The position numbers and the translations under genes were made by a program. A stretch of DNA of 64,000 nucleotides from an uncultured Gemmatimonadota bacterium (lineage in GTDB: Bacteria; Gemmatimonadota; Gemmatimonadetes; Gemmatimonadales; Gemmatimonadaceae). The DNA is taken from assembly GCA_903910555.1 (NCBI GenBank), contig CAIVZZ010000013.1, forward strand, positions 62,001 through 126,000. The letters run 5' to 3'. Of this stretch, positions 1 to 64,000 are shown in pieces (position 1 is the stretch's first letter; every line of letters begins with the position of its first letter). Under the pieces are notes generated by a model. That model ran no database searches and was not told the DNA's origin. It was given only the letters and a program-made list of their open reading frames with translations.

Positions 1-599
1 CGCGCGATGCCGAACTGCGCTTCGCCGGCGAGTTCGTTCGTCGGGAACTGCTCGAGGAATCCTTCGAACACCGAGCGCGCCGTCGAGTAGGAGCCGCGGT
101 TCAGCTGCGCCATTCCCGCCTGATACAGCTGCGTCGGCCCTGTTGGCGCCGATGCCGCTGTTCCCTGTACTCCCGGCGCCGCACTCGGCGCAGCGGCCGT
201 CGCGAGCTCAGCCTCCTGCCGCTCAAACTGCGCCTTCACATCCTGCAGCTTCTTCTGGTTCTGCCCCGTCAGTTCCTGCAGCGCGATCATCTGCTGGCCG
301 AACGTGTGCATCTCGATCGACAGGTCGCCCTGGAAGCGCGAGACGTCCGACGCGAAGCGCGCGAGAAAGGCATTGAGGGAGCGCAGCGAATCGGAAACCG
401 CACCGACCTGCACCGCAGCCGCCGCGAACTGCGCGCGATGCACGGAATCGGAGCGCGCGTTCTCGGCGCGCAGCACTGCGATATCGCCCTGCAGCGTACG
501 CACATCATTGCGAGTGGCAAAGCACGCCGCTCCGGCCATCAATACGACGGCCGGAACGAGCGCAACACGTGTCGCACCACGGGTAAAACGACGGATCAC
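1..599 (-). CDS. cpoB: Tol-Pal accessory protein CpoB/YbgF, partial
   Basis: Periplasmic partner of Tol-Pal that links outer-membrane constriction to wall synthesis. The frame opens with GTG at 599, overlapping the pal stop by four bases (GTGA), and stays open to the window edge, so the C-terminus is missing. The N-terminus has a signal peptide ending in a lipobox (LMAGAAC, about residue 27), suggesting a lipid-anchored form. Next comes a coiled-coil-like stretch rich in Leu, Gln and Glu, a Pro/Ala linker, and the start of a TPR region (LYQAGMAQLNRGSYSTA). A GAGGA ribosome site precedes the GTG. Position directly after pal supports the call. Confidence 0.85.
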   Translation of the reverse strand, partial: MIRRFTRGATRVALVPAVVLMAGAACFATRNDVRTLQGDIAVLRAENARSDSVHRAQFAAAAVQVGAVSDSLRSLNAFLARFASDVSRFQGDLSIEMHTFGQQMIALQELTGQNQKKLQDVKAQFERQEAELATAAAPSAAPGVQGTAASAPTGPTQLYQAGMAQLNRGSYSTARSVFEGFLEQFPTNELAGEAQFGIA

Positions 600-1201
600 T
601 TCGGCATCCTCAGCATGTCACCGCCCGCGATGATTTCGAATTCGCCGCGGCGATTCTGCGACCACGCGCCTTCGTTCTCACCCTGCGCCGCCGGGCGCTC
701 TTTGCCAAAGCTCACCATTTCAAAACGCGATGCGGCGATGCCGCGCGAGACGAGATAGCGCTGCACCGATGCCGCGCGACGCTGACCGAGCGCCAGGTTG
801 TATTCGTCGGAGCCGCGGTCGTCCGTGTGGCCCGCGATGCGAATGCGAACGGCCGTGTTCAAGTTGAGAATCCCGACCTTTGCGTCGAGCGTCGCCTTGG
901 CGTCGTCGCGAATTTCATCTTTGTCGAGGTCGAAGTAGACCTTCGCGGCGAGCATGCTGCGAACCGACGCGGCTTCCGCGGCAGCGCGGCGCGCCTCTGC
1001 GTCAGCTGCGGCGCGCGCGGCGGCGGCATCTGCGGCCCTGCGCGCGGCATCGATCGAATCCTGATTCACACGCGGCGCGACTGGCGCCGCTGCAACCGGC
1101 GCGGGCGTCGGTGCGGGTGCCGGCTCCGGCTTCTTCTTGCACGCGGTGACGACGAAGATCGTCAACGCAATCGCAGCGACCGATCGACGGGAAGCGAACA
1201 T
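596..1201 (-). CDS. pal: Peptidoglycan-associated lipoprotein Pal
   Basis: Outer-membrane lipoprotein whose OmpA-like domain binds diaminopimelate in peptidoglycan, and the partner of TolB. The 201-residue product has a signal peptide with lipobox VVTAC (lipidated Cys about residue 21), a Lys/Pro/Ala-rich linker, a helical Ala/Arg stretch, then an OmpA_C domain (about 85-195) with the motifs KVYFDLDKDEIRDDA and IAGHTDDRGSDEYNLALGQRRA that line the peptidoglycan pocket. GGAGAAC precedes the ATG. The gene lies between tolB and cpoB in the classical order. Confidence 0.95.
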   Translation of the reverse strand: MFASRRSVAAIALTIFVVTACKKKPEPAPAPTPAPVAAAPVAPRVNQDSIDAARRAADAAAARAAADAEARRAAAEAASVRSMLAAKVYFDLDKDEIRDDAKATLDAKVGILNLNTAVRIRIAGHTDDRGSDEYNLALGQRRAASVQRYLVSRGIAASRFEMVSFGKERPAAQGENEGAWSQNRRGEFEIIAGGDMLRMPK

Positions 1202-1269
1202 GTACGTTCTCCGAAAGTGGGGGTTCTGGGATTTCGTAGAGAGCGCGAACTGAAAATTCGATGGAATGA

Positions 1270-2562
1270 CTATTTACCTGCTTCGAGCCGGGGTGACCAC
1301 GCGCCCATGCGCGCACCGCCTGTGCGCGTCAGCTGCCGCGTGCGACCCGACTCTGTATCCAACACCCAGAGTTGTGACGTCCCTGAGCGCGTTGACGTAA
1401 AAAGAAGGTGTCGCCCATCCGGTGCCCACGAGGGCTCCGTGTTGCGTCCTTCGCTCGTGAAGCTCTGTACACCGCGGTCCTGCAGGTTGATCGCCATGAT
1501 TTGAAACACACCGCTGACCTGCGACTGAAATGCGACCCTTCGCCCATCGGGCGACCAATCTGGATCGGAGCGATATGGCTGGTCTCCGAACAACGTCGTC
1601 GTCAGTAGATCCGGGTTCGTTCCATCGGCATCCATAATATACACTTCGGCGTGACCGAGTCGATTGGAAGTGAACGCGATTCGCTTCCCGTCCGGACTGA
1701 ACACCGGACTCGCGTTCGACGTGGCTCCGGGCCCGACGCTCAACCTTCTCGGCGAGTCGGCGCCGAACGGCGCGACCGCATAAATGTCCGTGCCGTCGTC
1801 GCCCGAGACAAATGCAAGCGTGCTTCCGTCGGGTGAGAAGGTGGGCGACATGTTCAGCGTGTGACGCGTCGCGAAGCGATGGGTGTTGCCGCCCGCGAGA
1901 TCGCGCACGACGATCGTCTGGTGGCCGGTGTTCGCGAGCTCGTCATACGCGACCGCACGACCGTTCGGATGCCAGGCTGGTGACAGTCCGCCCTCGGTGC
2001 CGGAGACTGCATGTGCCTGCGCGCCGTCTGAATCGACGATCCAGAGCGACCCTTCGTGAACGAACAGCGAGCGCGTCGCGGCGATTCCCTTCACCCCCGT
2101 GACCACGCGCTCGACTTCATCCGATCCGCGATGCACCGCAAGCCGCCACTCGCCGCCGAGCGCGGGCGAAGGGAGCGGAATGTCAGAGACGTTCATCACG
2201 CGCGCTCCGGCGACGTCATGCACGACGATGTGAAGCGAACCAGCCGGCGTAACGGACGCTTGCACCACGGCCGCAGCGCCGAGCGACGCGTACACGGGAT
2301 AGTTCAGCGTCCCAGTTGGCGCGTCACCGCTATCCGCCGCGATGACGGCGACACGATCACCAAAATCGAGATCGCGCGAAAGAATCTTCAGAACGGAATC
2401 AGCGTTCGCCCCGCTGACCGGAGTGATGAACACTCCAGGGCGTGTACCTGGCGCATACGTGAGGCCGATCCGGACGCCTCGCGCGGCGCTGGTGTCTTGG
2501 GAGAAGACGGCGGACGGCAGAAGGCAGACGACAGAAAAAAATAGCAGCGCGCGTTTGGTCAT
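1270..2562 (-). CDS. tolB: Tol-Pal beta-propeller protein TolB
   Basis: Periplasmic Tol component that shuttles between TolA and Pal. The 430-residue protein has a Sec signal peptide (cleavage near VFSQ, residue 22), an N-terminal domain of about 130 residues, and a C-terminal six-bladed propeller built from repeats such as SPTFSPDGSTLAFVSG, SPVFSPDGKRIAFTSNR and SDPDWSPDGRRVAFQSQ. The ATG overlaps the stop of the upstream TonB/TolA-like gene (ATGA). A 68-base gap separates it from pal. Confidence 0.93.
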   Translation of the reverse strand: MTKRALLFFSVVCLLPSAVFSQDTSAARGVRIGLTYAPGTRPGVFITPVSGANADSVLKILSRDLDFGDRVAVIAADSGDAPTGTLNYPVYASLGAAAVVQASVTPAGSLHIVVHDVAGARVMNVSDIPLPSPALGGEWRLAVHRGSDEVERVVTGVKGIAATRSLFVHEGSLWIVDSDGAQAHAVSGTEGGLSPAWHPNGRAVAYDELANTGHQTIVVRDLAGGNTHRFATRHTLNMSPTFSPDGSTLAFVSGDDGTDIYAVAPFGADSPRRLSVGPGATSNASPVFSPDGKRIAFTSNRLGHAEVYIMDADGTNPDLLTTTLFGDQPYRSDPDWSPDGRRVAFQSQVSGVFQIMAINLQDRGVQSFTSEGRNTEPSWAPDGRHLLFTSTRSGTSQLWVLDTESGRTRQLTRTGGARMGAWSPRLEAGK

Positions 2563-3266
2563 TTCAGTTTGCTGGGGTCGAAGCTGAAGACAATCGGCAG
2601 CACATCGTCGGAGTAACCTGCGGGCAGTGCGCCGAAGCTGCGCGACGCGGCATCCACAGCGCCCTGCGCTTCGATGTCGAACGAAAGATTTCCGCTGCGA
2701 CTCAAAAATTTGAATCCCGTAACCTTGCCATCGCGGCCGATCATAAAAAACACTTCTGCGCGCAGCGCGCCGACATTTCCTTTGGGCGAAAAGTTCAGCG
2801 CGATCTGCCGCACGATGTTCTGCAGGTAGCCCTTGTACGGAAAATCGATTCCTTCGGTCTTGATACCCGCAACGTCCGCGCCCTTTCCACCCTCGGGGCC
2901 GCCGCCGGCTTTCGGTGCGCTCGTCACCGGCGCAGCCGTCTTCGTCGCCATCTGCGGCGTCGCCTGGACGACCTGCTTGGGCACGGGCTTCGATTTCGCG
3001 GCCTTCACCTTTGCCACGGGTTTCGTCTCTTTCGTCGCGGCTTTCGGCGGCGCCTTGGTCGGAACGGCGGGAGCCGGCTCGGGTGATACGACGCCCACTG
3101 CCCGCTCGCCCGCGGGCGCCGCGATCAACTCGACTTTGTACATCGGCGGCATCGATGCGCTCGACGCCGTGTGCAAGAGCAGCAGCGGCAGAATCACCGC
3201 CGCGTGCAGCACCGCCGAAGCGCCAATCGGCCCCGCCAACGACCGGGGCGGCCGGCGCAAAATCAT
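2559..3266 (-). CDS. TolA/TonB-like energy transducer
   Basis: Likely the periplasm-spanning arm that carries TolQR energy to TolB and Pal. The 235 residues hold one N-terminal membrane anchor (about 12-34), a Pro/Ala/Lys-rich extended linker (about 50-120), and a TonB_C/TolA_C-type domain at the end, from YLQNIVRQIALNFSPKG to the C-terminus. It sits between tolR and tolB, so it fills the tolA position, although the C-terminal domain reads more like TonB. Both ends overlap the neighbouring genes by four bases. Confidence 0.85.
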   Translation of the reverse strand: MILRRPPRSLAGPIGASAVLHAAVILPLLLLHTASSASMPPMYKVELIAAPAGERAVGVVSPEPAPAVPTKAPPKAATKETKPVAKVKAAKSKPVPKQVVQATPQMATKTAAPVTSAPKAGGGPEGGKGADVAGIKTEGIDFPYKGYLQNIVRQIALNFSPKGNVGALRAEVFFMIGRDGKVTGFKFLSRSGNLSFDIEAQGAVDAASRSFGALPAGYSDDVLPIVFSFDPSKLK

Positions 3267-3679
3267 TTCACGACCTCTTCGGGCGCAGTCACGAAGCCGA
3301 GGTTCGTCACGCCGGCACCTTGGATGATCGCCAGGACCTGCGCGACGATACCGTAGTTCACGTTTTGATCGGCGCGGAGATAGACGCCGTCCTTACCACG
3401 CCGAGTCGCGAGACTCTTGAAGACGATGCGAAAGTTCTTCAGCGTCATCTTCTCTTCGTCGGCGTAGATCGAGCCGTCGCGTGTGATCGAAATGACAAGA
3501 CCGCTCTTGGAGTCGAGCGGCGTCGCCTCAGTTTTCGGGAGCTTCACATCCACGCCGCCCTGCATGATCGGCGCGGTGATCATGAAGATCACCATCAGCA
3601 GCATCATCACGTCGATCAGCGAGACGACATTGATCTCCGCATTGAGCGGCGTGCGTTCACCGCGGGAGCGCCTGCGCAT
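3263..3679 (-). CDS. tolR: Biopolymer transport protein TolR/ExbD
   Basis: Proton-channel partner of TolQ in the inner membrane. The 138-residue protein has a short basic N-terminus, one transmembrane helix carrying the expected membrane Asp (VVSLIDVMMLLMVIFMI), and a periplasmic ExbD domain ending in GVTNLGFVTAPEE. Length and helix motif are typical of the family. It overlaps the TolA-like gene by four bases and starts one base after tolQ ends, so the three are surely co-translated. Confidence 0.92.
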   Translation of the reverse strand: MRRRSRGERTPLNAEINVVSLIDVMMLLMVIFMITAPIMQGGVDVKLPKTEATPLDSKSGLVISITRDGSIYADEEKMTLKNFRIVFKSLATRRGKDGVYLRADQNVNYGIVAQVLAIIQGAGVTNLGFVTAPEEVVK

Positions 3680-3680
3680 G

Positions 3681-4394
3681 TTAGATCCGGCCTTCGCGCG
3701 CCATCAGTGCGATCACCTCTGATCCAAAACCATCGAGTTCACCGTCGAAACGGTTGAGCTTCGTCGCGAAAATGTTATACCCGAAGACGGCGGGAATGGC
3801 GACGGCCAGTGCGACGGCGGTTGCCGTCAGCGCCTCTGCGACGCCGGGCGCAACGGCGCCGAGGTTCCCCGCACCGCTCTTTGCGATTCCGAGAAATGCG
3901 GAGATGACGCCGAGCACGGTGCCGAGCAATCCCATGAGCGGGCTCGCGGATCCGATGATCGCGAGGCCTGGAATAGAGCGGCCGAGTTGGTCGCGCTCGG
4001 AGTTCGATTCGGCGTCGAGCACGAGACGCAGCGCCTCGACCTGCGATGAGTTCAGCTGCGCGCGCACATCACCGCCGTCCGCACCGAGCGGGCGCGTGTC
4101 CTGCAGAAATGAAATCGCGCGCTGAAGCACCCGTGTGTACGGGCTCGGCTTCATGCGCTTCGCGAGCGCGACGGCCTGTTCCAGTCGCGAGATTTTTTCG
4201 AACTCCGTGAGAAATGCGTGGCTCGCGTTGTACATCCGGCGGAACTCAAGCCATTTCGCGAGCATGATGCCCCAGCTTATGAGCGAAAGCGCAGCTAACA
4301 GCGCCAGGACGCCTTGAGTGACGTAGCTCGCGCTTTTGATGAGTTCGATAGGGGTGCTCGGAATTGCGGAGTTCGCTTGCAACGGAATCATCAT
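3681..4394 (-). CDS. tolQ: MotA/TolQ/ExbB proton channel protein TolQ
   Basis: Inner-membrane proton channel that powers the Tol system. The 237-residue protein has three membrane segments: about 25-48 (QGVLALLAALSLISWGIML), about 145-170 (GLAIIGSASPLMGLLGTVLGVI) and about 185-210 (EALTATAVALAVAIPAVFGYN). The last two carry the conserved MotA/ExbB signature. The start is a double ATG overlapping the stop of the upstream epimerase gene. Paired with the adjacent TolR-like gene. Confidence 0.93.
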   Translation of the reverse strand: MMIPLQANSAIPSTPIELIKSASYVTQGVLALLAALSLISWGIMLAKWLEFRRMYNASHAFLTEFEKISRLEQAVALAKRMKPSPYTRVLQRAISFLQDTRPLGADGGDVRAQLNSSQVEALRLVLDAESNSERDQLGRSIPGLAIIGSASPLMGLLGTVLGVISAFLGIAKSGAGNLGAVAPGVAEALTATAVALAVAIPAVFGYNIFATKLNRFDGELDGFGSEVIALMAREGRI

Positions 4395-5338
4395 GGTTTC
4401 TTGAACCAGTTATAGGTCTCACTGAGACCCTGTTCGAGTTTCACGTTTGGTTTCCAGCCAAGGATCTTGGCTGCTTTTTCATTCTTAATGCTTGAGTGCT
4501 GCTGTTCGCCGTCGCGTTTGGGCGCGAACTCGATTGGGACATTTACTTTCGCGGCGCGCTGCAGTGATTCAGCAAGATTCAGTACGCTCGTCGCGATACC
4601 GGTCCCAATATTAATTGCGCGGTCGTCGAGACGTTTTACGCCGGGGAGTTTTGCAGTCGACGCGAGAACGTTCGCTGCGGCAACATCCGTAACGAATGTG
4701 TAATCGCGAGTTTGCTGGCCGTTGCCGAACACCGTCAGCGCGCGGCTATCGAGCAAACGCTGACAGAAAATCGCGACCACGCCGGCCTCACCGTGCGGAT
4801 CCTGCCGCGGGCCGTAGACATTCGCGTAGCGCAGTGAAACCGTGTCGAGTCCATGTGTCCGCGCGTAGTACGCGAGATAATACTCGACGCTCAGCTTTGA
4901 GATCCCATAGGGGGATTCGGGATCTTTCGTCGACTCTTCCGGACTCGGCGGCGTGCTCGCGTCGCCGTAAATCGCGCCGCCCGTAGACGAGAAAATCACC
5001 CGCGGCCGATGCGGTGCGTGGCGCGCCGCCTCGAGGAGATTCAGCGTGCCGATGATATTGCGTGACGCGTCGGCCACCGGATCCGCCACGCTGAGCCGCA
5101 CGTCCATTTGCGCAGCCAGCATGAACATCGAATCAAAGCGGCCCTCGCGCACGAGGACCGCCGCTTCGGGGCTGCGGATGTCGAGATGCTGAAATCGTGC
5201 GGCTGACGGAACGTTCGCGCGCCTGCCGGTGGAAAGATCGTCGACGATCACCACGTCGTGATCCGAGGCGAGCAGCGCCTCGGCGACGTGTGATCCTATG
5301 AAGCCGGCTCCGCCGGTGACGAGCGCGCGACGTGTCAG
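4391..5338 (-). CDS. NAD-dependent epimerase/dehydratase (UDP-glucose 4-epimerase type)
   Basis: Extended short-chain dehydrogenase acting on a nucleotide sugar, probably C4 epimerisation of a UDP-hexose. Visible are the Rossmann motif VTGGAGFIGSHV, the Ser region FSSTGGAIYGDAS, and the YGISK catalytic Tyr/Lys pair, with ANVYGPRQDPHGEAG downstream. No ATG, GTG or TTG lies in frame ahead of the Rossmann motif. The first such codon (5254) would delete it, so I place the start at a CTG (5338) overlapping the LysM-gene stop as CTGA. Initiation at CTG is inference. The gene is embedded in the Tol operon. Confidence 0.85.
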   Translation of the reverse strand: MTRRALVTGGAGFIGSHVAEALLASDHDVVIVDDLSTGRRANVPSAARFQHLDIRSPEAAVLVREGRFDSMFMLAAQMDVRLSVADPVADASRNIIGTLNLLEAARHAPHRPRVIFSSTGGAIYGDASTPPSPEESTKDPESPYGISKLSVEYYLAYYARTHGLDTVSLRYANVYGPRQDPHGEAGVVAIFCQRLLDSRALTVFGNGQQTRDYTFVTDVAAANVLASTAKLPGVKRLDDRAINIGTGIATSVLNLAESLQRAAKVNVPIEFAPKRDGEQQHSSIKNEKAAKILGWKPNVKLEQGLSETYNWFKKP

Positions 5339-6486
5339 GGCATTTTCGCGGTCACGCGCGCCTTCATTCCCTGGGCGACGCCGGCCTGCATGGTCCGGAC
5401 GATGATCGCGGCGGCGCCTGAAGGCGTCACGCGCGTTACCTGCGCAACAGCGATCGGCTCGTCGGGAAGATCGACGCCTTTCGAATCCGCCGGCCGAGTG
5501 CGCAGCAGCGTGACCTGATCACCCGGAGCGAAACCGTCTTTGGAACCCGCAGCGAGAATCAAATACGAACCGGCTCCAGGCAGCACCGGGTTGTAGCCCA
5601 GCCACATGACGTGCGTCGCGAAACCAAACTCGATGCGCGCGGGCATCACGCCCGGCCTGTCGTCTGGTTTGTCGAGCGGCATCACGATCTGGCCCTGAAA
5701 TACATCTTCGAATTTCTTTGAGAGCTGCGCGCGCGTGCGGCCGTTCGTTCCGTTCGCGACGAGCTTGATGATGCCGGTCGGAACGAGCACCTGTCCGTGT
5801 CCTTCGATCATGCTGTCGCGACGGACAACGAGATATTCATCGCCCACGACTCCGGTCAAACCCTTCGGCAGGCGCACGAACACCGGTTCGAGATATTGAA
5901 TCGGCCGGTTCGCAACGGTCAGACTGATCCCCTGTGATTCAGCGGCTTCCTCGAGCGTGCCCTGATCCGCGAGATCGGCGGGGAGTCTCACGAACGGCGA
6001 TGCTTCATATTCGCCAAGCCGGACTGCTGCCGCTGCAGGGCGCAGGTTCAGCGACTCGCGTCCGCGTCGTTCGACGACGTTCGCCATCGGATTGAACACC
6101 GTCATGCGCTTCCCCGTGCGCGGCGCGCTCGCGACATTCGGCGCGGGAGCGAAGCTCGACGGCGCAGCCGGCGTTGCACTTGCAGGCGCAGACGGCGCCT
6201 TCGCAACAGTCGTGTTCGACGCGGGGAGCTTCATCAGCTCTCCCGGATAGATCCAGTGCGGATCCTCGATTTTGTCTGTGTTCAGTCTGTAGATCGATGG
6301 CCAGAGGAACGCATCACCGAGATACGTCTTGGCGAGATCCCAGAGGTTGTCGCCCTTCTTCACCGTGTGCGTTTGCGGAGCGTCGACCGGCGAAACGGCC
6401 GGCGGCTTCCCCTGTGCGCAGAGTGGAATCGCCGCCGAGAAACCGGCAACGACCAGAGCGAGAGACTGGATACGAAAGCGATGCAT
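5335..6486 (-). CDS. Exported LysM-domain protein
   Basis: Putative peptidoglycan-binding envelope protein. From the ATG at 6486 the 383-residue product begins with a Sec signal peptide (cleavage about AIPLCAQ, residue 25), then one LysM domain (about 38-85, HTVKKGDNLWDLAKTYLGD to WIYPGELMKLPA), a Pro/Ala linker, and a long C-terminal region of no family I recognise. That region repeats beta-rich 'GDEYLVVRRD' and 'GDQVTLLRTRP' pieces. An ATG at 6534 is also in frame but would bury the signal peptide. It is probably the first gene of the Tol operon, so a role in coupling wall and outer membrane is plausible. Confidence 0.8.
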   Translation of the reverse strand: MHRFRIQSLALVVAGFSAAIPLCAQGKPPAVSPVDAPQTHTVKKGDNLWDLAKTYLGDAFLWPSIYRLNTDKIEDPHWIYPGELMKLPASNTTVAKAPSAPASATPAAPSSFAPAPNVASAPRTGKRMTVFNPMANVVERRGRESLNLRPAAAAVRLGEYEASPFVRLPADLADQGTLEEAAESQGISLTVANRPIQYLEPVFVRLPKGLTGVVGDEYLVVRRDSMIEGHGQVLVPTGIIKLVANGTNGRTRAQLSKKFEDVFQGQIVMPLDKPDDRPGVMPARIEFGFATHVMWLGYNPVLPGAGSYLILAAGSKDGFAPGDQVTLLRTRPADSKGVDLPDEPIAVAQVTRVTPSGAAAIIVRTMQAGVAQGMKARVTAKMP

Positions 6487-6652
6487 AAGACCGCAGCCCG
6501 TTGATGGCCATGTCCGAAAACGCGAGCCCGGCATTGGCCGGACGCGCTCTTACGGAAGGTGACGAATAGCGAGGATGTGAGGAAACAGAGGTAGCCGAGG
6601 TAATGCTTGTTAGGACGGGGAGTTGAGTCCGTAACAACCGCGTAACTAGGTA

Positions 6653-6668
6653 TCCGTATTATTACGGA
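6653..6668 (+). promoter_or_regulatory. Small palindrome with TATTAT box upstream of the SusC gene
   Basis: TCCGTA-N4-TACGGA, with an internal TATTAT (6657-6662) matching a -10 box in 5 of 6 positions, lies about 70 bases before the receptor start. No convincing -35 was found. The receptor has a clear AGGAGA ribosome site at 6722-6727. The rest of the 247-base divergent gap (6487-6733) shows nothing else I can support. Confidence 0.25.
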
Positions 6669-6733
6669 GTGTGAGGTGACGTAGGTCGCAATAGCTTCGG
6701 AACTTCTATCTCCACCACCCTTAGGAGAAGCAC

Positions 6734-9700
6734 ATGCTCGTAAAAACGTGTTCCCGCTTCTGGCAGTTGCCAGCGGCACTGGCCTTACTTGCGCTTTCCG
6801 CGAGTGCGACGTTCGCACAATCGACCGGAACGGTGACTGGTAAGGTCAGCGACGAATCCGGCGCACCGGTAGCGAATGTTCGACTCGTTATCGTCGGCAC
6901 AACCCTCGAGGTCACGACGCCCGTGACCGGCGAATTCCGCGTGAACGCGGTACCTGCCGGCCGAGTTGTCGTCCGCGCGTTCAAACTCGGCTTCAAGTCC
7001 GTTGTCGACACGATCAGCCTTTCTGCAGGCGGATCGGCGACGGCGAACTTCAAGCTTGTTGAGTCGCTCGTCTCACTCGGACAGGTCGTCGTCACCGGCA
7101 CGGCCGGCAACCAGGAACGTCGCGCGCAGTCGGCGGAAGTTGCATCGCTCGACGCGTCCGGCATCGCAGCAACGCAGCCGACGATCTCCACGGTCGGCAC
7201 GATGCTTCAGTCGCAGCTCCCGGGCGTTTCGGTGAGCGGCGGTTCGGGCGAGACCGGCACCGCAAACCAGATCCGCATCCGCGGCGCATCGTCGATCAAC
7301 TTGTCGAACGAGCCGCTGATTTTCATTGACGGTATCCGCGTCAATGACGGCTTCACTGGCGGCGGTTCAGGCGGCCAGGCGTACGATCGTATGAATGACC
7401 TCAACCCCGACGAAATCGAAAGCGTCGAAGTTGTGAAGGGTCCGGCGGCTGCGACGCTGTACGGCGCGGACGCTTCGGCCGGCGTTATTCAGATCATCAC
7501 CAAGAAGGGACGCGCGGGCGCGAGCTCGTTCATTCAGTCTGTGCACGCGTCGACGGGCACGATCGACCAGGCATGGACACCGCCGCGCAACTACGGCGTC
7601 TGCGCCGCGTCGCAGATCGCGGTCTCGACCTCACTGTGCGCCGGCAAGGCCGTCGGCACGATGGTGTCGGACAGCCCGCTGCAGGACGTCAACGCGTTCA
7701 AGATCGGACTCGACCGCCAGATCGGCTGGAACGGACGCGGCGGTGGCCAGAACTACGGCTACAACCTGACGTTCGGCAGCCAGGCAACGAGCGGTACGCT
7801 TCCGAGCAACTACTTCACGCGCTACAACGTCCGCTCGAACTTCAACTATGTGCCGATCTCGACGCTGACGATCGACGCTGGTCTCTCGCTCGCACAGAGC
7901 GACACGAAGCTGCCTGACAACGACAACGACACGGACGGCTGGCTCGGCGGCTCGCTGCTTGGCTCGCCCTTGACGGTCGGCGTGAACACGAACAACGGCT
8001 GGTACGCTGCGAACCGCTTTGCGCAGGCGATCTCGTCGATTCAGCACGAGCAGCTCACGCACCGCATCACGAGCAGCCTCTCGGCGAACTGGGTTCCGAT
8101 GCCGTGGTTCACGAACCGCGTCACGCTCGGCATGGACTACGCCGCGGACAACATCAACACGTACCTCCCGCTGAACACACTCGGATGGTACGGCGGCTTG
8201 GCCGATACGGGCAACCAGACGGAGCAGTACCGCGACACAGAGCGCTACACGGTTGACTACCTCGGCAACGCACGCCGCACGTTCGGCGCGCGCAACCAGT
8301 GGGAAGCCAACCTCTCGGTCGGCCTTCAGGTCATTGCGACCAACACCGCGTCGCTCGGCGCCACAGGCATCGGCTTCATCACGAATGCCAACAACGTCGT
8401 CGGCTCGGCAGCTACAACGACCGGCACGGGTTCGTACACGCAGCAGAAGCAGTATGGCTACCTGACGCAGCTGCAGGTCGGCTACGAGAACCGCGTGTTC
8501 TTGCAGTTCGGCGTGCGCGTCGACAAGAACTCGTCGTTCGGTTCGTCGGCACCTGGCTTCGTTCTGCCGAAGGTTGGCGGCACGTGGACAGTGTCGGACG
8601 AGAAGTTCTTCCAGCCGCTGACGAAGGTCGTCAACTCGTTCCGTCTCCGCGCTGCATGGGGAACCACGGGCCGTTCGCCGGCACCGGGCTCCGCCATCAC
8701 CACGTACAGCGCGGCTCCGTTCAACCTGAACTCGGGCGCGAACGTCGCCGGCGCAGTCCCCGGCAACCCGGGCAACTCGGGGCTGAAGCCGGAGAAAGGC
8801 ACAGAGTTCGAAACTGGTATTGACGCAGCGTTCTTGCACGACCGCCTTACGGTCGACCTGAACTACTACGCCAAGCAGACCAACCAGCTGATCATTCAGA
8901 AGCCGGTCGCGGTGTCGCTCGGCTTCAACGCGAATCCGTTCGTCAACCTCGGTTCGGTCACGAACTCCGGGTTTGAGTTGACGGTGAACTACAACGTGCT
9001 GCACATGCGGAATTTCGATTGGGACATCCGCGGTGGCGCCAACACGCTGAAGAACACGCTCACGAGCCTCGGTGGCATCCCGGCGTTCACACTCGGCATC
9101 GGCCGTACGATCGTCGGCCAGCAGCTGGGCGTGGAAGCAGCGAACAAGGTTCTGTCTGCAAACCTCGCGAGCGGCGTTGTCTACGTTTCCGACACGCTCA
9201 CGCCGGTTGGCAACCAGCTTCCGACGGTTGAGTGGAGCTTCACGAATACGTTCACCGTGTTCAAGAACTTCCGCATCACGGCACTGTTCGACGCGAAGAA
9301 GGGCTTCAGCGTTCTCAACGAGACGGCATACTTCCGCGAGACGCAGCTGGTTCGCTCGAACGCTCGTCTGGACCCCACGGTTCTCGGCCCGACAGAGTTC
9401 CTCCGCCGCTTCGGCAACCAGACCCCCGGCCAGCCGTCGTTCATCGACTCGCTGTATGTCGCCGGTGCACCAGGCGCAGCCGCACACACGTACACGCTGG
9501 CAACCGCGAACCAGGATTACTACCAGCCGGGCGATTTCGTCCGCCTGCGCGAGCTGTCGGTCGCGTACACGATGCCGCAGAACTACCTCGGCATGTTCCG
9601 CAACAAGATCACGAGCGCTTCGTTCACGTTCGCACTCCAGAACGTGAAGCTCTGGACGAACTACGGCGGCCCGGATCCTGAAGTTGTGTCGAACCCGACC

Positions 9701-9787
9701 GGCGTGGCCGGCGCGTTCTTCCGCGAGGACTTCCTGACGCTTCCGAATCCGAAGCGCGCGTCGTTCCGCATCGACCTCACCTTCTAA
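6734..9787 (+). CDS. SusC/RagA-type TonB-dependent outer-membrane receptor
   Basis: Outer-membrane gated importer for a large substrate such as an oligosaccharide or peptide, working with the SusD-like lipoprotein encoded next. The 1017 residues run: signal peptide (cleavage about ATFAQ, residue 29), a CarboxypepD_reg-like domain (about 33-115, TGTVTGKVSDESGAPVANV), a plug domain (about 130-255) with the SusC-type FIDGIRVND and the GPAAATLYGADASAGVIQI signature, then a long beta-barrel ending in the aromatic RIDLTF. Good AGGAGA ribosome site. The substrate cannot be named, because no glycosidase or sulfatase gene is adjacent. Confidence 0.93.
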   Translation: MLVKTCSRFWQLPAALALLALSASATFAQSTGTVTGKVSDESGAPVANVRLVIVGTTLEVTTPVTGEFRVNAVPAGRVVVRAFKLGFKSVVDTISLSAGGSATANFKLVESLVSLGQVVVTGTAGNQERRAQSAEVASLDASGIAATQPTISTVGTMLQSQLPGVSVSGGSGETGTANQIRIRGASSINLSNEPLIFIDGIRVNDGFTGGGSGGQAYDRMNDLNPDEIESVEVVKGPAAATLYGADASAGVIQIITKKGRAGASSFIQSVHASTGTIDQAWTPPRNYGVCAASQIAVSTSLCAGKAVGTMVSDSPLQDVNAFKIGLDRQIGWNGRGGGQNYGYNLTFGSQATSGTLPSNYFTRYNVRSNFNYVPISTLTIDAGLSLAQSDTKLPDNDNDTDGWLGGSLLGSPLTVGVNTNNGWYAANRFAQAISSIQHEQLTHRITSSLSANWVPMPWFTNRVTLGMDYAADNINTYLPLNTLGWYGGLADTGNQTEQYRDTERYTVDYLGNARRTFGARNQWEANLSVGLQVIATNTASLGATGIGFITNANNVVGSAATTTGTGSYTQQKQYGYLTQLQVGYENRVFLQFGVRVDKNSSFGSSAPGFVLPKVGGTWTVSDEKFFQPLTKVVNSFRLRAAWGTTGRSPAPGSAITTYSAAPFNLNSGANVAGAVPGNPGNSGLKPEKGTEFETGIDAAFLHDRLTVDLNYYAKQTNQLIIQKPVAVSLGFNANPFVNLGSVTNSGFELTVNYNVLHMRNFDWDIRGGANTLKNTLTSLGGIPAFTLGIGRTIVGQQLGVEAANKVLSANLASGVVYVSDTLTPVGNQLPTVEWSFTNTFTVFKNFRITALFDAKKGFSVLNETAYFRETQLVRSNARLDPTVLGPTEFLRRFGNQTPGQPSFIDSLYVAGAPGAAAHTYTLATANQDYYQPGDFVRLRELSVAYTMPQNYLGMFRNKITSASFTFALQNVKLWTNYGGPDPEVVSNPTGVAGAFFREDFLTLPNPKRASFRIDLTF

Positions 9788-9810
9788 CCATACCGCGAGA
9801 GGAGAAAACC

Positions 9811-11067
9811 ATGAATATCCGTCGCGCGGTTTCGCGCACTATGGCGGGAGCGGCGCTGCTCATTGCGCTCCCGGCCTGTTCCGACAAGTTCCTGCAGGTT
9901 GAAAATCCGAACCTGATCGACGCCACCACGGTGGATCCGAATGCGAGCGCGGCCATTCTGGCCAACTCCGCACAGCAGGATTACCAGAACTGGTACGGTT
10001 CGTCGATTATGTACTCGGGCTGGTTCACGGGTGAGATCAACGTTTCGGACACATTCCCGACGCGTAACGAGTTTGGCTACCGTCAGGTTGAAAACCTGAA
10101 CGGTGACCTCACCACGTACCTGTGGGGCCCGGTATCGGTCGCCGCGGCTGAAGGCAAGAGCGTGCTGGATCTTGCGCTGCCGACGCCGACCACGAACATC
10201 ATCGGCGTTCAGGCCGCGATGTTCAGGGCCTACACGATCCTCGACATGGCAACTGACTTCTGTCAGCTCAGCCTTTCGGGGAGCGTGCCGCTCACGCAGA
10301 AGCAGGGGCTCGATTCGGCGATCTACTGGTTCACCAAGGCCATTACGATCGGCAACGCCAACGGCACGGCAGCCGCGCTGACCTACGTCAACGCGTCACT
10401 CGTCGGCCGCGCACGTGCATACCTGCAGGAAGGCAATCTCGCGTTGGCCACGACGGACGCGAATGCAGTCCCGGCAGCGTTCAACTACAACCTGCAGTAT
10501 GTGCAGGACCTGACGGCGAACGAGACGCGTCTGGTGAACAGAATGTGGCAGTTCACTTTCGATCGTGGATCGACGGACGTTCCGATGGCGTACCGCGTGG
10601 GCGACCCGCGCGTGAAGTGGATCTTGGCGCCAGGCCCGGGATATACGGAGCAGGACGTCATCGCCGGACATCCGTATGGCATTCAGCAGAAGTATCCAGC
10701 GTATGCTTCGCCGATCCGTTTGGCTTCGGGGATCGAGGCGGGCTACATCATCGCCGAAGCGTCAGCCAACCCGGTGACGCAGCTGGCGTGGATCAACACG
10801 CAGCGCGTCGCGAACGGTCAGGGTGCCTACACGGGCGCTACCGACGCGGCCAGCGTGATGACGGAACTGTACAATCAGCGTGCCCGTGAATTCTGGCTCG
10901 AAGGACGCAAGATCGGCGACCTGCAGCGCAGCGCAGCCTCGACGACTTTCAACTTCCAGCCGGCTGGATCGGTGTACTACAAGCCGGGTTATCCGAACGT
11001 TGGAACGCAGACTTGCATCATTCTGCCGTATTCGGAGACTTCGACGAATGTGAATTTCCCGCACTAG
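9811..11067 (+). CDS. SusD/RagB-like substrate-binding lipoprotein
   Basis: Surface lipoprotein that caps the SusC barrel and binds substrate. The 418-residue product has a signal peptide with lipobox ALPAC (Cys about residue 23), then the family's typical opening DKFLQVENPNLID. Helical TPR-like segments follow (YRAYTILDMATDFCQLSLSG; ATDAASVMTELYNQRAREFW), then the LEGRKIGDLQR motif near the C-terminus seen in SusD proteins. It follows the receptor gene after 23 bases with a GAGGAG ribosome site. A strong hairpin terminator ends the unit. Confidence 0.92.
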   Translation: MNIRRAVSRTMAGAALLIALPACSDKFLQVENPNLIDATTVDPNASAAILANSAQQDYQNWYGSSIMYSGWFTGEINVSDTFPTRNEFGYRQVENLNGDLTTYLWGPVSVAAAEGKSVLDLALPTPTTNIIGVQAAMFRAYTILDMATDFCQLSLSGSVPLTQKQGLDSAIYWFTKAITIGNANGTAAALTYVNASLVGRARAYLQEGNLALATTDANAVPAAFNYNLQYVQDLTANETRLVNRMWQFTFDRGSTDVPMAYRVGDPRVKWILAPGPGYTEQDVIAGHPYGIQQKYPAYASPIRLASGIEAGYIIAEASANPVTQLAWINTQRVANGQGAYTGATDAASVMTELYNQRAREFWLEGRKIGDLQRSAASTTFNFQPAGSVYYKPGYPNVGTQTCIILPYSETSTNVNFPH

Positions 11068-11084
11068 TTCTGGTGTAGGGAGGG

Positions 11085-11120
11085 AAAAAGAGTGGGGGCC
11101 ACATGGCCCCCACTCTTTTT
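11085..11120. terminator. Bidirectional intrinsic terminator after the SusCD unit
   Basis: A perfect 16-base stem (AAAAAGAGTGGGGGCC with its complement) closes on the 4-base loop ACAT, with T-runs on both strands. It follows the SusD stop by 17 bases. Confidence 0.93.
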
Positions 11121-11130
11121 TTATTCCGAA

Positions 11131-11386
11131 GAGAGGTGAGTGTGAGTTGAGTAAGAGAGACGAGTTTGAGAGGGAGGGATGAGTTTGAGTACGCTCAGTG
11201 GGAGGTTGAGGGGCGAGACTGAGTTTGAGTCGGAGTTAGAGGGCGTGAGAGATATGCGGAGCGCGATCGCGCGCGACTCCCACTTATCTCACACTCGGCC
11301 TCACTCTCGCCGCTCATACTCCCACTTCGCTTACGCATACTCATCCCTCCCTCTCAAACTCGTCTCTCTTACTCAACTCACCTCTC
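11131..11386. repeat. Giant purine/pyrimidine palindrome (element D)
   Basis: A 256-base imperfect inverted repeat fills the gap between two terminators of convergent genes. The outer arms contain a perfect 38-base match (11147-11184 against 11339-11376). The inner arms match loosely, and the centre is GCGCGATCGCGC near 11261-11272. The left half is almost free of C and made of GAGT/GAGTTTGAG-like words; the right half is its pyrimidine complement. I see no gene in 11068-11473 apart from this element and the two terminators. Confidence 0.9.
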
Positions 11387-11419
11387 GCACTAACTCGCAC
11401 TCCTAGCGTGAACAGCGCG

Positions 11420-11459
11420 AAAAAAGGAGGGGGAGCCATTTGGCTCCCCCTCCTTTTTC
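11420..11459. terminator. Bidirectional intrinsic terminator after the S9 peptidase
   Basis: The stem AAAAAAGGAGGGGGAGCC and its complement close on the loop ATTT, with T-tracts on both sides. It lies just past the stop of the minus-strand peptidase gene, mirroring the terminator of the convergent SusCD unit. Confidence 0.9.
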
Positions 11460-11473
11460 GGCCCCATCATCCG

Positions 11474-13540
11474 TTACGGCAGCGTCTCCTGCGTCGCCGC
11501 CTTCGTCACCGGCTTCGAAGAGTACTTATCAAACCACCCATGCAAATACAACTGCGTCCGCAGGAAGTTCGACGGTGTACTCGATGTCCCGTGATACTCG
11601 TTGTTCATCCGCACCATCATCGTCGGAACGCCACGAAGTTTCAGCGCGCGATAAAACTCTTCCGTCTGCGGCATCGGTGTGCGCAGATCGAGAACGCCGG
11701 TCATCAGCATCGTCGGCGTCTTCACATTGCCGACATACATGATCGGCGAGCGCTTCAGATATTCGCTCGGATCTTCCCAGAACGGCTTCGCGAAGTTGCC
11801 ATACCAGCCGGCTCCGTCCGTCTCACCGACAAAACTCATCCAGTCGATGACCGGACAGAGCGATGCTGCCGCGGCAAAGCGATTCGTGTGGCCCACTGTC
11901 CACGCCGTGAGTACTCCGCCGCCGGAGCAGCCGTAGACGAACATATTCTTCGAGTCGATGTAGCCGCGCCCGATGACCGTGTCCACGCCGGCCATGAGAT
12001 CGTCGAAATCCTTGTCAGGATAGGCGTTCTCGATCTCATTCGTGAACTTCTGCCCGTACCCCGTGCTGCCGCGTGGATTCGTGTATAACACGACATAACC
12101 GTTCGAAGCATGGTTCTGCCGCGCAAAGCTGAATCCGACGTTGTACATCGCCTGGGGGCCGCCGTGGATATCCAGAATCAGCGGATACTTGTGCGTGGGG
12201 TCGAACCCGGCCGGCTTCACGATCCAACCCTGGATCCTCAGCCCGTCCTTGGATTTGTACCAGACTTCTTCGGTGGTCGCGAGCGCCTTTCCGGCGAGCA
12301 CATCGTCATCGACCATGGTCAGCTGATTGAACGCGCTCGTCGTCGCCGCCGCCTTCGGAAGCGCAATCGAGACCACGTCGTTCGGCTTCATCGGCGTGCT
12401 GTTCACGCCGACTGCCGTGCCGTTTGCGGCGATATCCGTCACGGTCAGCACATGCGTGCCGGTCGTCACGGGGCGCACCGCCCCGCTCGCGCTGACGAAG
12501 TACTCGTTCTTCGAGCCTTCGCTCTCCACGCCGAAATAGACGCCCGAGTTGTCGTGCGCCCAAATCAAACCCGACACCGGCCGATCAAGCGCCGGCACAA
12601 CGACGTGCGCATTCGAGCCATCGGCATTCATCGTCCAGACTTTCCCTTCTGCATACGCCGAGTGCTCGATCGAGTCAGCGCCGACAAATGCGATCGTCTT
12701 TCCGTCCGGCGAATAGGTCGCGCCGCTGTTCGTGCCCGCATGATGCGACAGCTGCCTGATCTCGCCGGTCTCGACATTCGCCGCATAGATCTGCGACGTG
12801 CGGAATACATGCTCGGCGTCGTCCACGCGCAGCGACGTAAATGCCAGCCACTTGCCGTCCGGCGAGAACGCGCCGGCGGAGTGGTTCCAGTCGCCGTTCG
12901 TGATCTGCCGCGGCGCTCCGCCGTCGGCGGAAATCACGAAGATGTGCTTGTAGCCGTCGTCGGTGTAGCCGATACGGTCCGAACGAAAATTCAGTCGCGT
13001 CACGATCTTCGGCGGCTCAGTCCACTTCGCGCCCTTCGGCGCGGCGGGCATCGGAATGCGGAAGTTGTCGTTCGACGGCACGGTCATCGTGAAGGCGAGC
13101 GACTTTCCGTCGGGCGCCCACTCGACCGCCGCGGGTGCTTCGGTGAGGTGCGAGATCTGCGTGGCGGCGCCTTCAGCGTCCATCCAGCGCACAAAGATCT
13201 GCGAGCCGCTCGGTTCGCCCTTGGCGATGTACGCGATGCGTTTGCCGTCGGGCGACCACTTCACATCGGAGCCCTGCAGCAGCGACCGCTGATGCGAGCC
13301 GTCGACGTTCATGATGAAGAGCGACGTTTCCCACCGGTCGTTCATCTTGTCGATCCACCGGCGCGTGTAGATCACCTGCGAGCCGTCGGGAGACAGCTGC
13401 GGGTTTGATACTTCGCGCCAGTCGAGGTACTGCTCGAGGGTGAGCTTGTTGGACTGTGCCCGCTGCTGGGCGGGGAGTGTGCTGGCCGCCGAGAGGGCGA
13501 TTGCGCAGCACAGGGCGGATGAAGCGAGACGGTATCGCAC
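11474..13540 (-). CDS. Secreted S9-family (prolyl oligopeptidase-type) peptidase
   Basis: Exported serine peptidase that probably trims peptides in the periplasm or outside the cell. The 688 residues carry a signal peptide (cleavage about TLPAQQ, residue 25), an N-terminal TolB-like beta-propeller (about 40-400; repeats such as SDVKWSPDGKRIAYIA), and a C-terminal alpha/beta-hydrolase domain (about 430-670). Catalytic residues are visible: nucleophile Ser in YGCSGGG, Asp in GVLDLRTP, and His in EYHGTS. The GTG start has a strong AAGGAG site. The Cys before the active Ser is a mild departure from the usual GGSYGG. Confidence 0.9.
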   Translation of the reverse strand: MRYRLASSALCCAIALSAASTLPAQQRAQSNKLTLEQYLDWREVSNPQLSPDGSQVIYTRRWIDKMNDRWETSLFIMNVDGSHQRSLLQGSDVKWSPDGKRIAYIAKGEPSGSQIFVRWMDAEGAATQISHLTEAPAAVEWAPDGKSLAFTMTVPSNDNFRIPMPAAPKGAKWTEPPKIVTRLNFRSDRIGYTDDGYKHIFVISADGGAPRQITNGDWNHSAGAFSPDGKWLAFTSLRVDDAEHVFRTSQIYAANVETGEIRQLSHHAGTNSGATYSPDGKTIAFVGADSIEHSAYAEGKVWTMNADGSNAHVVVPALDRPVSGLIWAHDNSGVYFGVESEGSKNEYFVSASGAVRPVTTGTHVLTVTDIAANGTAVGVNSTPMKPNDVVSIALPKAAATTSAFNQLTMVDDDVLAGKALATTEEVWYKSKDGLRIQGWIVKPAGFDPTHKYPLILDIHGGPQAMYNVGFSFARQNHASNGYVVLYTNPRGSTGYGQKFTNEIENAYPDKDFDDLMAGVDTVIGRGYIDSKNMFVYGCSGGGVLTAWTVGHTNRFAAAASLCPVIDWMSFVGETDGAGWYGNFAKPFWEDPSEYLKRSPIMYVGNVKTPTMLMTGVLDLRTPMPQTEEFYRALKLRGVPTMMVRMNNEYHGTSSTPSNFLRTQLYLHGWFDKYSSKPVTKAATQETLP

Positions 13541-13613
13541 GGTGGCTCCTTGAAAAGTGCGGGAGCTTCAATCGTGCTTCATACCGGGCCCGCTCGCTAG
13601 AGGGGGCGCCCTG

Positions 13614-14996
13614 CTATTTCGTCCAGATCAGGATCGCGCCGCAGCCGGTCGCCGTCGCGGTCGCCGAGTACTGAATGGGGACGTTGATACTCGACGCGTA
13701 AACTTCTATGCCATGAATCGCGATCGGCAGCACTTCGTTCATCGAGTCCGCCGGGCTTCCATCGATGAGCAACAGCGGGCGGCAGATCCCCGTTCCCATG
13801 ACTTCGATTTCTCCGCGCTTGCTGAACACGGTGTCGGACTTGAACTCAAAACCACTCACGTAGCGCAGCAGATCGGTGGTTTGCCATGGATGCGTTTTCG
13901 CGATCATGTCTTCGGTGATGTACTGGCCGGTGCCGCGAAACGCACGCACATCGAATTCGTCGCGGAGCGACGCAGCGCCGCCGCGGTGCGTGGTCGACCG
14001 CACGGTATCGAGCATCTGTGCCACTTCAGGCAAAACGAGATTGACCTTGATCGGGCTGCCGTCGTGCACTTCGATCGCATAGCGGCGCGGGCGGAAACCG
14101 ACGGCGGTGACTTCGATCGATTGCGTCCCGACTTCCACCGCGTTCAGGTGGAATCCGCCGTCGTCTCCTGTGAGAACCTCTTCGTTCGCGCCAAAGACGT
14201 GCACGTGGGCGCCGGCCACCGGGCGCTGCGAAGAACCATCGCGAATCACCACGCCGAAGATCGACGCGGTCGCGGTCTTGGTTGCCGCGATGCGCAACGA
14301 TTCGACGAGCACACCGCCGGGCGGGATCTGCACTTCGACCGCACCGGTTGAAGCGCGTTCGCCGATCTGCGCCTGCATGAGGAGCGTCGTCGAGATTGGG
14401 AGGCCGCACACGGCAAAGGATCCGTCGCTGGCGGTTTTTGCGGCGACGGTGTGATAGCGCGGCGTCGCGCGCGCGGTGCGCCGGTCGACGGTGAAGTCGC
14501 TCCACGCGAAGAGCACACGAACGTCCGCTTCCGGCTCCTCCGACAACGCGTCGTGGACGTAGCCTTCCACCAAGCCGAGCGAGGTATCGCGCGCGATCTT
14601 CCCGCAAAAAGCCGCGCGAATCGTGTTGCCCGACGGCACGGCGAGGCTGAGCTGCACCGAGCGCTTCTCGCGGAGATCAACGGTGCGCGCGGAGACGTCG
14701 AACCCGGTGGAATCGAGCCACGGGTGCTCGACAGTGATCAGATAGATCGCAGGCGTGAGCGAGGCGATCGTGAAGCGGCCGTTGGCGTCGGTGGTCGCGG
14801 CAAAGTCGTGCGCGACCGTCACGCTTTCAGGCGGCACGGCGCGAGACGCGACAACTTTCGCGCCCACCAGCGGCCGCGCATGGATGCTATCGGTAACCGT
14901 CCCGCGAATCGCCAGCGAGACGTCCTGAGCGGAAGCCGTCGCGAATGGCAGCGTCAGAACGAGCAGTTTGCCGAGCCATCCGAGCGATGTTTTCAT
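13614..14996 (-). CDS. Exported stand-alone plug-domain protein 1
   Basis: Function unknown. The 460 residues have a signal peptide (cleavage about TASAQ, residue 23), two CarboxypepD_reg-like domains (about 28-120 and 240-325), a middle Ig-like stretch (about 140-235), and a C-terminal TonB-receptor plug-like domain (about 330-460; LLLIDGSPADSMNEV and IHGIEVYASSINVP) that ends without any barrel. Cysteines sit before the LLLID strand and before the terminal ILIWTK, placed to form a disulfide. The same four-Cys pattern occurs in the paralogue encoded next door. It may be an accessory to outer-membrane receptors; that is inference. Confidence 0.7.
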   Translation of the reverse strand: MKTSLGWLGKLLVLTLPFATASAQDVSLAIRGTVTDSIHARPLVGAKVVASRAVPPESVTVAHDFAATTDANGRFTIASLTPAIYLITVEHPWLDSTGFDVSARTVDLREKRSVQLSLAVPSGNTIRAAFCGKIARDTSLGLVEGYVHDALSEEPEADVRVLFAWSDFTVDRRTARATPRYHTVAAKTASDGSFAVCGLPISTTLLMQAQIGERASTGAVEVQIPPGGVLVESLRIAATKTATASIFGVVIRDGSSQRPVAGAHVHVFGANEEVLTGDDGGFHLNAVEVGTQSIEVTAVGFRPRRYAIEVHDGSPIKVNLVLPEVAQMLDTVRSTTHRGGAASLRDEFDVRAFRGTGQYITEDMIAKTHPWQTTDLLRYVSGFEFKSDTVFSKRGEIEVMGTGICRPLLLIDGSPADSMNEVLPIAIHGIEVYASSINVPIQYSATATATGCGAILIWTK

Positions 14997-15060
14997 GAGG
15001 CGCCGTTCCGCGAGAGTTGATCTCGGGCACTCCTGCCCAGCAGGCCATCGGTGATATCCT

Positions 15061-15090
15061 AATTTACCACCTCAAACCGCCGTCCGTCAC
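15061..15090 (-). promoter_or_regulatory. Candidate promoter for plug-domain gene 1
   Basis: On the minus strand GTGACG and TAAATT (each 4 of 6 to consensus) are spaced by 18 bases, about 65 bases ahead of the start codon, in an AT-richer patch between the two paralogues. Support is modest. Confidence 0.35.
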
Positions 15091-15115
15091 TCTCAGCCAG
15101 GCCTGCGGGGGCTCG

Positions 15116-16489
15116 CTACGGCTTGTTGCGCGCCCCGAGCATCGTCTTCGACCATATCACCAGCGTCGGGCAGTTCCGGCCCGTCACGCTGAACTCCGGT
15201 GGCACGGTCACCGTCGACGAATAGAACTCCACCGCCCCCAGGTCGTCGGGCGTGATCGTGTTGTCCAGATCGCCCGGACCGACCTGCGAGATGCGCGCAT
15301 GATCGAGGAAGATGTTGAGGCAGCCATCGGACGTCCCCTGCGGCCCGTGCATCGACTCGACCGACGTGCCGTTAGCACCGTAGACCACGCGGAGCCCACC
15401 GGCCGACCGCAGGGCATCGGTGGTCTTGATCGGATGTCTCTTCTCAATCTCTTCGGGGGGCAGGAACCAGCCCATCCCGACCTCCTGCCGATTGGTAAAC
15501 CCGACTTTCGCGAGCCCGCCATCGAGTTGGCCGACGACTTTCACGGTCTTCAGGACCTGCGCGTCGTCCAGCGTCACCGTCACGGTGCTCGGGGTCCTGG
15601 CGGAGAGTGTGACGACCTGCGTCGTCTGCGCGAAGCCGATCTTTTTCACGACCGCTTGATGTGTGCCGGACGGAAGGCTTCCGAGCGTGAAACTGCCGTC
15701 TTCGCCGGTGGAGGTGACGCCAGCGCTTCCCTCAATGGAGACCTGCGCGCCGCTCACGGCCGCGCCGGCCTTGTTCGTCACCCGGCCTTTCAACACCGCG
15801 GTTCCGGCGCCGGCAGCGCCGATCGCAAGCATCGTGGTCCCGACGCGCTCGTTGTTCAGCGCGACCGGAACATCCGCGGTTTTCAGGCCAGCCATGGAGG
15901 CCTGAATGCTCCCGGAGAGCTTGGACGGCAGACCGCAGATCGCGAACAGACCGGTGGCATCGGACCGGCCGGTGCGCACGCGCTCGGGGCTGTGCTCGGT
16001 GTAGAGATCGCGGAACACGAGCGATAACGTCGCGCCCGCTGCGGGCTCGTCGCTGTCCGCCTTGTTCACTCGGCCGAGGAGGATCGACGAACCGGCGGCG
16101 ACACCGCCCCGCGGGCAGGAGCCCTCGCGGATGTCCTCGATGGACGGTGTGCGGACGTTCAGCTGGAGACGATCGCCGGCTGCGAGTGTGAACGCCGCCG
16201 AGTGGACCTTGAGTCCGAGGGTATCGAGGAATGGATGGGTGACGAGGATCGAGTGCGGGCCGGGCGGGATGCTGTCGATCCGGAAGGTGCCGGTCGCGTC
16301 GGTCATCGACTGGCGGGTGGTTCCGGGGACCGTGACGAGCGCGCCGACGAGCGGACGGCCGCGGATACTGTCGTCGACGGTGCCGACGAGCGACGCGAGG
16401 CCGGGCGCGGGCTGTTGGGCGGGGGCCGAGAGCGGCGCGCCGAAAAGGATTGCGGCCGCAAGCGAGATCGCCGTGGCACGGGATTTCAT
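15116..16489 (-). CDS. Exported stand-alone plug-domain protein 2 (paralogue)
   Basis: Function unknown, clearly related to the neighbouring gene. It has a signal peptide (cleavage about APAQQ), a CarboxypepD_reg-like domain (GTVDDSIRGRPLVGALV), a middle domain with Cys in GSCPRGG and FAICGLP, a second regulatory-like domain (GRVTNKAGAAVSGAQVSIEG), and a plug-like C-terminus (CLNIFLDHARIS; LGAVEFYSSTVTVP; NCPTLVIWSK). No beta-barrel follows. I start at the ATG at 16489, which begins the signal peptide directly; an ATG at 16504 adds five residues. Tandem duplication is likely. Confidence 0.7.
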   Translation of the reverse strand: MKSRATAISLAAAILFGAPLSAPAQQPAPGLASLVGTVDDSIRGRPLVGALVTVPGTTRQSMTDATGTFRIDSIPPGPHSILVTHPFLDTLGLKVHSAAFTLAAGDRLQLNVRTPSIEDIREGSCPRGGVAAGSSILLGRVNKADSDEPAAGATLSLVFRDLYTEHSPERVRTGRSDATGLFAICGLPSKLSGSIQASMAGLKTADVPVALNNERVGTTMLAIGAAGAGTAVLKGRVTNKAGAAVSGAQVSIEGSAGVTSTGEDGSFTLGSLPSGTHQAVVKKIGFAQTTQVVTLSARTPSTVTVTLDDAQVLKTVKVVGQLDGGLAKVGFTNRQEVGMGWFLPPEEIEKRHPIKTTDALRSAGGLRVVYGANGTSVESMHGPQGTSDGCLNIFLDHARISQVGPGDLDNTITPDDLGAVEFYSSTVTVPPEFSVTGRNCPTLVIWSKTMLGARNKP

Positions 16490-16531
16490 GGTAAGACTGG
16501 CCATTGTTCAAGGTAACGGGAAAGGCGTTAC

Positions 16532-16647
16532 GTCTACAGTCTGAGGTCTATTGTCTAGCGTCTGAAAACCCGCAGGACGTAGTTCACAGCTATGAACTGC
16601 AAACAGCGGGTCATCAGACGCTAGACAAAAGACTCTAGACTCAAGAC
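16532..16647. repeat. Palindromic intergenic element A, copy 1
   Basis: A 116-base inverted repeat in the divergent gap between plug-domain gene 2 and the Tat-signal epimerase. The arms pair through most of their length, with a perfect core TTGTCTAGCGTCTGA (16551-16565) against 16614-16628 and a centre near TTCACAGCTATGAA. Over about 75 bases of the core it matches the element at 53435-53562 (reverse complement) with only a handful of differences. Confidence 0.92.
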
Positions 16648-16724
16648 CAAAACCGCTCGCCAAGTAATCGATTCTGGTGATACGTTCTAATCACCTCTCT
16701 ACACCAATCACGCGGATCGAGCCA

Positions 16725-17927
16725 ATGTCTCCCAGTCGCCGCACCTTCATCAAGTCGGTCTCCGCCATCGGCGGTGCTGTTGGCCTTTCCGGTCTGCCCA
16801 CGCTCGCATTCGCACAAAACGAGCGCGACAACGCGAAGGCGCCGCAGGCGGCGCCCGCGAAAACAGAACGTGCCCCCGCCCCACTCGATATCCTGATCCT
16901 CGGCGGCACCGGCTTTACCGGTCCCGAACAAGTCGAGTATGCCACGGCGCGCGGCCATCACGTCACGCTGTTCAATCGCAACAAAACCCGCCCTGATTTT
17001 TTTAAGGGACGCGTCGATCAGCTCATCGGAGATCTCAACGGCGACGTCAGCGCGCTGAAGGGAAAATCGTTCGATGTCGTGATCGATAACCCGACAACGC
17101 TGCCGAATTGGGTGCGCAACGCAGCATCGGCGCTCGCGGGGCACACGAAGCATTACATGTTTATCTCGACGATGTCGGTCTACCCCGACAACAGCCACCC
17201 GGGAATGGACGAGAGCGACGGCCTGACGCCGATGCCGGCGGGGCTCGATCCGTATGCCGTGTCTCCGGAGGACGCGCGCAGACAATACGGCGCGCTGAAA
17301 ACGGAATCGGAGAAAGAAGTCCAGCGGAAATATCCGGGGATCAACACGATCATCCGGCCGGGCCTGATCGTCGGCCCGCTCGATAAATCGGATCGCTTCA
17401 CCTACTGGCCCGCGCGCATCGACAAAGGCGGCGAGGTGATGGCGCCCGGCAACCCGACCGATCCCGTTCAGATCATCGACTCGCGCGATCTCGCCGAGTG
17501 GATGATCCGCATGGCGGAAGGGCGCGTGTTCGGCACGTACAATGCGTGCGGCCCGTCGACGCAACTCTCGATGATCGAGATGCTCGCGGGTATTAAAGCC
17601 GTGACGAGCGCCGGTGCAGAGTTCACCTGGGTTCCGGCGGATTTCCTGAAGGCGAACGGGATCAATGGCTGGCGACACATGCCGGTCTGGCTGCCGCCCG
17701 AGGGGAGCACGGCTGGATTCACGCGCCGCAGCAATGCAAAGGCGCTCGCAAAAGGTTTGACCTTCCGCCCGCTCGCCGTGACCGCGAAAGACACGCTCGA
17801 CTGGCACAAGACGCGGCCGCCCGAGGAGCAGAAGACGCTCGATGATGGTGCGATTGCGGGGATTCCCGCGGCGAAGGAAGCTGCGGTGCTCGCGCTCTGG
17901 CACGCCAAGCAGAAGAACGGCAGCTGA
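16725..17927 (+). CDS. Tat-exported NAD-dependent epimerase/dehydratase-like protein
   Basis: Rossmann-fold protein of unknown substrate. From the ATG at 16725 the product starts SPSRRTFIKS, a twin-arginine signal followed by a hydrophobic stretch and a LAFAQN cleavage region, so it is probably exported folded. The mature part has the dinucleotide motif ILGGTGFTG (about residue 55) and the SDR-like MFISTMSVYPDN, followed by PYGALKTE-like 'QYGALKTESEK' with the Tyr/Lys pair. An ATG at 16677 would hide the Tat signal. It overlaps the transporter gene if that starts at CTG. Confidence 0.82.
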   Translation: MSPSRRTFIKSVSAIGGAVGLSGLPTLAFAQNERDNAKAPQAAPAKTERAPAPLDILILGGTGFTGPEQVEYATARGHHVTLFNRNKTRPDFFKGRVDQLIGDLNGDVSALKGKSFDVVIDNPTTLPNWVRNAASALAGHTKHYMFISTMSVYPDNSHPGMDESDGLTPMPAGLDPYAVSPEDARRQYGALKTESEKEVQRKYPGINTIIRPGLIVGPLDKSDRFTYWPARIDKGGEVMAPGNPTDPVQIIDSRDLAEWMIRMAEGRVFGTYNACGPSTQLSMIEMLAGIKAVTSAGAEFTWVPADFLKANGINGWRHMPVWLPPEGSTAGFTRRSNAKALAKGLTFRPLAVTAKDTLDWHKTRPPEEQKTLDDGAIAGIPAAKEAAVLALWHAKQKNGS

Positions 17928-19291
17928 ACAGTCCCAAGGGACGAGCGAAGAGTGAGCAGGGTCCGGTATATGCCCTGCTCCGCCGCGTCGTCGATGTTGA
18001 GCCGCATGAAGTCCGTGCGATGCTCGCGTCGGCGACGTTTTTCTTTTGCGGACTCGCGAGCTGGTTTGTGCTGCGGCCGATGCGCGATGCCGTCGCGGCG
18101 GGCACTACTCCTGCTCAACTGAGCTGGCTTTTCGTCGGCACGCTGAGCACGACGCTCGTGGTGAATCCGTTGTTCTGGGCGCTCGTGGTTCGCTTTCCGC
18201 CGCGAAAATTTATTCCGTATGCGTATCAGGCGATCGTCGCAAGCCTGCTGCTCTTTTATCTGCTCTTCCGTCTCGGAAACGGGCACGACGGAGCGGCCGT
18301 CGACATCTGGACGGGACGCGCATTTTTCGTGTGGACGAGCATGTTCAGTCTGTTCGTCAGCTCGCTCTTCTGGTGTTTCATGGCGGATGTATTTCGCAGC
18401 AATCAGGCGAAGCGGCTGTTCGGATTTATTGGAGTCGGTGGAACTCTTGGATCGGTTGCCGGCAGCGCGGTGACCGCGACGCTCGCGAAGAGCATCGGCG
18501 AGGTGAACCTGCTGCTGGTGAGCTGTGTGCTGCTCGAGCTCGCGGTGCTGACGGTCGCGCGCTTTCCGTTTCCGTCGAGCGGCGGTGCGGGTTCGCCGGG
18601 CGACGACTCGGACATTGTCGACGCGATTCCCGAATTGCAGATGCGCGCCGTCGGCGGAAAACTGCTCGCTGGTTTCACGCACACCGTGAAATCGCCGTAT
18701 CTCCTCGGCATCGCAGGCTATCTCATTCTCTTCACCATCGGCTCGACCTTTCTCTACTTCGAGCAATCGCACATCGTCGGAGCGGCATTTGCCGATCGTG
18801 CAACGCGCACCGTGATCCTCGCACGCATCGAGCTCGTCGTGCAAGTCGTCACCGTGTTCACGGAGATTTTTCTCACAGGGCGAATCATCCGCTGGTTCGG
18901 GCTCGTTTCTGTGCTCGCGTTTCTCCCGATCGTTTCGATGTTCGGCTTCGGCTTGCTCGCGGGACTTCCCGTATTTGCCGCACTCGCCGTGTTCGTCGTG
19001 CTGCGCCGGGCGGGCAACTTCGCGCTGACGAATCCGGGAATGGAGGTGCTGTTCACTGTTGTGCCGCGCGAGGACAAATACAAGGCGAAGAGTTTTATCG
19101 AGACGTTTGTCTACCGCGGCGGCGATCAGATCGGCGCGTGGACCTTTGCCGGCCTCACCGCACTCGGGCTCGGCCTCACCGGCATCAGCTGGGTCGCCGT
19201 GCCGGTTTCGGCGGTCTGGCTCGGGCTCGGTGTCTGGCTCAGCCGCAAACAGGCGGCGCTTCAGCGCGCACTGGCTTCAACGCCCCCCTAG
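17924..19291 (+). CDS. Multipass membrane transporter (MFS / ATP:ADP-antiporter-like)
   Basis: Polytopic inner-membrane protein with about 10-12 hydrophobic segments. The opening FFFCGLASWFVLRPMRDAV and the internal SLFWCFMADVF and KSFIETFVYRGGDQIGAW pieces resemble the NTP/NDP-exchange (Npt/Tlc) branch of the MFS, but the substrate is not assignable. The first in-frame ATG is 18020. A longer reading from a CTG at 17924, overlapping the upstream stop as CTGA, adds 32 residues including LLRRVVDVEPHEVRAML, which I judge to belong to the protein. The start is therefore uncertain. Confidence 0.75.
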   Translation: MNSPKGRAKSEQGPVYALLRRVVDVEPHEVRAMLASATFFFCGLASWFVLRPMRDAVAAGTTPAQLSWLFVGTLSTTLVVNPLFWALVVRFPPRKFIPYAYQAIVASLLLFYLLFRLGNGHDGAAVDIWTGRAFFVWTSMFSLFVSSLFWCFMADVFRSNQAKRLFGFIGVGGTLGSVAGSAVTATLAKSIGEVNLLLVSCVLLELAVLTVARFPFPSSGGAGSPGDDSDIVDAIPELQMRAVGGKLLAGFTHTVKSPYLLGIAGYLILFTIGSTFLYFEQSHIVGAAFADRATRTVILARIELVVQVVTVFTEIFLTGRIIRWFGLVSVLAFLPIVSMFGFGLLAGLPVFAALAVFVVLRRAGNFALTNPGMEVLFTVVPREDKYKAKSFIETFVYRGGDQIGAWTFAGLTALGLGLTGISWVAVPVSAVWLGLGVWLSRKQAALQRALASTPP

Positions 19292-19353
19292 CCGCGCCCC
19301 GTAGTATCAACGACGATTCACCCTCTCAATTCATCCTGACAGGAACCCCTGCT

Positions 19354-22300
19354 ATGAATCGCATCCGCCTCGCGTTCGTTGGTCTCGCGCTCGTCGCGCT
19401 GACTTCACTCGCCACGTCCGCGCTTGGCGCGCAAACACGCATGCTGCGCGCGCCCAGTGTGAGCGCGAACAACATCGCCTTCGCCTACGCGCAGAACATT
19501 TGGGTGGTGCCACGCGCAGGCGGATCGGCGCGCCGCCTGACGAGTTTTCAAGGCACGACTTCAAATCCGCACATCTCGCCCGACGGAAAGTGGGTGGCCT
19601 TCAGCGGCGAATACGGCGGCAACATCGACGTCTACGTCGTGAGCATCGACGGCGGCGAACCGAAGCGCCTCACCTGGAATACCGCGCCTGACGAAGTTCA
19701 GGGGTGGACGCCGGACGGAAAGAGCGTGCTGTTCTCATCGACGCGCGAAACGAACGGGCCGAGCGGCGCGCCGAAGTTTTACACGGTGCCTGCGGTTGGC
19801 GGCATCGAGGAGCTGCTCCCGTTCAACCGCGGCTACCAGGGAAAGATTTCCGCGGACGGGAGTCACATCGCCTACCGCATGAATAATTCGTGGGACGAAG
19901 AGCGCCGGAATTATCGCGGCGGACAGAATCGTCCGATCTGGATTGCGGACATGAAAACGCTCGACGTGGTCTCGCCGCCGTGGACGGACTCCAAAGACAT
20001 GGATCCGGCGTGGGTCGGCAGCGTCGTCTATTTCATTTCGGATCGCGACGGTGTGGCGAACGTTTGGTCGTATGACGGCGCCACGAAGAAACTGACGCAG
20101 GTCACCGACTTCTCAGATTTTGACGTGAAGACGCTGGACTCGGGGAACGGCGTGCTGGTGTTCGAGCAGGCGGGATATGTGCACGAGCTCGACGCGAAAA
20201 CCGGCAAGCATCATGTCGTGAACATCACGGTGAATGCCGACTTCCCGTGGATGATGTCGCAGTGGAAGGACGTGTCGGCGCGCATCGCAAGCATGGCGCT
20301 CTCACCGACAGGCAAGCGCGCAGTGGTCGAAGCGCGCGGCGAGATCTTCACGATTCCGGCGGACAAAGGCGACGTTCGCAACATCACGAACTCGAGCGGA
20401 ACCGCGGAGCGCGATCCGGCGTGGTCGCCCGACGGAAAGTTCATTTCATACTTCAGCGATAAATCCGGCGAGTACAAACTCTACATCGCGCCGCAGGATG
20501 GACTGACGCCGGCGCGCGAGATCGCGCTGCCGAACCACAAGCACTACTACACTCCCGCGTGGTCGCCGGATGGCAAGAAGATTTTCTATCACGATACAGA
20601 CCTGAAGCTTTGGGTTCTCGACGTGGCGAGTGGAACGGCGAAGGATGTCGGCAACGATCCGTGGATGGTTCCCGCGCGCACGATGACGCCCGCGTGGAGT
20701 CCGGACTCGAAGTGGATCGCGTACGTGAAGCACTTGAACTCGCTGTACAAGGCCGTGGTTGTGTACAACGTCGAGACGGGCGTGACGAAGCAGGTCACGG
20801 ACGGACTTTCTGACGCGAGCGCGCCGGCATGGGATGCGAGCGGAAAATATCTCTGGTTCTTTGCGAGCACCGATTTCGGTTTGAAATCGCAGTGGCTCGA
20901 CATGACCAGTTACGATCACGAAGAAAACTCGGCGCTCTATTTCGCCGTGCTGAACAAGAACGATCCGTCGCCGTTGATGCCGGAGAGCGATGAAGAGACG
21001 GGCGTTGCTGCGGCCGGTGGTGGCGGACGCGGCGGACGCGGCGGCGGCGCTGGCGCAGACAGTTCTTCCACTGGTGCACCGGCGGGTGGCGCTGCGGCAC
21101 GGGGGCCGGTGACGGTCACGATCGACTTCGACGGACTGTCGAATCGCATCATCGCGGTTCCGGGAGTGGCTGCGCGTCAATACAGCCGGATGAAGCCCGG
21201 TGTAGCGGGCACGGTGTTCTTCGAGGAAGCGGTGGCGGCATCAGGCACCGCCGGTGCGGCGACGAGCACGCTCCACCGCTATCAGCTGCGCGATCGTCGC
21301 GCGGTTCCGTTTATGACTGGCGTCGCGGATTACGACGTGAGCGCGGATGGGCACAAGCTGTTGTATCGCTCGGCGGGCGGCGGTGGCGGACGCGGCGGTG
21401 CGGCCGCAGCGGGTACGGGCGGTGCGAACCTCTTTATTGTCGATGCAGATCGGGTAGTGCCGGTGGCTGGCGTCGGTCGTATCAACGCGACGCTGCGCGA
21501 GAACGTCGATCCCAAGGCCGAGTTCAAACAGATTTTTGACGAGGCATGGCGCAATCAGCGCGACTACTTGTACGTGCCGAACCAGCACGGCTCGGACTGG
21601 CCGAAGATGAAGGAGATGTACGGCGCGCTGCTGCCATACGTGATGCATCGGGCCGATTTGAATTACCTCGTCGACATGATGGGTGCTGAAATCGCGATCG
21701 GACACTCGTTCGTGCGCGGCGGCGACATGCCCGAAATTCCGGCGTCAACGGGCGGACAGCTCGGCGCGGACTTCACGATCGACCAGGGCCGCTACAAGAT
21801 CACGCACATCCTGGATGCAGAGAGCTGGAATCCGGAGCTGCGCGCACCGCTGTCGGGCCCGGGCATCGACGCGCACGTTGGTGATTACGTGCTCGCGATT
21901 AACGGCGAGGAGCTGAAAGCGCCGGACAATCTGTATCGCATGCTGGATGGCACGGCAAATCGTCAGACCGTGCTGACGCTGAACTCGAGGCCGGTGATGG
22001 ATGGCGCGCGGCATGTGACGGTCGTGCCGGTGGCGAACGAACAGGGGCTGCGCACGCGTGCATGGGTAGAGCACAATCGACGTTTGGTTGATTCACTCTC
22101 GAAGGGTGCGCTGGCGTATGTGTATATCCCGAGCACGGGTCAGCCGGGATACGCGAGCTTCAACCGCTATTACTTCGCGCAGCAGGACAGAAAGGGCGCG
22201 ATCATCGACGAGCGCTACAACAGCGGCGGTTCGGCGGCGGACTATATCATCGACGTGCTGCAGCGCGACTTCGACGGCTACTTCAATAACGTCGCCGGCG

Positions 22301-22740
22301 ATCGCATGCCGTTCACGAGTCCCGCGGCGGGTATTTGGGGACCGAAGGTGATGGTCATCAATGAAATGGCGGGATCAGGCGGCGACTTGATGCCTTGGAT
22401 GTTCCACTACCGGAAGGTTGGCACGCTGGTCGGTAAGCGGACGTGGGGCGGGCTCGTGCACACGGCCGACACGCCGACGTTCATTGACGGTGGATCTGCG
22501 ATTGCACCGCGCGGTGGATTTTTCCGTCGCGACGATAAGTGGGACGTCGAGAACGTTGGAACGCCGCCGGATATCGATGTTGAGAATTGGCCGAAGGATG
22601 TTGCGGCGGGGCATGATATGCAGCTGGAGCGGGCGGTGGCGGAGGCGATGAAGCAGTTGGCGGCGAAGCCGGTGGTGAGAGCGACGAAAGAGCCGCCGTC
22701 GCCGACGTGGGGCAAGAGAATCAAGCCGCCGCAGGAGTAG
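19354..22740 (+). CDS. Tricorn-type protease (S41 family)
   Basis: Large exported peptidase predicted to degrade peptides. From the ATG at 19354 (AGGAA site) the 1128-residue product has a signal peptide (cleavage about ALGAQ), two beta-propeller regions rich in SPDGKW/SPDGKFISYF repeats (about 30-560), a PDZ-like domain (about 780-870, VGDYVLAINGEELKAP), and an S41 core with the nucleophile Ser in NEMAGSGGDLMPW and GKRTWGGLV nearby. Two Gly/Arg/Ala-rich low-complexity insertions lie near residues 550-590 and 670-690. It is longer than the archaeal tricorn prototype because of these. Confidence 0.9.
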   Translation: MNRIRLAFVGLALVALTSLATSALGAQTRMLRAPSVSANNIAFAYAQNIWVVPRAGGSARRLTSFQGTTSNPHISPDGKWVAFSGEYGGNIDVYVVSIDGGEPKRLTWNTAPDEVQGWTPDGKSVLFSSTRETNGPSGAPKFYTVPAVGGIEELLPFNRGYQGKISADGSHIAYRMNNSWDEERRNYRGGQNRPIWIADMKTLDVVSPPWTDSKDMDPAWVGSVVYFISDRDGVANVWSYDGATKKLTQVTDFSDFDVKTLDSGNGVLVFEQAGYVHELDAKTGKHHVVNITVNADFPWMMSQWKDVSARIASMALSPTGKRAVVEARGEIFTIPADKGDVRNITNSSGTAERDPAWSPDGKFISYFSDKSGEYKLYIAPQDGLTPAREIALPNHKHYYTPAWSPDGKKIFYHDTDLKLWVLDVASGTAKDVGNDPWMVPARTMTPAWSPDSKWIAYVKHLNSLYKAVVVYNVETGVTKQVTDGLSDASAPAWDASGKYLWFFASTDFGLKSQWLDMTSYDHEENSALYFAVLNKNDPSPLMPESDEETGVAAAGGGGRGGRGGGAGADSSSTGAPAGGAAARGPVTVTIDFDGLSNRIIAVPGVAARQYSRMKPGVAGTVFFEEAVAASGTAGAATSTLHRYQLRDRRAVPFMTGVADYDVSADGHKLLYRSAGGGGGRGGAAAAGTGGANLFIVDADRVVPVAGVGRINATLRENVDPKAEFKQIFDEAWRNQRDYLYVPNQHGSDWPKMKEMYGALLPYVMHRADLNYLVDMMGAEIAIGHSFVRGGDMPEIPASTGGQLGADFTIDQGRYKITHILDAESWNPELRAPLSGPGIDAHVGDYVLAINGEELKAPDNLYRMLDGTANRQTVLTLNSRPVMDGARHVTVVPVANEQGLRTRAWVEHNRRLVDSLSKGALAYVYIPSTGQPGYASFNRYYFAQQDRKGAIIDERYNSGGSAADYIIDVLQRDFDGYFNNVAGDRMPFTSPAAGIWGPKVMVINEMAGSGGDLMPWMFHYRKVGTLVGKRTWGGLVHTADTPTFIDGGSAIAPRGGFFRRDDKWDVENVGTPPDIDVENWPKDVAAGHDMQLERAVAEAMKQLAAKPVVRATKEPPSPTWGKRIKPPQE

Positions 22741-22762
22741 GAATTCGGGAGTTGACTGCTTA

Positions 22763-22936
22763 ACGCAGAACGCAGGAGAGGAATTGGGACGCGGGGTGGA
22801 GAGGTGAGGGGAGAGTAGCGATGAGATGTGAGAAAGGGCGCGAACTTGAAATGAGCCGCGCCCTTTCTCACATCTCGCATCTACTCCAATCTCACATCTC
22901 CACCCCGCGTCCCAATTCCTCTCCTGCGTTCTGCGT
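22763..22936. repeat. Palindromic intergenic element C, copy 1
   Basis: A 174-base inverted repeat beginning 22 bases after the tricorn stop. The outer arm (about 40 bases, including CGCAGGAGAGGAATTGGGAC and the following GCGGGGTGGAG) is near-perfect. The inner arm GAGATGTGAGAAAGGGCGCG closes on a 14-base loop. A partial further copy of the outer motif lies at about 22941-22965. The remainder of the gap (to 23149) shows only a short hairpin near 23083-23099 and no gene. Confidence 0.92.
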
Positions 22937-23149
22937 CAGATCGTTCTCCTGCGTTCCGCGTCTACGGGCCGTTCCTGTGTCCCACATCACCATAACGATG
23001 ACTAGTCCCCCGTCCGTCGTCCGTGCATCACTCCCTTGAGCGATACCTCCCACTCGCACACTCCGGCATACTCACTCGCATGATCGGCAATGCGCCGATG
23101 CAGTTGAAAGAGATCTTGATGTGAGCAGCAACCTTCGGGAGATGTGCAG

Positions 23150-23851
23150 ATGAAACACCGCATGAATCAGATTTTTCCGTTCGCCCTGACGATCGCAGCC
23201 GTGATTGTCGCCGGTGCGGCGTGTGGCAGCAGCAACAACACGACGGCGCCAAGTGTCGCGACGTCGGTCATCGCGACCGCCGGGAGCAGCGGCCAGACGG
23301 GCGCGATCAACGCGAAGCTCACGACGCCGGTGACCGTGCATGTGACAAATCAGAACGCGAACGCGATGCAGGGTGCGATCGTGACGTGGGCAGTTGTCGC
23401 GCCGGGCGGCACGGTTGACTCGGCGACGAGCACGACGAACTCCAATGGCGACGCACTCACGCATTGGACGCTGGGCAGTGTGCTCGGCACGCAGACATTG
23501 CACGCGACGATCGTCGGCGGCTCCTTCGTTTCGATCACCGCGTCGGCGGTGGCAGGCGCGGCGACGCTGCTCGCGAAGGTGAGCGGTGACGCTCAGACGA
23601 TCGCGGGTGCCGGCAATACGTCGGCGGCGATGGTCGTGAAGTTGACGGACGCGCTGGGCAATCCGATTGTGGGTGCGACGGTGACGTGGGCGAGTACGAG
23701 CGGCGGTACGCTGAGCGCGACTTCGACGACGACGGACGCGACTGGCAAGGCCCAGATCACCGTCATGACGGCATCAACGGCGCGCGCCTATTCGATTACG
23801 GCGACAGCGAGCGGGATTGCGGCGGTGACGTTTACGATGACCGGCAGCTGA
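23150..23851 (+). CDS. Lipoprotein with two bacterial Ig-like domains
   Basis: Probable cell-surface or outer-membrane lipoprotein. It has a signal peptide with lipobox AGAAC (Cys about residue 26), a Ser/Thr/Asn spacer, then two invasin/Big_1-type Ig-like repeats (about 40-130 and 140-233) with the paired motifs GAIVTWAVVAPGG and GATVTWASTSGGTLSATST. The ATG at 23150 is well spaced from a GGGAG site; a GTG at 23144 adds two residues. Such proteins act in adhesion or as passive spacers; the role here is unknown. Confidence 0.75.
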   Translation: MKHRMNQIFPFALTIAAVIVAGAACGSSNNTTAPSVATSVIATAGSSGQTGAINAKLTTPVTVHVTNQNANAMQGAIVTWAVVAPGGTVDSATSTTNSNGDALTHWTLGSVLGTQTLHATIVGGSFVSITASAVAGAATLLAKVSGDAQTIAGAGNTSAAMVVKLTDALGNPIVGATVTWASTSGGTLSATSTTTDATGKAQITVMTASTARAYSITATASGIAAVTFTMTGS

Positions 23852-23868
23852 AATACGGCGATTATGAT

Positions 23869-23904
23869 AACGGGCGCGGCTCGAATTGAGTTCGCGCCCG
23901 TTTT
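23869..23904. terminator. Bidirectional hairpin terminator between convergent genes
   Basis: The AACGGGCGCG stem pairs with CGCGCCCGTT across a 14-base loop, followed by TTTTC on the plus strand. The loop and stem (GGGCGCGAACT-N6-GAGCCGCGCCC read on the minus strand) repeat the inner hairpin of element C copy 1 exactly outside the six central bases. Confidence 0.85.
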
Positions 23905-23917
23905 CACATTCGGCCTC

Positions 23918-24355
23918 TCAGCGCGATGCCGCCATCGCGGCGCCGCACATCGTCAGTCCTCCAGGCGACAAGAGTACGCAGTTCACGGAGGCCTCGAGAA
24001 GAACTCGCTCAGTGCGGAGCTTGCCAGCAACCACTATGAATTCGCGCCGGACGGCAGTGTAGCCGAGCTGCCGGACTCGCAGCGCGTACCGCGCGGGCTC
24101 GAGGTCGTTGAACACGACGACGCCGGTAGAATCCGTTGTGACTTCGCCGATCGATTTGGACCGGCCGGCGCGCGTTAGTGTGATGAGTGCGCCCTTCACC
24201 GGAGATGGCGCGCTCTGGAAGGCTCCCGTCACTTCGACGCGCAGCGCGCCGCGCCCCGCGGGAATGTCGAGCGACGGGCGTCGCGCGCACGCTGGCGCCA
24301 TCAAGAGCAAGACGAGCACAGCGCAGAGAATCATCCGAACGGAATTCAGCGTCAT
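23918..24355 (-). CDS. Small lipoprotein with CarboxypepD_reg-like domain
   Basis: Unknown role. The 145-residue product has a hydrophobic signal segment with lipobox LMAPAC (Cys about residue 24), then a single beta-sandwich domain of carboxypeptidase-regulatory type (RVEVTGAFQ, GALITLTRAG, FNDLEPARYALRVRQLGYT). The short C-terminal tail contains two further cysteines (NCVLL, TMCGAA). It resembles one domain of the larger plug-domain proteins at 13.6-16.5 kb. Confidence 0.65.
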   Translation of the reverse strand: MTLNSVRMILCAVLVLLLMAPACARRPSLDIPAGRGALRVEVTGAFQSAPSPVKGALITLTRAGRSKSIGEVTTDSTGVVVFNDLEPARYALRVRQLGYTAVRREFIVVAGKLRTERVLLEASVNCVLLSPGGLTMCGAAMAASR

Positions 24356-24393
24356 GGCTATCGGCGAAAGAGAACGAGCGGCGCCCGCGCCCG

Positions 24394-24678
24394 TCAGCGG
24401 CCGTACTTTCCGATCAAATCGTGTGGCACGACGTCGGAAACTCGGAGCGTGCCGTTCTCGACGCGGAAGATCAGGCGATCGGCGTCGTTCACGCGAGCTT
24501 CATAGAAGTATTTCTCAGGCTCGATTGGCTTGATTCGCATGCCAGGGGTATTCACGCCCTTCGATAGCGCCATCACGAGCTCATCGATCCGATCCTGTTC
24601 CCGCACTTGATACTCGGCATAGCTTTTTCTAAAGCGGTCGGCGAATTCGATGTTCAGGAACAACTGACGTCGCGCCAT
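24394..24678 (-). CDS. RelE/ParE-superfamily toxin
   Basis: Likely mRNA-interfering toxin of a type II toxin-antitoxin pair. The 94-residue protein has the superfamily layout: two N-terminal helices (FADRFRKSYAEYQVREQDRIDELVMAL), then a beta-sheet (YFYEARVNDADRLIFRVENGTLRVSDVVPHD). Seven bases separate it from the AbrB-type antitoxin gene upstream, so the pair is co-transcribed antitoxin first. The exact subfamily and target cannot be set from sequence alone. Confidence 0.72.
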   Translation of the reverse strand: MARRQLFLNIEFADRFRKSYAEYQVREQDRIDELVMALSKGVNTPGMRIKPIEPEKYFYEARVNDADRLIFRVENGTLRVSDVVPHDLIGKYGR

Positions 24679-24685
24679 CTGACTA

Positions 24686-25039
24686 TCACCGTTTCACAGA
24701 CTTCTTCGACGCACGCTTCGCCGGCTTCTTCGCACCGCCAACTCTCTTGAGAGAGTCGAGAAATCGCCTCGTCTCTGCCTCGCCGCGCGTCCGTGTGAAA
24801 CGCCCCTCACGGAAGTCCGCCTCAGCCTGAGCGAGCATCGCGCGTCCAGCGGGGCTATGGTACCATAGTTGGTCCTGCGGAATCGTGATCGCTGGCACGA
24901 TTTCGAAACTACCCGATTCGGTCTGCTCGATCCGCAACTGGGCGCCCTCGACGAGGCCAAGCTCTTCGCGCATGCGCTGTGGAAGCGTTGTGCGGCCCTT
25001 TTGATCTATCGTCAGATAGCCAATGATCCGAGTGCTCAC
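24686..25039 (-). CDS. AbrB/MazE-type antitoxin
   Basis: DNA-binding antitoxin expected to neutralise the downstream toxin and repress the pair. I start at the GTG at 25039 because a GGAGG site lies six bases ahead; an upstream start at 25081 would run through the promoter. The 117-residue product has an N-terminal swapped-hairpin domain (GYLTIDQKGRTTLPQRMREEL), a toxin-binding middle, and an unusual Lys/Arg/Ala-rich tail (about 100-117) that could contact nucleic acid. Confidence 0.75.
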   Translation of the reverse strand: MSTRIIGYLTIDQKGRTTLPQRMREELGLVEGAQLRIEQTESGSFEIVPAITIPQDQLWYHSPAGRAMLAQAEADFREGRFTRTRGEAETRRFLDSLKRVGGAKKPAKRASKKSVKR

Positions 25040-25066
25040 AGCACGCCTCCGATGGGATTGACCGAT

Positions 25067-25100
25067 GAGGGAATATACCACTTTCCCTCCGAACTACTAA
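25067..25100 (-). promoter_or_regulatory. Promoter and operator of the toxin-antitoxin operon
   Basis: On the minus strand TTAGTA (25100-25095) and TATATT (25077-25072) are spaced by 17 bases. A perfect inverted repeat GAGGGAA-N9-TTCCCTC (25067-25089) overlaps the -10 box, a layout expected for self-repression by the antitoxin. The -10 is strong and the -35 weak. Confidence 0.6.
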
Positions 25101-25129
25101 GCGCCGGAAAGAGCGATACGACGCGCGGC

Positions 25130-25771
25130 TCAATCCGGCTTCGTCTTCGTGCACTCCAGCGCTTCGATCACAGAACCGCCGAGCGCGTGTTCCAGGCGCG
25201 CTTCGGCGCGTGGATCGCCGAAGTCAGCGACTGCTTTCTCCTTTGCATCGGCGGCGAGTTGTGCTCCGCGCTCCTCGCCGTACCACTGCATGAGGCACCC
25301 GACTTCGTCAGACATCCCTTGAAAGAGAGGTACAGGTGCCGGTGACTTCAACATCTCCGTGATCAAACGATAGAGTTCGCGATTCTTCGGCCCCACAGTC
25401 GCGACATGGGGCGCCGGTAACGGAGGCAAAGCGATCGCGATAATCTCATGCGCGCGGTCGGCGGCGAGAACGCCAGTGGCCGGTGCATCGACTGAGTCGA
25501 TCCAGACGCTGAGCTTTGCGGTCGAATCGACTGCAGTGAAAGTGTACGTCACTCGCGACCACAGTTGATACGCGCGATGAGTGTTACTGTCGGTGGGGAT
25601 CGATTCGCCATTTATTGTCGCCGTGACTTGGCTCGGAAAGAAAACAAGTCTGAACGGCACCATCGTCACGGGGTCTGCCACCGCGGGACGGATAGCACGC
25701 GCGGCGGGACGCGCGTGATCCGGTCTGCTGCAGGCGAGCGCGAGGATCGCCACAATAAATTCAGGGCGCAA
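25130..25771 (-). CDS. Hypothetical lipoprotein
   Basis: I do not recognise the family. The frame extends back into ssb, but a TTG at 25771 gives a compact signal peptide (RPEFIVAILALACS) with a lipobox Cys about residue 14; a GTG at 25753 is an alternative. The mature part contains a beta-rich region (PFRLVFFPSQVTATINGE; YTFTAVDSTAKLSVWIDSVD) and a helical, charged C-terminus (LAADAKEKAVADFGDPRAEARLEHALGG). It lies downstream of ssb, past a terminator-like hairpin. Confidence 0.55.
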   Translation of the reverse strand: MRPEFIVAILALACSRPDHARPAARAIRPAVADPVTMVPFRLVFFPSQVTATINGESIPTDSNTHRAYQLWSRVTYTFTAVDSTAKLSVWIDSVDAPATGVLAADRAHEIIAIALPPLPAPHVATVGPKNRELYRLITEMLKSPAPVPLFQGMSDEVGCLMQWYGEERGAQLAADAKEKAVADFGDPRAEARLEHALGGSVIEALECTKTKPD

Positions 25772-25800
25772 AAGCGCACCCAGACGAATGCCTGACGCAC

Positions 25801-25836
25801 AGAAACAGGGCCCGTCGGCGAACCCGACGAGCCCTG
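25801..25836 (-). terminator. Hairpin terminator after ssb
   Basis: The 13-base stem CAGGGCTCGTCGG/CCGACGGGCCCTG (one G-U pair in RNA) has a 5-base loop and is followed by TTTCT on the minus strand, 20 bases past the ssb stop. The T-tract is short, so termination may be partial. Confidence 0.6.
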
Positions 25837-25856
25837 CGGTGAATTGTCTCGCGATA

Positions 25857-26351
25857 CTAGAACGGCAGATCGTCGTCTTCCTGATCCAGCGCCCCGGGGA
25901 ATTCTTCAAAATCTCCCCCGCCCTTCTTTGCAGCTGCCGGCTTCGACGAACGCGCGGGGCCGTCGAACGAATCGCCGCCTCCGCCGCCGCTGCCGCCCTT
26001 GCCGCCGCCGAGGAGGAGAATCTCGCGCACTTTGATTTCGGTCACGTAGCGCGTCTGCTTCTCTTTGTCTTCGAACTGGCGGTACTCGATGCTTCCCTCG
26101 ACGTACAGTTTGTCGCCCTTCTTCACGTAGCGCTCGACGATGTCGGCGAGGCCGGTGCCTTTGGCGCCTGCGTTCCAGGCGATGCACTTGTGCCATTCCG
26201 TCTTTTCCTGCTTCTCACCGGATGCAGAGCTCCACTGGCGCGTGGTCGCGAGCGAAAAGTTCGCGACTTTGCTGCCATTGGAGGTGGTGCGGATTTCGGG
26301 GTCGTTTCCGAGGTTTCCGATAAGCGTGACTTTGTTCAGGCTGCGGCTCAC
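25857..26351 (-). CDS. ssb: Single-stranded DNA-binding protein
   Basis: Coats single-stranded DNA in replication, repair and recombination. The 164 residues hold an OB-fold (about 5-108; KVTLIGNLGNDPEIR, TEWHKCIAWN, GDKLYVEGSIEYRQF), a Gly/Ser/Lys-rich flexible linker, and the acidic DDDLPF tip that recruits partner proteins. The GTG start has a strong GGAGGAG site. The single-gene unit is bounded by its own promoter and terminator-like hairpin. Confidence 0.97.
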   Translation of the reverse strand: MSRSLNKVTLIGNLGNDPEIRTTSNGSKVANFSLATTRQWSSASGEKQEKTEWHKCIAWNAGAKGTGLADIVERYVKKGDKLYVEGSIEYRQFEDKEKQTRYVTEIKVREILLLGGGKGGSGGGGGDSFDGPARSSKPAAAKKGGGDFEEFPGALDQEDDDLPF

Positions 26352-26373
26352 AACTCCTCCCGTTAGTGTCGTA

Positions 26374-26401
26374 CGTATAAGCTGAATCTACTTCCCGTCA
26401 G
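26374..26401 (-). promoter_or_regulatory. Candidate ssb promoter
   Basis: CTGACG and TATACG (each 4 of 6 to the sigma-70 consensus) are spaced by 16 bases and end 22 bases before the ssb GTG. Confidence 0.5.
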
Positions 26402-26430
26402 ATGCTTCACCAATTGCTTGCACCGATGAT

Positions 26431-26889
26431 CTAAAGCTTGCGCCGCATGATCAGCGCGTCCTCCTCAGGCTTGCTGTAATACTTCAATCTGCGCCCGGCG
26501 ATTTCGAATTCTCTCGCCTCGTAAAGCTTCCGCGCCTCTTCGTTCGATTCGCGGACTTCGAGAAAAACTGTCTTTGCGCCGAACTCTGCTGCGGCGCGCA
26601 GAATGCGATCCAACAACAGCGCGCCCACTCCCCTTCTGCGCGCTGCAGGCGCCACGGCGATATTCGCAATCTCTGATTCATCGGCGACGTACCAGGCAAC
26701 CGCATATCCGAGCAGCGTTCCGTCGGCATCGATCGCGACCTCCAGCTTCGCTCGTGGATGATCGAGCAGATCACGGAATCCTTCGAGTGACCACGGATCG
26801 CCGAACGATGCGCTCTCAATCGCGTGGATCGCGGCGAGATCACTCTCAGCCGCCACCCGCACGGTCACTGCAAGCGCCCCCTCACTCAT
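26431..26889 (-). CDS. rimI: Ribosomal protein S18 alanine N-acetyltransferase-like GNAT enzyme
   Basis: GNAT acetyltransferase, probably acting on the N-terminus of S18. The 152 residues show the acetyl-CoA loop APAARRRGVGALLLD (about 92-106), the substrate-side segment IESASFGDPWSLEGF, and the C-terminal FLEVRESNEEARKLYEAREFEIAGRR typical of RimI. It is the last gene of a uvrB-tsaE-tsaB-rimI unit; the tsaB-rimI neighbourhood is common and supports the name. Confidence 0.88.
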   Translation of the reverse strand: MSEGALAVTVRVAAESDLAAIHAIESASFGDPWSLEGFRDLLDHPRAKLEVAIDADGTLLGYAVAWYVADESEIANIAVAPAARRRGVGALLLDRILRAAAEFGAKTVFLEVRESNEEARKLYEAREFEIAGRRLKYYSKPEEDALIMRRKL

Positions 26890-26906
26890 CGCCTATCGCG
26901 CTCCCC

Positions 26907-27587
26907 TCATGCTTCGCCCGTCGCCCTAAGGGCCCGACCGTGCGTCGCCTCCCACTTCACCTGCGCTTCTGCCAGACGGCCGTAGTCGGGCTCCCACGTG
27001 TCGAGCGAAACGCGGCCGTGCTCAATGACCTGATCGAGCAGCATCGCCACGCCACGCGCATGCGGCGCGGCCTCGAGCATTTCCTTCGGGCCAATGGCGC
27101 GCGCCTCGAGGCGTTCGCACGTGCTCGCAACATCGGCATCACGAACCAAACCGAGCCGCTCGAGCTCGCGAACGCTGCCACCCGCGCCCACCTGATACAA
27201 CGCCGCGTACTTCTCGCCGCGCATTGCGTCCAAGAGCGCGAGCCAGCGGCCGGGCTCAAGCTGCTCGCTGCGCCCCGCGACAATCAGCGCGAGCGACGAA
27301 ACAGCGAACAGTCCGTCGACGCGAGCGCCATTTCCCATCACAATCCCTTTCGCGATCGCGCCGGCAATGCGCAGCGAGGTAAAACTCCCCGGCCCCGCGC
27401 CGCAGATCACGCGCGTGACATCGCGCACGGAGCACCCCGCTTCGCCGAGCGTCGCGACGACTGCCGGCATCAACCGCTCTTCCTGCTCACCGCGCATCAC
27501 GGCCTCGCCCTCGGCCACAACCACGCGATCGCGCAGCACCGCCACGGTGCCGATGTACGTCGACGCATCAATCGCCAGCGTGATCAC
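26907..27587 (-). CDS. tsaB: tRNA threonylcarbamoyladenosine synthesis protein TsaB
   Basis: Scaffold of the complex that makes t6A37 in ANN-decoding tRNAs. The 226-residue protein has the ASKHA-fold start LAIDASTYIGTVAVL, the GEAVMRGEQEERLMPAV segment and the signature GAGPGSFTSLRIAGAIAKG (about 82-100). It lies four bases after tsaE and just before rimI. Its partners TsaC and TsaD are not in this window. Confidence 0.93.
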   Translation of the reverse strand: MITLAIDASTYIGTVAVLRDRVVVAEGEAVMRGEQEERLMPAVVATLGEAGCSVRDVTRVICGAGPGSFTSLRIAGAIAKGIVMGNGARVDGLFAVSSLALIVAGRSEQLEPGRWLALLDAMRGEKYAALYQVGAGGSVRELERLGLVRDADVASTCERLEARAIGPKEMLEAAPHARGVAMLLDQVIEHGRVSLDTWEPDYGRLAEAQVKWEATHGRALRATGEA

Positions 27588-27591
27588 GCGA

Positions 27592-28005
27592 TCACCAGCT
27601 CACGCTGCGAAGGTCGGGCTTGCCGGGAACATGAGCGAGCTTGATCGAATGCGTCGCCGCCGGCAACTCCGCGCCCGCGCGATCGGGCCACTCAATCATC
27701 ACGATCGCACGCGATGCCATCACATCTTCCCAGCCGATATTCGCGAGTTGCTCCGGTCCGGCAAGCCGGTAGAGATCGAGATGATACACGGACGAGCGCG
27801 GCGCGTGATACTCGTGGGCGACGGCGAAGGTCGGGCTCGTCACTGTTTCGCGCACGCCGTATCCGGTCGAGATGGCCTTGGCGAGTGTGGTCTTTCCCGC
27901 GCCGAGGTCACCGTCGAGCGTGATGACAGCGGGCGGTTCGAGACGCGCACCAAGCGCCTCGCCCCACTGCGTCAACTCGGGAAGTGTGAACTCAGCGACG
28001 GGCAT
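27592..28005 (-). CDS. tsaE: tRNA threonylcarbamoyladenosine ATPase TsaE
   Basis: P-loop ATPase of the t6A complex. Starting at the ATG at 28005, which overlaps the uvrB end by 14 bases, gives 137 residues, normal for the family. The Walker A motif is [14 protein letters not shown] (about 36-49), followed by [11 protein letters not shown], the HLDLYRL segment and the Walker-B-like IVMIEWPD. A longer in-frame start at 28137 would overlap uvrB heavily and is not used. Confidence 0.94.
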
Positions 28006-30058
28006 GCGCGCGCCGCGGTCCGCTCCGCGTGCCATCCATCTTCGCCCGGATATCGAACAGTTCGTCACGCAGTCGCGCGGCGCTCTCGAAATCGAGGTTC
28101 TTCGCAGCCGTGCGCATCTCCTCTTCGAGCTTCGCAATCAATGCAGGAAGATCGGCGGTGCCGTAGTGATTCGCCGCCTCGGCGACGCGCTGCTCTTTCT
28201 TGCGCGACGTACGATCCTCTTCGCGCGCATCGCTGCCATCGCGCGCATCGGCGACACGCGTGATGAAGCGCACTTCCTCGATGCTCTTGGTCACGCCGAC
28301 GGGCGTGATGCCGTGCTCGATGTTGTGCGCACGCTGGATCTCGCGGCGGCGGCTCGTTTCATCGAGTGCCCGCTGCATCGATCCGGTGATGCGATCCGCG
28401 TAGAAGATCGCGCGACCGTTCACGTGGCGCGCCGCGCGGCCAACCGTTTGGATCAGCGCGCGATCGCTGCGCAGGAATCCTTCCTGATCGGCGTCAAGAA
28501 TCGCGACGAGCGATACCTCGGGCATGTCGAGCCCTTCGCGCAGGAGGTTGATGCCGATGAGGACGTCGAACTCGCCGAGCCGGAGGCCGCGAACGATTTC
28601 CATTCGCTCAATGGCATCGATGTCCGAGTGCATGTAGCGCACGCGAACCTTCACCTGCTGGAGATAGTCGGCGAGATCTTCCGACATGCGCTTGGTGAGG
28701 GTCGTGACGAGCACGCGTTCACCCTTACGCTCACGAATGCGAATCTCGTTGAGCAGATCGTCGACCTGGCCGCGCACAGGGCGGATCTCGATTTCCGGAT
28801 CGATGAGACCGGTGGGCCGAATGATCTGCTCAACGACCACGCCCTGCGAGAGTTTCAGCTCGAGATCACCCGGCGTTGCCGAGACATTGATCGCCTGCGG
28901 CGTAAGCTGCAGGAACTCGTCGAACATCAGCGGACGGTTGTCGAGCGCGCTCGGCAGACGGAAGCCGTATTCTACGAGCGTGAGTTTGCGCGCGCGGTCG
29001 CCGTTGAACATGCCGCCGATTTGCGGGAGCGAGACGTGCGACTCGTCGACAACGACGAGGAAGTCGTCTGGGAAATAATCGAAGAGACACGCAGGGCGAT
29101 CGCCTTCGTTGCGGCCCGAGAGATGACGCGAATAGTTCTCGATGCCGGGGCAGGAGCCAATCTCGAGCATCATCTCGATGTCGAAGTTGGTGCGCGACTC
29201 GAGGCGCTGCACTTCGAGCAGCTTGTTCGCGGCGCGCAATGCGGCGAGCCGCTCTACGAGCTCAGCGCGAATCAATCCGACCGCTTTTTCGAGAGTTGGC
29301 CGAGTGGTAACGAAGTGTTTCGCGGGATAGACGGCTGCTTTGGTGAGATTCGCGATCGTCTCGCCGTTCAGCGGATTCACTTTAGAAATCTTTTCGATTT
29401 CGTCGCCGAACATCTCGATGCGAACGGCTTGCTCTTCGTACGCGGGGAAAATCTCGACCGTGTCGCCGCGCACGCGGAACGTGCCGCGCTCAAACGCGAC
29501 ATCGTTGCGCGAATACTGAATCTTCACGAGCGAACGGAGAATATCGTCGCGCTTGATCTTCTGGCCGACGCTGAGCGTGACCATCGTCTCGCGATACGTG
29601 ACCGGGTCACCCAAGCCGTAGATCGCGGAGACTGTTGCGACGATGATGACGTCATCCCGTTCCATGAGCGACGACGTAGCACGCAGACGGAGCCGGTCGA
29701 TGTCATCGTTGATCGACGCGTCCTTCTCGATATACGTGTCGCTCGACGGGACGTACGCTTCGGGCTGGTAATAATCGTAGTACGAGATGAAGTACTCGAC
29801 GGCGTTGTTCGGGAAGAACGACTTCAGCTCACCGTACAGCTGCGCGGCGAGCGTCTTGTTATGCGAGAGGACTAGGGTGGGTTTGCCAATGTTTTTGATG
29901 ACGTTGGCAATGGTCATCGTCTTGCCCGACCCCGTGACGCCGAGGAGGGTCTGGAAGCGGTCGCCGCGGACAAGGCCGGCGGTCAGCTCCGTGATGGCGC
30001 GGGGTTGGTCGCCGGCGGGGCTAAAAGGAGCTTGGAGGTCGAACCGGGCGCCGGACAT
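27992..30058 (-). CDS. uvrB: Excinuclease ABC subunit B
   Basis: Damage-verifying helicase of nucleotide excision repair. The 688 residues show Walker [15 protein letters not shown] (about 39-52), the beta-hairpin region [21 protein letters not shown], helicase motifs including [20 protein letters not shown], and the C-terminal UVR domain ([20 protein letters not shown]) that binds UvrC. Length and motifs are canonical. It appears to be the first gene of the tsaE-tsaB-rimI unit, with a -10 box only six bases before the ATG. Confidence 0.97.
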
Positions 30059-30064
30059 GGGCTA

Positions 30065-30087
30065 AATATACTGTTTCGGTGTGTATT
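30065..30087 (-). promoter_or_regulatory. uvrB -10 box with overlapping inverted repeat
   Basis: On the minus strand TATATT (30070-30065) ends six bases before the uvrB ATG, implying a leaderless or near-leaderless transcript. No -35 match was found at normal spacing. The imperfect inverted repeat AATAC-N11-GTAT overlaps the box and could be an operator, for example for a damage regulator. That function is speculation. Confidence 0.5.
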
Positions 30088-30120
30088 CGGGTAGGGCGTC
30101 CCCGGCAACCCAAGAGAAGT

Positions 30121-30238
30121 GAACTGTTTTCTGTTGGTCGGCTAACCAAGGTTTTCCGTCCGGACTACGGACGTTGTCGCGCGGTACGTAGTCCGGACGG
30201 ATTCTCTGACAGAACACCGACCAACAGAAGACAGTCAA
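30121..30238. repeat. Palindromic intergenic element B, copy 1
   Basis: Nested inverted repeat of about 118 bases, 12 bases beyond the stop of the minus-strand membrane protein gene. The outer arms are CTGTTTTCTGTTGGTCGG and its near-complement; the inner arms are CCGTCCGGACTACG and its exact complement. One arm shares roughly 42 aligned bases with the element at 37708-37785. Confidence 0.9.
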
Positions 30239-30249
30239 CGTCTGTCGCG

Positions 30250-30690
30250 CTAGTTGGCACCCATCCTGAACCAAGGAATCCCGGCCAGCACCAGTCCCAG
30301 CGCCAGCGAGAACCCAAGTGACGACCGCAAAAACTTCACCCGGTCCGACGGCGACTTCCTCGCAGCGATGCTCGAGCCGTGCGCGACGCACAGCGCCACG
30401 AACATCATGATCGGATGTTCGGCCACGAAGAATCGCGTGTGCGCGTCCTGCATCGCCGTCGCCATGTTCTGCATCGCGCCACGCGTGATCGGGCTCACGC
30501 CGTAGAGGATCAAGCCGATGAGAAACTGGAGGTCGAAGAGCCCGACGAAGATCGCCGAGTAGCGACGGTCGGCGGGACCGTACGGGGAGTTGCTCGAGTA
30601 GCCCTTCGCCATTTTGGCGATGGCAAAAAGGCCCGCGAGGAGAACGAGCAAGCGCAGGTACGAATGGACAACGAGGAGAGTGGGAGTCAT
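30250..30690 (-). CDS. Small four-helix membrane protein, unknown
   Basis: I do not recognise the family with certainty. The 146 residues contain four hydrophobic segments (about 5-24, 45-65, 88-108, 122-140). Possible metal or haem ligands include His9 near the first helix and His residues in DAHTRFFVAEHPIMM and CVAHGSS, so a cytochrome-like role is possible but unproven. The gene follows relA/spoT after 13 bases on the same strand and is probably co-transcribed. Element B copy 1 lies just past its stop. Confidence 0.6.
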   Translation of the reverse strand: MTPTLLVVHSYLRLLVLLAGLFAIAKMAKGYSSNSPYGPADRRYSAIFVGLFDLQFLIGLILYGVSPITRGAMQNMATAMQDAHTRFFVAEHPIMMFVALCVAHGSSIAARKSPSDRVKFLRSSLGFSLALGLVLAGIPWFRMGAN

Positions 30691-30703
30691 CCGCTGAACT
30701 TAC

Positions 30704-32890
30704 TCAATTCTCAGACGAAGTCAGCTTCTCCCTGCGCGAAACCTCCGAAACGCCCTTCACCCGCCGCACAGCCTTGATGATTTTCTCGAGGTGGGCGAGG
30801 TTTTCGACTTCAACCAGTGCGGCGCCCGCAACGCGACCGTCGGTGGTTTTCAGCTCGAGCGACCGGATGTCTGTGCCCGTTTCGCTCACCGCCTGCGCGA
30901 GATCGGCGTACAGGCCGCGCCGATCCGACGCTTCAATCGCGAGGCGAATTACGAAGCGCTCGCCTTCGCTCTCCTGCCAGTCAATGTCGAGCCGGCGCTC
31001 GGGTTCGTGCGCGAGGAAAAGCAGGTTCGGACAATCGCCGCGATGGATGCTCACGCCGCGCCCGCGCGTCACATAGCCGACGACCTTATCCCCGGGCACC
31101 GGCTGGCAGCACTGCGCATACCGCACCATCAAACCGTCGACGCCCTGAATGCGAATTCCCTTCGACGATCCGGACCGCTTCATGCGATCCATCAGCCGTT
31201 CGAGCGGACTCGGCTTGAGCGCGGAATCGTCGCGCTCATCGAAATCGGGATAGAGTGCGCGCAGAACCTGCGTGACGTTAATATCGCCCTGCCCGATCGA
31301 CGCAAAGAGATGCGTTTCGTCGCTCAACTTCAGGATCTCGGCGGCCTGCGCCAGCTGCGCGTCGGTGAGCTTCGCGTGACGGCGACGCTTCAACTCGCGT
31401 TCGAGAATCTCCGAACCGATGCGAATCGACGTGCTCTGCTCTTCGTGACGCAGCCACTGCCGAATTCGATGGCGCGCGCGGCCCGTGCGCACGTGCGCAA
31501 GCCAGTCGCGGCTCGGGCGCGCGTTGGGCGAGCGAATAATTTCGACGGTCTCTGAGTTTTTCAGTTCGCGCGAGAGCGGGACGATGCGGCCGTTGACCTT
31601 CGCGCCCTGCGTGTGCAAACCAACTTCGGTGTGCACGGCAAACGCGAAGTCGATTGGCGTCGCACCGCGCGGCAACTGGTGGACGTCGCCGTTCGGCGTG
31701 AAAACGAAAATCTCGTCCTGATATAAGTCGAGTTTGAGGAACTCGAGGAACTGATCGGGGCTTTCTGCGTCGAGCTGCAGTTCGAGCACCTGGCGGAACC
31801 AGTGCAGTGCGCGATCGAGATCGTCCTTCGCCTTTCCGCCTTCCTTGTAACGCCAGTGCGCCGCGATGCCAAAGTCCGCCGTCCGATGCATTTCGCGCGT
31901 GCGGATCTGGATTTCGAAGAGCGTCTGCTTGGGGCCAAAAATCGTCGTGTGCAGCGACTGATACCCGTTCGATTTCGGGCTCGCGATATAATCCTTGATG
32001 CGCTCCTGCAAGGGCGTCCACTCACCGTGGATGACGCCGAGTGCGTGGTAGCACTCCTGCACATTCTCGACGAGCACGCGAATCGCGAGAAGATCGTAAA
32101 TCTCCTCGTACGGCTTGTCGCGCTTCTGCATCTTCTTGAAAATCGACCAGAGATGCTTTGGGCGGCCGCTCGCTTCGTAGACCTTGATCCCGGCGTCGGC
32201 GAGGCGCGCGCGCAGCGGCGTCGCCATCTCTTCGATCAGCGACTCGCGCTCTTTTCGTTTTTGGACGATGAGCTTCGCGAGATTCTTGTAGTCAACGGGT
32301 TCGAGGAACTTGAACGCCAGATCCTCGAGCTCCGCTTTCATCGCGGCGAGACCAAAGCGGTGCGCGAGCGGAGCGTACAGGTCACGCGTCTCCTGCGAAA
32401 TGCGCTGGCGCTTTTCGTCGGGCATGAACTCGAGCGTCCGCATGTTGTGCAGGCGGTCGGCGAGCTTGATCAGGATGACGCGCGCGTCTTTCGCGATCGA
32501 GAGCAGGAGCTTTCGATAGTTCTCGACCTGCCGCTCCTGCGTACTCGTCAGCGGGAGGTGGCCGATTTTTGTCAGGCCGTCGACGATCTGGGCGATTTCA
32601 CGGCCGAACTCGCGCTCTACCTCTTCGACTGTTACGGCGGTGTCTTCGACGACATCATGGATGAGGGCGCTGGCGACCGTTACCGAATCGAGCTGAAGGT
32701 CCGCGAGGATCTTCGCGACTTCGACGCAGTGTGTGACGTACGGATCGCCGTTGCGACGGGTCTGGCCGGCGTGCGCGCGCTCGCTGAAGCGGTAGGCGCG
32801 CGCGAGCAGCTCCATATCGAGTCGCTCGTTGGCGAGCTCGGCGGAGAGATCCCAGCCTGGGATTTGCTCTAGTTGGGTGGGCGCGGCCAT
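30704..32890 (-). CDS. Bifunctional (p)ppGpp synthetase/hydrolase RelA/SpoT
   Basis: Makes and degrades the stringent-response alarmone. The 728 residues run: HD hydrolase domain (about 30-180) with ALIHDVVEDT intact; synthetase domain (about 235-350) with GRPKHLWSIFKKM and SPKSNGYQSLHTT; TGS domain (about 390-450, VFTPNGDVHQLPRG); and a C-terminal ACT domain (about 650-720). The charged motif RDKP fits the bifunctional rather than the synthetase-only class. A good promoter ends six bases before the ATG. Confidence 0.95.
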   Translation of the reverse strand: MAAPTQLEQIPGWDLSAELANERLDMELLARAYRFSERAHAGQTRRNGDPYVTHCVEVAKILADLQLDSVTVASALIHDVVEDTAVTVEEVEREFGREIAQIVDGLTKIGHLPLTSTQERQVENYRKLLLSIAKDARVILIKLADRLHNMRTLEFMPDEKRQRISQETRDLYAPLAHRFGLAAMKAELEDLAFKFLEPVDYKNLAKLIVQKRKERESLIEEMATPLRARLADAGIKVYEASGRPKHLWSIFKKMQKRDKPYEEIYDLLAIRVLVENVQECYHALGVIHGEWTPLQERIKDYIASPKSNGYQSLHTTIFGPKQTLFEIQIRTREMHRTADFGIAAHWRYKEGGKAKDDLDRALHWFRQVLELQLDAESPDQFLEFLKLDLYQDEIFVFTPNGDVHQLPRGATPIDFAFAVHTEVGLHTQGAKVNGRIVPLSRELKNSETVEIIRSPNARPSRDWLAHVRTGRARHRIRQWLRHEEQSTSIRIGSEILERELKRRRHAKLTDAQLAQAAEILKLSDETHLFASIGQGDINVTQVLRALYPDFDERDDSALKPSPLERLMDRMKRSGSSKGIRIQGVDGLMVRYAQCCQPVPGDKVVGYVTRGRGVSIHRGDCPNLLFLAHEPERRLDIDWQESEGERFVIRLAIEASDRRGLYADLAQAVSETGTDIRSLELKTTDGRVAGAALVEVENLAHLEKIIKAVRRVKGVSEVSRREKLTSSEN

Positions 32891-32896
32891 ATCCGC

Positions 32897-32924
32897 AATA
32901 AAAGCGACGACAGGGGGGAGTCAA
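32897..32924 (-). promoter_or_regulatory. relA/spoT promoter, leaderless arrangement
   Basis: TTGACT (32924-32919, 5 of 6) and TTTATT (32902-32897, 4 of 6) are spaced by 16 bases. Only six bases separate the -10 box from the ATG, so the transcript should start at or next to the start codon. Confidence 0.6.
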
Positions 32925-33039
32925 GACACGGGAGGCGGGAGAGGAATCGGAACGCGGGTGTTCGCGAAGAGACACTCACTTCTTCTCTCATCTCGCCTCT
33001 CCACCCCGCGTCCAAATTCCTCTCCTGCGTTCTGCGTCA
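32925..33039. repeat. Palindromic intergenic element C, copy 2
   Basis: Imperfect inverted repeat starting about 24 bases past the radC stop (minus strand). The right arm, about 40 bases (CACCCCGCGTCC through TCTGCGTCAG), is almost identical to the right arm of the copy at 22763-22936. The left arm is more diverged (GGGAGAGGAATCGGAACGCG), and the inner stem of copy 1 is absent. Its left end abuts the relA/spoT promoter. Confidence 0.85.
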
Positions 33040-33062
33040 GCATTTAGTCTCACCCCTCGCCG

Positions 33063-33779
33063 CTAAAGCAACCCGCCCTCCGCAAACGACAAGTACCTCC
33101 CCCGCCCAATCACGACATGATCCGCCACCGGAATGTCGAGCAACCGCCCCGCCGCCACCAACTGTGCCGTAATCGCGCGATCATCCGCCGACGGAGTCGG
33201 ATCCCCACTCGGATGATTGTGCACGAGAATAATCGCCGCCGCCCTTTCCGCGATCGCCTCGCGAAATACCTCTCGCGGGTGCACCAGCGATGAATTCAAA
33301 ATTCCGCGCGTAATCGTGATATTCCGCTCGAGCCTGTGCTGCGCATCCAACACGGCAACGTGGAATTCCTCGACCGGCAAGTCTTCCAGCCGCGGCGCGT
33401 ACGCGGCCCACACGTCACGCGGAGTGCGCAGCGGCGCGCCTTCATCACGCGATTCCGCGGCGAGCCGTCGCCCCAGTTCTAAAGCCGCGTGAATCGCCAC
33501 GGCACGCGCCGAGCCAAGCCCGTGCACCGCAGTCAGCGCCGCAACAGGCTGTGACGCGAGGCGCCGCAGTGATCCTTCTGATTTCGCGAGCGCGTCTTGC
33601 GCAAGCATCAGCGCTGAGCGATTGGCCGTTCCGGATCCAATCACTATGGCGAGCAATTCAGAGGAACTCAGCGCGCGCGCGCCGAGGTCTTTCAGACGTT
33701 CGCGGGGACGCTCGGTGCGCGGCATTTCGCGCAGGCGGAGCACGTGTGACGCGTGAGTAGGAAGAATTGAAGAAGCCAT
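33063..33779 (-). CDS. radC: RadC-family JAB-domain protein
   Basis: JAMM-fold protein found near repair and recombination functions; biochemical role unsettled. The 238 residues include an N-terminal helix-hairpin region (RPRERLKDLGARALSSSELLAIVIGSG) and a C-terminal JAB domain with the metal motif VHNHPSGDPTPSADD. The ATG at 33779 lies inside the arm of a perfect 13-bp hairpin. A downstream ATG at 33725 (MPRTERPRERL) matches where family members usually begin and would escape it. Confidence 0.88.
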   Translation of the reverse strand: MASSILPTHASHVLRLREMPRTERPRERLKDLGARALSSSELLAIVIGSGTANRSALMLAQDALAKSEGSLRRLASQPVAALTAVHGLGSARAVAIHAALELGRRLAAESRDEGAPLRTPRDVWAAYAPRLEDLPVEEFHVAVLDAQHRLERNITITRGILNSSLVHPREVFREAIAERAAAIILVHNHPSGDPTPSADDRAITAQLVAAGRLLDIPVADHVVIGRGRYLSFAEGGLL

Positions 33780-33810
33780 GCGCCGAGTCTAAGCTCGGCG
33801 CATGGCTTTT
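33775..33810. promoter_or_regulatory. Perfect hairpin between secA and radC covering the radC start
   Basis: Arms GCCATGCGCCGAG and CTCGGCGCATGGC (13 bp, perfect) flank a 6-base loop. On the plus strand a TTTT run follows; on the minus strand, the coding one, the tail is TTCTTC. It can act as a terminator after secA, or fold in RNA to hide the first radC ATG. Confidence 0.75.
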
Positions 33811-33842
33811 CCGTCATCGAAAAACCGCAGCGTGTTACAAAA

Positions 33843-36800
33843 TCACGCGTTCACTCCATGGCACTTCTTGAACTTCTTCCCGCTCCCGCACGGGCACGGA
33901 TCATTACGCCCGACGTTCGACCAATCGGTGCCAGCCCCCGCACCGGCGATCCCGGGCGGTCCACCGCTCGGCGTCAGCGAGCGGACGCCCTTCCCTGCAC
34001 CGACAATCGTCGGTTCGCGCCGCACCGACGCGCCCGTCTCAGGCGATTCGCTCGGACCAACATCCATCACTTCGTTCGTCCCCTCGCCCTCGGTCTCGAC
34101 CCCACCAAGCGCATTGTAGCGCTTCTTCGCTTCCACGCGAATCGGCGCCCGCGGCGGTGCGTTGTCCGGCTCGTTGAACACGACCTGCACGCGCAGGAAA
34201 CGTTCTGCGAACGTGTGATGCACATCGTGCATCAGATCGACGAACATCGTGTACGCCTCGCTCTTGTACTCGAGGAGCGGGTCCTTCTGCCCCCACGACC
34301 GATAGTGGATCGCGTTGCGGAGCTGGTCGAGATCGTAGAGATGGTCCTTCCACTTTTCGTCAAGCACGTTGAGCATGACGAGCGACAGCAGCTGCGCCGC
34401 GTATTCGCCAAGCGCAGCGAACTTTGCCTGGAAGGCTTTGACGCCCGCCTCGCTGGTCTGCTCGCTCGCCGCAACGATCGTTGCCGGACGCGTGCCGTCT
34501 TCTTCAAAGCACGGAACGCTCAGCAGGTAATGCATGAGCAGATCCTGCCGCAGCAGCTCGACATCCCACTCAAGCGGATCTTCTTCGCCGGCCAGCGCGG
34601 TCTCGACGCGACGGGCGACGGCCTCCTGCACCATCTTCACTGACTCGCCCTTCAACTCCTCGCCGCCTTCGAGCGCGAACGAGCGCAGCGAGTAAATCAC
34701 CTCGCGCTGCTGGTTCATCACATCGTCGTACTCGAGAAGGCGCTTTCTGCTCTGGAAGTTCTGGAGCTCGACGCGCTTCTGCGCCTGCTCGATCGAGCGC
34801 GTGATGAGCGGATGCGTGAGCATTTCGCCCTCCTGCGCGCCCATGCGATCCATCAGCTTCGCAATACGGTCCGACCCGAAGAGACGCATGAGGTCGTCTT
34901 CGAGCGAGAGGAAAAACTGCGACGCGCCCGGATCGCCCTGACGGCCGGAGCGGCCGCGCAGCTGTCGGTCGATACGGCGCGATTCGTGGCGCTCCGAACC
35001 GATGATATGCAGGCCGCCGCACTCTTCGACATCGACATCCTTGCCGTCGATGTCCTTCACCTGCGAAGGCTTCGCGACCGTGACGCCGGGTCCGAGTTTG
35101 ATGTCGGTTCCGCGGCCGGCCATGTTCGTCGCAATGGTGACCGCGTTCGGCTGACCAGCGAGCGAGACGATTTCTGCCTCGCGCTGGTGATACTTCGCGT
35201 TGAGCACGTTGTGCACGAGCCCCGCGCGCTGGAACAGTCGCGCGAGCGTTTCTGATGCGTCGACGCTCGTTGTGCCGACGAGCACCGGGAAGCCGAGTCC
35301 GTTGAGGCGCTTGGTTTCATCGACGATCGCGTTGTACTTCTCGCGTCGCGTCTTGTAGACGAGATCGTGGCGATCGTCGCGCACCATCGGGCGGTTTGTC
35401 GGAATAACCGCGACTTCGAGTTTATAAATCTCGAAGAATTCCGTCTCTTCCGTTTCCGCGGTGCCGGTCATGCCGGCGAGTTTTTCGTAGAGACGGAAAT
35501 AATTCTGAATGGTGATCGTCGCGAGCGTCTGCGTCTCGCCCTTCACCTGCACACCTTCCTTCGCTTCGACTGCCTGGTGGAGACCTTCACTCCAGCGGCG
35601 GCCGTGCATGGTGCGGCCCGTGAACTCATCGACAATGAGCACCTGCCCTTCCTGCACGACGTAGTTCACGTCCTTCTCGTACAGCGCGTGCGCCTTCAGC
35701 AGCTGGTGCACGATGTTGAGCTTCTCGCTCTTCAGCGCGTACTCGGTTTCGATTTTCTTGCGGCCGAGAAGTTTTTCCTCGGCCGTCATCTCAGGATCTT
35801 TGTCGATGCGGCCGATCTCGACGGAGATATCGGGCATCACGAATGCTTCGTGATCGTCCGGCGCCATGAAGTCGACGCCGCGATCGGTGAGATGCACCGA
35901 ATGGCCCTTCTCATCGAGCACGTACAGCAGCGTCTCTTCGATATCGCGGAACGCCTGCTTGCTCGCGGTCAGCTTGCGATCGGCGAGGTGATCGAGCTCC
36001 ATCTTCTGCACGAGCATCTTCACGCCCTGCTCCTGCAGCGCTTTCAAGAGTCGTTTGTTCACCGGCGCGCCGAGGCGTGCCTGATAGAACGCCATCCCCG
36101 CGCCCGATTCATCACCGGCGGCCAGCGCCTTCTCACCAGCCGCGACGAGATCGTTCGCGAGCTCTGTCTGCTTGCGCACGAGGCGCGCGACACCGCCGTT
36201 GAGTGCGGCGTAATCGCCATCGGATTCGTTTCCGACCGGGCCGGAAATAATCAGCGGCGTACGCGCTTCGTCGATCAACACGGAGTCGACTTCGTCTACC
36301 ATCGCGAAGATGTGACTGCGCTGCACACGCTGCTCGAGCGACACGACCATGTTGTCGCGGAGATAGTCGAAGCCGAACTCGTTGTTCGTGCCGTACGTGA
36401 TGTCGCACTCGTACGCGGCGCGGCGATCGGGCGTGCCCGGCTCGGTGTCGTCGAGACAGCCGACCGTGAGGCCGAGATAGCCGTAGAGATGCCCCATCCA
36501 CTGCGAGTCGCGGCGGGCGAGGTAGGAGTTCACCGTCACGAGATGTGAGCCGCGCGCGGGAAGCGCGTTCAAATAGAGCGGCAGCGTGGCGACGAGCGTC
36601 TTGCCTTCGCCGGTCGCCATTTCTGCGATGCGGCCCAGGTGCAGCTCGATGCCGCCGATGAGCTGCACATCGTAGTGCACCATGTTCCACGTTTCGTCGC
36701 GGCCGGTGACATTCACGGTGGTGCCAACCAGGCGGCGCGCTGCTTCACGCACCGTGGCGAATGCCTCAGGGAGCAGATCGTCGAGCACTTCGCGGATCTC

Positions 36801-37109
36801 AGTCCGGTATTTCCCTTCGAGGCCGCCCGCGCCGTCGCCGCCGCCGAGTTCGAAGTCGATGCGTTCGCGATCTTCCGGCTCGACCGCGGTCTTCTTCTCT
36901 TCTTTGAGCGCGGCGATCTGGGCCGACAGCTCGGCCGTGCGCGCGCGGATCATCTCGCGGAATTTATGAGTCTGCCCCTTCAGCTCCGTCTCACTGACGG
37001 ACTTCAGGCGCTCGCCGATTTCATTGATTTCGTTGACGATCGGCTGCACGCGCTTTCGTTCGCGATCGTGGCGCGTTCCGAACACCGATCCCAGCAGGCT
37101 CTTCAACAT
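33843..37109 (-). CDS. secA: Preprotein translocase ATPase SecA
   Basis: Motor that drives proteins through SecYEG. At 1088 residues it is longer than the roughly 900 of E. coli. Visible are the Walker A region EMATGEGKTLVATLPL, the Walker-B-like AMVDEVDSVLIDEARTPLIISG, GRTMHGRRWSEGLHQAVEAKEG, MAGRGTDIKLG, and a C-terminal zinc SEC-C motif CPCGSGKKFKKCHG. An extra helical stretch after the first DEAD region (about residues 290-400, containing NDLVAAGEKALAAGDESG) accounts for part of the length. It sits between nadD and radC. Confidence 0.97.
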   Translation of the reverse strand: MLKSLLGSVFGTRHDRERKRVQPIVNEINEIGERLKSVSETELKGQTHKFREMIRARTAELSAQIAALKEEKKTAVEPEDRERIDFELGGGDGAGGLEGKYRTEIREVLDDLLPEAFATVREAARRLVGTTVNVTGRDETWNMVHYDVQLIGGIELHLGRIAEMATGEGKTLVATLPLYLNALPARGSHLVTVNSYLARRDSQWMGHLYGYLGLTVGCLDDTEPGTPDRRAAYECDITYGTNNEFGFDYLRDNMVVSLEQRVQRSHIFAMVDEVDSVLIDEARTPLIISGPVGNESDGDYAALNGGVARLVRKQTELANDLVAAGEKALAAGDESGAGMAFYQARLGAPVNKRLLKALQEQGVKMLVQKMELDHLADRKLTASKQAFRDIEETLLYVLDEKGHSVHLTDRGVDFMAPDDHEAFVMPDISVEIGRIDKDPEMTAEEKLLGRKKIETEYALKSEKLNIVHQLLKAHALYEKDVNYVVQEGQVLIVDEFTGRTMHGRRWSEGLHQAVEAKEGVQVKGETQTLATITIQNYFRLYEKLAGMTGTAETEETEFFEIYKLEVAVIPTNRPMVRDDRHDLVYKTRREKYNAIVDETKRLNGLGFPVLVGTTSVDASETLARLFQRAGLVHNVLNAKYHQREAEIVSLAGQPNAVTIATNMAGRGTDIKLGPGVTVAKPSQVKDIDGKDVDVEECGGLHIIGSERHESRRIDRQLRGRSGRQGDPGASQFFLSLEDDLMRLFGSDRIAKLMDRMGAQEGEMLTHPLITRSIEQAQKRVELQNFQSRKRLLEYDDVMNQQREVIYSLRSFALEGGEELKGESVKMVQEAVARRVETALAGEEDPLEWDVELLRQDLLMHYLLSVPCFEEDGTRPATIVAASEQTSEAGVKAFQAKFAALGEYAAQLLSLVMLNVLDEKWKDHLYDLDQLRNAIHYRSWGQKDPLLEYKSEAYTMFVDLMHDVHHTFAERFLRVQVVFNEPDNAPPRAPIRVEAKKRYNALGGVETEGEGTNEVMDVGPSESPETGASVRREPTIVGAGKGVRSLTPSGGPPGIAGAGAGTDWSNVGRNDPCPCGSGKKFKKCHGVNA

Positions 37110-37125
37110 TCCCTATGGCGCTCCT

Positions 37126-37692
37126 TTACCGGTACAGCCGCCGACCCTCGATGTAAGCGGCCACCGGCTCAGGCACGAATCCGAGAATGGACCGGCCCGC
37201 GCGCACCCGCGCTCGGATTTCCGTTGATGAAACGTCCACTCGTCTCGTGTCGATCGCCCTGCAATTCGCCGGCGGTTCCGCCCCTCCGGCCCTCTTCAAA
37301 ACGACGACTTCCGCGAGTTCGGCCACTCCCGCCGGCTCACGCCACTGCGGCAGTGTCGCCGCCGCGTCCGCTCCTAGGAGCAAGACCAGGGCCAGCGCCG
37401 AATCCGCCTTCCAGCGGTCGTGCAGCGCCCTGAGGGTGTCAATCGTGAAAGATAACCCGCCCCGCTCGATTTCGATGGGGTCAGCGGTGAATCTCGGATC
37501 GTGAGCTATGAGCAGTTCGACCATGGCGAGGCGGTCCGCCGGGGATGCCACGATGGCCGACTTCAAGGGCTGGGCTGCCGCGGGGATCCAGACCACGCGG
37601 TCTAAGGTCAGGGCCTCGCATGCATCGGACGCGGCCAAGAGATGGCCGACGTGGGGGGGGTCAAAGGTGCCGCCGAGGATGCCTATTCGCAT
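37126..37692 (-). CDS. nadD: Nicotinate-nucleotide adenylyltransferase NadD
   Basis: Transfers AMP to nicotinate mononucleotide in NAD synthesis. The 188 residues start with the nucleotidyltransferase motif GILGGTFDPPHVGHLLAA (HVGH) and end with the SSTEIRARVRAGRS motif and PVAAYI helix. Length is usual. It is probably the first gene of a nadD-secA-radC unit (16 bases to secA). Confidence 0.94.
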   Translation of the reverse strand: MRIGILGGTFDPPHVGHLLAASDACEALTLDRVVWIPAAAQPLKSAIVASPADRLAMVELLIAHDPRFTADPIEIERGGLSFTIDTLRALHDRWKADSALALVLLLGADAAATLPQWREPAGVAELAEVVVLKRAGGAEPPANCRAIDTRRVDVSSTEIRARVRAGRSILGFVPEPVAAYIEGRRLYR

Positions 37693-37707
37693 TTGTTGGA
37701 AAAGCGA

Positions 37708-37785
37708 AACTACGGTTCTCTGTTGGTCGGTTAAGCACGGTGGTTGACGTAAAACCTTCGTTAACCGACCAACAGAAAACAGTTA
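37708..37785. repeat. Palindromic intergenic element B, copy 2
   Basis: A 78-base inverted repeat between nadD and bamD. Core arms CTGTTGGTCGGTTAA and its exact complement lie at 37720-37734 and 37761-37775. The bamD stop codon (TTAA, 37783-37785) forms the end of the right arm. One strand matches element B copy 1 over about 42 bases (AACTGTTTTCTGTTGGTCGG, then TAAC-AAGGTTTT-CGTC with few changes). Confidence 0.9.
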
Positions 37786-38589
37786 ACGCAGTCCGGGTTT
37801 CTTCACGGGTACCGCCGGCACCGCCGGCGCCGCGGGTCCCGTCGGACACAACGCCGCCACCGCCGGATCCCCGGCGTACGCCGCCCTCAGCGTCACGCAG
37901 GTTTCAGCGGCCTCCGGGATGTATTTCAACTGCGGACGCCGATACACGATGACCATTTCCATCAGCGCGTCACGCGCGACTTTCGTATTCGGATAGTTCT
38001 TGACGACGTCCTTGAAATAGATCAGCGACGACTCGTACGCGCCGCGCCGCGTGTATTGCATCCCCGTGCCGTAATCCTTTGCGGCCTTCCGTTCGTCGAT
38101 CGAAAGCGACGCACTGTCCGCCTGCTTTCGAATCGGCAGATCCGGATAAATCGCGGCCAGCTGCCTGAACTGGATCTGTGCGAGATCGCCGTATGTGGCA
38201 TCAAGATCGGGCCGGCGCCACAGCGCGGCATACGACTGGCCGGCAAGGAGCAGCGCCATCGGCGCGAGCGAATCGTCCGGGAACGACTCGGCCAGGCGCG
38301 CGTAGCTCGCCGCGGCGAGCAGATGCTCGAGCTTCATCTCGTGCGAGTGGGCGAGCCACCAATGCGCGAGCGGCAGGAGCGTATCGCGCGCCGAGAGATC
38401 GAGCGTGAGCCGCTCGAATCCGGTCACCGCGTTGTCGTACTTCTTCTTGTTGTATTCCGCGAGCGACGCGTTGTACAGCAGCGTGCTCGACGCGTAGCTG
38501 CGCGGCTGAAATGCCGGACGGCACGCTGCGCCTGCGACAAATGTCGCGACGAGCAATGCGGCGCGGACCTTGGCAGAAACGCGCATCAT
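37783..38589 (-). CDS. bamD: Outer-membrane assembly lipoprotein BamD/YfiO-like
   Basis: Lipoprotein of the beta-barrel assembly machine. Using the ATGATG at 38589, which overlaps the uxs stop, gives 268 residues with a signal peptide and lipobox VAGAAC (Cys about residue 23). TPR-like helices follow ([76 protein letters not shown]). The Pro/Ala-rich tail is not typical. A general TPR lipoprotein is the main alternative. Confidence 0.82.
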
Positions 38590-39554
38590 CTCGGCGCCGC
38601 CGAACGCGCGGCCATGCGCGGCGTGCCGAGCAACGTGCGGAAATAATTGATGGTGCGGCTGATCCCTTCGCGAACATCCACTTTGGGTTCCCACTTCAGC
38701 ATTGTTCGCGCGCGGGTGATATCGGGCTGTCGCACCTTGGGATCGTCCTCGGGGAGCGGCTTGTAAGAAATCTGTGATTGTGTCTGCGTGAGCTCGACGA
38801 CGATTTCGGCGAGTTGCTTCACCGTATACTCCACGGGATTGCCGATGTTCGTCGGGAATGCATCGCCGCTGTTGAAGAGCCGGTAGATGCCCTCGACCTC
38901 GTCCTCAACGTAGCAGAATGAACGCGTTTGGGAACCGTCGCCGTAGATCGTAATCGGTTCCCCGTTCAGGGCCTGCACGATGAAGTTCGACACCACACGC
39001 CCGTCACGCGGACGCATGCGCGGGCCGTACGTATTGAAAATCCGGACGATTCGCGTGTCGACGCCATGATAGCGGTGATATGCCATCGTGATTGCCTCTG
39101 CGAACCGCTTTGCCTCATCATAGACACCGCGCGGGCCGATGGGGTTCACGTTCCCCCAATACGACTCCGTTTGCGGGTGCACGAGCGGGTCGCCGTAGAC
39201 TTCGCTGGTGCTGGCAATAAAGAATCGCGCCTTCTTCGCGAGGGCGATTCCCAGCGCGTTGTGCGTCCCGAGCGAGCCGACCTTCAGCGTCTGAATCGGC
39301 AGCTCGAGATAGTCTATAGGACTCGCGGGTGATGCGAAGTGAAGTACGCCGTCCAGCCCGCCCGGCACCTCCGTGTACTCGGAGATGTTGTGCTCCATGA
39401 ACGTGAAGCGCGGCTCGTTCGCGAGGTGCGCGAGGTTGTCGCGATGCCCGGTGATGAAGTTGTCGAGGCCAACAACAGAATGACCGTCGGCAAGAAACCG
39501 ATCGGTGAGATGCGACCCGAGGAAGCCGGCGGCGCCGGTGATCAGAACTTTCAC
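38586..39554 (-). CDS. uxs: UDP-glucuronate decarboxylase (UDP-xylose synthase)
   Basis: Converts UDP-glucuronate to UDP-xylose. The 322 residues show the Rossmann motif [11 protein letters not shown], the UXS-typical [35 protein letters not shown], the catalytic YDEAKRFAE (Tyr/Lys), and [18 protein letters not shown]. Its substrate would be supplied by the UDP-glucose dehydrogenase encoded seven bases upstream, so the two make a consistent UDP-xylose branch. Confidence 0.94.
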
Positions 39555-39561
39555 GGCGCCC

Positions 39562-40869
39562 CTATTCGCGCCCGCGTCCGAGCGAGCGATAGGTGAAGCC
39601 GAGCGCCTGCATTTTTGCGGGATCGTAAAGATTGCGGCCGTCGATCACAATCGGCTGCTTGAGCGCGCTCTTGATGCGCGCAAAATCCGGGAAGCGATAT
39701 TCGTTCCAGTCGGTGACAACAACAAGCGCGTCGGCGCCGGTGAGCGCTTCATAGTTCGTCGGCGCGAACGTGATCGTCTTGCCAAGGCGGCGCTCTGCCT
39801 CGTGCATCGCGGCCGGATCATGCGCGACCACGGTCGCGCCCGCGGCGAGCAGTTCCTCAATCAACTTCAGCGCAGGTGACTCGCGCATATCATCGGTCTG
39901 CGCCTTGAATGCGAGGCCCCACACGGCGATGCGCGCGCCCTTCACACCAGCGCCCAACACTGCGCTGAGCTTCTTGAACAGGCGATGCTTCTGCAAATCG
40001 TTCGCGTTCTCAACAGCCTGGAGCACCAGCATCGGCGCGCCGACGTCATCCGACGTCCGCATCAGTGCCTTTACATCTTTTGGGAAGCACGAGCCACCAT
40101 AGCCGGGGCCGGGGAAAAGAAATGACGGCCCGATGCGCGCATCACTGCCGATTCCCTTCCTGACCAGGTCGACGTTCGCGCCAACCTTCTCACACAGCGT
40201 CGCGATCTCATTCATGAACGAGATGCGCGTCGCCAGCATCGCGTTCGCCGCGTACTTCGTCATCTCGGCCGACGGAACGTCCATGAAAATGATCGGCTTC
40301 CCCGTGCGCACGAAGGGCGCGTACAACTCCGCCATCACGCTCCGCGCAAAATCGCTCTCGACACCGAGCACCACACGATCGGGCTTCATGAAGTCGTCGA
40401 CCGCCGCGCCCTCTTTCAGAAACTCGGGATTCGACACGACGTGAAACGGCAGCTTCGCGTGCAGCGCGACGGCCGTCTGCACTTTCTCTGCGGTTCCAAC
40501 GGGAACAGTCGACTTCGTAACCACGACCAGCTCGCGCTTCTGGTGCTTGCCGATGGTTTCCGCGACCGCGAGCACGTGGCGGAGATCGGCCGAGCCGTCT
40601 TCGTCCGGCGGCGTGCCGACGGCGATGAATACAACCTCGGCAGAGGCGACGGCCGCGGCGACGTCAGTGGTGAATGTGAGACGGCCCTGCGCCTGATTGC
40701 GCTCGACAAGCGAGTCGAGCCCCGGCTCGTAAATCGGAAGCACATTCTTCTTGAGCCCGTCGATCTTGGCCTGATCGACATCGGCGCACACAACCTGACT
40801 TCCGGTCTCGGCAAGGCACGCGCCGGCGACAAGCCCCACATAGCCGGTTCCGACAACAGTGATGTTCAT
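39562..40869 (-). CDS. ugd: UDP-glucose 6-dehydrogenase
   Basis: Oxidises UDP-glucose to UDP-glucuronate with two NAD. The ATG at 40869 gives 435 residues beginning with the NAD motif [16 protein letters not shown]. The catalytic Cys lies in [13 protein letters not shown] (about 259-271), with [21 protein letters not shown] upstream and a C-terminal nucleotide-binding domain ([19 protein letters not shown]). A longer frame to 41019 overlaps the preceding gene and is not used. Confidence 0.95.
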
Positions 40870-40876
40870 GGAGTTC

Positions 40877-42205
40877 TCAGGCGCGAGGCGCGGTCGGCGT
40901 GAGCGAAACGATTCGGGCGCGTGATTTTTTCGTTTTCGCGAGCGCGTTGCGTGTGTCGACCACGAGCGATGCTTTGTCGACGAGGCGCTGATAGTCGATC
41001 GACGAATGATCGGTGACAATCACGACGGCGTCGGCACCGGCGAGCACAGCGTCCGTCAGCTCGACACCAACGCGCTCATGTCCTTCCTCGGTGTAGCGCG
41101 GAACGTGCGGGTCATGATAGGTGACCTCGGCGCCATGTTCTTCGAGCAGCCGGATGACGTCGAGCGCGGGACTCTCGCGCATGTCGTCGATATCTCTTTT
41201 GTAAGCAACGCCAAGCACAAGCACAGCGCTCCCGCGCACAGCTTTTCTCTCGTCGTTCAGCGCGAGCGAAACCTTGTTCGCGACGACATCGGGCATCGCA
41301 CTGTTGATTTCGCTCGCGAGATCGATGAAGCGCGTCTTGTAATTCAGCGTCCGCATTTTCCACGCGAGATAGTGCGGATCGAGCGGAATGCAGTGACCGC
41401 CGATACCAGGGCCGGGCGTGAACTTCATGAAGCCGAACGGCTTTGTTGCGGCGGCCTCGATCACTTCCCAGACATCGACACCGAGGCGATCGCAGATGAT
41501 CGCCATCTCGTTGACGAGCCCGATGTTCACCGAGCGGAACGTGTTCTCGAGCAGTTTCGTGAGTTCGGCCGCCTCGGGTGACGAGACGGGAACGATCGTA
41601 TCAATGCAGGTCGCGTAGAGCGCCGCAGCGGTCTCCGTGCACGCAGGCGTGATGCCGCCGAGCACCTTGGGCGTGTTCTTCGTGTGCCACTTGGGATTGC
41701 CCGGATCGACGCGCTCAGGTGAGAACGCGAGGAATACGTCTTCACCGATGATCAAGCCGAGCTTTTCGAGACGCGGCTGCATGACATCGCGGGTCGTGCC
41801 GGGATATGTGGTGCTCTCGAGCACGATCAGCATTCCCTTGTGCGCGCGGCGGGCGACGGCCTCCGCAGCGGCGATCACGTACGACATGTCCGGGTCGCGC
41901 GTTTTTGCGAGCGGCGTCGGCACGGCGATCGAAATCGTGTCGGCGCGCGCGATCATGCTTTCATCGGCGGTCGCCGTGAACTTCCCGCTCTTCACGTGCG
42001 CGGCGAGCTGGCTCGACGGCACGTCGAGAATGTGCGACGTGCCGCTGTTGAGCAGATCGACGAGCGACTGCGTGATGTCGTAGCCGATCACAGTGAAGCC
42101 TGCGTCGCAGAACTCCATGGCGAGCGGCAGGCCGACGTAGCCGAGCCCGATGACGGCCGTGACGGCCGACCGGTCCGCAATCTTCGAGAGAAGCTGCGTC
42201 TTCAT
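40877..42205 (-). CDS. wbpA: UDP-N-acetylglucosamine/mannosamine 6-dehydrogenase (WbpA/WecC type)
   Basis: Oxidises C6 of a UDP-HexNAc to the uronic acid. The 442 residues begin with VIGLGYVGLPLAMEF, carry AFSPERVDPGNPKW and the catalytic Cys in GPGIGGHCIPLDPHYL, and end with a nucleotide-binding domain ([19 protein letters not shown]). These are UDP-HexNAc dehydrogenase features, distinct from the neighbouring ugd. An aminotransferase gene lies immediately upstream and matching wbpB and wbpD genes lie 4.4 kb away, pointing to UDP-GlcNAc as substrate. Confidence 0.9.
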   Translation of the reverse strand: MKTQLLSKIADRSAVTAVIGLGYVGLPLAMEFCDAGFTVIGYDITQSLVDLLNSGTSHILDVPSSQLAAHVKSGKFTATADESMIARADTISIAVPTPLAKTRDPDMSYVIAAAEAVARRAHKGMLIVLESTTYPGTTRDVMQPRLEKLGLIIGEDVFLAFSPERVDPGNPKWHTKNTPKVLGGITPACTETAAALYATCIDTIVPVSSPEAAELTKLLENTFRSVNIGLVNEMAIICDRLGVDVWEVIEAAATKPFGFMKFTPGPGIGGHCIPLDPHYLAWKMRTLNYKTRFIDLASEINSAMPDVVANKVSLALNDERKAVRGSAVLVLGVAYKRDIDDMRESPALDVIRLLEEHGAEVTYHDPHVPRYTEEGHERVGVELTDAVLAGADAVVIVTDHSSIDYQRLVDKASLVVDTRNALAKTKKSRARIVSLTPTAPRA

Positions 42206-42245
42206 CGAGCCGGCGCCGGCCGCGGACTGCGCTGCAGAAACCAAA

Positions 42246-43358
42246 TTAGCGGCCAAAGAAACCGCGCACAGCCGCGACGACTTCGTCGAGCTGCGCACGA
42301 GTCAGCTCGGGGAACACGGGGAGCGAGAGGACTTCATTCGCCGCCTTCTCCGACTCGGGGCATGCGCCCGCCTTGTAACCGAGGTAGGCGAAGCATGGTT
42401 GGAGATGCAGCGGCAACGGGTAATACACCGAGTGCCCGATTCCCTTCGCGCTCAAGTGCTCGCGGAGCTTGTCGCGCTGCGGCACGCGAATCGTGTACTG
42501 ATTGAAAATCGACTCGCTCGCGGGCTCGACGTACGGTGTGGTGATATCGGCGAGATCGGCGAACGCAGCGTTGTAGTACGCGGCGTTCTCGCGGCGCTTG
42601 GCGCTCCACTTGGCGAGGAACGGAAGCTTCGCCTTGAGCACCGCGGCCTGCAGCGCGTCGAGGCGCGAGTTGTAGCCGACTTCCTCGTGGAAGTAGGTCT
42701 TCACGCTGCCGTGCGTGCGGAGGCGCATCAGGCGGTTGTAGATGGTCTCATCCTGCGTGACCATCATGCCGCCGTCGCCGTAGCCGCCGAGGTTTTTCGA
42801 CGGGAAGAACGAGAAGGTGCCGATCGTGGCGACCTCGCCTGCCATGCGCCACTCGCCGTCGATGGAGCGGCGCGCGCCAATCGACTGCGCTGCGTCCTCG
42901 ATGAGCGGAACGCGCGGCATGAGGCGCTGGATCTCCTCGAGCGGCGCGATTTGGCCAAAGAGATCGACCGGAATAACCGCCTTGGTTTTCGACGTAACCG
43001 CAGCGGCGGCGAGGTCGGGGCGGATGTTGTAGGTCTTCGGGTCGATATCAACGAACACCGGTTTCGCGCCGATGTTGTGGATCGTGCCGGCCGTCGCGAA
43101 AAAGGTGAACGGCGTTGTAATCACTTCGTCATCCTTGCCGACGTCGAGCGCGCGCATCGCAATCAGCAGGGCGTCGGTGCCGTTTGCGCATCCAACGGCA
43201 TATTTTGTGTGCGACAGCGCAGCGACGTCCGCCTCAAACTGGGCAACCGGCTGTCCAAGGATGAAAGCCTGATCGTCCACCACGGGGAGCATCGCCGCGA
43301 GGACGGCCTCGCGGATGGTGGCGTGCTGGGCGCGCAAGTCTAGCAAGGGTACGGACAT
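42246..43358 (-). CDS. wbpE: DegT/DnrJ/EryC1/StrS sugar aminotransferase (WbpE type)
   Basis: PLP enzyme that aminates a keto-sugar nucleotide, here probably C3 of the UDP-GlcNAcA derivative. Starting at 43358 gives 370 residues beginning SVPLLDLRAQHATIR. The PLP Lys is in TFSFFPSKNLGGYGDGG; IPVDLFGQIAPLEEI and PLIEDAAQSIGA are family signatures. It forms a unit with the downstream dehydrogenase and lies divergently from the sphingolipid-like cassette. An AATAAT box four bases before the ATG hints at another leaderless start. Confidence 0.92.
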   Translation of the reverse strand: MSVPLLDLRAQHATIREAVLAAMLPVVDDQAFILGQPVAQFEADVAALSHTKYAVGCANGTDALLIAMRALDVGKDDEVITTPFTFFATAGTIHNIGAKPVFVDIDPKTYNIRPDLAAAAVTSKTKAVIPVDLFGQIAPLEEIQRLMPRVPLIEDAAQSIGARRSIDGEWRMAGEVATIGTFSFFPSKNLGGYGDGGMMVTQDETIYNRLMRLRTHGSVKTYFHEEVGYNSRLDALQAAVLKAKLPFLAKWSAKRRENAAYYNAAFADLADITTPYVEPASESIFNQYTIRVPQRDKLREHLSAKGIGHSVYYPLPLHLQPCFAYLGYKAGACPESEKAANEVLSLPVFPELTRAQLDEVVAAVRGFFGR

Positions 43359-43556
43359 GTCTATTATTTGGTCAGTTTTGTGATATTTCTGATGCAACGT
43401 TCGTCTGCAATGAAACTATTAAAGCTCGCGGGACGCAGGGTGGAAGTCAACGAACTCTATAGAATGTGGTTTCAGCGCTGACAACAGCGTATTATACCGC
43501 CGTTACAATTGAGCGCCGTGAACCGAAGATCCGGCCGAACCACGGAGAACCCAACC

Positions 43557-44873
43557 ATGGCGACACGAATCTCGAACACAACGCCTGCGACCCCTGAAGA
43601 AGAGACCGACGCCGCCGGAGCAAACGGCGGCATCGCGGATTTCGACTACAGCAATTTTTATTACTCGTCCAGCGACGACATTTTCGCGATTTTTGACCCG
43701 TACAACGAGTGGTGGTACGGTCATGCCCGCGATAACGGCTACTATCTGTTTTCACAGCCGATGTCGACGCCTCCGGGGCCGCGGATTGACCTCGAGGAAC
43801 AGCTCGGCCACGAACGGCTGAAGCTGCTGAATCTCGCGTCGTACAATTACCTCGGGCTTTCGTATCACCCCGAAGTAATCGACGCAGCAAAGAAAGCGCT
43901 CGACCACTACGGTCTTGGCGCGGCGGGCTCGCCGATTCTCAGCGGCACGATGGAAATCCACGTGCAGCTGGAAAAGGCGCTCGCGAAGTTCAAGAAGAAG
44001 GACGCGGTCATGGTGTTCCCCACCGGCTACAGCACGAACGTCGGCCTCATTGCCGCGCTCATGCGTCCCGGTGACTGGGTCATCATGGACCAGAACGTGC
44101 ACGCGAGCATCGTCGACGGCGCGATTCTCTCGAAGGCGAATGTGCGCTTCTTCCGGCACAACCGTCCGGATGACCTCGAGAAGAAACTGCGCGGCACGAC
44201 GGGCAAGCGGCTCGTCATCGTCGAGGGCGTCTACTCGATGGACGGCGACGAAGCACGTCTGCCGGAGATCGTGGAAGTCGCGAAGCGCCACGGCGCGCGC
44301 ATCATGATCGACGAAGCGCATTCGACTTTTCTGTACGGCGCGAACGGTCGCGGTGTGGCGGAGAAGTACGGGCTCGAAGAGGACATCGACATTCACGTCG
44401 GCACCTTTTCGAAGGCGCTTGGCGGAATGGGCGGCTTCGTTGCGGGATCGCAGGCCCTGTACAACTACCTGATGGGGTTCGCTCGGTCACGCGTGTTCTC
44501 CTGCGCGCTCTCGCCGGCGGTTTCGGCTGGCGTGCTTCAGGCGCTGAGGATCGCGGAGCGCGAGCCGCAGCTCAGGGATACGCTTTGGTCGAATGTCGCG
44601 TATATGCGCGGGCTGCTCGCGGAGGCCGGCATCGATGTGGGCGAGTCAACATCACAGATCATCCCGATCATGATTCGCAATGACCGGAAAATTTTCGGCG
44701 TCGCCCAGGCGCTGCAAAAAGCCGGGCTCTATCTCCAACCAATCATCTATCCTGCCGTGGCCAAGCATCGCTCGCGTTTCCGCATTTCGATTTCCGCGAC
44801 TCACACGACGCAGCAGCTGGATGAAGCCGCGACGATCCTCGCCGACGTCATGACGGCGGAGGGTTTGCGATGA
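43557..44873 (+). CDS. Alpha-oxoamine synthase, serine palmitoyltransferase-like
   Basis: PLP enzyme joining an amino acid to an acyl thioester. Starting at the ATG at 43557 (GGAG site) gives 438 residues. A 60-residue N-terminal extension rich in Tyr/Phe/Asp (DYSNFYYSSSDDIFAIFDPYNEWWYG) precedes the AOS fold: NLASYNYLGLSYHPEV, GSPILSGTMEIHVQLE, DEAHSTFLYGANGRG and the PLP Lys in GTFSKALGGMGGF. The TFSK motif favours serine palmitoyltransferase over biotin or glycine enzymes. The following lipid-kinase gene supports this. Substrates remain inference. Confidence 0.8.
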   Translation: MATRISNTTPATPEEETDAAGANGGIADFDYSNFYYSSSDDIFAIFDPYNEWWYGHARDNGYYLFSQPMSTPPGPRIDLEEQLGHERLKLLNLASYNYLGLSYHPEVIDAAKKALDHYGLGAAGSPILSGTMEIHVQLEKALAKFKKKDAVMVFPTGYSTNVGLIAALMRPGDWVIMDQNVHASIVDGAILSKANVRFFRHNRPDDLEKKLRGTTGKRLVIVEGVYSMDGDEARLPEIVEVAKRHGARIMIDEAHSTFLYGANGRGVAEKYGLEEDIDIHVGTFSKALGGMGGFVAGSQALYNYLMGFARSRVFSCALSPAVSAGVLQALRIAEREPQLRDTLWSNVAYMRGLLAEAGIDVGESTSQIIPIMIRNDRKIFGVAQALQKAGLYLQPIIYPAVAKHRSRFRISISATHTTQQLDEAATILADVMTAEGLR

Positions 44874-45589
44874 GCGGCAGCAACGGTTCGAACGGGGCAA
44901 AGAAACCGTCGTCGGAGTTCGTGCAGTATCACTTCCGGCATGCGATCGGCGGTTTCTTCGAGTTCCCGACGGCGAACGCGCGGAAGATTCTCCCGCCGCA
45001 TCTGCATCCGGTGGAGCCGCACCACGGGCAGAGCGTGCTCTCGGTGATGGCGTTCGACTTTCACAAGTCGATGGTCGGCGAGTATGGCGAGCTGATTCTT
45101 TCGGTGCTCGTGATGCCGCGCGTGGCTCCGGGCGAGCCGCTGCCCCGCTCGGCGTTCTACCCGTTTCTGCTCGGCACGACGACGAAGGATTCGCGCGATC
45201 ACGCGATCGAGCGCTGGCATCTGCCGCACTTCATGGAGAACATCGATCTCTCGTTCGACGCGAAGGACGATGGCATTCGCATCGCGGCCGCACACGGCGG
45301 CAAGCCGATCATCGACATGAATATCACGCCGTATTCGTGGGAAAAAGTCTCGCACCGCTATCAGTCGTTCATGCATGATGCGGACGGTTCGTACATGTCG
45401 ACGATCATCATGGAGTCGGGCTTCAGCGAGAACGAAGAGGAGCGCGGCGACATCACGATCCATCCGCACGCGTTCACCAAGGACATCGATCGCGACAACG
45501 TGAACACGACGCCATTCCGCGAGCTGTGGATGCGCGATGGCCTGCAAACGTTCCACCCGCTCGACACACTGGCATCAGCGGCGGTCTGA
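44870..45589 (+). CDS. Acetoacetate decarboxylase-fold-like protein, unknown function
   Basis: A 239-residue soluble protein encoded between two lipid genes, overlapping both by one to four bases. The segment ILPPHLHPVEPHHGQSVLSVMAFDFHKS followed by LILSVLVMPRV resembles the beta-cone core of acetoacetate-decarboxylase-like proteins, but I see no clear catalytic Lys in the decarboxylase context, so decarboxylation is not claimed. The tight overlap suggests it handles or binds an acyl or sphingoid intermediate. Confidence 0.5.
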   Translation: MSGSNGSNGAKKPSSEFVQYHFRHAIGGFFEFPTANARKILPPHLHPVEPHHGQSVLSVMAFDFHKSMVGEYGELILSVLVMPRVAPGEPLPRSAFYPFLLGTTTKDSRDHAIERWHLPHFMENIDLSFDAKDDGIRIAAAHGGKPIIDMNITPYSWEKVSHRYQSFMHDADGSYMSTIIMESGFSENEEERGDITIHPHAFTKDIDRDNVNTTPFRELWMRDGLQTFHPLDTLASAAV

Positions 45590-46482
45590 TGGGCGAGAAG
45601 GTGTGCGTCATCGTGAACCCGGCGTCAGGCCGGGGACGCGGGGCGCGCACGCTACCCGCGGTGAAGGAGGCATTCGCCGCGGTAGGTGTGAGCGAGGTCC
45701 GCCTTACAAAGGTCCGCGAAGGCGAGCGCGCGGTCGCGAAACGAGCGATCGACGAGGGGTTCACCACGCTCGTTGCGGTCGGCGGCGACGGGACGTGGGG
45801 CAATGTCGCTAACGCGATTTTGAACTCGGGTGCGGACGTTCGGCTCGGCCTGATCGCGGCCGGCACCGGAAACGACTTCGCGAAAACCGTCGGCGCGCCG
45901 ATGAATGACATCCCGCAGACGGCGCGGCTCTGCGTTGCAGAGCGCGCCGATGTGCGCGTGGATGTCGGCAAAATCGAAGATCAGTATTTTTTGAACATCG
46001 CGGGTTTTGGCTTTGATATCGCGGTGCTCGAGGACATTCCGAAGATTCCGCTGCTGCGCGGCGACGCGGTGTACATCGTCTCGGCGCTGCGGCAGATCAT
46101 TGGATATGGCGGCGTGGAGATCGGCGTGAAGACTTCCGCCGGTGATCGCGGCAAGCTCCGGCATCTGATGCTCGTGATTGCGAACGCGAAGAACTTTGGT
46201 GGCGCGTTCAAGATTGCGCCGCAGGCGTCCCTGTCGGATGGGAAGCTCGATGCGATCGCGATCTACGATGCTCCCGCACTGAAGCGGCTTGGGCTGTTCG
46301 CGGCGGCAGTAAAAGGCACGCATGTGGCGAAGCCCGGAGTGAACGTGGAGCAGTCGGCGAGATTCACGCTCACCTTTTCCGCGCCGCCTGCGTACGAAAC
46401 TGATGGCGAGTATCGCCGCGCAAAGGCAGCTCAACTCGAAGTGGCGTGTGTCGCTGCCGCGCTTCGTGTAGTTACAAAGTAA
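45589..46482 (+). CDS. Diacylglycerol/sphingoid-base kinase family protein
   Basis: Lipid kinase of the DAGK_cat family. The ATG at 45589 overlaps the previous stop (TGATG). The 297 residues have the phosphate-binding VNPASGRGRGARTL near the N-terminus, the catalytic GGDGTWGNVANAI (about 67-79), the nucleotide-site GLIAAGTGNDFAKT, and a C-terminal beta-sandwich domain. Next to a serine-palmitoyltransferase-like gene, a long-chain-base kinase is more likely than a diacylglycerol kinase, but sequence alone cannot decide. Confidence 0.85.
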   Translation: MGEKVCVIVNPASGRGRGARTLPAVKEAFAAVGVSEVRLTKVREGERAVAKRAIDEGFTTLVAVGGDGTWGNVANAILNSGADVRLGLIAAGTGNDFAKTVGAPMNDIPQTARLCVAERADVRVDVGKIEDQYFLNIAGFGFDIAVLEDIPKIPLLRGDAVYIVSALRQIIGYGGVEIGVKTSAGDRGKLRHLMLVIANAKNFGGAFKIAPQASLSDGKLDAIAIYDAPALKRLGLFAAAVKGTHVAKPGVNVEQSARFTLTFSAPPAYETDGEYRRAKAAQLEVACVAAALRVVTK

Positions 46483-46588
46483 GAAAACAATTTTTGCCAC
46501 AGGTCGACGCTGAAACGCGCGGGTCTTTCCCGTTCTCGGAAAGACCCGCGCGTTTCTGTGTAAACCTGCGGCAATTTTTTCTTCTTAC
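46479..46588. repeat. Long palindrome joining two convergent stop codons (element E)
   Basis: 110 bases. The inner stem is 19 bp, perfect (46512-46530 against 46538-46556; GAAACGCGCGGGTCTTTCC), with a 7-base loop. The outer arms GTAAGAA...GCC-CAGGT pair across 46479-46504 and 46564-46588, and contain the stop codons of both the lipid kinase and the oxidoreductase genes. Probable bidirectional terminator. Confidence 0.9.
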
Positions 46589-47625
46589 ACCTTCAGTGGC
46601 AGCGGAACTTCCCGCCCCGTGCGAGCGCTCTGATAAATCCCAAGAATCAGCTCGAGCGATTTCCGGCCGCCGCGACCGTCAGTATCAGCAACTGCTTCGC
46701 CGCGGAGGACGGAGAGCACGTTGCGGTAATAACCCTCGTGGCCCGAGCCATAGACTGAGGTCGGATTCGTATTCGATGCCTCGACGAGCGCGTCATCGGG
46801 ATCAGGCTCCGCGAAATCCCATTTCTCGACCTTATTCACGGCTGTCCCGCCGATCTTCGCGGTGCCCTTCTCACCGAGGATCGTGATTGAGCCTTCGAGA
46901 TTCTTCGGGTAAGTCAGCATCGTGACTTCGATCGTGCCAAGCGCGCCGCTCCTGAAACGCAGCACCGCAATCCCCGTATCTTCGGCTTCGATCTTTCGCG
47001 CGAGCGTCGCCGTTTTCGCGATCACGCTCTCGACCGGGCCGACGAGCCACTGCATCAAGTCGACATAGTGCGACGCCTGATTCATGAACGCGCCGCCGTC
47101 GAACTCCCACGTCCCGCGCCACGGCGCCTGATCGTAGTACTCCTGCGGCCGCGTCCATCGCACCGTGGTGTTCGCGAGATAAATCTTTCCGAAGCGGCCC
47201 TTGTCCATCGCGCGCTTCAGCAGCTGCACGGGCGGATTCAACCGGTTCTGCTTCACCACGAAAAGCTTCACGCCCGCTGCATCGCACGCGTTCACGAGTT
47301 CGTCCGCAGACGCGAGCGTGATCGCCATCGGCTTCTCGCAGACGACATGCTTCCCCGCTTTCGCCGCGAGGATTCCGTGCGCGGGATGCAAACCACTCGG
47401 CGTCGCGATCGTTACGATATCGCACCGCGCTTCCGCCAGCATCTTCTCGTACGACGTGAACGACGGCACGCCGAGCTTCTCTCCCGCGGCTTTCGCGCGC
47501 TCCGGGACGATGTCGCACACACCGGAGATCGAAAGACCGTCGAGCTTCGCGATCGCATCGAAGTGATTCTGACTGATGCGCCCGCAGCCTACGAGCGCGA
47601 GACGCAGCGAACCGGGCACGCTCAC
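46585..47625 (-). CDS. wbpB: Gfo/Idh/MocA oxidoreductase (WbpB type)
   Basis: NAD(P)-dependent sugar oxidoreductase, probably oxidising C3 of UDP-GlcNAcA. The 346 residues have LALVGCGRISQNHFDAI at the N-terminus, the family CEKPMAI motif (about 95-101), and FDGGAFMNQASHYVDLMQW with the catalytic-region His. The gene overlaps wbpD by four bases. Together with the wbpA and wbpE genes at 40.9-43.4 kb it completes a four-enzyme set. Confidence 0.88.
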   Translation of the reverse strand: MSVPGSLRLALVGCGRISQNHFDAIAKLDGLSISGVCDIVPERAKAAGEKLGVPSFTSYEKMLAEARCDIVTIATPSGLHPAHGILAAKAGKHVVCEKPMAITLASADELVNACDAAGVKLFVVKQNRLNPPVQLLKRAMDKGRFGKIYLANTTVRWTRPQEYYDQAPWRGTWEFDGGAFMNQASHYVDLMQWLVGPVESVIAKTATLARKIEAEDTGIAVLRFRSGALGTIEVTMLTYPKNLEGSITILGEKGTAKIGGTAVNKVEKWDFAEPDPDDALVEASNTNPTSVYGSGHEGYYRNVLSVLRGEAVADTDGRGGRKSLELILGIYQSARTGREVPLPLKV

Positions 47626-48212
47626 TCGTTTTCCTCGGTGATGCGCGTGAGCTTCTCACCGCGGCGCGAATAGCGCTTGCCGTCAGCCGGACAGGTGAGC
47701 TCCATGAGACCGTCTTCAAGCTTCACGCCGCACTCGCACACCCATCCCGTGATCTTCGCCGGTACGCCGGTCATCAGCGCGTGAGGCGGCACATTTTTCG
47801 TCACGACCGCGCCGGCGCCAATGAAGCAGTAGGCGCCGAGCGTCACGCCGCAGACGACTGTTGCATTCGCACCGATAGTCGAGCCATGGCGCACGAACGT
47901 GTGCTTGAACTCGTTCTTGCGCGGCACGTGGCTGCGCGGGTTGATCACATTGGTGAAGACCATCGAGGGACCGCAGAACACGTTGTCCTCGAGCTCCACA
48001 CCTTCGTAGATCGAGACGTTGTTCTGGATCTTCACATTGTTGCCGATCTTCGTGCCGTTCATGACGACGACGTTCTGGCCGAGCACGCAGTCCTCGCCAA
48101 TCACGGCCGCCGGCATCACATGGCAGAAATGCCAGACCTTCGTGCCATTCCCGATCTTCGCGCCTTTGTCGACGAACGCGCTCTCGTGGACGTACGGTTT
48201 TTCAGTGCTCAT
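47622..48212 (-). CDS. wbpD: Hexapeptide-repeat N-acetyltransferase (WbpD type)
   Basis: Left-handed beta-helix acetyltransferase expected to acetylate the 3-amino group of UDP-GlcNAc(3NH2)A. The start at 48212 gives 196 residues: [22 protein letters not shown], repeated hexapeptides ([24 protein letters not shown]), [14 protein letters not shown], and [18 protein letters not shown]. The C-terminal tail has a Cys cluster (WVCECG ... LTCPADG) that might bind zinc. It overlaps carB and wbpB by four bases each. Confidence 0.88.
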
Positions 48213-51200
48213 CGGATTGTCGCCTGCCATTCCTGGATGGACCGCACGGTTGCCGCCTTGCTCTTGAGGCTTTGAATCGCGTCGCACGCCGCACTCGCCG
48301 CACTGAGCGTCGTGGTGTACGCGATGCGGTGCGCGATGGCCGCCTGCCGCAGTGAATAATCGTCCTTCTGCGCCCGCTTGCCTAGCGGCGTGTTGATCAG
48401 CAGCTGGACTTCATCGTTCTTGATCAGGTCGATGCCGTTCGGCCGCGCGACGCTCACCTTGTGCACCGTCGCGCAGGGGACGCCATTCTTTTCGAGAAAC
48501 GCCGCCGTGCCGCTCGTCGCTAGAATCTTGAATCCCATCTCGTGAAAACGGCGCGTGATCGGAACGGCGTTCGGTTTGTCATGATCGTTCACCGTGACGA
48601 ACACCGAGCCCTCGAGCGGCAACCCGTTTCCGGCGGCGAGCTGCGCACGCGCGAACGCCGTCCCGAACGAATCCGAAACACCCATTACTTCGCCCGTCGA
48701 GCGCATCTCGGGGCCAAGGATCGGATCGAACTCGCGGAACTTCGTGAACGGGAACACGGCCTCTTTCACCGCGACGTATGGCGCGATGATTTCTTTCGTG
48801 AAGCCGATCTGTTCGAGGGTCTCGCCGACCATGACGCGTGCGGCGTACGAAGCGAGCGGCACGCCAATCGTTTTCGAGACGAACGGAATCGTGCGGCTCG
48901 CCCGCGGGTTCACCTCGAGCACATACACGATGCCATGCTGGATCGCGTATTGGACGTTGATCAGCCCGACCACGCCGAGCGCTTTGGCAAATGCGACCGT
49001 GTGCTCGCGCATCTGCTTTCCGTTCGCCGCGCTCAAGCTCTGCGGCGGGAGTACGCACGCCGAGTCGCCGGAGTGAATGCCGGCGTCCTCGATGTGGTGC
49101 ATCACTGCGCCGATCACGACCTGCTTGCCGTCGCTGATGGCGTCCACATCAAACTCGTATGCGTCCTCGAGGAACGAGTCGATGAGGACTGGCCGCTCTT
49201 CGGACACGCGGACTGCGCGCACGAAGTAGTCGCGCAGCGTGGCTTCGTCGTACACGATCTCCATGGCGCGCCCGCCAAGCACATAGCTCGGCCGGACGAG
49301 CACGGGGTAGCCGATCCGCGTTGCGGCCTCCACAGCGCCTTCCACGCTCGTGGCGGTGCCATTGGGCGGCTGTTCGACCCCCAAATCGCGGGCAATCTTC
49401 TCGAAGCGCCTGCGGTCTTCGGCGGCGTCGATCGAGTCGGGTGATGTGCCGAGGATCTTCACGCCTGCCGCCTCGAGCGGACGCGTGAGCTTGAGCGGCG
49501 TCTGGCCACCGAGCTGCACGATCACGCCCACCGGCTGCTCGCGCTGCACGATTTCCAGCACGTGCTCGAGGGTCAGCGGCTCGAAGTAGAGTTTATCGCT
49601 CGTATCCCAGTCGGTGGAGACCGTTTCAGGGTTCGAGTTGACCATGATCGTCTCGTATCCCTGCTCGCGCAGCGCGATCGCGGCGCGCACGCAGCAGTAG
49701 TCGAACTCCACGCCCTGCCCGATACGATTCGGGCCGCTGCCGAGGATCACGACCGATTTGCGGCCGGAGCGCGGCGCTTCGGATTCTTCGTCGTAGGTCG
49801 AGTACAAATACGGCGTGTTCGACGGGAACTCGCCGGCGCAGGTATCAACCATTTTAAAAACCGGCCGAATACCGAGAGCCCATCGCTGGCTTCTCACAGC
49901 TTGTTCTGTTTCGCCCCGCAGCGCGCCCAGCTGCACATCTGCGAACCCCATCCGCTTCATCGCCCGAAGCGCCTCTTCATCGACGCTCGCCAGTCCCGCG
50001 TATTCGCGCTCCGCCTCAACCAGCTCGTGCATTTGCGAGAGGAACCACGGATCAACGGCGGTGATCCGATGGATCTCCTCGAGCGAAATATTCGCGAGCA
50101 TCGCCCGCTTGATCTGAAAGATTCGCTCAGGCGTGGGCGTGGCGAGCGCGCCGCGGAGTGTGTCGAGCGTGTCGTCTGCGAGGCGGTCGTCCTGCAGCCG
50201 TGCGCTGATATCCCAGCCGGTGCGCCCGCTCTCGAGCGCGCGAAGCCCCTTCTGCAGCGCTTCTTTGAACGTGCGGCCGATCGCCATCGATTCGCCGACG
50301 GATTTCATCTGCGTGGTCAGCGTCGGATTCGCGCCGGGGAATTTCTCGAATGCAAAGCGCGGGCATTTCACGACCACATAGTCGAGCACCGGCTCGAACG
50401 ACGCCGGTGTTGTTTTCGTGATGTCGTTCGGAAGTTCGTCCAGCCGATATCCAACGGCGAGCTTCGTGCCGATGCGCGCTATTGCAAAGCCGGTCGCCTT
50501 CGACGCAAGCGCAGATGACCGCGATACGCGCGGGTTCATCTCGATCACGACCATGTCGCCGTCCGCGGGATTCACCGCGAACTGAATGTTGCAGCCGCCC
50601 GCGTCGACGCCGATCTCGCGAATCACGGCGATGGCGGCATCGCGCATCACCTGATATTCACGATCGGACAGCGTCATCGCCGGAGCGACGGTGATCGAGT
50701 CGCCCGTGTGCACACCCATCGGGTCGATGTTCTCGATCGAGCAGACAATCACAACGTTGTCTTCGCAGTCGCGCATGACTTCGAGTTCGTACTCTTTCCA
50801 GCCGAGCAGCGAGCGTTCGATCAACACCTGTGAGATCGGGCTCTCTTCGAGACCGCCCTTCACGATCCGCTCGTATTCCTCGCGGTTGTACGCCACACCA
50901 CCGCCCGATCCACCGAGCGTGAATGCCGGCCGGATAATCGCGGGAAAGCCGGTCCACTCACTGACGGCGAGTGCCTCGTCCCACGTCGTCGCAATGTGAC
51001 CCTCTGGACACTTGAGGCCGATCTTGACCATCGCCTCGCCAAAGAGCTTTCGATCTTCGGCGACGGCGATCGCCCGCGCGTTCGCACCGATCAGCTCGAC
51101 GCCGTACTTCTTCAGCACGCCGGTCTCGTGCAGCTTCATCGCGACGTTCAGCGCGGTCTGGCCGCCCATCGTCGGCAGCAACGCGTCCGGTTTTTCTCTC

Positions 51201-51436
51201 GCGATGATCAGCTCGACGAACTCCGGCGTCACCGGCTCGATGTATGTCCGGTCCGCGATTTCGGGATCGGTCATGATCGTGGCGGGATTCGAGTTCACGA
51301 GCACAACCTCGTATCCCTCTTCGCGCAGCGCCTTTGCCGCCTGCGTACCTGAATAGTCGAACTCGGCGCCCTGCCCGATGACGATGGGCCCGGAGCCTAT
51401 GACGAGAATGCGATGGAGATCAGAACGACGCGGCAT
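48209..51436 (-). CDS. carB: Carbamoyl-phosphate synthase large subunit
   Basis: Makes carbamoyl phosphate for pyrimidines and arginine. The ATG at 51436 gives 1075 residues, canonical length, with two homologous ATP-grasp halves: [23 protein letters not shown] near the start and [21 protein letters not shown] around residue 555. A C-terminal MGS-like allosteric domain follows (about 940-1075). The gene lies inside a nucleotide-sugar operon, overlapping rmd and wbpD; carA is not in the window. Confidence 0.97.
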
Positions 51437-52394
51437 TATTGAGGAGATCGGTGATGATATCTGCACGGCTGCGCGCGGGCGCCCAGCCGGTGTCTTCGCG
51501 CAGACGGTCGTTCTGGCCAACCTGCACCGGAACGTCCACGGCACGTTGCAATGATGGATCGGGGACGAGCGTTGCATCGACGCCCGCCGCTTTCAAAACT
51601 TCGGCCGCGAGATCGCCGACTGAGACGCCTTTCCCGCTGCAGACGTTGTACACGTGACCCGCAAACCCTTTCTCGACGAGCATCGAGTACGCGCGCACGG
51701 TGTCTTCTACGTGGAGAAAATCGCGAACGGTTATTGTGTTGCCAATCGCCACTTTCGCGCCTTCCCCCTTACCTCTCACGGCGATCACGCGCTCCACCAG
51801 CGCCGGCAACAGAAACCCTTTCGCCTGCCCCCGGCCGCTGTGATTGAACGAGCGCGTGCACACCACGCGCACACCGTTCGCGCGAAACGCTTCGAGCGCG
51901 AAACTTTCCTGCGCCATCTTGGTTGCCGCGTAAAAAGTTCGCGGCCTGCACTCTGCATGTTCACCGAGCGGCATCGCAGCGGCATCGTGCCGGCCGTATT
52001 GCTCCGCGCTTCCGACAATCAGCACGACGGGATCAAGCGTCCCCGCACTCTTCCGCACGCGCACATCGTTCAGCAGGCGAACCGCGAGGCCGGTGTTGAC
52101 GTCGAACGCGAGCATCGGATCGTCACCGGCGGCCGGGACGAACGAGACGCCGGCAAGATGAAAAATCGCGTCAGGCTGTGATGCTTCGACTGCCGCGGAA
52201 GCGACGCCCGCCGCGCGAAGATCCTCATGGCGCCACGTGACGCCGGCGTGATCTTCGGAACCGAGGATCGCGATGCCGGGATCGCCCGTGAGCGACGACC
52301 CCGTGACAGTCCACCCAAGGCGCACAAGATCGCGACAGAGCCACTGGCCGGCGAATCCGCCGGCTCCCGTGACGAGCGCCTTCCGTGACGCCAC
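51420..52394 (-). CDS. rmd: GDP-4-keto-6-deoxy-D-mannose reductase
   Basis: SDR enzyme reducing the GMD product, probably to GDP-D-rhamnose. The 324 residues begin [18 protein letters not shown]. The catalytic Tyr/Lys are in [11 protein letters not shown], with IVGSAEQYG and [23 protein letters not shown], features of RMD proteins. GTG start immediately after the gmd stop. A fucose-type epimerase/reductase is less likely because that family has different motifs. Confidence 0.87.
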
Positions 52395-53562
<1,168 letters not shown>

Positions 53563-53575
53563 AACTTCCGAATAC

Positions 53576-53606
53576 AAAAAAGGGAGCCAACCGGCTCCCT
53601 TTTTTG
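53576..53606. terminator. Intrinsic terminator of the ribosomal protein operon
   Basis: The AAAAAAGGGAGCC stem with its complement closes on a 4-base loop, with T-runs on both strands, 20 bases beyond the rpmB stop. It shares the AAAAAAGG...GGAGCC layout with the terminator at 11420-11459. Confidence 0.92.
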
Positions 53607-53625
53607 ACAAACCACACTCCTGAAA

Positions 53626-53853
53626 TCACGCGACGACAGCCGCCGCGGTGCCTCTCGGCGCCCGCTGAATCTTGCCGGCGGCAAGACAGCGCGTGCAGAC
53701 CTTGATCTTCTGGATCTTGCCATCGATGACGATGCGCGCGACCTGAAGGTTCGGCTTCCAGGTGCGGCGGGTCTTGTTGTTCGCGTGCGAGACGTTGTTG
53801 CCGAAGGCGATTCCCTTCGTGCAGACGTAGCACTTGTTGCGTGCGATAGGCAT
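53626..53853 (-). CDS. rpmB: Ribosomal protein bL28
   Basis: Large-subunit protein. The 75 residues show the typical KCYVCTKGIAFGNNVSHANNKTRRTWKPN opening, given here in two parts of one motif: a first CxxC (CYVC, residues 8-11) and a second (CTRC, about 53-56), so this is the zinc-binding form. It is the last gene of the rpmJ-rpsM-rpsK-rpsD-rpoA-rplQ-rpmB run; its placement after rplQ differs from the usual rpmB-rpmG pairing of many bacteria. Confidence 0.96.
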   Translation of the reverse strand: MPIARNKCYVCTKGIAFGNNVSHANNKTRRTWKPNLQVARIVIDGKIQKIKVCTRCLAAGKIQRAPRGTAAAVVA

Positions 53854-53857
53854 CGGT

Positions 53858-54214
53858 TCAGCCCTCGATCAGTTCAATGCGCGCCATCTCTGCGGCGTCA
53901 CCCTTGCGGTGGCCGGTCTTCAGGATGCGCGTGTAGCCGCCCTTACGCGTGGCAAAACGGGGACCGAGCTCCTGAAAGAGCTTGTCCGATGCCGAGCGCT
54001 TGGTGATGTGGACGCCTGCGAGACGACGCGCGTGGAGCGTGCCGGTGCGGGCTTTCGTGATCAGCTTTTCCACGAACGGACGAAGCTCTTTTGCCTTCGC
54101 TTCGGTCGTCACGATGGCGCCCTCGAGGATGAGGGAGGTCGCGAGATTGCGAAGCAAAGCGATCTTCTGTTCGGTCGTGCGCCGGAGCTGCCGGCCTGCT
54201 TTCTGGTGACGCAT
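53858..54214 (-). CDS. rplQ: Ribosomal protein bL17
   Basis: Large-subunit protein near the exit tunnel. The 118 residues start RHQKAGRQLRRTTEQKIALLRNL and include EGAIVTTEAKAKELRPFVEKLIT and the ending TGHRKGDAAEMARIELIE, all typical. It follows rpoA after three bases in the standard rpoA-rplQ order. Confidence 0.97.
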   Translation of the reverse strand: MRHQKAGRQLRRTTEQKIALLRNLATSLILEGAIVTTEAKAKELRPFVEKLITKARTGTLHARRLAGVHITKRSASDKLFQELGPRFATRKGGYTRILKTGHRKGDAAEMARIELIEG

Positions 54215-54217
54215 GGG

Positions 54218-55288
54218 CTATTCCTCTGTGACGTCGTCAGGCGCCTTGGCAGCCGCGCGGCTCGGCGGAGTGCCGTGGTCCGAGATGCGGATACCGTCGC
54301 CGTTCTCTTCGAATCGCATGCCGAAATTCAGTCCTTCGCGCTCGAGCAGGTCGGCGATTTCCTGAAGCGACTTCTTGCCAAAGTTCTTGACTTCGAGAAT
54401 CTGGTCTTCGGTCTGACGGACGAGATCGCCGAGCGAACGAATGCTCGAGTTCTTGAGCGAATTGACGGACCGCACAGAAAGTTCGAGGTCATCAATTGGC
54501 GTCTTCAGCAGGAGCGCGAGGCGCGCCGCGTCCGTACCGATGAACTCACCGCCGCCCACCGGGGCTGCGGAGTGCGTGCCGAATCCGACGAAGTACTGGA
54601 AGTGCGTCTGTGCCAGCGCGGCGGCGTAGCTGACCGCCTCTTCCGGGGTCACCGTGCCGTTCGTCTCGACCGTGAGGACGAGGCGATCGTAGTCGGTGCG
54701 CTGTCCGACGCGTGTTTCTGCGACGGCGAAGTTCACGCGCTTGACCGGCGAGTAGATGGAATCGATGCGAACGAGATCGACCGGGAGCGAGCGGTCGGCC
54801 GGATGCTGCTCGGCCTCGACGTAGCCACGTCCCTTGTTCACATAGAGTTCAACCGAGAGATCGCGGTCGTCCTGCATGGTGAACAGATGATGCGCCGGAT
54901 TGACGATCGTCGCGCCGCGGAGCGAATCGATGTCGCCAGCGGTGACGGGACCGGCTTTCTTTGCCGTGATCTTGAGGATGGCGTCCTCGGAATCGTCGGC
55001 GAGCGAAAGCGTCAGCGTCTTGAGGTTACCGATGATCTGGTGCACGTCCTCAACGACGCCCGGGATGGTCTGGTGCTCGTGGAGCACGCCATCGATGCGA
55101 AAGCCCCATACGGCGGAGCCGCGCAGCGACGAGAGCAGCATGCGCCGCATCGCGTTGCCGAGCGTGTGGCCGAAGCCACGCTCCAGCGGCTGGAGGCGGA
55201 ACTCTGCAATGTTCGGGTCGTCCTCGCGCTTGGTTGCTTCAACCAGCTGCGGACGGACGAGCCCGCGAAGATCGATTGCTTGAACCAT
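54218..55288 (-). CDS. rpoA: RNA polymerase alpha subunit
   Basis: Assembles core RNA polymerase and contacts UP elements and activators. The 356 residues include the N-terminal domain (PLERGFGHTLGNAMRRMLLSSL, residues about 30-52), an insert domain, a linker, and the C-terminal domain with SVRSVNSLKNSSIRSLGDL and FGKKSLQEIADLLEREGLNFGM. It is slightly longer than the E. coli protein because of the C-terminal tail. Confidence 0.97.
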   Translation of the reverse strand: MVQAIDLRGLVRPQLVEATKREDDPNIAEFRLQPLERGFGHTLGNAMRRMLLSSLRGSAVWGFRIDGVLHEHQTIPGVVEDVHQIIGNLKTLTLSLADDSEDAILKITAKKAGPVTAGDIDSLRGATIVNPAHHLFTMQDDRDLSVELYVNKGRGYVEAEQHPADRSLPVDLVRIDSIYSPVKRVNFAVAETRVGQRTDYDRLVLTVETNGTVTPEEAVSYAAALAQTHFQYFVGFGTHSAAPVGGGEFIGTDAARLALLLKTPIDDLELSVRSVNSLKNSSIRSLGDLVRQTEDQILEVKNFGKKSLQEIADLLEREGLNFGMRFEENGDGIRISDHGTPPSRAAAKAPDDVTEE

Positions 55289-55403
55289 GATGATGAGATC
55301 CTTGAAGATGGTCAGACGGCCATCGGTGGCGCCGTCTACGCCCTACCCCGCCCCTGACGCGCGGTAGGATGTGATGGGGTCAGGGCCCCGACCTAAAAAG
55401 TCT

Positions 55404-56036
55404 TTACTTGGAGTACAACTCGACGACCAACTGCTCCTGCGCGGCGATCGGAATGCCGGCACGCTGCGGACGCTCGAGCATCCGGCCGCTGAACGAGTCC
55501 TTGTCGACGGCCAGCCAGCTCGGCGTTGCGCCGCGGCCTGACTGTTCGAGCGACGTGATCACGACGGCCAGCTCCTTCGAGGCGGCGCGCATCTTGATTT
55601 CCTGTCCCGGTGCGACTGCGAAGCTCGGCACATCCACGCGCTTGCCGTTGATCTCGATGTGGCGATGGCGAATGAGCTGACGCGCAGCTTTACGGCTCGG
55701 CGCGAAACCCATGCGGTACACCATGTTATCGAGGCGGCTCTCGAGTGCGGCGAGCAGGTTGTGACCGGTGATGCCGGGCAGCGAGCTCACCTTCTCGAAC
55801 GTGTTGCGGAACTGCTTTTCAGAGACGCCGTAAATGCGCTTGATCTTCTGCTTCTCGCGCAGCTGCTTCGCGTACTCAGAGAGCTTGCGACGGCGGCCGG
55901 TGTTCTGGCCGTGCTGGCCTGGAGCATACGGGCGGCGCTCAACGGGGCACTTCTCCGTGAAGCACTTGGTGCCCTTGAGGAACAGTTTCGTGCCTTCGCG
56001 GCGGCACTGACGGCAGCTGGGTCCGGTATAACGCAT
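55404..56036 (-). CDS. rpsD: Ribosomal protein uS4
   Basis: Small-subunit assembly protein and, in many bacteria, a translational regulator of its operon. The 210 residues carry an N-terminal zinc site (CRQCRREG and KCFTEKCPVERR, four Cys) and an S4 RNA-binding domain (LESRLDNMVYRMGFAPSRKA). The 115 bases between it and rpoA hold GC-rich stretches that could fold but show no structure I can name. Confidence 0.97.
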   Translation of the reverse strand: MRYTGPSCRQCRREGTKLFLKGTKCFTEKCPVERRPYAPGQHGQNTGRRRKLSEYAKQLREKQKIKRIYGVSEKQFRNTFEKVSSLPGITGHNLLAALESRLDNMVYRMGFAPSRKAARQLIRHRHIEINGKRVDVPSFAVAPGQEIKMRAASKELAVVITSLEQSGRGATPSWLAVDKDSFSGRMLERPQRAGIPIAAQEQLVVELYSK

Positions 56037-56039
56037 GGC

Positions 56040-56417
56040 TTAGACCCTCCGACGCTTCGGCGGACGGCAGCCGTTGTGCGGAATCGGCGTCACGTCCTTG
56101 ATCGACTTCACGCCAAGGCCGGCGGCAGCGAGCGCCTGGATCGCGCTCTCACGGCCCGAACCCGGACCCTGCACGCGAACGTGGACGCGGCGCACACCGA
56201 GCGTCATCGCCTCGCGCGCAGCCTGCTCGGCGGCGACGGTGGCGGCGAACGGCGTCGACTTCTTGGATCCCTTGAACCCGGCCTTCCCCGACGAACCCCA
56301 CGCAACGGTGTTGCCGTGCGCATCGGTGATGGTGATGGTCGTGTTGTTGAAGGTCGCGGCGATGTGGGCCACACCTTCGGCCTCCACCACGCGCTTGGTC
56401 TTCTTCCCGATAGCCAT
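56040..56417 (-). CDS. rpsK: Ribosomal protein uS11
   Basis: Small-subunit platform protein. The 125 residues include [40 protein letters not shown] and the C-terminal [17 protein letters not shown], all highly conserved. It overlaps the end of rpsM by one base and precedes rpsD by three. Confidence 0.98.
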
Positions 56418-56794
56418 TACTTGGTCACCTTCTTCTTGCCGGCGATCGCGCGGCGCGGCCCCTTCTTGGTGCGGGCGTTGGTGTGGGTGCGCTGACCGCG
56501 GGTCGGCAGGCCACGGCGATGACGAATGCCGCGGTACGAGCCGATGTCCATGAGGCGCTTGATGTTCATCGCGACTTCAGTGCGCAGGGCACCTTCGACG
56601 CGATACGTCTTTTCGATTTCCTGACGGAGACGGTTCACGTCTGCGTCAGAAAGATCCTTGATGCGCTGGTCGGGTGAGACGCCGGCTGCCGCAATGATGC
56701 GACGCGCGGTTTCACGCCCGATGCCGAAGATGTAGGTAAGGCCGATCTCGACCTTTTTCTCCCGTGGGAGATCGACGCCTGCAATGCGTGCCAT
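56417..56794 (-). CDS. rpsM: Ribosomal protein uS13
   Basis: Small-subunit head protein contacting tRNA. The 125 residues start [20 protein letters not shown] and end with the conserved [20 protein letters not shown] followed by a basic tail. It lies two bases after rpmJ. Confidence 0.98.
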
Positions 56795-56796
56795 GA

Positions 56797-56913
56797 TTAA
56801 CCCTGCCGCTGCTTATGCTTGGGATTGCGCGTGCAGATAATGCGGGTCACTCCACGGCGTTTTACCACCTTGCAGTGCTCACAGATCGGCTTGACGCTGC
56901 TGCGAACTTTCAC
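56797..56913 (-). CDS. rpmJ: Ribosomal protein bL36
   Basis: A 38-residue zinc-ribbon large-subunit protein beginning [20 protein letters not shown] from a GTG at 56913. The zinc ligands Cys11, Cys14, Cys27 and a His near residue 33 are present. It heads the ribosomal operon about 70 bases downstream of a good promoter. infA, often found just upstream in other genomes, is absent here. Confidence 0.95.
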
Positions 56914-56983
56914 GAAGACACTCCGAAAACGGGCTGAAAACGGCAGTAAGGCTATGGCTGCACCTGTTTTGGGGCAGTCTCAC

Positions 56984-57012
56984 AACGTAATCCGGCGCGG
57001 GGCTTGACACAA
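56984..57012 (-). promoter_or_regulatory. Promoter of the ribosomal protein/rpoA operon
   Basis: On the minus strand TTGTGT (57012-57007) and TACGTT (56989-56984), each 4 of 6 to consensus, are spaced by exactly 17 bases in a locally AT-richer gap, leaving a leader of about 65 bases before rpmJ. Confidence 0.55.
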
Positions 57013-57048
57013 GTGGCCGTATCGACGTGTACTGAATACGCGAAACTG

Positions 57049-57606
57049 CTACTTTCGCACAAAAAGCAGCTTCACCGTATTCCCAATCTTCGCTTCCAAA
57101 TCGCCGCGGGTCGTGCAGGGGCTGAGATCCCGGCCGGAAACCAGCGGATCATGGCCCAGCGCCTGAATGCGGGTCGACACTTTCGAACCGCCTTTTGCAT
57201 CCGGCGAGACAAAGCTCAGCAGGTTCATCTCGATGTCCCACGTCTCGGCGTTGGCGATGCCGAGCTTCGCGCCGCAGTCGACGATGTTCTGCATTGGAAC
57301 GCCCGCGAGGCGGCGGCGCACCTTGAGCACCTCGTTGCCAACCGACCGCGATGAGGCATCGAGCTTGGCGATAGGAATGTCCAGCTTCGCGTAAGCGGCT
57401 TTGAGCAGCGTGTAGGCGGAATCGGGCGCGACGGGAAGCGTTGTCGACAGCGCTATCGACGACGTCGTCGTCTCAATGTTGGTGGTGCCGCCTATCGCGA
57501 CGAACCCGGTCGTCATCGGGGTCACGGCAGTCTCTGGATCCGTGGCTCCGGGGTGGCTCGCACACGCGGCCCCGAACAACAGCAGGGGCCACGCAGCGCG
57601 GTTCAC
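57049..57606 (-). CDS. Hypothetical lipoprotein
   Basis: I do not recognise the family. The 185 residues have a very short signal peptide with lipobox LFGAAC (Cys about residue 15), a Thr/Ser-rich segment, and a compact domain (about 65-185; DSAYTLLKAAYAKLDIPIAKLDASSRSVGNEVLKVRRRL; KVSTRIQALGHDP). The ATG overlaps the pyrF stop by four bases, so it is the last gene of the smpB-amidase-pyrD-pyrF unit. Confidence 0.65.
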   Translation of the reverse strand: MNRAAWPLLLFGAACASHPGATDPETAVTPMTTGFVAIGGTTNIETTTSSIALSTTLPVAPDSAYTLLKAAYAKLDIPIAKLDASSRSVGNEVLKVRRRLAGVPMQNIVDCGAKLGIANAETWDIEMNLLSFVSPDAKGGSKVSTRIQALGHDPLVSGRDLSPCTTRGDLEAKIGNTVKLLFVRK

Positions 57607-58289
57607 GCGAGCCGCGTCAGCACGCCGTCGAACGCTGAGCGCGGATCCCCGGCCGCGGTCACCGCGCGCCCAATCACCACATATGCGGCGCCCGCCGCGG
57701 CCGCCTCCTCAGGTGTGACCACGCGAGATTGGTCGTCGCCACCGACCGATGCGGTGCGGATCCCCGGCACGAGAGGGCTTAGGCGCTCGCCAAATTCTCC
57801 GCGAACGGCGGCGCATTCGGTTCCGGCGCAGACCACGCCGTGCGCGCCGGCAGCTGCCGCGACTGCCGCTAGGCGGAGCACTTCGCCAGAGACGGAGTCG
57901 AGCGGTCTTCCGAGCGCGGCTCCTGCGGCGGCGGCATCCATCGAGGTGAGCACGGTGACGACCAGGACACCCGTGTCTTTGCCCGCGCCGTCGACTGCTG
58001 CGCGAACCATTGCTTCGCCGCCGAGCCCGTGGATCGTGAGCAGCGCAACCTTCATGCGCATCGCGCTCGCGGCGGCTTTGCTCACCGTCGAGGGAATGTC
58101 GTGCAGTTTGAGATCGAGGAAAACGCGCTTCCCTTCTCCGTGCAGCCATTCGACCACGCGCGGTCCTTCTGCGGTAAAGAGCTGCAATCCGACTTTGTAA
58201 AAGTCGGCGCCGGCGCCGAGTTTATCGACGAGGGCGCGGGCGTCGGCGAGCGACGGGACGTCGAGTGCGACGATGGGCTGGGGAGTCAC
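57603..58289 (-). CDS. pyrF: Orotidine 5'-phosphate decarboxylase
   Basis: Last step of UMP synthesis. The 228 residues start PIVALDVPSLADARALVDKL and carry the catalytic FLDLKLHDIPSTV (Lys with flanking Asp residues) and the phosphate-binding VTPEEAAAAGAAYVVIGRAV near the C-terminus. It lies 15 bases after pyrD on the same strand. Confidence 0.95.
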   Translation of the reverse strand: MTPQPIVALDVPSLADARALVDKLGAGADFYKVGLQLFTAEGPRVVEWLHGEGKRVFLDLKLHDIPSTVSKAAASAMRMKVALLTIHGLGGEAMVRAAVDGAGKDTGVLVVTVLTSMDAAAAGAALGRPLDSVSGEVLRLAAVAAAAGAHGVVCAGTECAAVRGEFGERLSPLVPGIRTASVGGDDQSRVVTPEEAAAAGAAYVVIGRAVTAAGDPRSAFDGVLTRLA

Positions 58290-58304
58290 GTTTGTAAAAT
58301 ACTA

Positions 58305-59279
58305 CTATTTCCAGTCGAGCGCCCCCGAAAGATCGGCAAGGCGATTCACGCCGTTCATCGCGCACCACGCGGCCAGCTCACGCACGATCCGCTCGGGTGC
58401 GCGCGGGTCAGCCAGCGCGGCGGTGCCAACGGCGACAAGCGACGCGCCCGCGATGATGTACTGCAACGCGTGCTCCGCGCTCGCCACACCGCCGACGCCG
58501 ACGATCGGAACCGCGACGGCCTTTCGCACTTTCCAGGTGGCGAGCACGCCCACGGGCCGCAGCCCGGAGCCGCTCACTCCGCCGCTGCCGAATCCGAGCT
58601 TCGGACGGCGCGCGTCGATATCGATCACCAGTCCCGGAAAGGTGTTCACGACCGTGATGCCATCGGCGCCGGCATCGACTGCGACGCGCGCAGTGAACGC
58701 GATATCCGCGAGTGTCGGCGAGAGTTTCACGAAGAGAGGGCGGCGCGTCGCCGCGCGGGCTCGCGCGATCAATGCGGTGAGTGATGCGGCATCTGCACCA
58801 AACTCGAGTCCGCCTGCCCGCGTATTCGGGCAGCTCACGTTCAGTTCGTACGCATGAAATCCGGCGGAGTCTTCGAGCCGCGCGACGACATCGCCGAAAT
58901 CTTCTATCACCCGTCCGACGACGTTCACGATGACGCGCGCGTGCGTCATCTCTTTCGCGAGCCAGGGCAGATCGGTGGTCTTTACTTCTTCGACGCCGGG
59001 ATTCGCGAGGCCGACGGCATTGATCATCCCGCCATCGAATTCTGCGACGCGCGGTGCGGGTGCACCTGCGCGCGGCTCCATGCTCACGGCTTTCGTGACG
59101 AGTCCGCCGAGATGGTTCAGCACCATCACCTCGGCGAGTTCGCGTCCGTACGCGGCGGTGCCGGCTGCGAGGATGATCGGGTTTTGAAAGTCTATTCCAA
59201 GAGCGTGCGTGCGAAGTGCGGGCGAATCGTACGGCGGGTTGTTCCCTGCTACGCTGGCGGTGGCCGTGCTATCGCTCAC
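58305..59279 (-). CDS. pyrD: Dihydroorotate dehydrogenase, class 1
   Basis: Oxidises dihydroorotate to orotate with FMN. The 324 residues show NPIILAAGTAAYG, the catalytic-base Cys in ELNVSCPNTRAGGLEFG (class 1), FVKLSPTLADIAF, and the FMN-phosphate loop VPIVGVGGVASAEHALQYI. The Cys rather than Ser excludes class 2. No pyrK partner lies nearby, so class 1A or 1B cannot be settled. Confidence 0.92.
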   Translation of the reverse strand: MSDSTATASVAGNNPPYDSPALRTHALGIDFQNPIILAAGTAAYGRELAEVMVLNHLGGLVTKAVSMEPRAGAPAPRVAEFDGGMINAVGLANPGVEEVKTTDLPWLAKEMTHARVIVNVVGRVIEDFGDVVARLEDSAGFHAYELNVSCPNTRAGGLEFGADAASLTALIARARAATRRPLFVKLSPTLADIAFTARVAVDAGADGITVVNTFPGLVIDIDARRPKLGFGSGGVSGSGLRPVGVLATWKVRKAVAVPIVGVGGVASAEHALQYIIAGASLVAVGTAALADPRAPERIVRELAAWCAMNGVNRLADLSGALDWK

Positions 59280-60550
59280 TTCGGCTGATCCTGCTGCGAT
59301 GCGGCGCCCGTGACGCGGCGTTCGTAACGCGAGAGATATTCCATTGCGGCATCGGCGACTGCGCCGGCAATCGCGCGCTGCCCTGCGTCGCCCGAAATGT
59401 AGGCGGCCTCGGCGGCGTTGGTGCCGAATCCGATTTCGACCAGCACCGACGGCATGAACGCGGTATTCAGCACCATGAACCCGGCCTGCTTCACACCGCG
59501 GCTCGGGCCGGGATGAATGCGTTTCAAGCGCGCCTGGATCTCCGTGGCGAGGTCGCTCGACTCACGCAGCTGTTCGTTTTGCGCCATGTCTTTCAAAATA
59601 AACCCGAGCCCGTTTTCCTGCGACGGATCGCCGCTGCTCTCGAAGCGGACGACTTCGTTTTCCATTTTTGCGACGCGGCGTTCATCCTCGGTTTTCGCCT
59701 CGGCGAGAAAATAGGTCTCGAAGCCCCGCGCGGCCGCCGGATCTTTCCAGCCAAGATTCGCGGCGTTCACGTGAATCGAGATGAACATGTCGCCTTTCGC
59801 GGCGTTTGCGATTTTTCCGCGATCGCCGAGCGCAATGAGCGTGTCAGTCGTGCGCGTCATGAGGACGGAGACGCCTCGACTTTCCAATTCACGCGCGAGT
59901 TTTTTTGCCACGGCCAGGGTGATGTCTTTTTCATAGAGCGAGGTGCGCTCGCCGATTGGACCGTGCATGCCGGCGTCAGGTCCGCCGTGGCCGGCGTCGA
60001 CGACAATCAAACGGCGGCGCGCCGATGGCGCGGCGGTATGCGGAGCCGGCGCGGCGCCGACGGACGGCGTCTTTGCCGGCGCGGCGGAAGATGCTGCACG
60101 TGGTGGCGGCGCGCTGGTCGTCGCACTCACCGCGGCGCCCTTCGCAAGATTTCTGAACGCACGCAATTCGTGCGCGTCGGAATCCCAAATAATTCTGTTG
60201 CCGATGCGCGGAACGATATCCGCGAGCAGCTGCAGCGGGAGCAGCAGCGCGCCGTTGCGCAGGATCGGCGCGGCGGCGAGCGGGATCGGACCGTCTTTGG
60301 TCGTCGCGAACGGCACGCCGTCGACGAGCGTGAAGCTCACGCCGGGCGCATCGACGGTCCATCGGCCGGGTGCGGTCGACGTGACTTTGCCGCCAATCAA
60401 GGTGAGCACGACGTCAGCGCGCAGCGCGCCGCCTGCGGCGGTCGATACGACGGCCAGCGTCGTGTCGCGCGCAACGCCGCGGACATGCACGCTGTCCTGC
60501 CGTTGATGCGCGCGCAGCGCGAACGCAATGAGCAGCGGCGCGAAGATCAC
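59276..60550 (-). CDS. N-acetylmuramoyl-L-alanine amidase (Amidase_3)
   Basis: Zinc amidase that cuts peptide stems from peptidoglycan, probably in cell separation. The 424 residues contain a short hydrophobic N-terminus, a beta-rich domain resembling a copper-amine-oxidase N-terminal module (about 40-140), a Pro/Ala linker, then the catalytic domain (about 185-415). Zinc ligands His and Glu are visible in [27 protein letters not shown] and FISIHVNA, with the catalytic Glu in [10 protein letters not shown]. It overlaps smpB and pyrD by four bases. Confidence 0.92.
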
Positions 60551-61038
60551 CGGCGCACCTTCACGGCGCGCGCCATCTCGCGCTTGTCGTCCTTCTCTTT
60601 CAGATCCGCGCGCTTGTCGTGGTTCTTCTTTCCGCGACCGAGTCCGAGCCGCACTTTGGCGCGGCCACGCTTGAAATAAATTTCGAGCGCGATGAGCGTG
60701 AGTCCCTGCCGCTCGACCGCGCCGATCATTTTTTTAATTTCGCGACTGTGCAGCAGGAGTTTTCGCGTGCGCGTCGCCTCGTGATTGAAGCGATTGCCCT
60801 GCTCGTACGGCGCGATGTGGAGATTGAGCAGCCACACTTCGCCGTCCTTGAGGATTCCGTACGCGTCGGTGATCTGCGCTTTGCCGTTGCGCAGCGATTT
60901 CACCTCGGTGCCAGTCAGCGCGATACCGGCTTCCCAGGTCTCGATGATTTCATAGTCAAAGCGCGCGCGCCTGTTGCGCGCGATCGACTCGATCGCATCG
61001 GAATCCGGTTTGTCCGGTTTGACGACTGTCTTGGCCAT
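60547..61038 (-). CDS. smpB: SsrA-binding protein SmpB
   Basis: Partner of tmRNA in ribosome rescue. The 163 residues include [30 protein letters not shown] (seen as two consecutive blocks), [24 protein letters not shown], and the basic tail [21 protein letters not shown] that enters the decoding site. The ssrA gene itself is not in this window. A perfect TATAAT ends five bases before the ATG. Confidence 0.96.
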
Positions 61039-61043
61039 AGTGG

Positions 61044-61049
61044 ATTATA
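61044..61049 (-). promoter_or_regulatory. smpB -10 box, leaderless arrangement
   Basis: TATAAT on the minus strand, a perfect consensus, lies five bases before the smpB ATG. No -35 match was seen at normal distance. It probably drives the smpB-amidase-pyrD-pyrF unit from a transcript with almost no leader. Confidence 0.5.
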
Positions 61050-61079
61050 CCCCTCAACGGAGGACGACCGCCCGCACCC

Positions 61080-61108
61080 TTGGGTATCGGCAGTCACACC
61101 ATTAGCTT
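61080..61108 (+). promoter_or_regulatory. Candidate promoter for tRNA-Leu
   Basis: TTGGGT and TAGCTT (3 of 6 each) are spaced by 17 bases and end 10 bases before the tRNA. The position is right, but the match is weak. Confidence 0.35.
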
Positions 61109-61118
61109 AGACCCGTTA

Positions 61119-61202
61119 GCCGGAGTGGTGGAACTGGTAGACGCGCTGGCTTCAGGAGCCAGTGGGTGCAAGCCCGTGCGGGTTCGAGTCCCGCCTTCGG
61201 CA
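61119..61202 (+). tRNA. tRNA-Leu (anticodon CAG)
   Basis: An 84-base cloverleaf. The acceptor arm GCCGGAG pairs with CTTCGGC (one G-U). The D-arm contains GGTGGAACTGGTAGAC. The anticodon stem CTGGC/GCCAG flanks loop TTCAGGA with anticodon CAG. A long variable arm, as in class II tRNAs, and a T-arm GCGGGTTCGAGTCCCGC follow. CCA is not encoded. The long variable arm, D-loop and anticodon all fit leucine. Confidence 0.95.
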
Positions 61203-61231
61203 CTTAGGGATGGAAATGAGCGAGGGGATGG

Positions 61232-61269
61232 CCAACAACGAGTTGAAACGTTGTTGGTCATTCGTTTTT
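61232..61269 (+). terminator. Hairpin terminator after tRNA-Leu
   Basis: A 9-bp stem (CCAACAACG/CGTTGTTGG) with an 8-base loop, followed by TCATTCGTTTTT. A second CCAACAAC downstream (about 61292) offers an alternative pairing. No gene is seen between the tRNA and 61327. Confidence 0.55.
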
Positions 61270-61327
61270 GGTGGACCAATTCGTTTACCAGCCAACAACC
61301 AGCCACCGATTACGCCGGGACGGGTGC

Positions 61328-61891
61328 CTAACGAGCGGCGGCTTCCGAGGGCGGAAGGTGTTCGGGGAGCGTGGGCTCGCCGTACACGGCACGGAGCGCT
61401 TCGTTCGCCTCCGCGATATAGCCGCTGAGCAACTCAACCGCTCGCGGCAGCGGGGCGCCGGCTGATCTCGCGCCATCAGACGCGAACGCGAGCAACACGC
61501 GGCCCAGGCGTTCACCGCTTCCTACGGGGCCGCCTCGAACGATCAGTGCTTCTTTGTAGCCTGAGAGCCGGTCGTTCAGCTGTCGCCCAACCAACTCCAG
61601 CATCATCGGATCCACTCTTGGATCCTCCGCGAGCACTTCACTCAGCGCCGCAACTACGTCCGAGCCCGTGCGATCATCCAGCGCATCCCGCTGAGCCGCC
61701 AGCACGGCGAGTGCGAGGCGTGCGTAGCGAAGCTCCCACCGCGCGTGATCGGTATCGCTCCGCGCCGCGACTTCGGCGAGCCAGCTGACATCCGCTTCCT
61801 CGGGCTCACGCCGCACCGAGGACAAAAACGCAATCGCTTTGCGCTTCCGCTCCCGCGCGGCGCGCCACTCGGGCGTCAGCGGAAGCAGCAC
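61328..61891 (-). CDS. Hypothetical protein
   Basis: I do not recognise the family. Starting at the GTG at 61891, just past the Rrf2 gene stop, gives 187 residues. It is mostly helical and charged, with no signal peptide or membrane segment. Pieces such as WRAARERKRKAIAFLSSVRREPEEADVSW (in two blocks) and RYARLALAVLAAQRDALDD suggest a helical repeat fold. The frame extends upstream through the regulator gene, but that part is a shadow. Confidence 0.55.
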   Translation of the reverse strand: MLLPLTPEWRAARERKRKAIAFLSSVRREPEEADVSWLAEVAARSDTDHARWELRYARLALAVLAAQRDALDDRTGSDVVAALSEVLAEDPRVDPMMLELVGRQLNDRLSGYKEALIVRGGPVGSGERLGRVLLAFASDGARSAGAPLPRAVELLSGYIAEANEALRAVYGEPTLPEHLPPSEAAAR

Positions 61892-61893
61892 TG

Positions 61894-62349
61894 CTATCGC
61901 GTGAGCACGGGAAGCCCGACGCGGCGCCGGACTTTCGGCTCGGCTTCGAGGAGGTCGCTGAGACGAACACCTTCGAGCACTTCGTCGATGCGCTGCTGAA
62001 GCATCACCCACACGGGGCGAATGCTGCACTCATGTGACGCCGAGCAGCGCTCGTCGTTCACCGGATGCGTTTCGCAGTGCAGATCGAACGTTTGCAGCTC
62101 GGCCGCAGAGAGAATCTCACGGACGGTGATTTCATCGGCCGGGCGTGCGAGTGCATAACCACCCTTGGCGCCGCGTGTGCTCGCCACGATTCCGGCGCGG
62201 CGCAGTCTCAGCAAAATCTGCTCGACATAGTCCGCGGGAAGTTGCTCGCGCGCCGACAGATCGCGGCCGGTGACCGGCCCCTCCTCAGCACGCTTCGCGA
62301 GATGAAGGGCGCAGATGACACCGTACTCGGCCCAGGTGGTAATGCGCAT
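61894..62349 (-). CDS. Rrf2-family transcriptional regulator with Fe-S-type cysteines
   Basis: Winged-helix regulator of the IscR/NsrR family. The 151 residues start with the family motif RITTWAEYGVICALHLAKR, followed by the recognition region EQLPADYVEQILLRLRRAGIVASTRGAKGGYALAR. Three cysteines in HCETH, ERCSAS and HECSI (about 92-110) match the cluster-binding spacing of the family, so an Fe-S sensor is likely. It lies eight bases after the aspartase-type gene. Its targets are unknown. Confidence 0.88.
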   Translation of the reverse strand: MRITTWAEYGVICALHLAKRAEEGPVTGRDLSAREQLPADYVEQILLRLRRAGIVASTRGAKGGYALARPADEITVREILSAAELQTFDLHCETHPVNDERCSASHECSIRPVWVMLQQRIDEVLEGVRLSDLLEAEPKVRRRVGLPVLTR

Positions 62350-62357
62350 GCTTCAGT

Positions 62358-63767
62358 CTAGCCCGTCTCGCCGGGAATGCCAATCTCCGTCATCCGTCGG
62401 AGGTCGAGCACCTTCGCCAACTCGTCCGGCGGCAGAATCTTCTCACGCTCCGCGAGATGCCGGATCAGCTCCCCGCTCTTCACCGATTCCTTGGCCAGCG
62501 CCGCCGCCTTGGTGTATCCGATCTGAGGCGCAAGCGCCGTGGCCAGCGCGGCCGATCGCTCAACCCAATACGCGCACTGCTCTGCGTTCGCCTCGATCCC
62601 GCGCACACAGAGTTCGTCCAGAGTGCGCGCCGCATTCGTGAGGATCTGCATCGAGAAGAGCACGTTGTGCGCGATCACCGGCATCATGACGTTCAGTTCG
62701 AGCTGGCCGTGCTCCGTTGCCATCGCGACGGTCGCATCATTTCCAACCACCTGAAAGCAGACCTGATTCACCATCTCTGCGATCGACGGGTTGACCTTCC
62801 CCGGCATGATCGACGAGCCGGGCTGCACCGCGGGGAGAATGATTTCATCGAGCCCGGTCCGTGGTCCGCTCGCAAGCAGCCGCAAATCGCTTGAAATCTT
62901 CGAGAGATCCAGCGCCAGCGACCGCAGCGCGGCGCTGAACCATGAAACGTCGGTCATCGATTGCATCAGCTGAACGCGATCGCCGGCGCGCAGCTTGGGC
63001 CCAACCATCTCGCGCAGGTGCGCGATCATGCGTGCGGGATATTCCGCCTCGACGTTCACTCCGGTCCCGACCGCACTTCCACCGATGCCGAGGTCGCCAA
63101 GGAACTCCGCTGCATCGTTCAACCGGCGCGTCGCGCGTTCGATCGTGACCGACCACGCCGCGAATTCCTGTCCGAGGCGAATCGGCATCGCGTCCTGCAA
63201 ATGCGTGCGCCCGGCTTTCACGATCCCGTCGAACTCCCGTCCTTTCGCGGCGAGCGCCCCGCGCAGCGCCGCGAGCGCCGCACCGAGCGGGGCGATTTCC
63301 GAAATAATCGCGAGACGAATTGCAGTCGGGATCACGTCGTTGGTCGACTGCGCCATGTTGACGTGATCGTTCGGATGTACGGGCGAGTACGTCCCTCGCG
63401 CGGCGCCAAGGATTTCGTTTGCGCGGTTCGCGATCACCTCGTTCGCATTCATGTTGTGCGACGTGCCCGCGCCCGCCTGATAGACATCGACGACGAACTG
63501 ATCGCGATGCGCGCCGCCGAGTATCTCATCGCATGCTTCGACAATCGCGCGGGCGAGGCGCGGTTCGAGACGCCCGGTGTCCAGATGCGTCAGCGCCGCC
63601 GCGCGCTTGATGCGCACGACGGCGTCGACGAAAGCCGGAAGCGGTTTGAGGCCGCTGATCTGAAAATTCTTCACGGCGCGCATTGTTTGCACACCGTACA
63701 ACGCGTCCGCGGGGACTTCGAGCGCGCCGAGTGGATCGCGCTCTGTGCGGGTCGCCGGCCCGGTCAT
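62358..63767 (-). CDS. aspA: Aspartate ammonia-lyase (fumarase/aspartase superfamily)
   Basis: Likely deaminates aspartate to fumarate. The 469 residues have the superfamily signature GSSIMPGKVNPSIAE (about 318-332) and GRTHLQDAMPIRLGQEF. The active-site segment FVVDVYQAGAGTSHNMNANEVIANRA, given here as one motif in two halves around TSHNMN, is closer to aspartases than to class II fumarases. Fumarase activity is the alternative. The ATG overlaps the stop of the upstream partial gene by one base (TAATG). Confidence 0.85.
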   Translation of the reverse strand: MTGPATRTERDPLGALEVPADALYGVQTMRAVKNFQISGLKPLPAFVDAVVRIKRAAALTHLDTGRLEPRLARAIVEACDEILGGAHRDQFVVDVYQAGAGTSHNMNANEVIANRANEILGAARGTYSPVHPNDHVNMAQSTNDVIPTAIRLAIISEIAPLGAALAALRGALAAKGREFDGIVKAGRTHLQDAMPIRLGQEFAAWSVTIERATRRLNDAAEFLGDLGIGGSAVGTGVNVEAEYPARMIAHLREMVGPKLRAGDRVQLMQSMTDVSWFSAALRSLALDLSKISSDLRLLASGPRTGLDEIILPAVQPGSSIMPGKVNPSIAEMVNQVCFQVVGNDATVAMATEHGQLELNVMMPVIAHNVLFSMQILTNAARTLDELCVRGIEANAEQCAYWVERSAALATALAPQIGYTKAAALAKESVKSGELIRHLAEREKILPPDELAKVLDLRRMTEIGIPGETG

Positions 63768-64000
63768 TACGGCGAGACTGGCGTCGGAAAGTCGAAAGTC
63801 GAGATGATGTTCAGATATCCCGTGGGCGATCCTGACGAAACGAGCAGGTTCGTGCGCACCCGCTGAGCCTGCATCACAAACGGGATTGACGACGCCGACA
63901 GCGCCGGAAGCAGGTACGCCTGCACCGTGCCCTGTCCATCGTCGTGGAAGTCGCAGAATATTTGCGCGTTCAGCGTGCTGCTGCCGTTCGCCGCGTAGAT
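63767..64000 (-). CDS. Unknown protein, C-terminal fragment
   Basis: Open reading frame running in from the right edge and ending with TAA at 63767. Only the last 77 residues are visible, with a beta-rich pattern: DFHDDGQGTVQAYLLPAL, VRTNLLVSSGSPTGYLNI, ending DFPTPVSP. It could be a repeat of an extracellular beta-sandwich protein, but too little is present to name it. The one-base overlap with the aspartase-type gene suggests co-translation. Confidence 0.6.
   Translation of the reverse strand: MYAANGSSTLNAQIFCDFHDDGQGTVQAYLLPALSASSIPFVMQAQRVRTNLLVSSGSPTGYLNIISTFDFPTPVSP

Follow-up and report, generated by a model that had tools for sequence, protein, structure and literature searches.

A gene-less palindrome in a Gemmatimonadaceae genome as a member of a palindrome family linked to S23 (four-helix-bundle) genes

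What kind of element is a palindrome of ~250 bp that lies between two protein genes, and does it belong to any of the known families of dispersed repeats? The question is raised by positions 11131-11386 of the window, the 64,000-nucleotide stretch of an uncultured Gemmatimonadaceae bacterium that was analyzed here. An earlier note on this DNA had described a GA-rich/CT-rich palindrome at this site, and its existence was confirmed, with a GA-rich left half containing 9 C in 128 nt and a CT-rich right half containing 15 G in 128 nt. The locus is composed of the following features:

9811..11067, + strand: left neighbor, an ORF of 418 aa directly after a TonB-dependent receptor gene
11085..11120, + strand: perfect hairpin with a T-run, intrinsic-terminator-like, after the left neighbor gene (context, outside the element)
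11129..11250, + strand: GA-rich left arm with GAGT words, an inverted repeat that matches the arms of locus L037
11251..11275, no strand: central region with the short perfect dyad CGCGATCGCG at 11262-11271 and no S23 ORF
11276..11400, - strand: CT-rich right arm, the reverse complement of the left arm (inverted repeat, fold)
11421..11458, - strand: perfect hairpin, intrinsic-terminator-like, after the S9 peptidase gene (context, outside the element)
11474..13540, - strand: right neighbor, S9 prolyl oligopeptidase-family protein, convergent

The longest perfect arm of the palindrome is 43 bp (11142-11184 pairing with 11339-11381), somewhat more than the 38 bases previously given for it, and the ungapped arms extend over 97 nt with 85% complementarity (11142-11238 and 11285-11381), with eight derived bases common to both arms of this copy. 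The predicted fold of the + strand reaches -177.4 kcal/mol compared with -94.8 ± 5.4 for shuffled sequences (z -15.4), the - strand yields z -16.1, and 0 of 200 shuffles on each strand fold as well as the palindrome, in agreement with the hairpin or cruciform potential suggested earlier. The proposed mirror pairing did not stand, as the arms are reverse complements of each other (inverted score 119 vs. mirror score 14), and mirror scores within the individual arms are 27 and 24. Because the symmetry is inverted and not mirror, the idea of a triplex loses its basis, and an H-DNA motif, which takes a mirror-symmetric polypurine tract, was rejected for this site. A search of Rfam at E up to 1 returned 35 matches to the palindrome with 0 at the gathering score, and these sub-threshold matches (microRNA-like and others) were discarded as chance matches to a long hairpin.

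The two flanking hairpins have perfect stems of 17 and 18 nt with T-runs, and the observation that the palindrome lies between two strong terminators, where a role in termination would be redundant, was upheld. The 418-aa ORF has no Pfam match and is read as SusD-like by its position alone. The S9 peptidase family is present in 18 of the 18 genus genomes searched, and with the S9 protein as query no empty counterpart of the window site was found in these 18 genomes because the left neighbor gene is missing from all the relatives' loci that were read.

The earlier note had also proposed a search of the rest of the genome for purine-rich palindromes of this type; the outcome was positive and led to an S23 gene inside one copy. 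In the same genome (G000; 3.2 Mb, 32 contigs), the family with GAGT words gives 24 matches at 12 places on nine contigs, with both strands matched at all 12 places; seven of the places are whole palindromes, two (on contig C25) are the arms of one insert-bearing copy, and three are half copies (C26:154, C26:8213, and C6:373). The gene settings of the copies, judged by eye, are co-directional, convergent, and divergent. The arms of the C25 copy (L037) align over 156 nt at 92% and lie ~520 nt apart, and the ORF between them matches PF05635 (23S rRNA-intervening sequence protein, E 4e-13) and TIGR02436 (four helix bundle protein, E 3e-16), with a weak match of the encoded S23 protein to PDB 2gsc (E 2.5e-5). 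The window palindrome scores 142 against the L037 arms, compared with 22 for the next own-genome arm, a shuffle maximum of 27, and a next best of 46 among the other S23 arms compared in the genus. An S23 ORF is present in one GAGT family member of G000 and absent between the arms of the window copy, which is called gene-less because its arms are homologous to those of L037 and it lacks this ORF. It is well supported that the window palindrome belongs, as a copy without the gene, to a palindrome family linked to S23.

Among 41 genomes searched, GAGT palindromes occur in G000, G010, and G012 only, all of one genus. Across eight GAGT copies, the mean similarity of an arm to its own mate is ~0.82 compared with ~0.80 to the arms of other copies, the nearest neighbor of an arm is never its own mate, and the comparison does not support concerted evolution between the arms of a copy. 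At the start of C26 (L016, 1-150), an IS3-like transposase end adjoins, by eye, the right half of a GAGT palindrome, a candidate event in which an IS likely inserted into the palindrome. At the start of C6 (L018, 1-500), near the contig end, the right arm is expanded into a long tandem array of CTCCCACTCAA/CTCCCACTCAG units.

The association of S23 genes with inverted arms extends to the whole genome and genus. There are 11 PF05635 genes in G000 and 0 in 14 control genomes, and each of the 11 lies between long inverted repeats with words of its own, with arm scores (left flank vs. reverse-complemented right flank) of 58-191, compared with scores of at most 30 in 110 mismatched pairs and at most 35 in 318 intervals of the window that contain no known palindrome. 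In a first arm test of 38 loci the control contained orthologous loci, with 31 of the 38 above its 95th percentile and 0 above its maximum, and the own-genome mismatched-pair test was used in its place. PF05635 occurs in 14 of the 18 genus genomes searched, and the arm score exceeds 32 at 47 of the 57 S23 loci read, with a median arm of 77 nt (up to 190 nt) and a median spacer of 507 nt. Of the 10 loci that are armless by this test, six (L042, L043, L045, L047, L049, and L050) represent one old orthologous site with weak arms.

The similarity of the arms tracks the similarity of the S23 proteins (Mantel r 0.51), also after the removal of pairs with homologous flanks (r 0.34), with 0 of 5000 permutations reaching the observed value in either case. 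For example, the S23 clade of L037 includes L067 (G010), L074 (G012), and L082 (G002), and the three genomes with GAGT palindromes hold the GAGT-clade genes L037, L067, and L074. There are counter-cases: in G002, an S23 gene of the GAGT clade is enclosed by GAGT-type arms, yet the search of relatives gave 0 GAGT palindrome matches for this genome; the same genome has five L033-type palindrome matches, and none of the S23 genes found there has arms of that type; and the GAGT copies of G010 and G012 are often closest to the S23 arms of another species.

Gene-less copies are a feature of other arm families as well. Five of the 11 arm families (L037, L033, L038, L039, and L030) were searched across G000, and all five also occur without a gene, at 10 to 30 places each, with the arms around the gene itself counted among these places. 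L033 arms give 57 matches at 30 places (27 of them matched on both strands), L038 arms 30 matches at 19 places, L039 arms 35 matches at 26 places, and L030 arms 16 matches at 10 places. Seven more palindromes or halves, from four S23 arm families, lie elsewhere in the window:

16532..16647, no strand: L033-family palindrome with AGTCTNN heptads, the second palindrome in the window
53440..53555, no strand: L033-family palindrome with AGTCTNN heptads, the third palindrome in the window
22763-22936: palindrome resembling L038 arms (score 39, shuffle maximum 24)
32925-33038: palindrome resembling L038 arms (score 37, shuffle maximum 27)
30115-30243: palindrome with TTGGTCGG words like L032 arms (score 50, shuffle maximum 24)
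37712-37783: palindrome with TTGGTCGG words like L032 arms (score 50, shuffle maximum 21)
26880-26928: single-arm match to the L039 family

A terminator-like palindrome of 37 nt between A- and T-runs at 46494-46574 matched no S23 arm family. Elsewhere in G000, locus L090 (C13:15179-16910) carries three L038-family palindromes or arms in 1.7 kb, ~600 nt apart, and no PF05635 gene was found between them. According to simple ORF calls, the gene-less palindromes at L110, L117, L118, L122, L149, L152, L154, and L155 start 4-13 nt past a stop codon. No target-site duplication was found in 12 L033-family copies (mean 1.5 nt vs. 1.1 nt in the null).

A gene-less L033-family copy at C19:54841 was traced through the genus, with matches in 17 of 18 genomes, and the comparison counts only those loci with both genes of the flanking pair on the stretch. 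Between the same pair of genes, G000, G012, and G010 each carry a palindrome composed of different words, and each is closest to S23 arms of its own genome: the G000 palindrome to L033 (136, next 25), that of G012 to L073 (57, next 31), and that of G010 to L055 (52, next 45 for L073, which belongs to the same S23 clade). The site holds a plain terminator-type hairpin only in G016, G006, G008, G014, and G015, and a short hairpin with GCAGAAG words in G007 and G013. At the S23 locus L037, the flanks are ~75-85% identical between species and arm pairing is kept (scores 83-191), and the arms of L037 are barely alignable with those of L069, L077, and L083 (similarity 0.16-0.20, compared with a mean of 0.13 and a 95th percentile of 0.20 for unrelated pairs), with GAG-rich words in common. 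In G010, G012, and G002 (L069, L077, and L083), the S23 gene is reversed relative to the flanks of the L037 locus, as would result from a flip of the loop enclosed by the arms.

Beyond the genus, a contig scan with the S23 alignment A1 was evaluated for the best 80 of 574 confirmed loci, whose titles name the phyla Chloroflexota, Acidobacteriota, Bacteroidota, Planctomycetota, Verrucomicrobiota, Nitrospirota, Cyanobacteria, Pseudomonadota, and others. In these best 80 loci, base agreement at a lag of 7 in the 100 nt on each side of S23 is 0.41/0.40 compared with 0.26 in a control of 150 stretches 800-900 nt away, with harmonics at lags of 14 and 21, and the lag-7 signal exceeds z 2.5 in 43 of 79 upstream and 46 of 80 downstream flanks compared with 3 of 150 controls. 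One of the 80 loci was dropped from the inverted-repeat test because of a short flank; among the remaining 79 of this best-scoring set, 65 have heptads on either side or an inverted-repeat score above 39, 30 have heptads on both sides, and 14 have neither heptads nor arms by these tests. Inverted arms alone are above the 99th percentile of 790 mismatched pairs at 26 of these 79 loci, a modest signal, in part because unrelated phyla share words. Lag-7 agreement is 0.43 in the S23 arms of the genus as a whole and 0.30 in the GAGT arms, which have peaks at 6, 11, and 13 and no peak at 7; a period of seven as a universal rule thus fails in the window's own family.

S23 proteins have drawn notice chiefly because their ORFs, of unexplained role, occur in split rRNAs and because they are related to Avd, and to our knowledge no catalytic activity has been described for them. 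One close likeness is to the intervening sequences (IVS) of 23S rRNA in Coxiella and Leptospira, in which an S23 ORF lies inside complementary termini that form a long stem-loop, with tandem heptamers (GACAGAT) just upstream of S23 in Coxiella, and which are excised by RNase III and have a sporadic spread suggestive of horizontal transfer (PMC4990558, in part). An S23 ORF within complementary arms and heptads beside S23 genes are found here too, and the window copy has complementary termini that form a long stem. In contrast to the IVS, the window palindrome lies between two protein genes and outside any 23S rRNA helix, a single genome holds several families, most copies are without a gene, arms reach 190 nt, and heptamers of the Coxiella type next to S23 are absent from the GAGT family. 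REPINs are likewise dispersed extragenic palindromes with predicted hairpins, in several groups per genome that each have a specific partner gene (PMC3116915, in part), an arrangement resembling the scattered, gene-linked palindrome groups described here. However, RAYT is a tyrosine transposase whereas the partner here is the four-helix-bundle S23, and the arms of the window family are ~97-120 nt compared with REP units of 20-40 bp (PMC3733652, in part). The window palindrome shares terminal inverted repeats with MITEs, and target-site duplication, another MITE feature, was looked for in 12 copies of the L033 family and not found there. The element is accordingly filed neither as a REPIN (unit too long), nor as a MITE (no target-site duplication in the L033 family), nor as an IVS (not in rRNA).

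Words of 7 nt in intergenic or stem-loop positions are also known from the heptamer TAACTGA, described without a mechanism from Beggiatoaceae, cyanobacteria, and Bacteroidetes in a scattered phylogeny (PMC4679880, in part), and from the P6b stem of the Nostoc trnL intron, always made of 7-nt motifs (TDNGATT/NNTGAGT; PMC4476775, in part). The main text of the TAACTGA study differs in that it contains "S23" and "four helix" 0 times (PMC4679880). The accessory protein Avd of diversity-generating retroelements is related to PF05635 (PMC10053308, in part), and the S23 proteins of L029 and L033 match Avd (NCBIfam) weakly (E 0.003 and 0.009); unlike such retroelements, G000 has 0 matches to the reverse transcriptase PF00078, a profile that is positive in 3 of 14 control genomes. 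In the open-licence literature, searched by title and start of abstract (weak evidence of absence), no link of S23 or four-helix-bundle genes to dispersed palindromes was found.

On balance, the window palindrome is probably one copy, without the gene, of a dispersed hairpin element whose full form encloses an S23-family gene, with S23 helping to spread the copies. The full element would consist of long inverted arms of short degenerate words around an S23/four-helix-bundle gene (PF05635/TIGR02436) and the gene-less copies of the arms alone around a short center, scattered between genes in species-specific families within each genome. The arms would fold into a hairpin, formed either by read-through RNA or by DNA in a single-stranded or cruciform state, and the S23 oligomer of the family would recognize the arm words and help to copy or re-insert the hairpin elsewhere, possibly assisted by host repair or replication enzymes, in parallel to the role of RAYT for REPINs with an unrelated protein. 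The family membership of the window copy, the position of S23 genes between arms, the several dispersed and species-specific families, and the arms around S23 across phyla are observed; movement of the copies, an action of S23 on the arms, a dependence of the gene-less copies on S23 supplied in trans, and an enzyme for cutting and joining are what we infer. By analogy, the mode of working would be that of REPINs and MITEs. The analysis revealed no transposition event and, in the search of G000 for PF00078, no enzyme that would cut and join the hairpins.

Other explanations account for parts of these data. A conventional transposase (RAYT/HUH or IS) could have spread the palindromes as a REP/REPIN or MITE family, with S23 as cargo that settled in palindromes; gene-less dispersed palindromes are typical of REPINs (PMC3116915, in part), the absence of target-site duplication would fit HUH-type transposition, and an IS3-like end adjoins one half copy at C26 (by eye), but S23 is the sole partner gene seen between arms, at 11 of 11 S23 genes of G000 and in many phyla, and this origin is considered unlikely. 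An improbable account, too, is one in which replication slippage and quasipalindrome template switching build the arms in place by copying repeat words between the two arms, with no real transposition and with S23 genes or terminators in the loops by chance. It draws on single arms that have expanded in tandem (C6, and the L117 site in G010), on pairing that persists at the orthologous locus L037/L069/L083 despite changed words, and on the lack of target-site duplication in L033-family copies. However, the same long arm sequence recurs at 10 to 30 places per family, which therefore needs dispersal, and GAGT arms are no closer to their own mate than to those of other copies.

A hairpin useful to the host and under selection (a terminator, a stabilizer of mRNA 3′ ends, a roadblock between convergent genes, or an RNase III site) would explain why several L033- and L030-family copies start shortly past a stop codon (simple ORF calls) and why the L033 core AAAACCCGC...GCGGGTTTT is terminator-like, with a plain terminator-like hairpin at the same site in other species. 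Such a function is nevertheless highly unlikely for the window copy, which has no T-run of its own and lies between two perfect terminators; copies of the family occur in all three gene orientations (by eye), and few species of the genus carry the GAGT family, unlike a needed terminator. The strong purine/pyrimidine bias would suit triplex DNA or an artefact of assembly, an explanation with next to no probability given the scores of 14 (mirror) and 119 (inverted); the chimeric assembly that the earlier note had named as grounds for refutation is unlikely to be the sole cause because the palindrome recurs at 12 places in the genome and has homologs in relatives.

The S23-assisted hairpin element can also be extended, more tentatively, to a general form: S23 may possibly be the partner of widespread mobile hairpin elements without a recognized transposase or reverse transcriptase, whose arms would be recognized by an S23 ring and whose gene-bearing and gene-less forms would spread through intergenic hairpin sites, with rRNA IVS, cyanobacterial heptad stem-loops, and intergenic heptamers as members or relics. 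The rRNA intervening sequences may thus be a special case of the S23-linked hairpin element. The link would join three puzzles, namely why S23 genes exist, how rRNA intervening sequences originated, and why some genomes are littered with heptamers, and it predicts a testable partnership of protein and repeat and possibly mobile DNA of a class that lacks any recombinase known so far. S23 genes carry no annotation beyond "four helix bundle protein," and the link suggests that they are usable as markers for the palindrome families of a genome; the tendency of S23 genes in very different bacteria to lie inside such arms hints at a little-understood kind of selfish DNA.

Follow-up and report, generated by a model that had tools for sequence, protein, structure and literature searches.

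The DNA analysed here, called the window throughout, is a 64,000-nucleotide stretch of the genome of an uncultured Gemmatimonadota bacterium (G000; 3.2 Mb in 32 contigs). Within it, a minus-strand gene with CarboxypepD_reg domains (15116–16489) and a plus-strand gene of the NAD-dependent epimerase family (16725–17927) diverge from a gap that holds copy 1 of what we call element A, a near-palindrome of 116 bp at 16532–16647 (plus strand); the two start codons lie 42 and 77 bp from it, respectively. Copy 2 lies at 53440–53555 on the minus strand, as delimited by its repeat units. Upstream of it are the gene for ribosomal protein L28 (rpmB; 53626–53853, minus strand) and, adjoining copy 2, the separate intrinsic terminator AAAAAAGGGAGCCGGTTGGCTCCCTTTTTTG (53575–53605, minus strand) that follows rpmB; downstream is the gene for GDP-mannose 4,6-dehydratase (gmd; 52395–53375, minus strand). 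A sequence-only reading of the window had described these two elements as near-identical palindromes that agree over about 75 central bases, and both statements hold: copy 1 and the reverse complement of copy 2 are 87% identical across 110 bp, with an ungapped core of 74 nt, and a repeat search recovers them in inverted orientation, matching at 90% over 92 nt. Folding of both strands, proposed there as a check, gives z-scores of -10.6 to -12.1 against dinucleotide shuffles for the two copies.

The palindrome is assembled from 7-bp units, a feature that the sequence-only reading had missed. The left arm of copy 1 (16532–16566, plus strand) parses into five inward heptads, GTCTACA GTCTGAG GTCTATT GTCTAGC GTCTGAA, and the right arm (16613–16647) reads ATCAGAC GCTAGAC AAAAGAC TCTAGAC TCAAGAC on the plus strand. 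On the minus strand this right arm becomes GTCTTGA GTCTAGA GTCTTTT GTCTAGC GTCTGAT, again five GTCTNNN units, so the two arms are inward-pointing 7-bp arrays. Between them lies a 46 bp centre (16567–16612, plus strand; AACCCGC..GTTCACAGCTATGAAC..GCGGGTC) that is conserved in an alignment of 20 copies. Copy 2 is built in the same way, with arms of GTCTNNN heptads. A continuation of the 7-bp grid into the centre is weakly supported (p 0.21 for the prespecified contrast, p 0.03 when any phase is allowed).

A search of the source genome returned 54 matches to element A with both strands counted, or about 27 places, and these copies are dispersed and intergenic, mostly 116 bp long, and conserved in their centre. 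The earlier view of the two palindromes as copies of a single element, not as hairpins of separate origin, is thus borne out, since about 27 copies in the source genome and about 11 in a sister species share the centre; no further copies and an unconserved centre would have been expected otherwise. The arm pattern itself, three GTCTNNN units followed by GTCT, has 60 matches in G000 as compared with 0 for the reversed control. The length of the centre varies among copies (-7, also +20 and +48): it is shorter by one unit in four copies and duplicated in two neighbouring ones. Several half copies and decayed remnants are also present. At one locus (L041, C4:128305) half of element A is accompanied by an intrinsic-terminator-like hairpin in place of the left arm, and at another (L043, C8:47647 and 47937) the two halves have swapped places and are separated by about 290 bp. 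In L037 (C5:100671) the left arm, and that arm alone, has been lengthened to some nine units, GTGT variants among them, apparently by 7-bp slippage expansion. Rfam models applied to five element loci matched only tRNAs, with no family for element A, and when the core was sought in GTDB contigs a single record matched, a contig of a Gemmatimonadetes MAG.

One explanation of such a structure is that it is neutral heptameric simple-sequence DNA generated by polymerase slippage, with neither a function nor dedicated copying. Many bacteria have an excess of heptameric repeats, and slippage linked to the polymerase footprint has been proposed, according to work cited in PMC4692102 and PMC4679880, and the array expansion in L037 is of the kind that slippage would give. 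However, local slippage cannot make element A, because about 37 dispersed copies have in common a 74-nt core whose centre is non-repetitive; the homology of this centre between copies refutes the simple form of the explanation, and the arm units moreover differ consistently between sister species. We therefore consider neutral slippage quite improbable.

With gene calls from a codon-usage caller trained on the window, nearly all copies in the source genome lie between genes or on the margin of such a gap; where a gene ends beside the element its stop codon is mostly 0–18 bp away, and start codons are mostly at 25–170 bp. Copy 1 had been placed in a divergent promoter gap, as the only one of its set not clearly at a gene end; its placement stands and is not unique, as divergent gaps hold five copies at four sites (copy 1, L002/L004, L009 and L020). 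The adjacency to stop codons, together with a fold that is very stable on both strands, would fit a transcription terminator or other 3'-end hairpin kept for its RNA structure. Against this, the flanks of the G000 copies carry no T-runs, so that the intrinsic-terminator pattern of a GC hairpin followed by a T-run is absent, and copy 2, L006 and L036 each adjoin a separate intrinsic terminator; a terminator similar to that of rpmB is retained alone in most of the relatives that lack element A. The five copies in divergent gaps and the lack of compensatory covariation described below argue in the same direction, and a terminator role is unlikely, markedly so in our estimate. Read by eye, the orientation of the copies relative to the preceding gene is unbiased (about 9 same, 5 opposite).

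Conservation in element A tracks the heptad sequence rather than the hairpin structure. The GTCT of each unit is nearly fixed while the next three letters vary, and within a copy the variable letters of one arm show no match to those of the other (permutation p 0.12–0.98); the unmatched changes between arms that had been noticed in the two window copies are thus a property of the whole family. Of the cells in the 74-nt core (20 copies), 85.9% pair, as compared with 85.4% after shuffling, and the covariation score was reached by 58 of 500 shuffles. Compensatory pairing was accordingly rejected, both pairing and covariation being at shuffle level. In the outer heptads the parser itself accounts for part of the GTCT conservation, as it favours GTCT-like words, whereas the core alignment, which is free of this bias, has GTCT at columns 1–4 and 8–11 invariant or nearly so. 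With the variable letters unmatched and no compensatory change beyond shuffles, two inward-facing arrays that carry the same fixed letters suffice to explain the palindrome. The left and right halves of the copies have no shared history either (r = -0.08).

Identity among the copies of the source genome averages 0.828, and the best pair reaches 0.93, giving no sign of very recent copying. The copies are clustered, with 20 pairs less than 25 kb apart where simulation gives a mean of 4.9 and a maximum of 18 in 3000 runs. Local duplication of neighbouring copies was considered and rejected, as near pairs are no more alike than far pairs (0.820 vs 0.828).

A gmd and rpmB tree places a second species, G002, as the sister of the source species (98/97 support), and its genome holds about 11 full copies, with arm units of its own, AGTCTGT GTCTGGA GTCTTTC GTCTGGA GTCTTTT; the units are diagnostic of the species, GTCTAGC-GTCTGAA in G000 and GTCTGGA-GTCTTT in G002. 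Five G002 copies occupy the same junctions as G000 copies. Both flanks are fully common for two of these pairs (L005/L184 and L013/L193, G000/G002); in another two (L011/L183 and L008/L187) the flanking genes are common and extra or missing DNA separates one side; in the last (L040/L190) one side is common and a contig end interrupts the junction. The identities of the five orthologous pairs are 0.80, 0.71, 0.76, 0.74 and 0.67, with a mean of 0.736 that is close to the 0.740 of other cross-species pairs, whereas copies within G000 and within G002 agree at 0.828 and 0.800. That copies are more alike within a genome than between orthologs had gone unseen in the reading of the window by itself. 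Either concerted evolution or the independent arrival of copies at the same junctions would give this pattern; we favour concerted evolution because five of the roughly eleven G002 junctions coincide with those of G000, and favoured insertion sites could instead explain the shared junctions. Copies that resemble others of their own species yet differ from the sister's copies at the same sites suggest that something keeps rewriting them.

The main rival to rewriting is that element A is a MITE, bounded by terminal inverted repeats, lacking a transposase of its own and mobilised by one acting in trans; the GTCT heptads would then be subterminal transposase-binding repeats. Terminal inverted repeats are indeed present, with defined ends in the G002 copies (AGTCTGTGTCTGGAG .. 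CTCCAGACACAGACT) and in one G000 subfamily; copies are many and clustered, and relatives have junctions that are free of the element. Such empty sites, looked for as a mark of transposition, exist at the copy 2 junction (in distant relatives), at the L005 junction (in G009, which has the same two genes) and at the L011 junction (where G017, G001, G003 and G005 have nothing), but no duplication was found at any of these three; at the copy 1 junction the upstream gene is different in relatives. Nor do the flanks of the copies share more than shuffled flanks do, the longest word common to a flank pair averaging 3.07 as compared with 3.10, so that the transposition implied by the sequence-only reading finds no support in target-site duplications. 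Further points against a MITE are that the heptad matches in the source genome include no long element with the same arms and no arm pair around a gene; that no copies are recently identical, the best pair being at 93%; and that orthologous copies resemble each other no better than cross-species pairs taken at random. We judge this explanation unlikely, if less so than the others considered here.

A population of REP or REPIN sequences mobilised by a RAYT (TnpA-REP, a Y1 HUH transposase) would also be palindromic, intergenic, close to gene ends and free of duplications, and would persist as an intragenomic population, a behaviour described for REPINs in PMC8049555. Y1_Tnp (PF01797) has no match in G000 while 5 of 14 control genomes match it, and the unit of element A is 116 bp of heptads with GTCT.. 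termini rather than a 20–40 bp REP with a GTAG or CGTC tag. A RAYT-driven origin is thus very improbable, more so than any other explanation weighed here.

Element A is not the sole palindrome of its kind in these bacteria. The order rpmB–terminator–gmd is conserved across the genus, and in G000 element A is placed between the terminator and gmd. At this copy 2 junction the heptad palindromes of G002, G010 and G012 are built of other units (such as NNTGCGG and GATGCGN), so that a sister species carries a different palindrome at the same place, a third feature that had escaped the first reading; G001, G004, G006, G008, G009, G011, G013 and G016 have no such palindrome there. The L011 junction has a GAGCGAC-type heptad palindrome in G012 and an intrinsic terminator in G009; in G015 (C10, L228 / L244) it has four tandem copies of the 13-bp unit GCGACTGGCCGAG. 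Under uniform scoring, 6 of 8 informative junctions of G002, G010 and G012 are heptad-periodic, an excess that is suggestive only, since 25–57% of the gaps of 60–400 bp in these three genomes score as heptad-periodic anyway, and 26–43% of gaps attain the score of the informative sites. This high background also speaks for independent arrival at favoured sites as a possible source of the junctions shared with G002.

G010 and G012, about 93–95% identical in aligned stretches, have a dispersed heptad palindrome family of their own, GAGCGAC..GACCGTC..GTCGCTC (e.g. L251:1362-1480, L311), numbering tens of copies, with 103 and 72 matches, respectively, both strands counted; copies differ between the two genomes by gain or loss of the palindrome middle while the outermost units remain. 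Period 7 and its multiples also make up nearly all intergenic tandem repeats in samples of 120–200 kb from the related genomes G041, G057 and G022 (107, 72 and 106 matches per 10 kb, respectively, with 0 for most other periods), whereas samples of G003 and G015, which belong to the source genus, contain none. The heptad units vary between genomes and between loci.

The window also contains other inverted repeats. At 11068–11473 a palindrome of about 240 bp made of GAGTNN / NNACTC words stands between two intrinsic terminators, and a similar TGAG/CTCA palindrome occurs at another junction in G010 and G012 (L202, L204). A second palindrome family, at 22763–22936 and 32975–33040, has 63–66 bp in common ending in TCCTGCGTTCTGCGTCAG, and a third inverted repeat (CTGTTGGTCGGTTAACC..) recurs at 30119–30160 and 37712–37787, in two gene gaps about 7.6 kb apart.

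Several known repeats resemble element A in part. ERIC and the RU-1 127-bp palindromes, which are MITE-like, share with it a length of about 120 bp, a near-palindromic and intergenic character, tens of copies and a conserved centre; they differ in that concerted evolution at shared junctions is not among their defining features, and element A for its part has no duplication that we could find. We know of no heptad arms in ERIC. REP and REPIN sequences are likewise extragenic palindromes near gene ends that form persistent intragenomic populations; element A is much longer, is built of heptads, and has no RAYT in its genome. The cyanobacterial STRR sequences are intergenic heptamers that change in 7-nt indel steps between close strains, and they are direct repeats rather than palindromic families. 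The same is true of the TAACTGA repeats of Beggiatoaceae and cyanobacteria, intergenic heptamers with 7-nt indel steps between close strains that are direct rather than palindromic and, in Beggiatoaceae, stand mostly before start codons (PMC4679880).

The closest known kind is the inverted heptameric repeats of Xanthomonas, (GGGANTN)n, and of Nostoc, GGGGAYT. These arrays are mostly intergenic, combine fixed and free letters, and begin some 28 nt away from the ORF that precedes them; Xcc has 70 inverted pairs of them, and related species mostly retain the gene pairs but differ in the sequence and length of the array (PMC4692102). Element A is like them in its 7-bp units of fixed and free letters, its intergenic and inverted arrangement, its position near the end of the upstream ORF, and its altered sequence at gene pairs that related species retain. 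Those pairs are G-quadruplex formers with no reported conserved centre (PMC4692102), while the GTCTNNN units lack G-tracts; as the G-tract marks those sets only, element A is a variant of the wider heptameric kind that falls outside them. It goes beyond them in that dispersed, homologous copies share a conserved 46-bp centre, that the units are specific to each species, and that orthologs can be compared with paralogs. Among the papers searched, none dealt with such heptad repeats in Gemmatimonadota.

Taken together, these results describe element A as a family of dispersed, non-coding repeats, each an inverted GTCTNNN array around a conserved centre. We lean modestly towards the view that its copies are rewritten and its heptads read in their sequence, and that it represents, in one lineage, a broader class of heptad palindromes found between genes in Gemmatimonadota. 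Under such a scheme, copies would be repeatedly rewritten from one another, by gene conversion, by template switching between dispersed palindromes or by copy replacement, and arm length would change by 7-bp slippage. The fixed GTCT heptads may be kept through reading of the sequence by a putative DNA- or RNA-binding factor or by the copying machinery itself, in which case the hairpin would be a by-product of two inward-facing arrays. On the other side, a star-like burst followed by free mutation is also expected to leave halves unlinked and covariation absent. The broader proposition that Gemmatimonadota maintain genome-wide junction heptad palindromes, each lineage with its own word, co-rewritten by a putative dedicated factor or copying machinery, is a speculation that we regard as rather less probable than the reading of the family itself.

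Earlier reports of intergenic heptameric repeats in bacteria came without a mechanism. The recognisable centre of the present family makes it possible to compare orthologous and paralogous copies, and since paralogs here are more alike than orthologs at the same junction, both the spread of such repeats and the upkeep of their likeness become testable with close strains.
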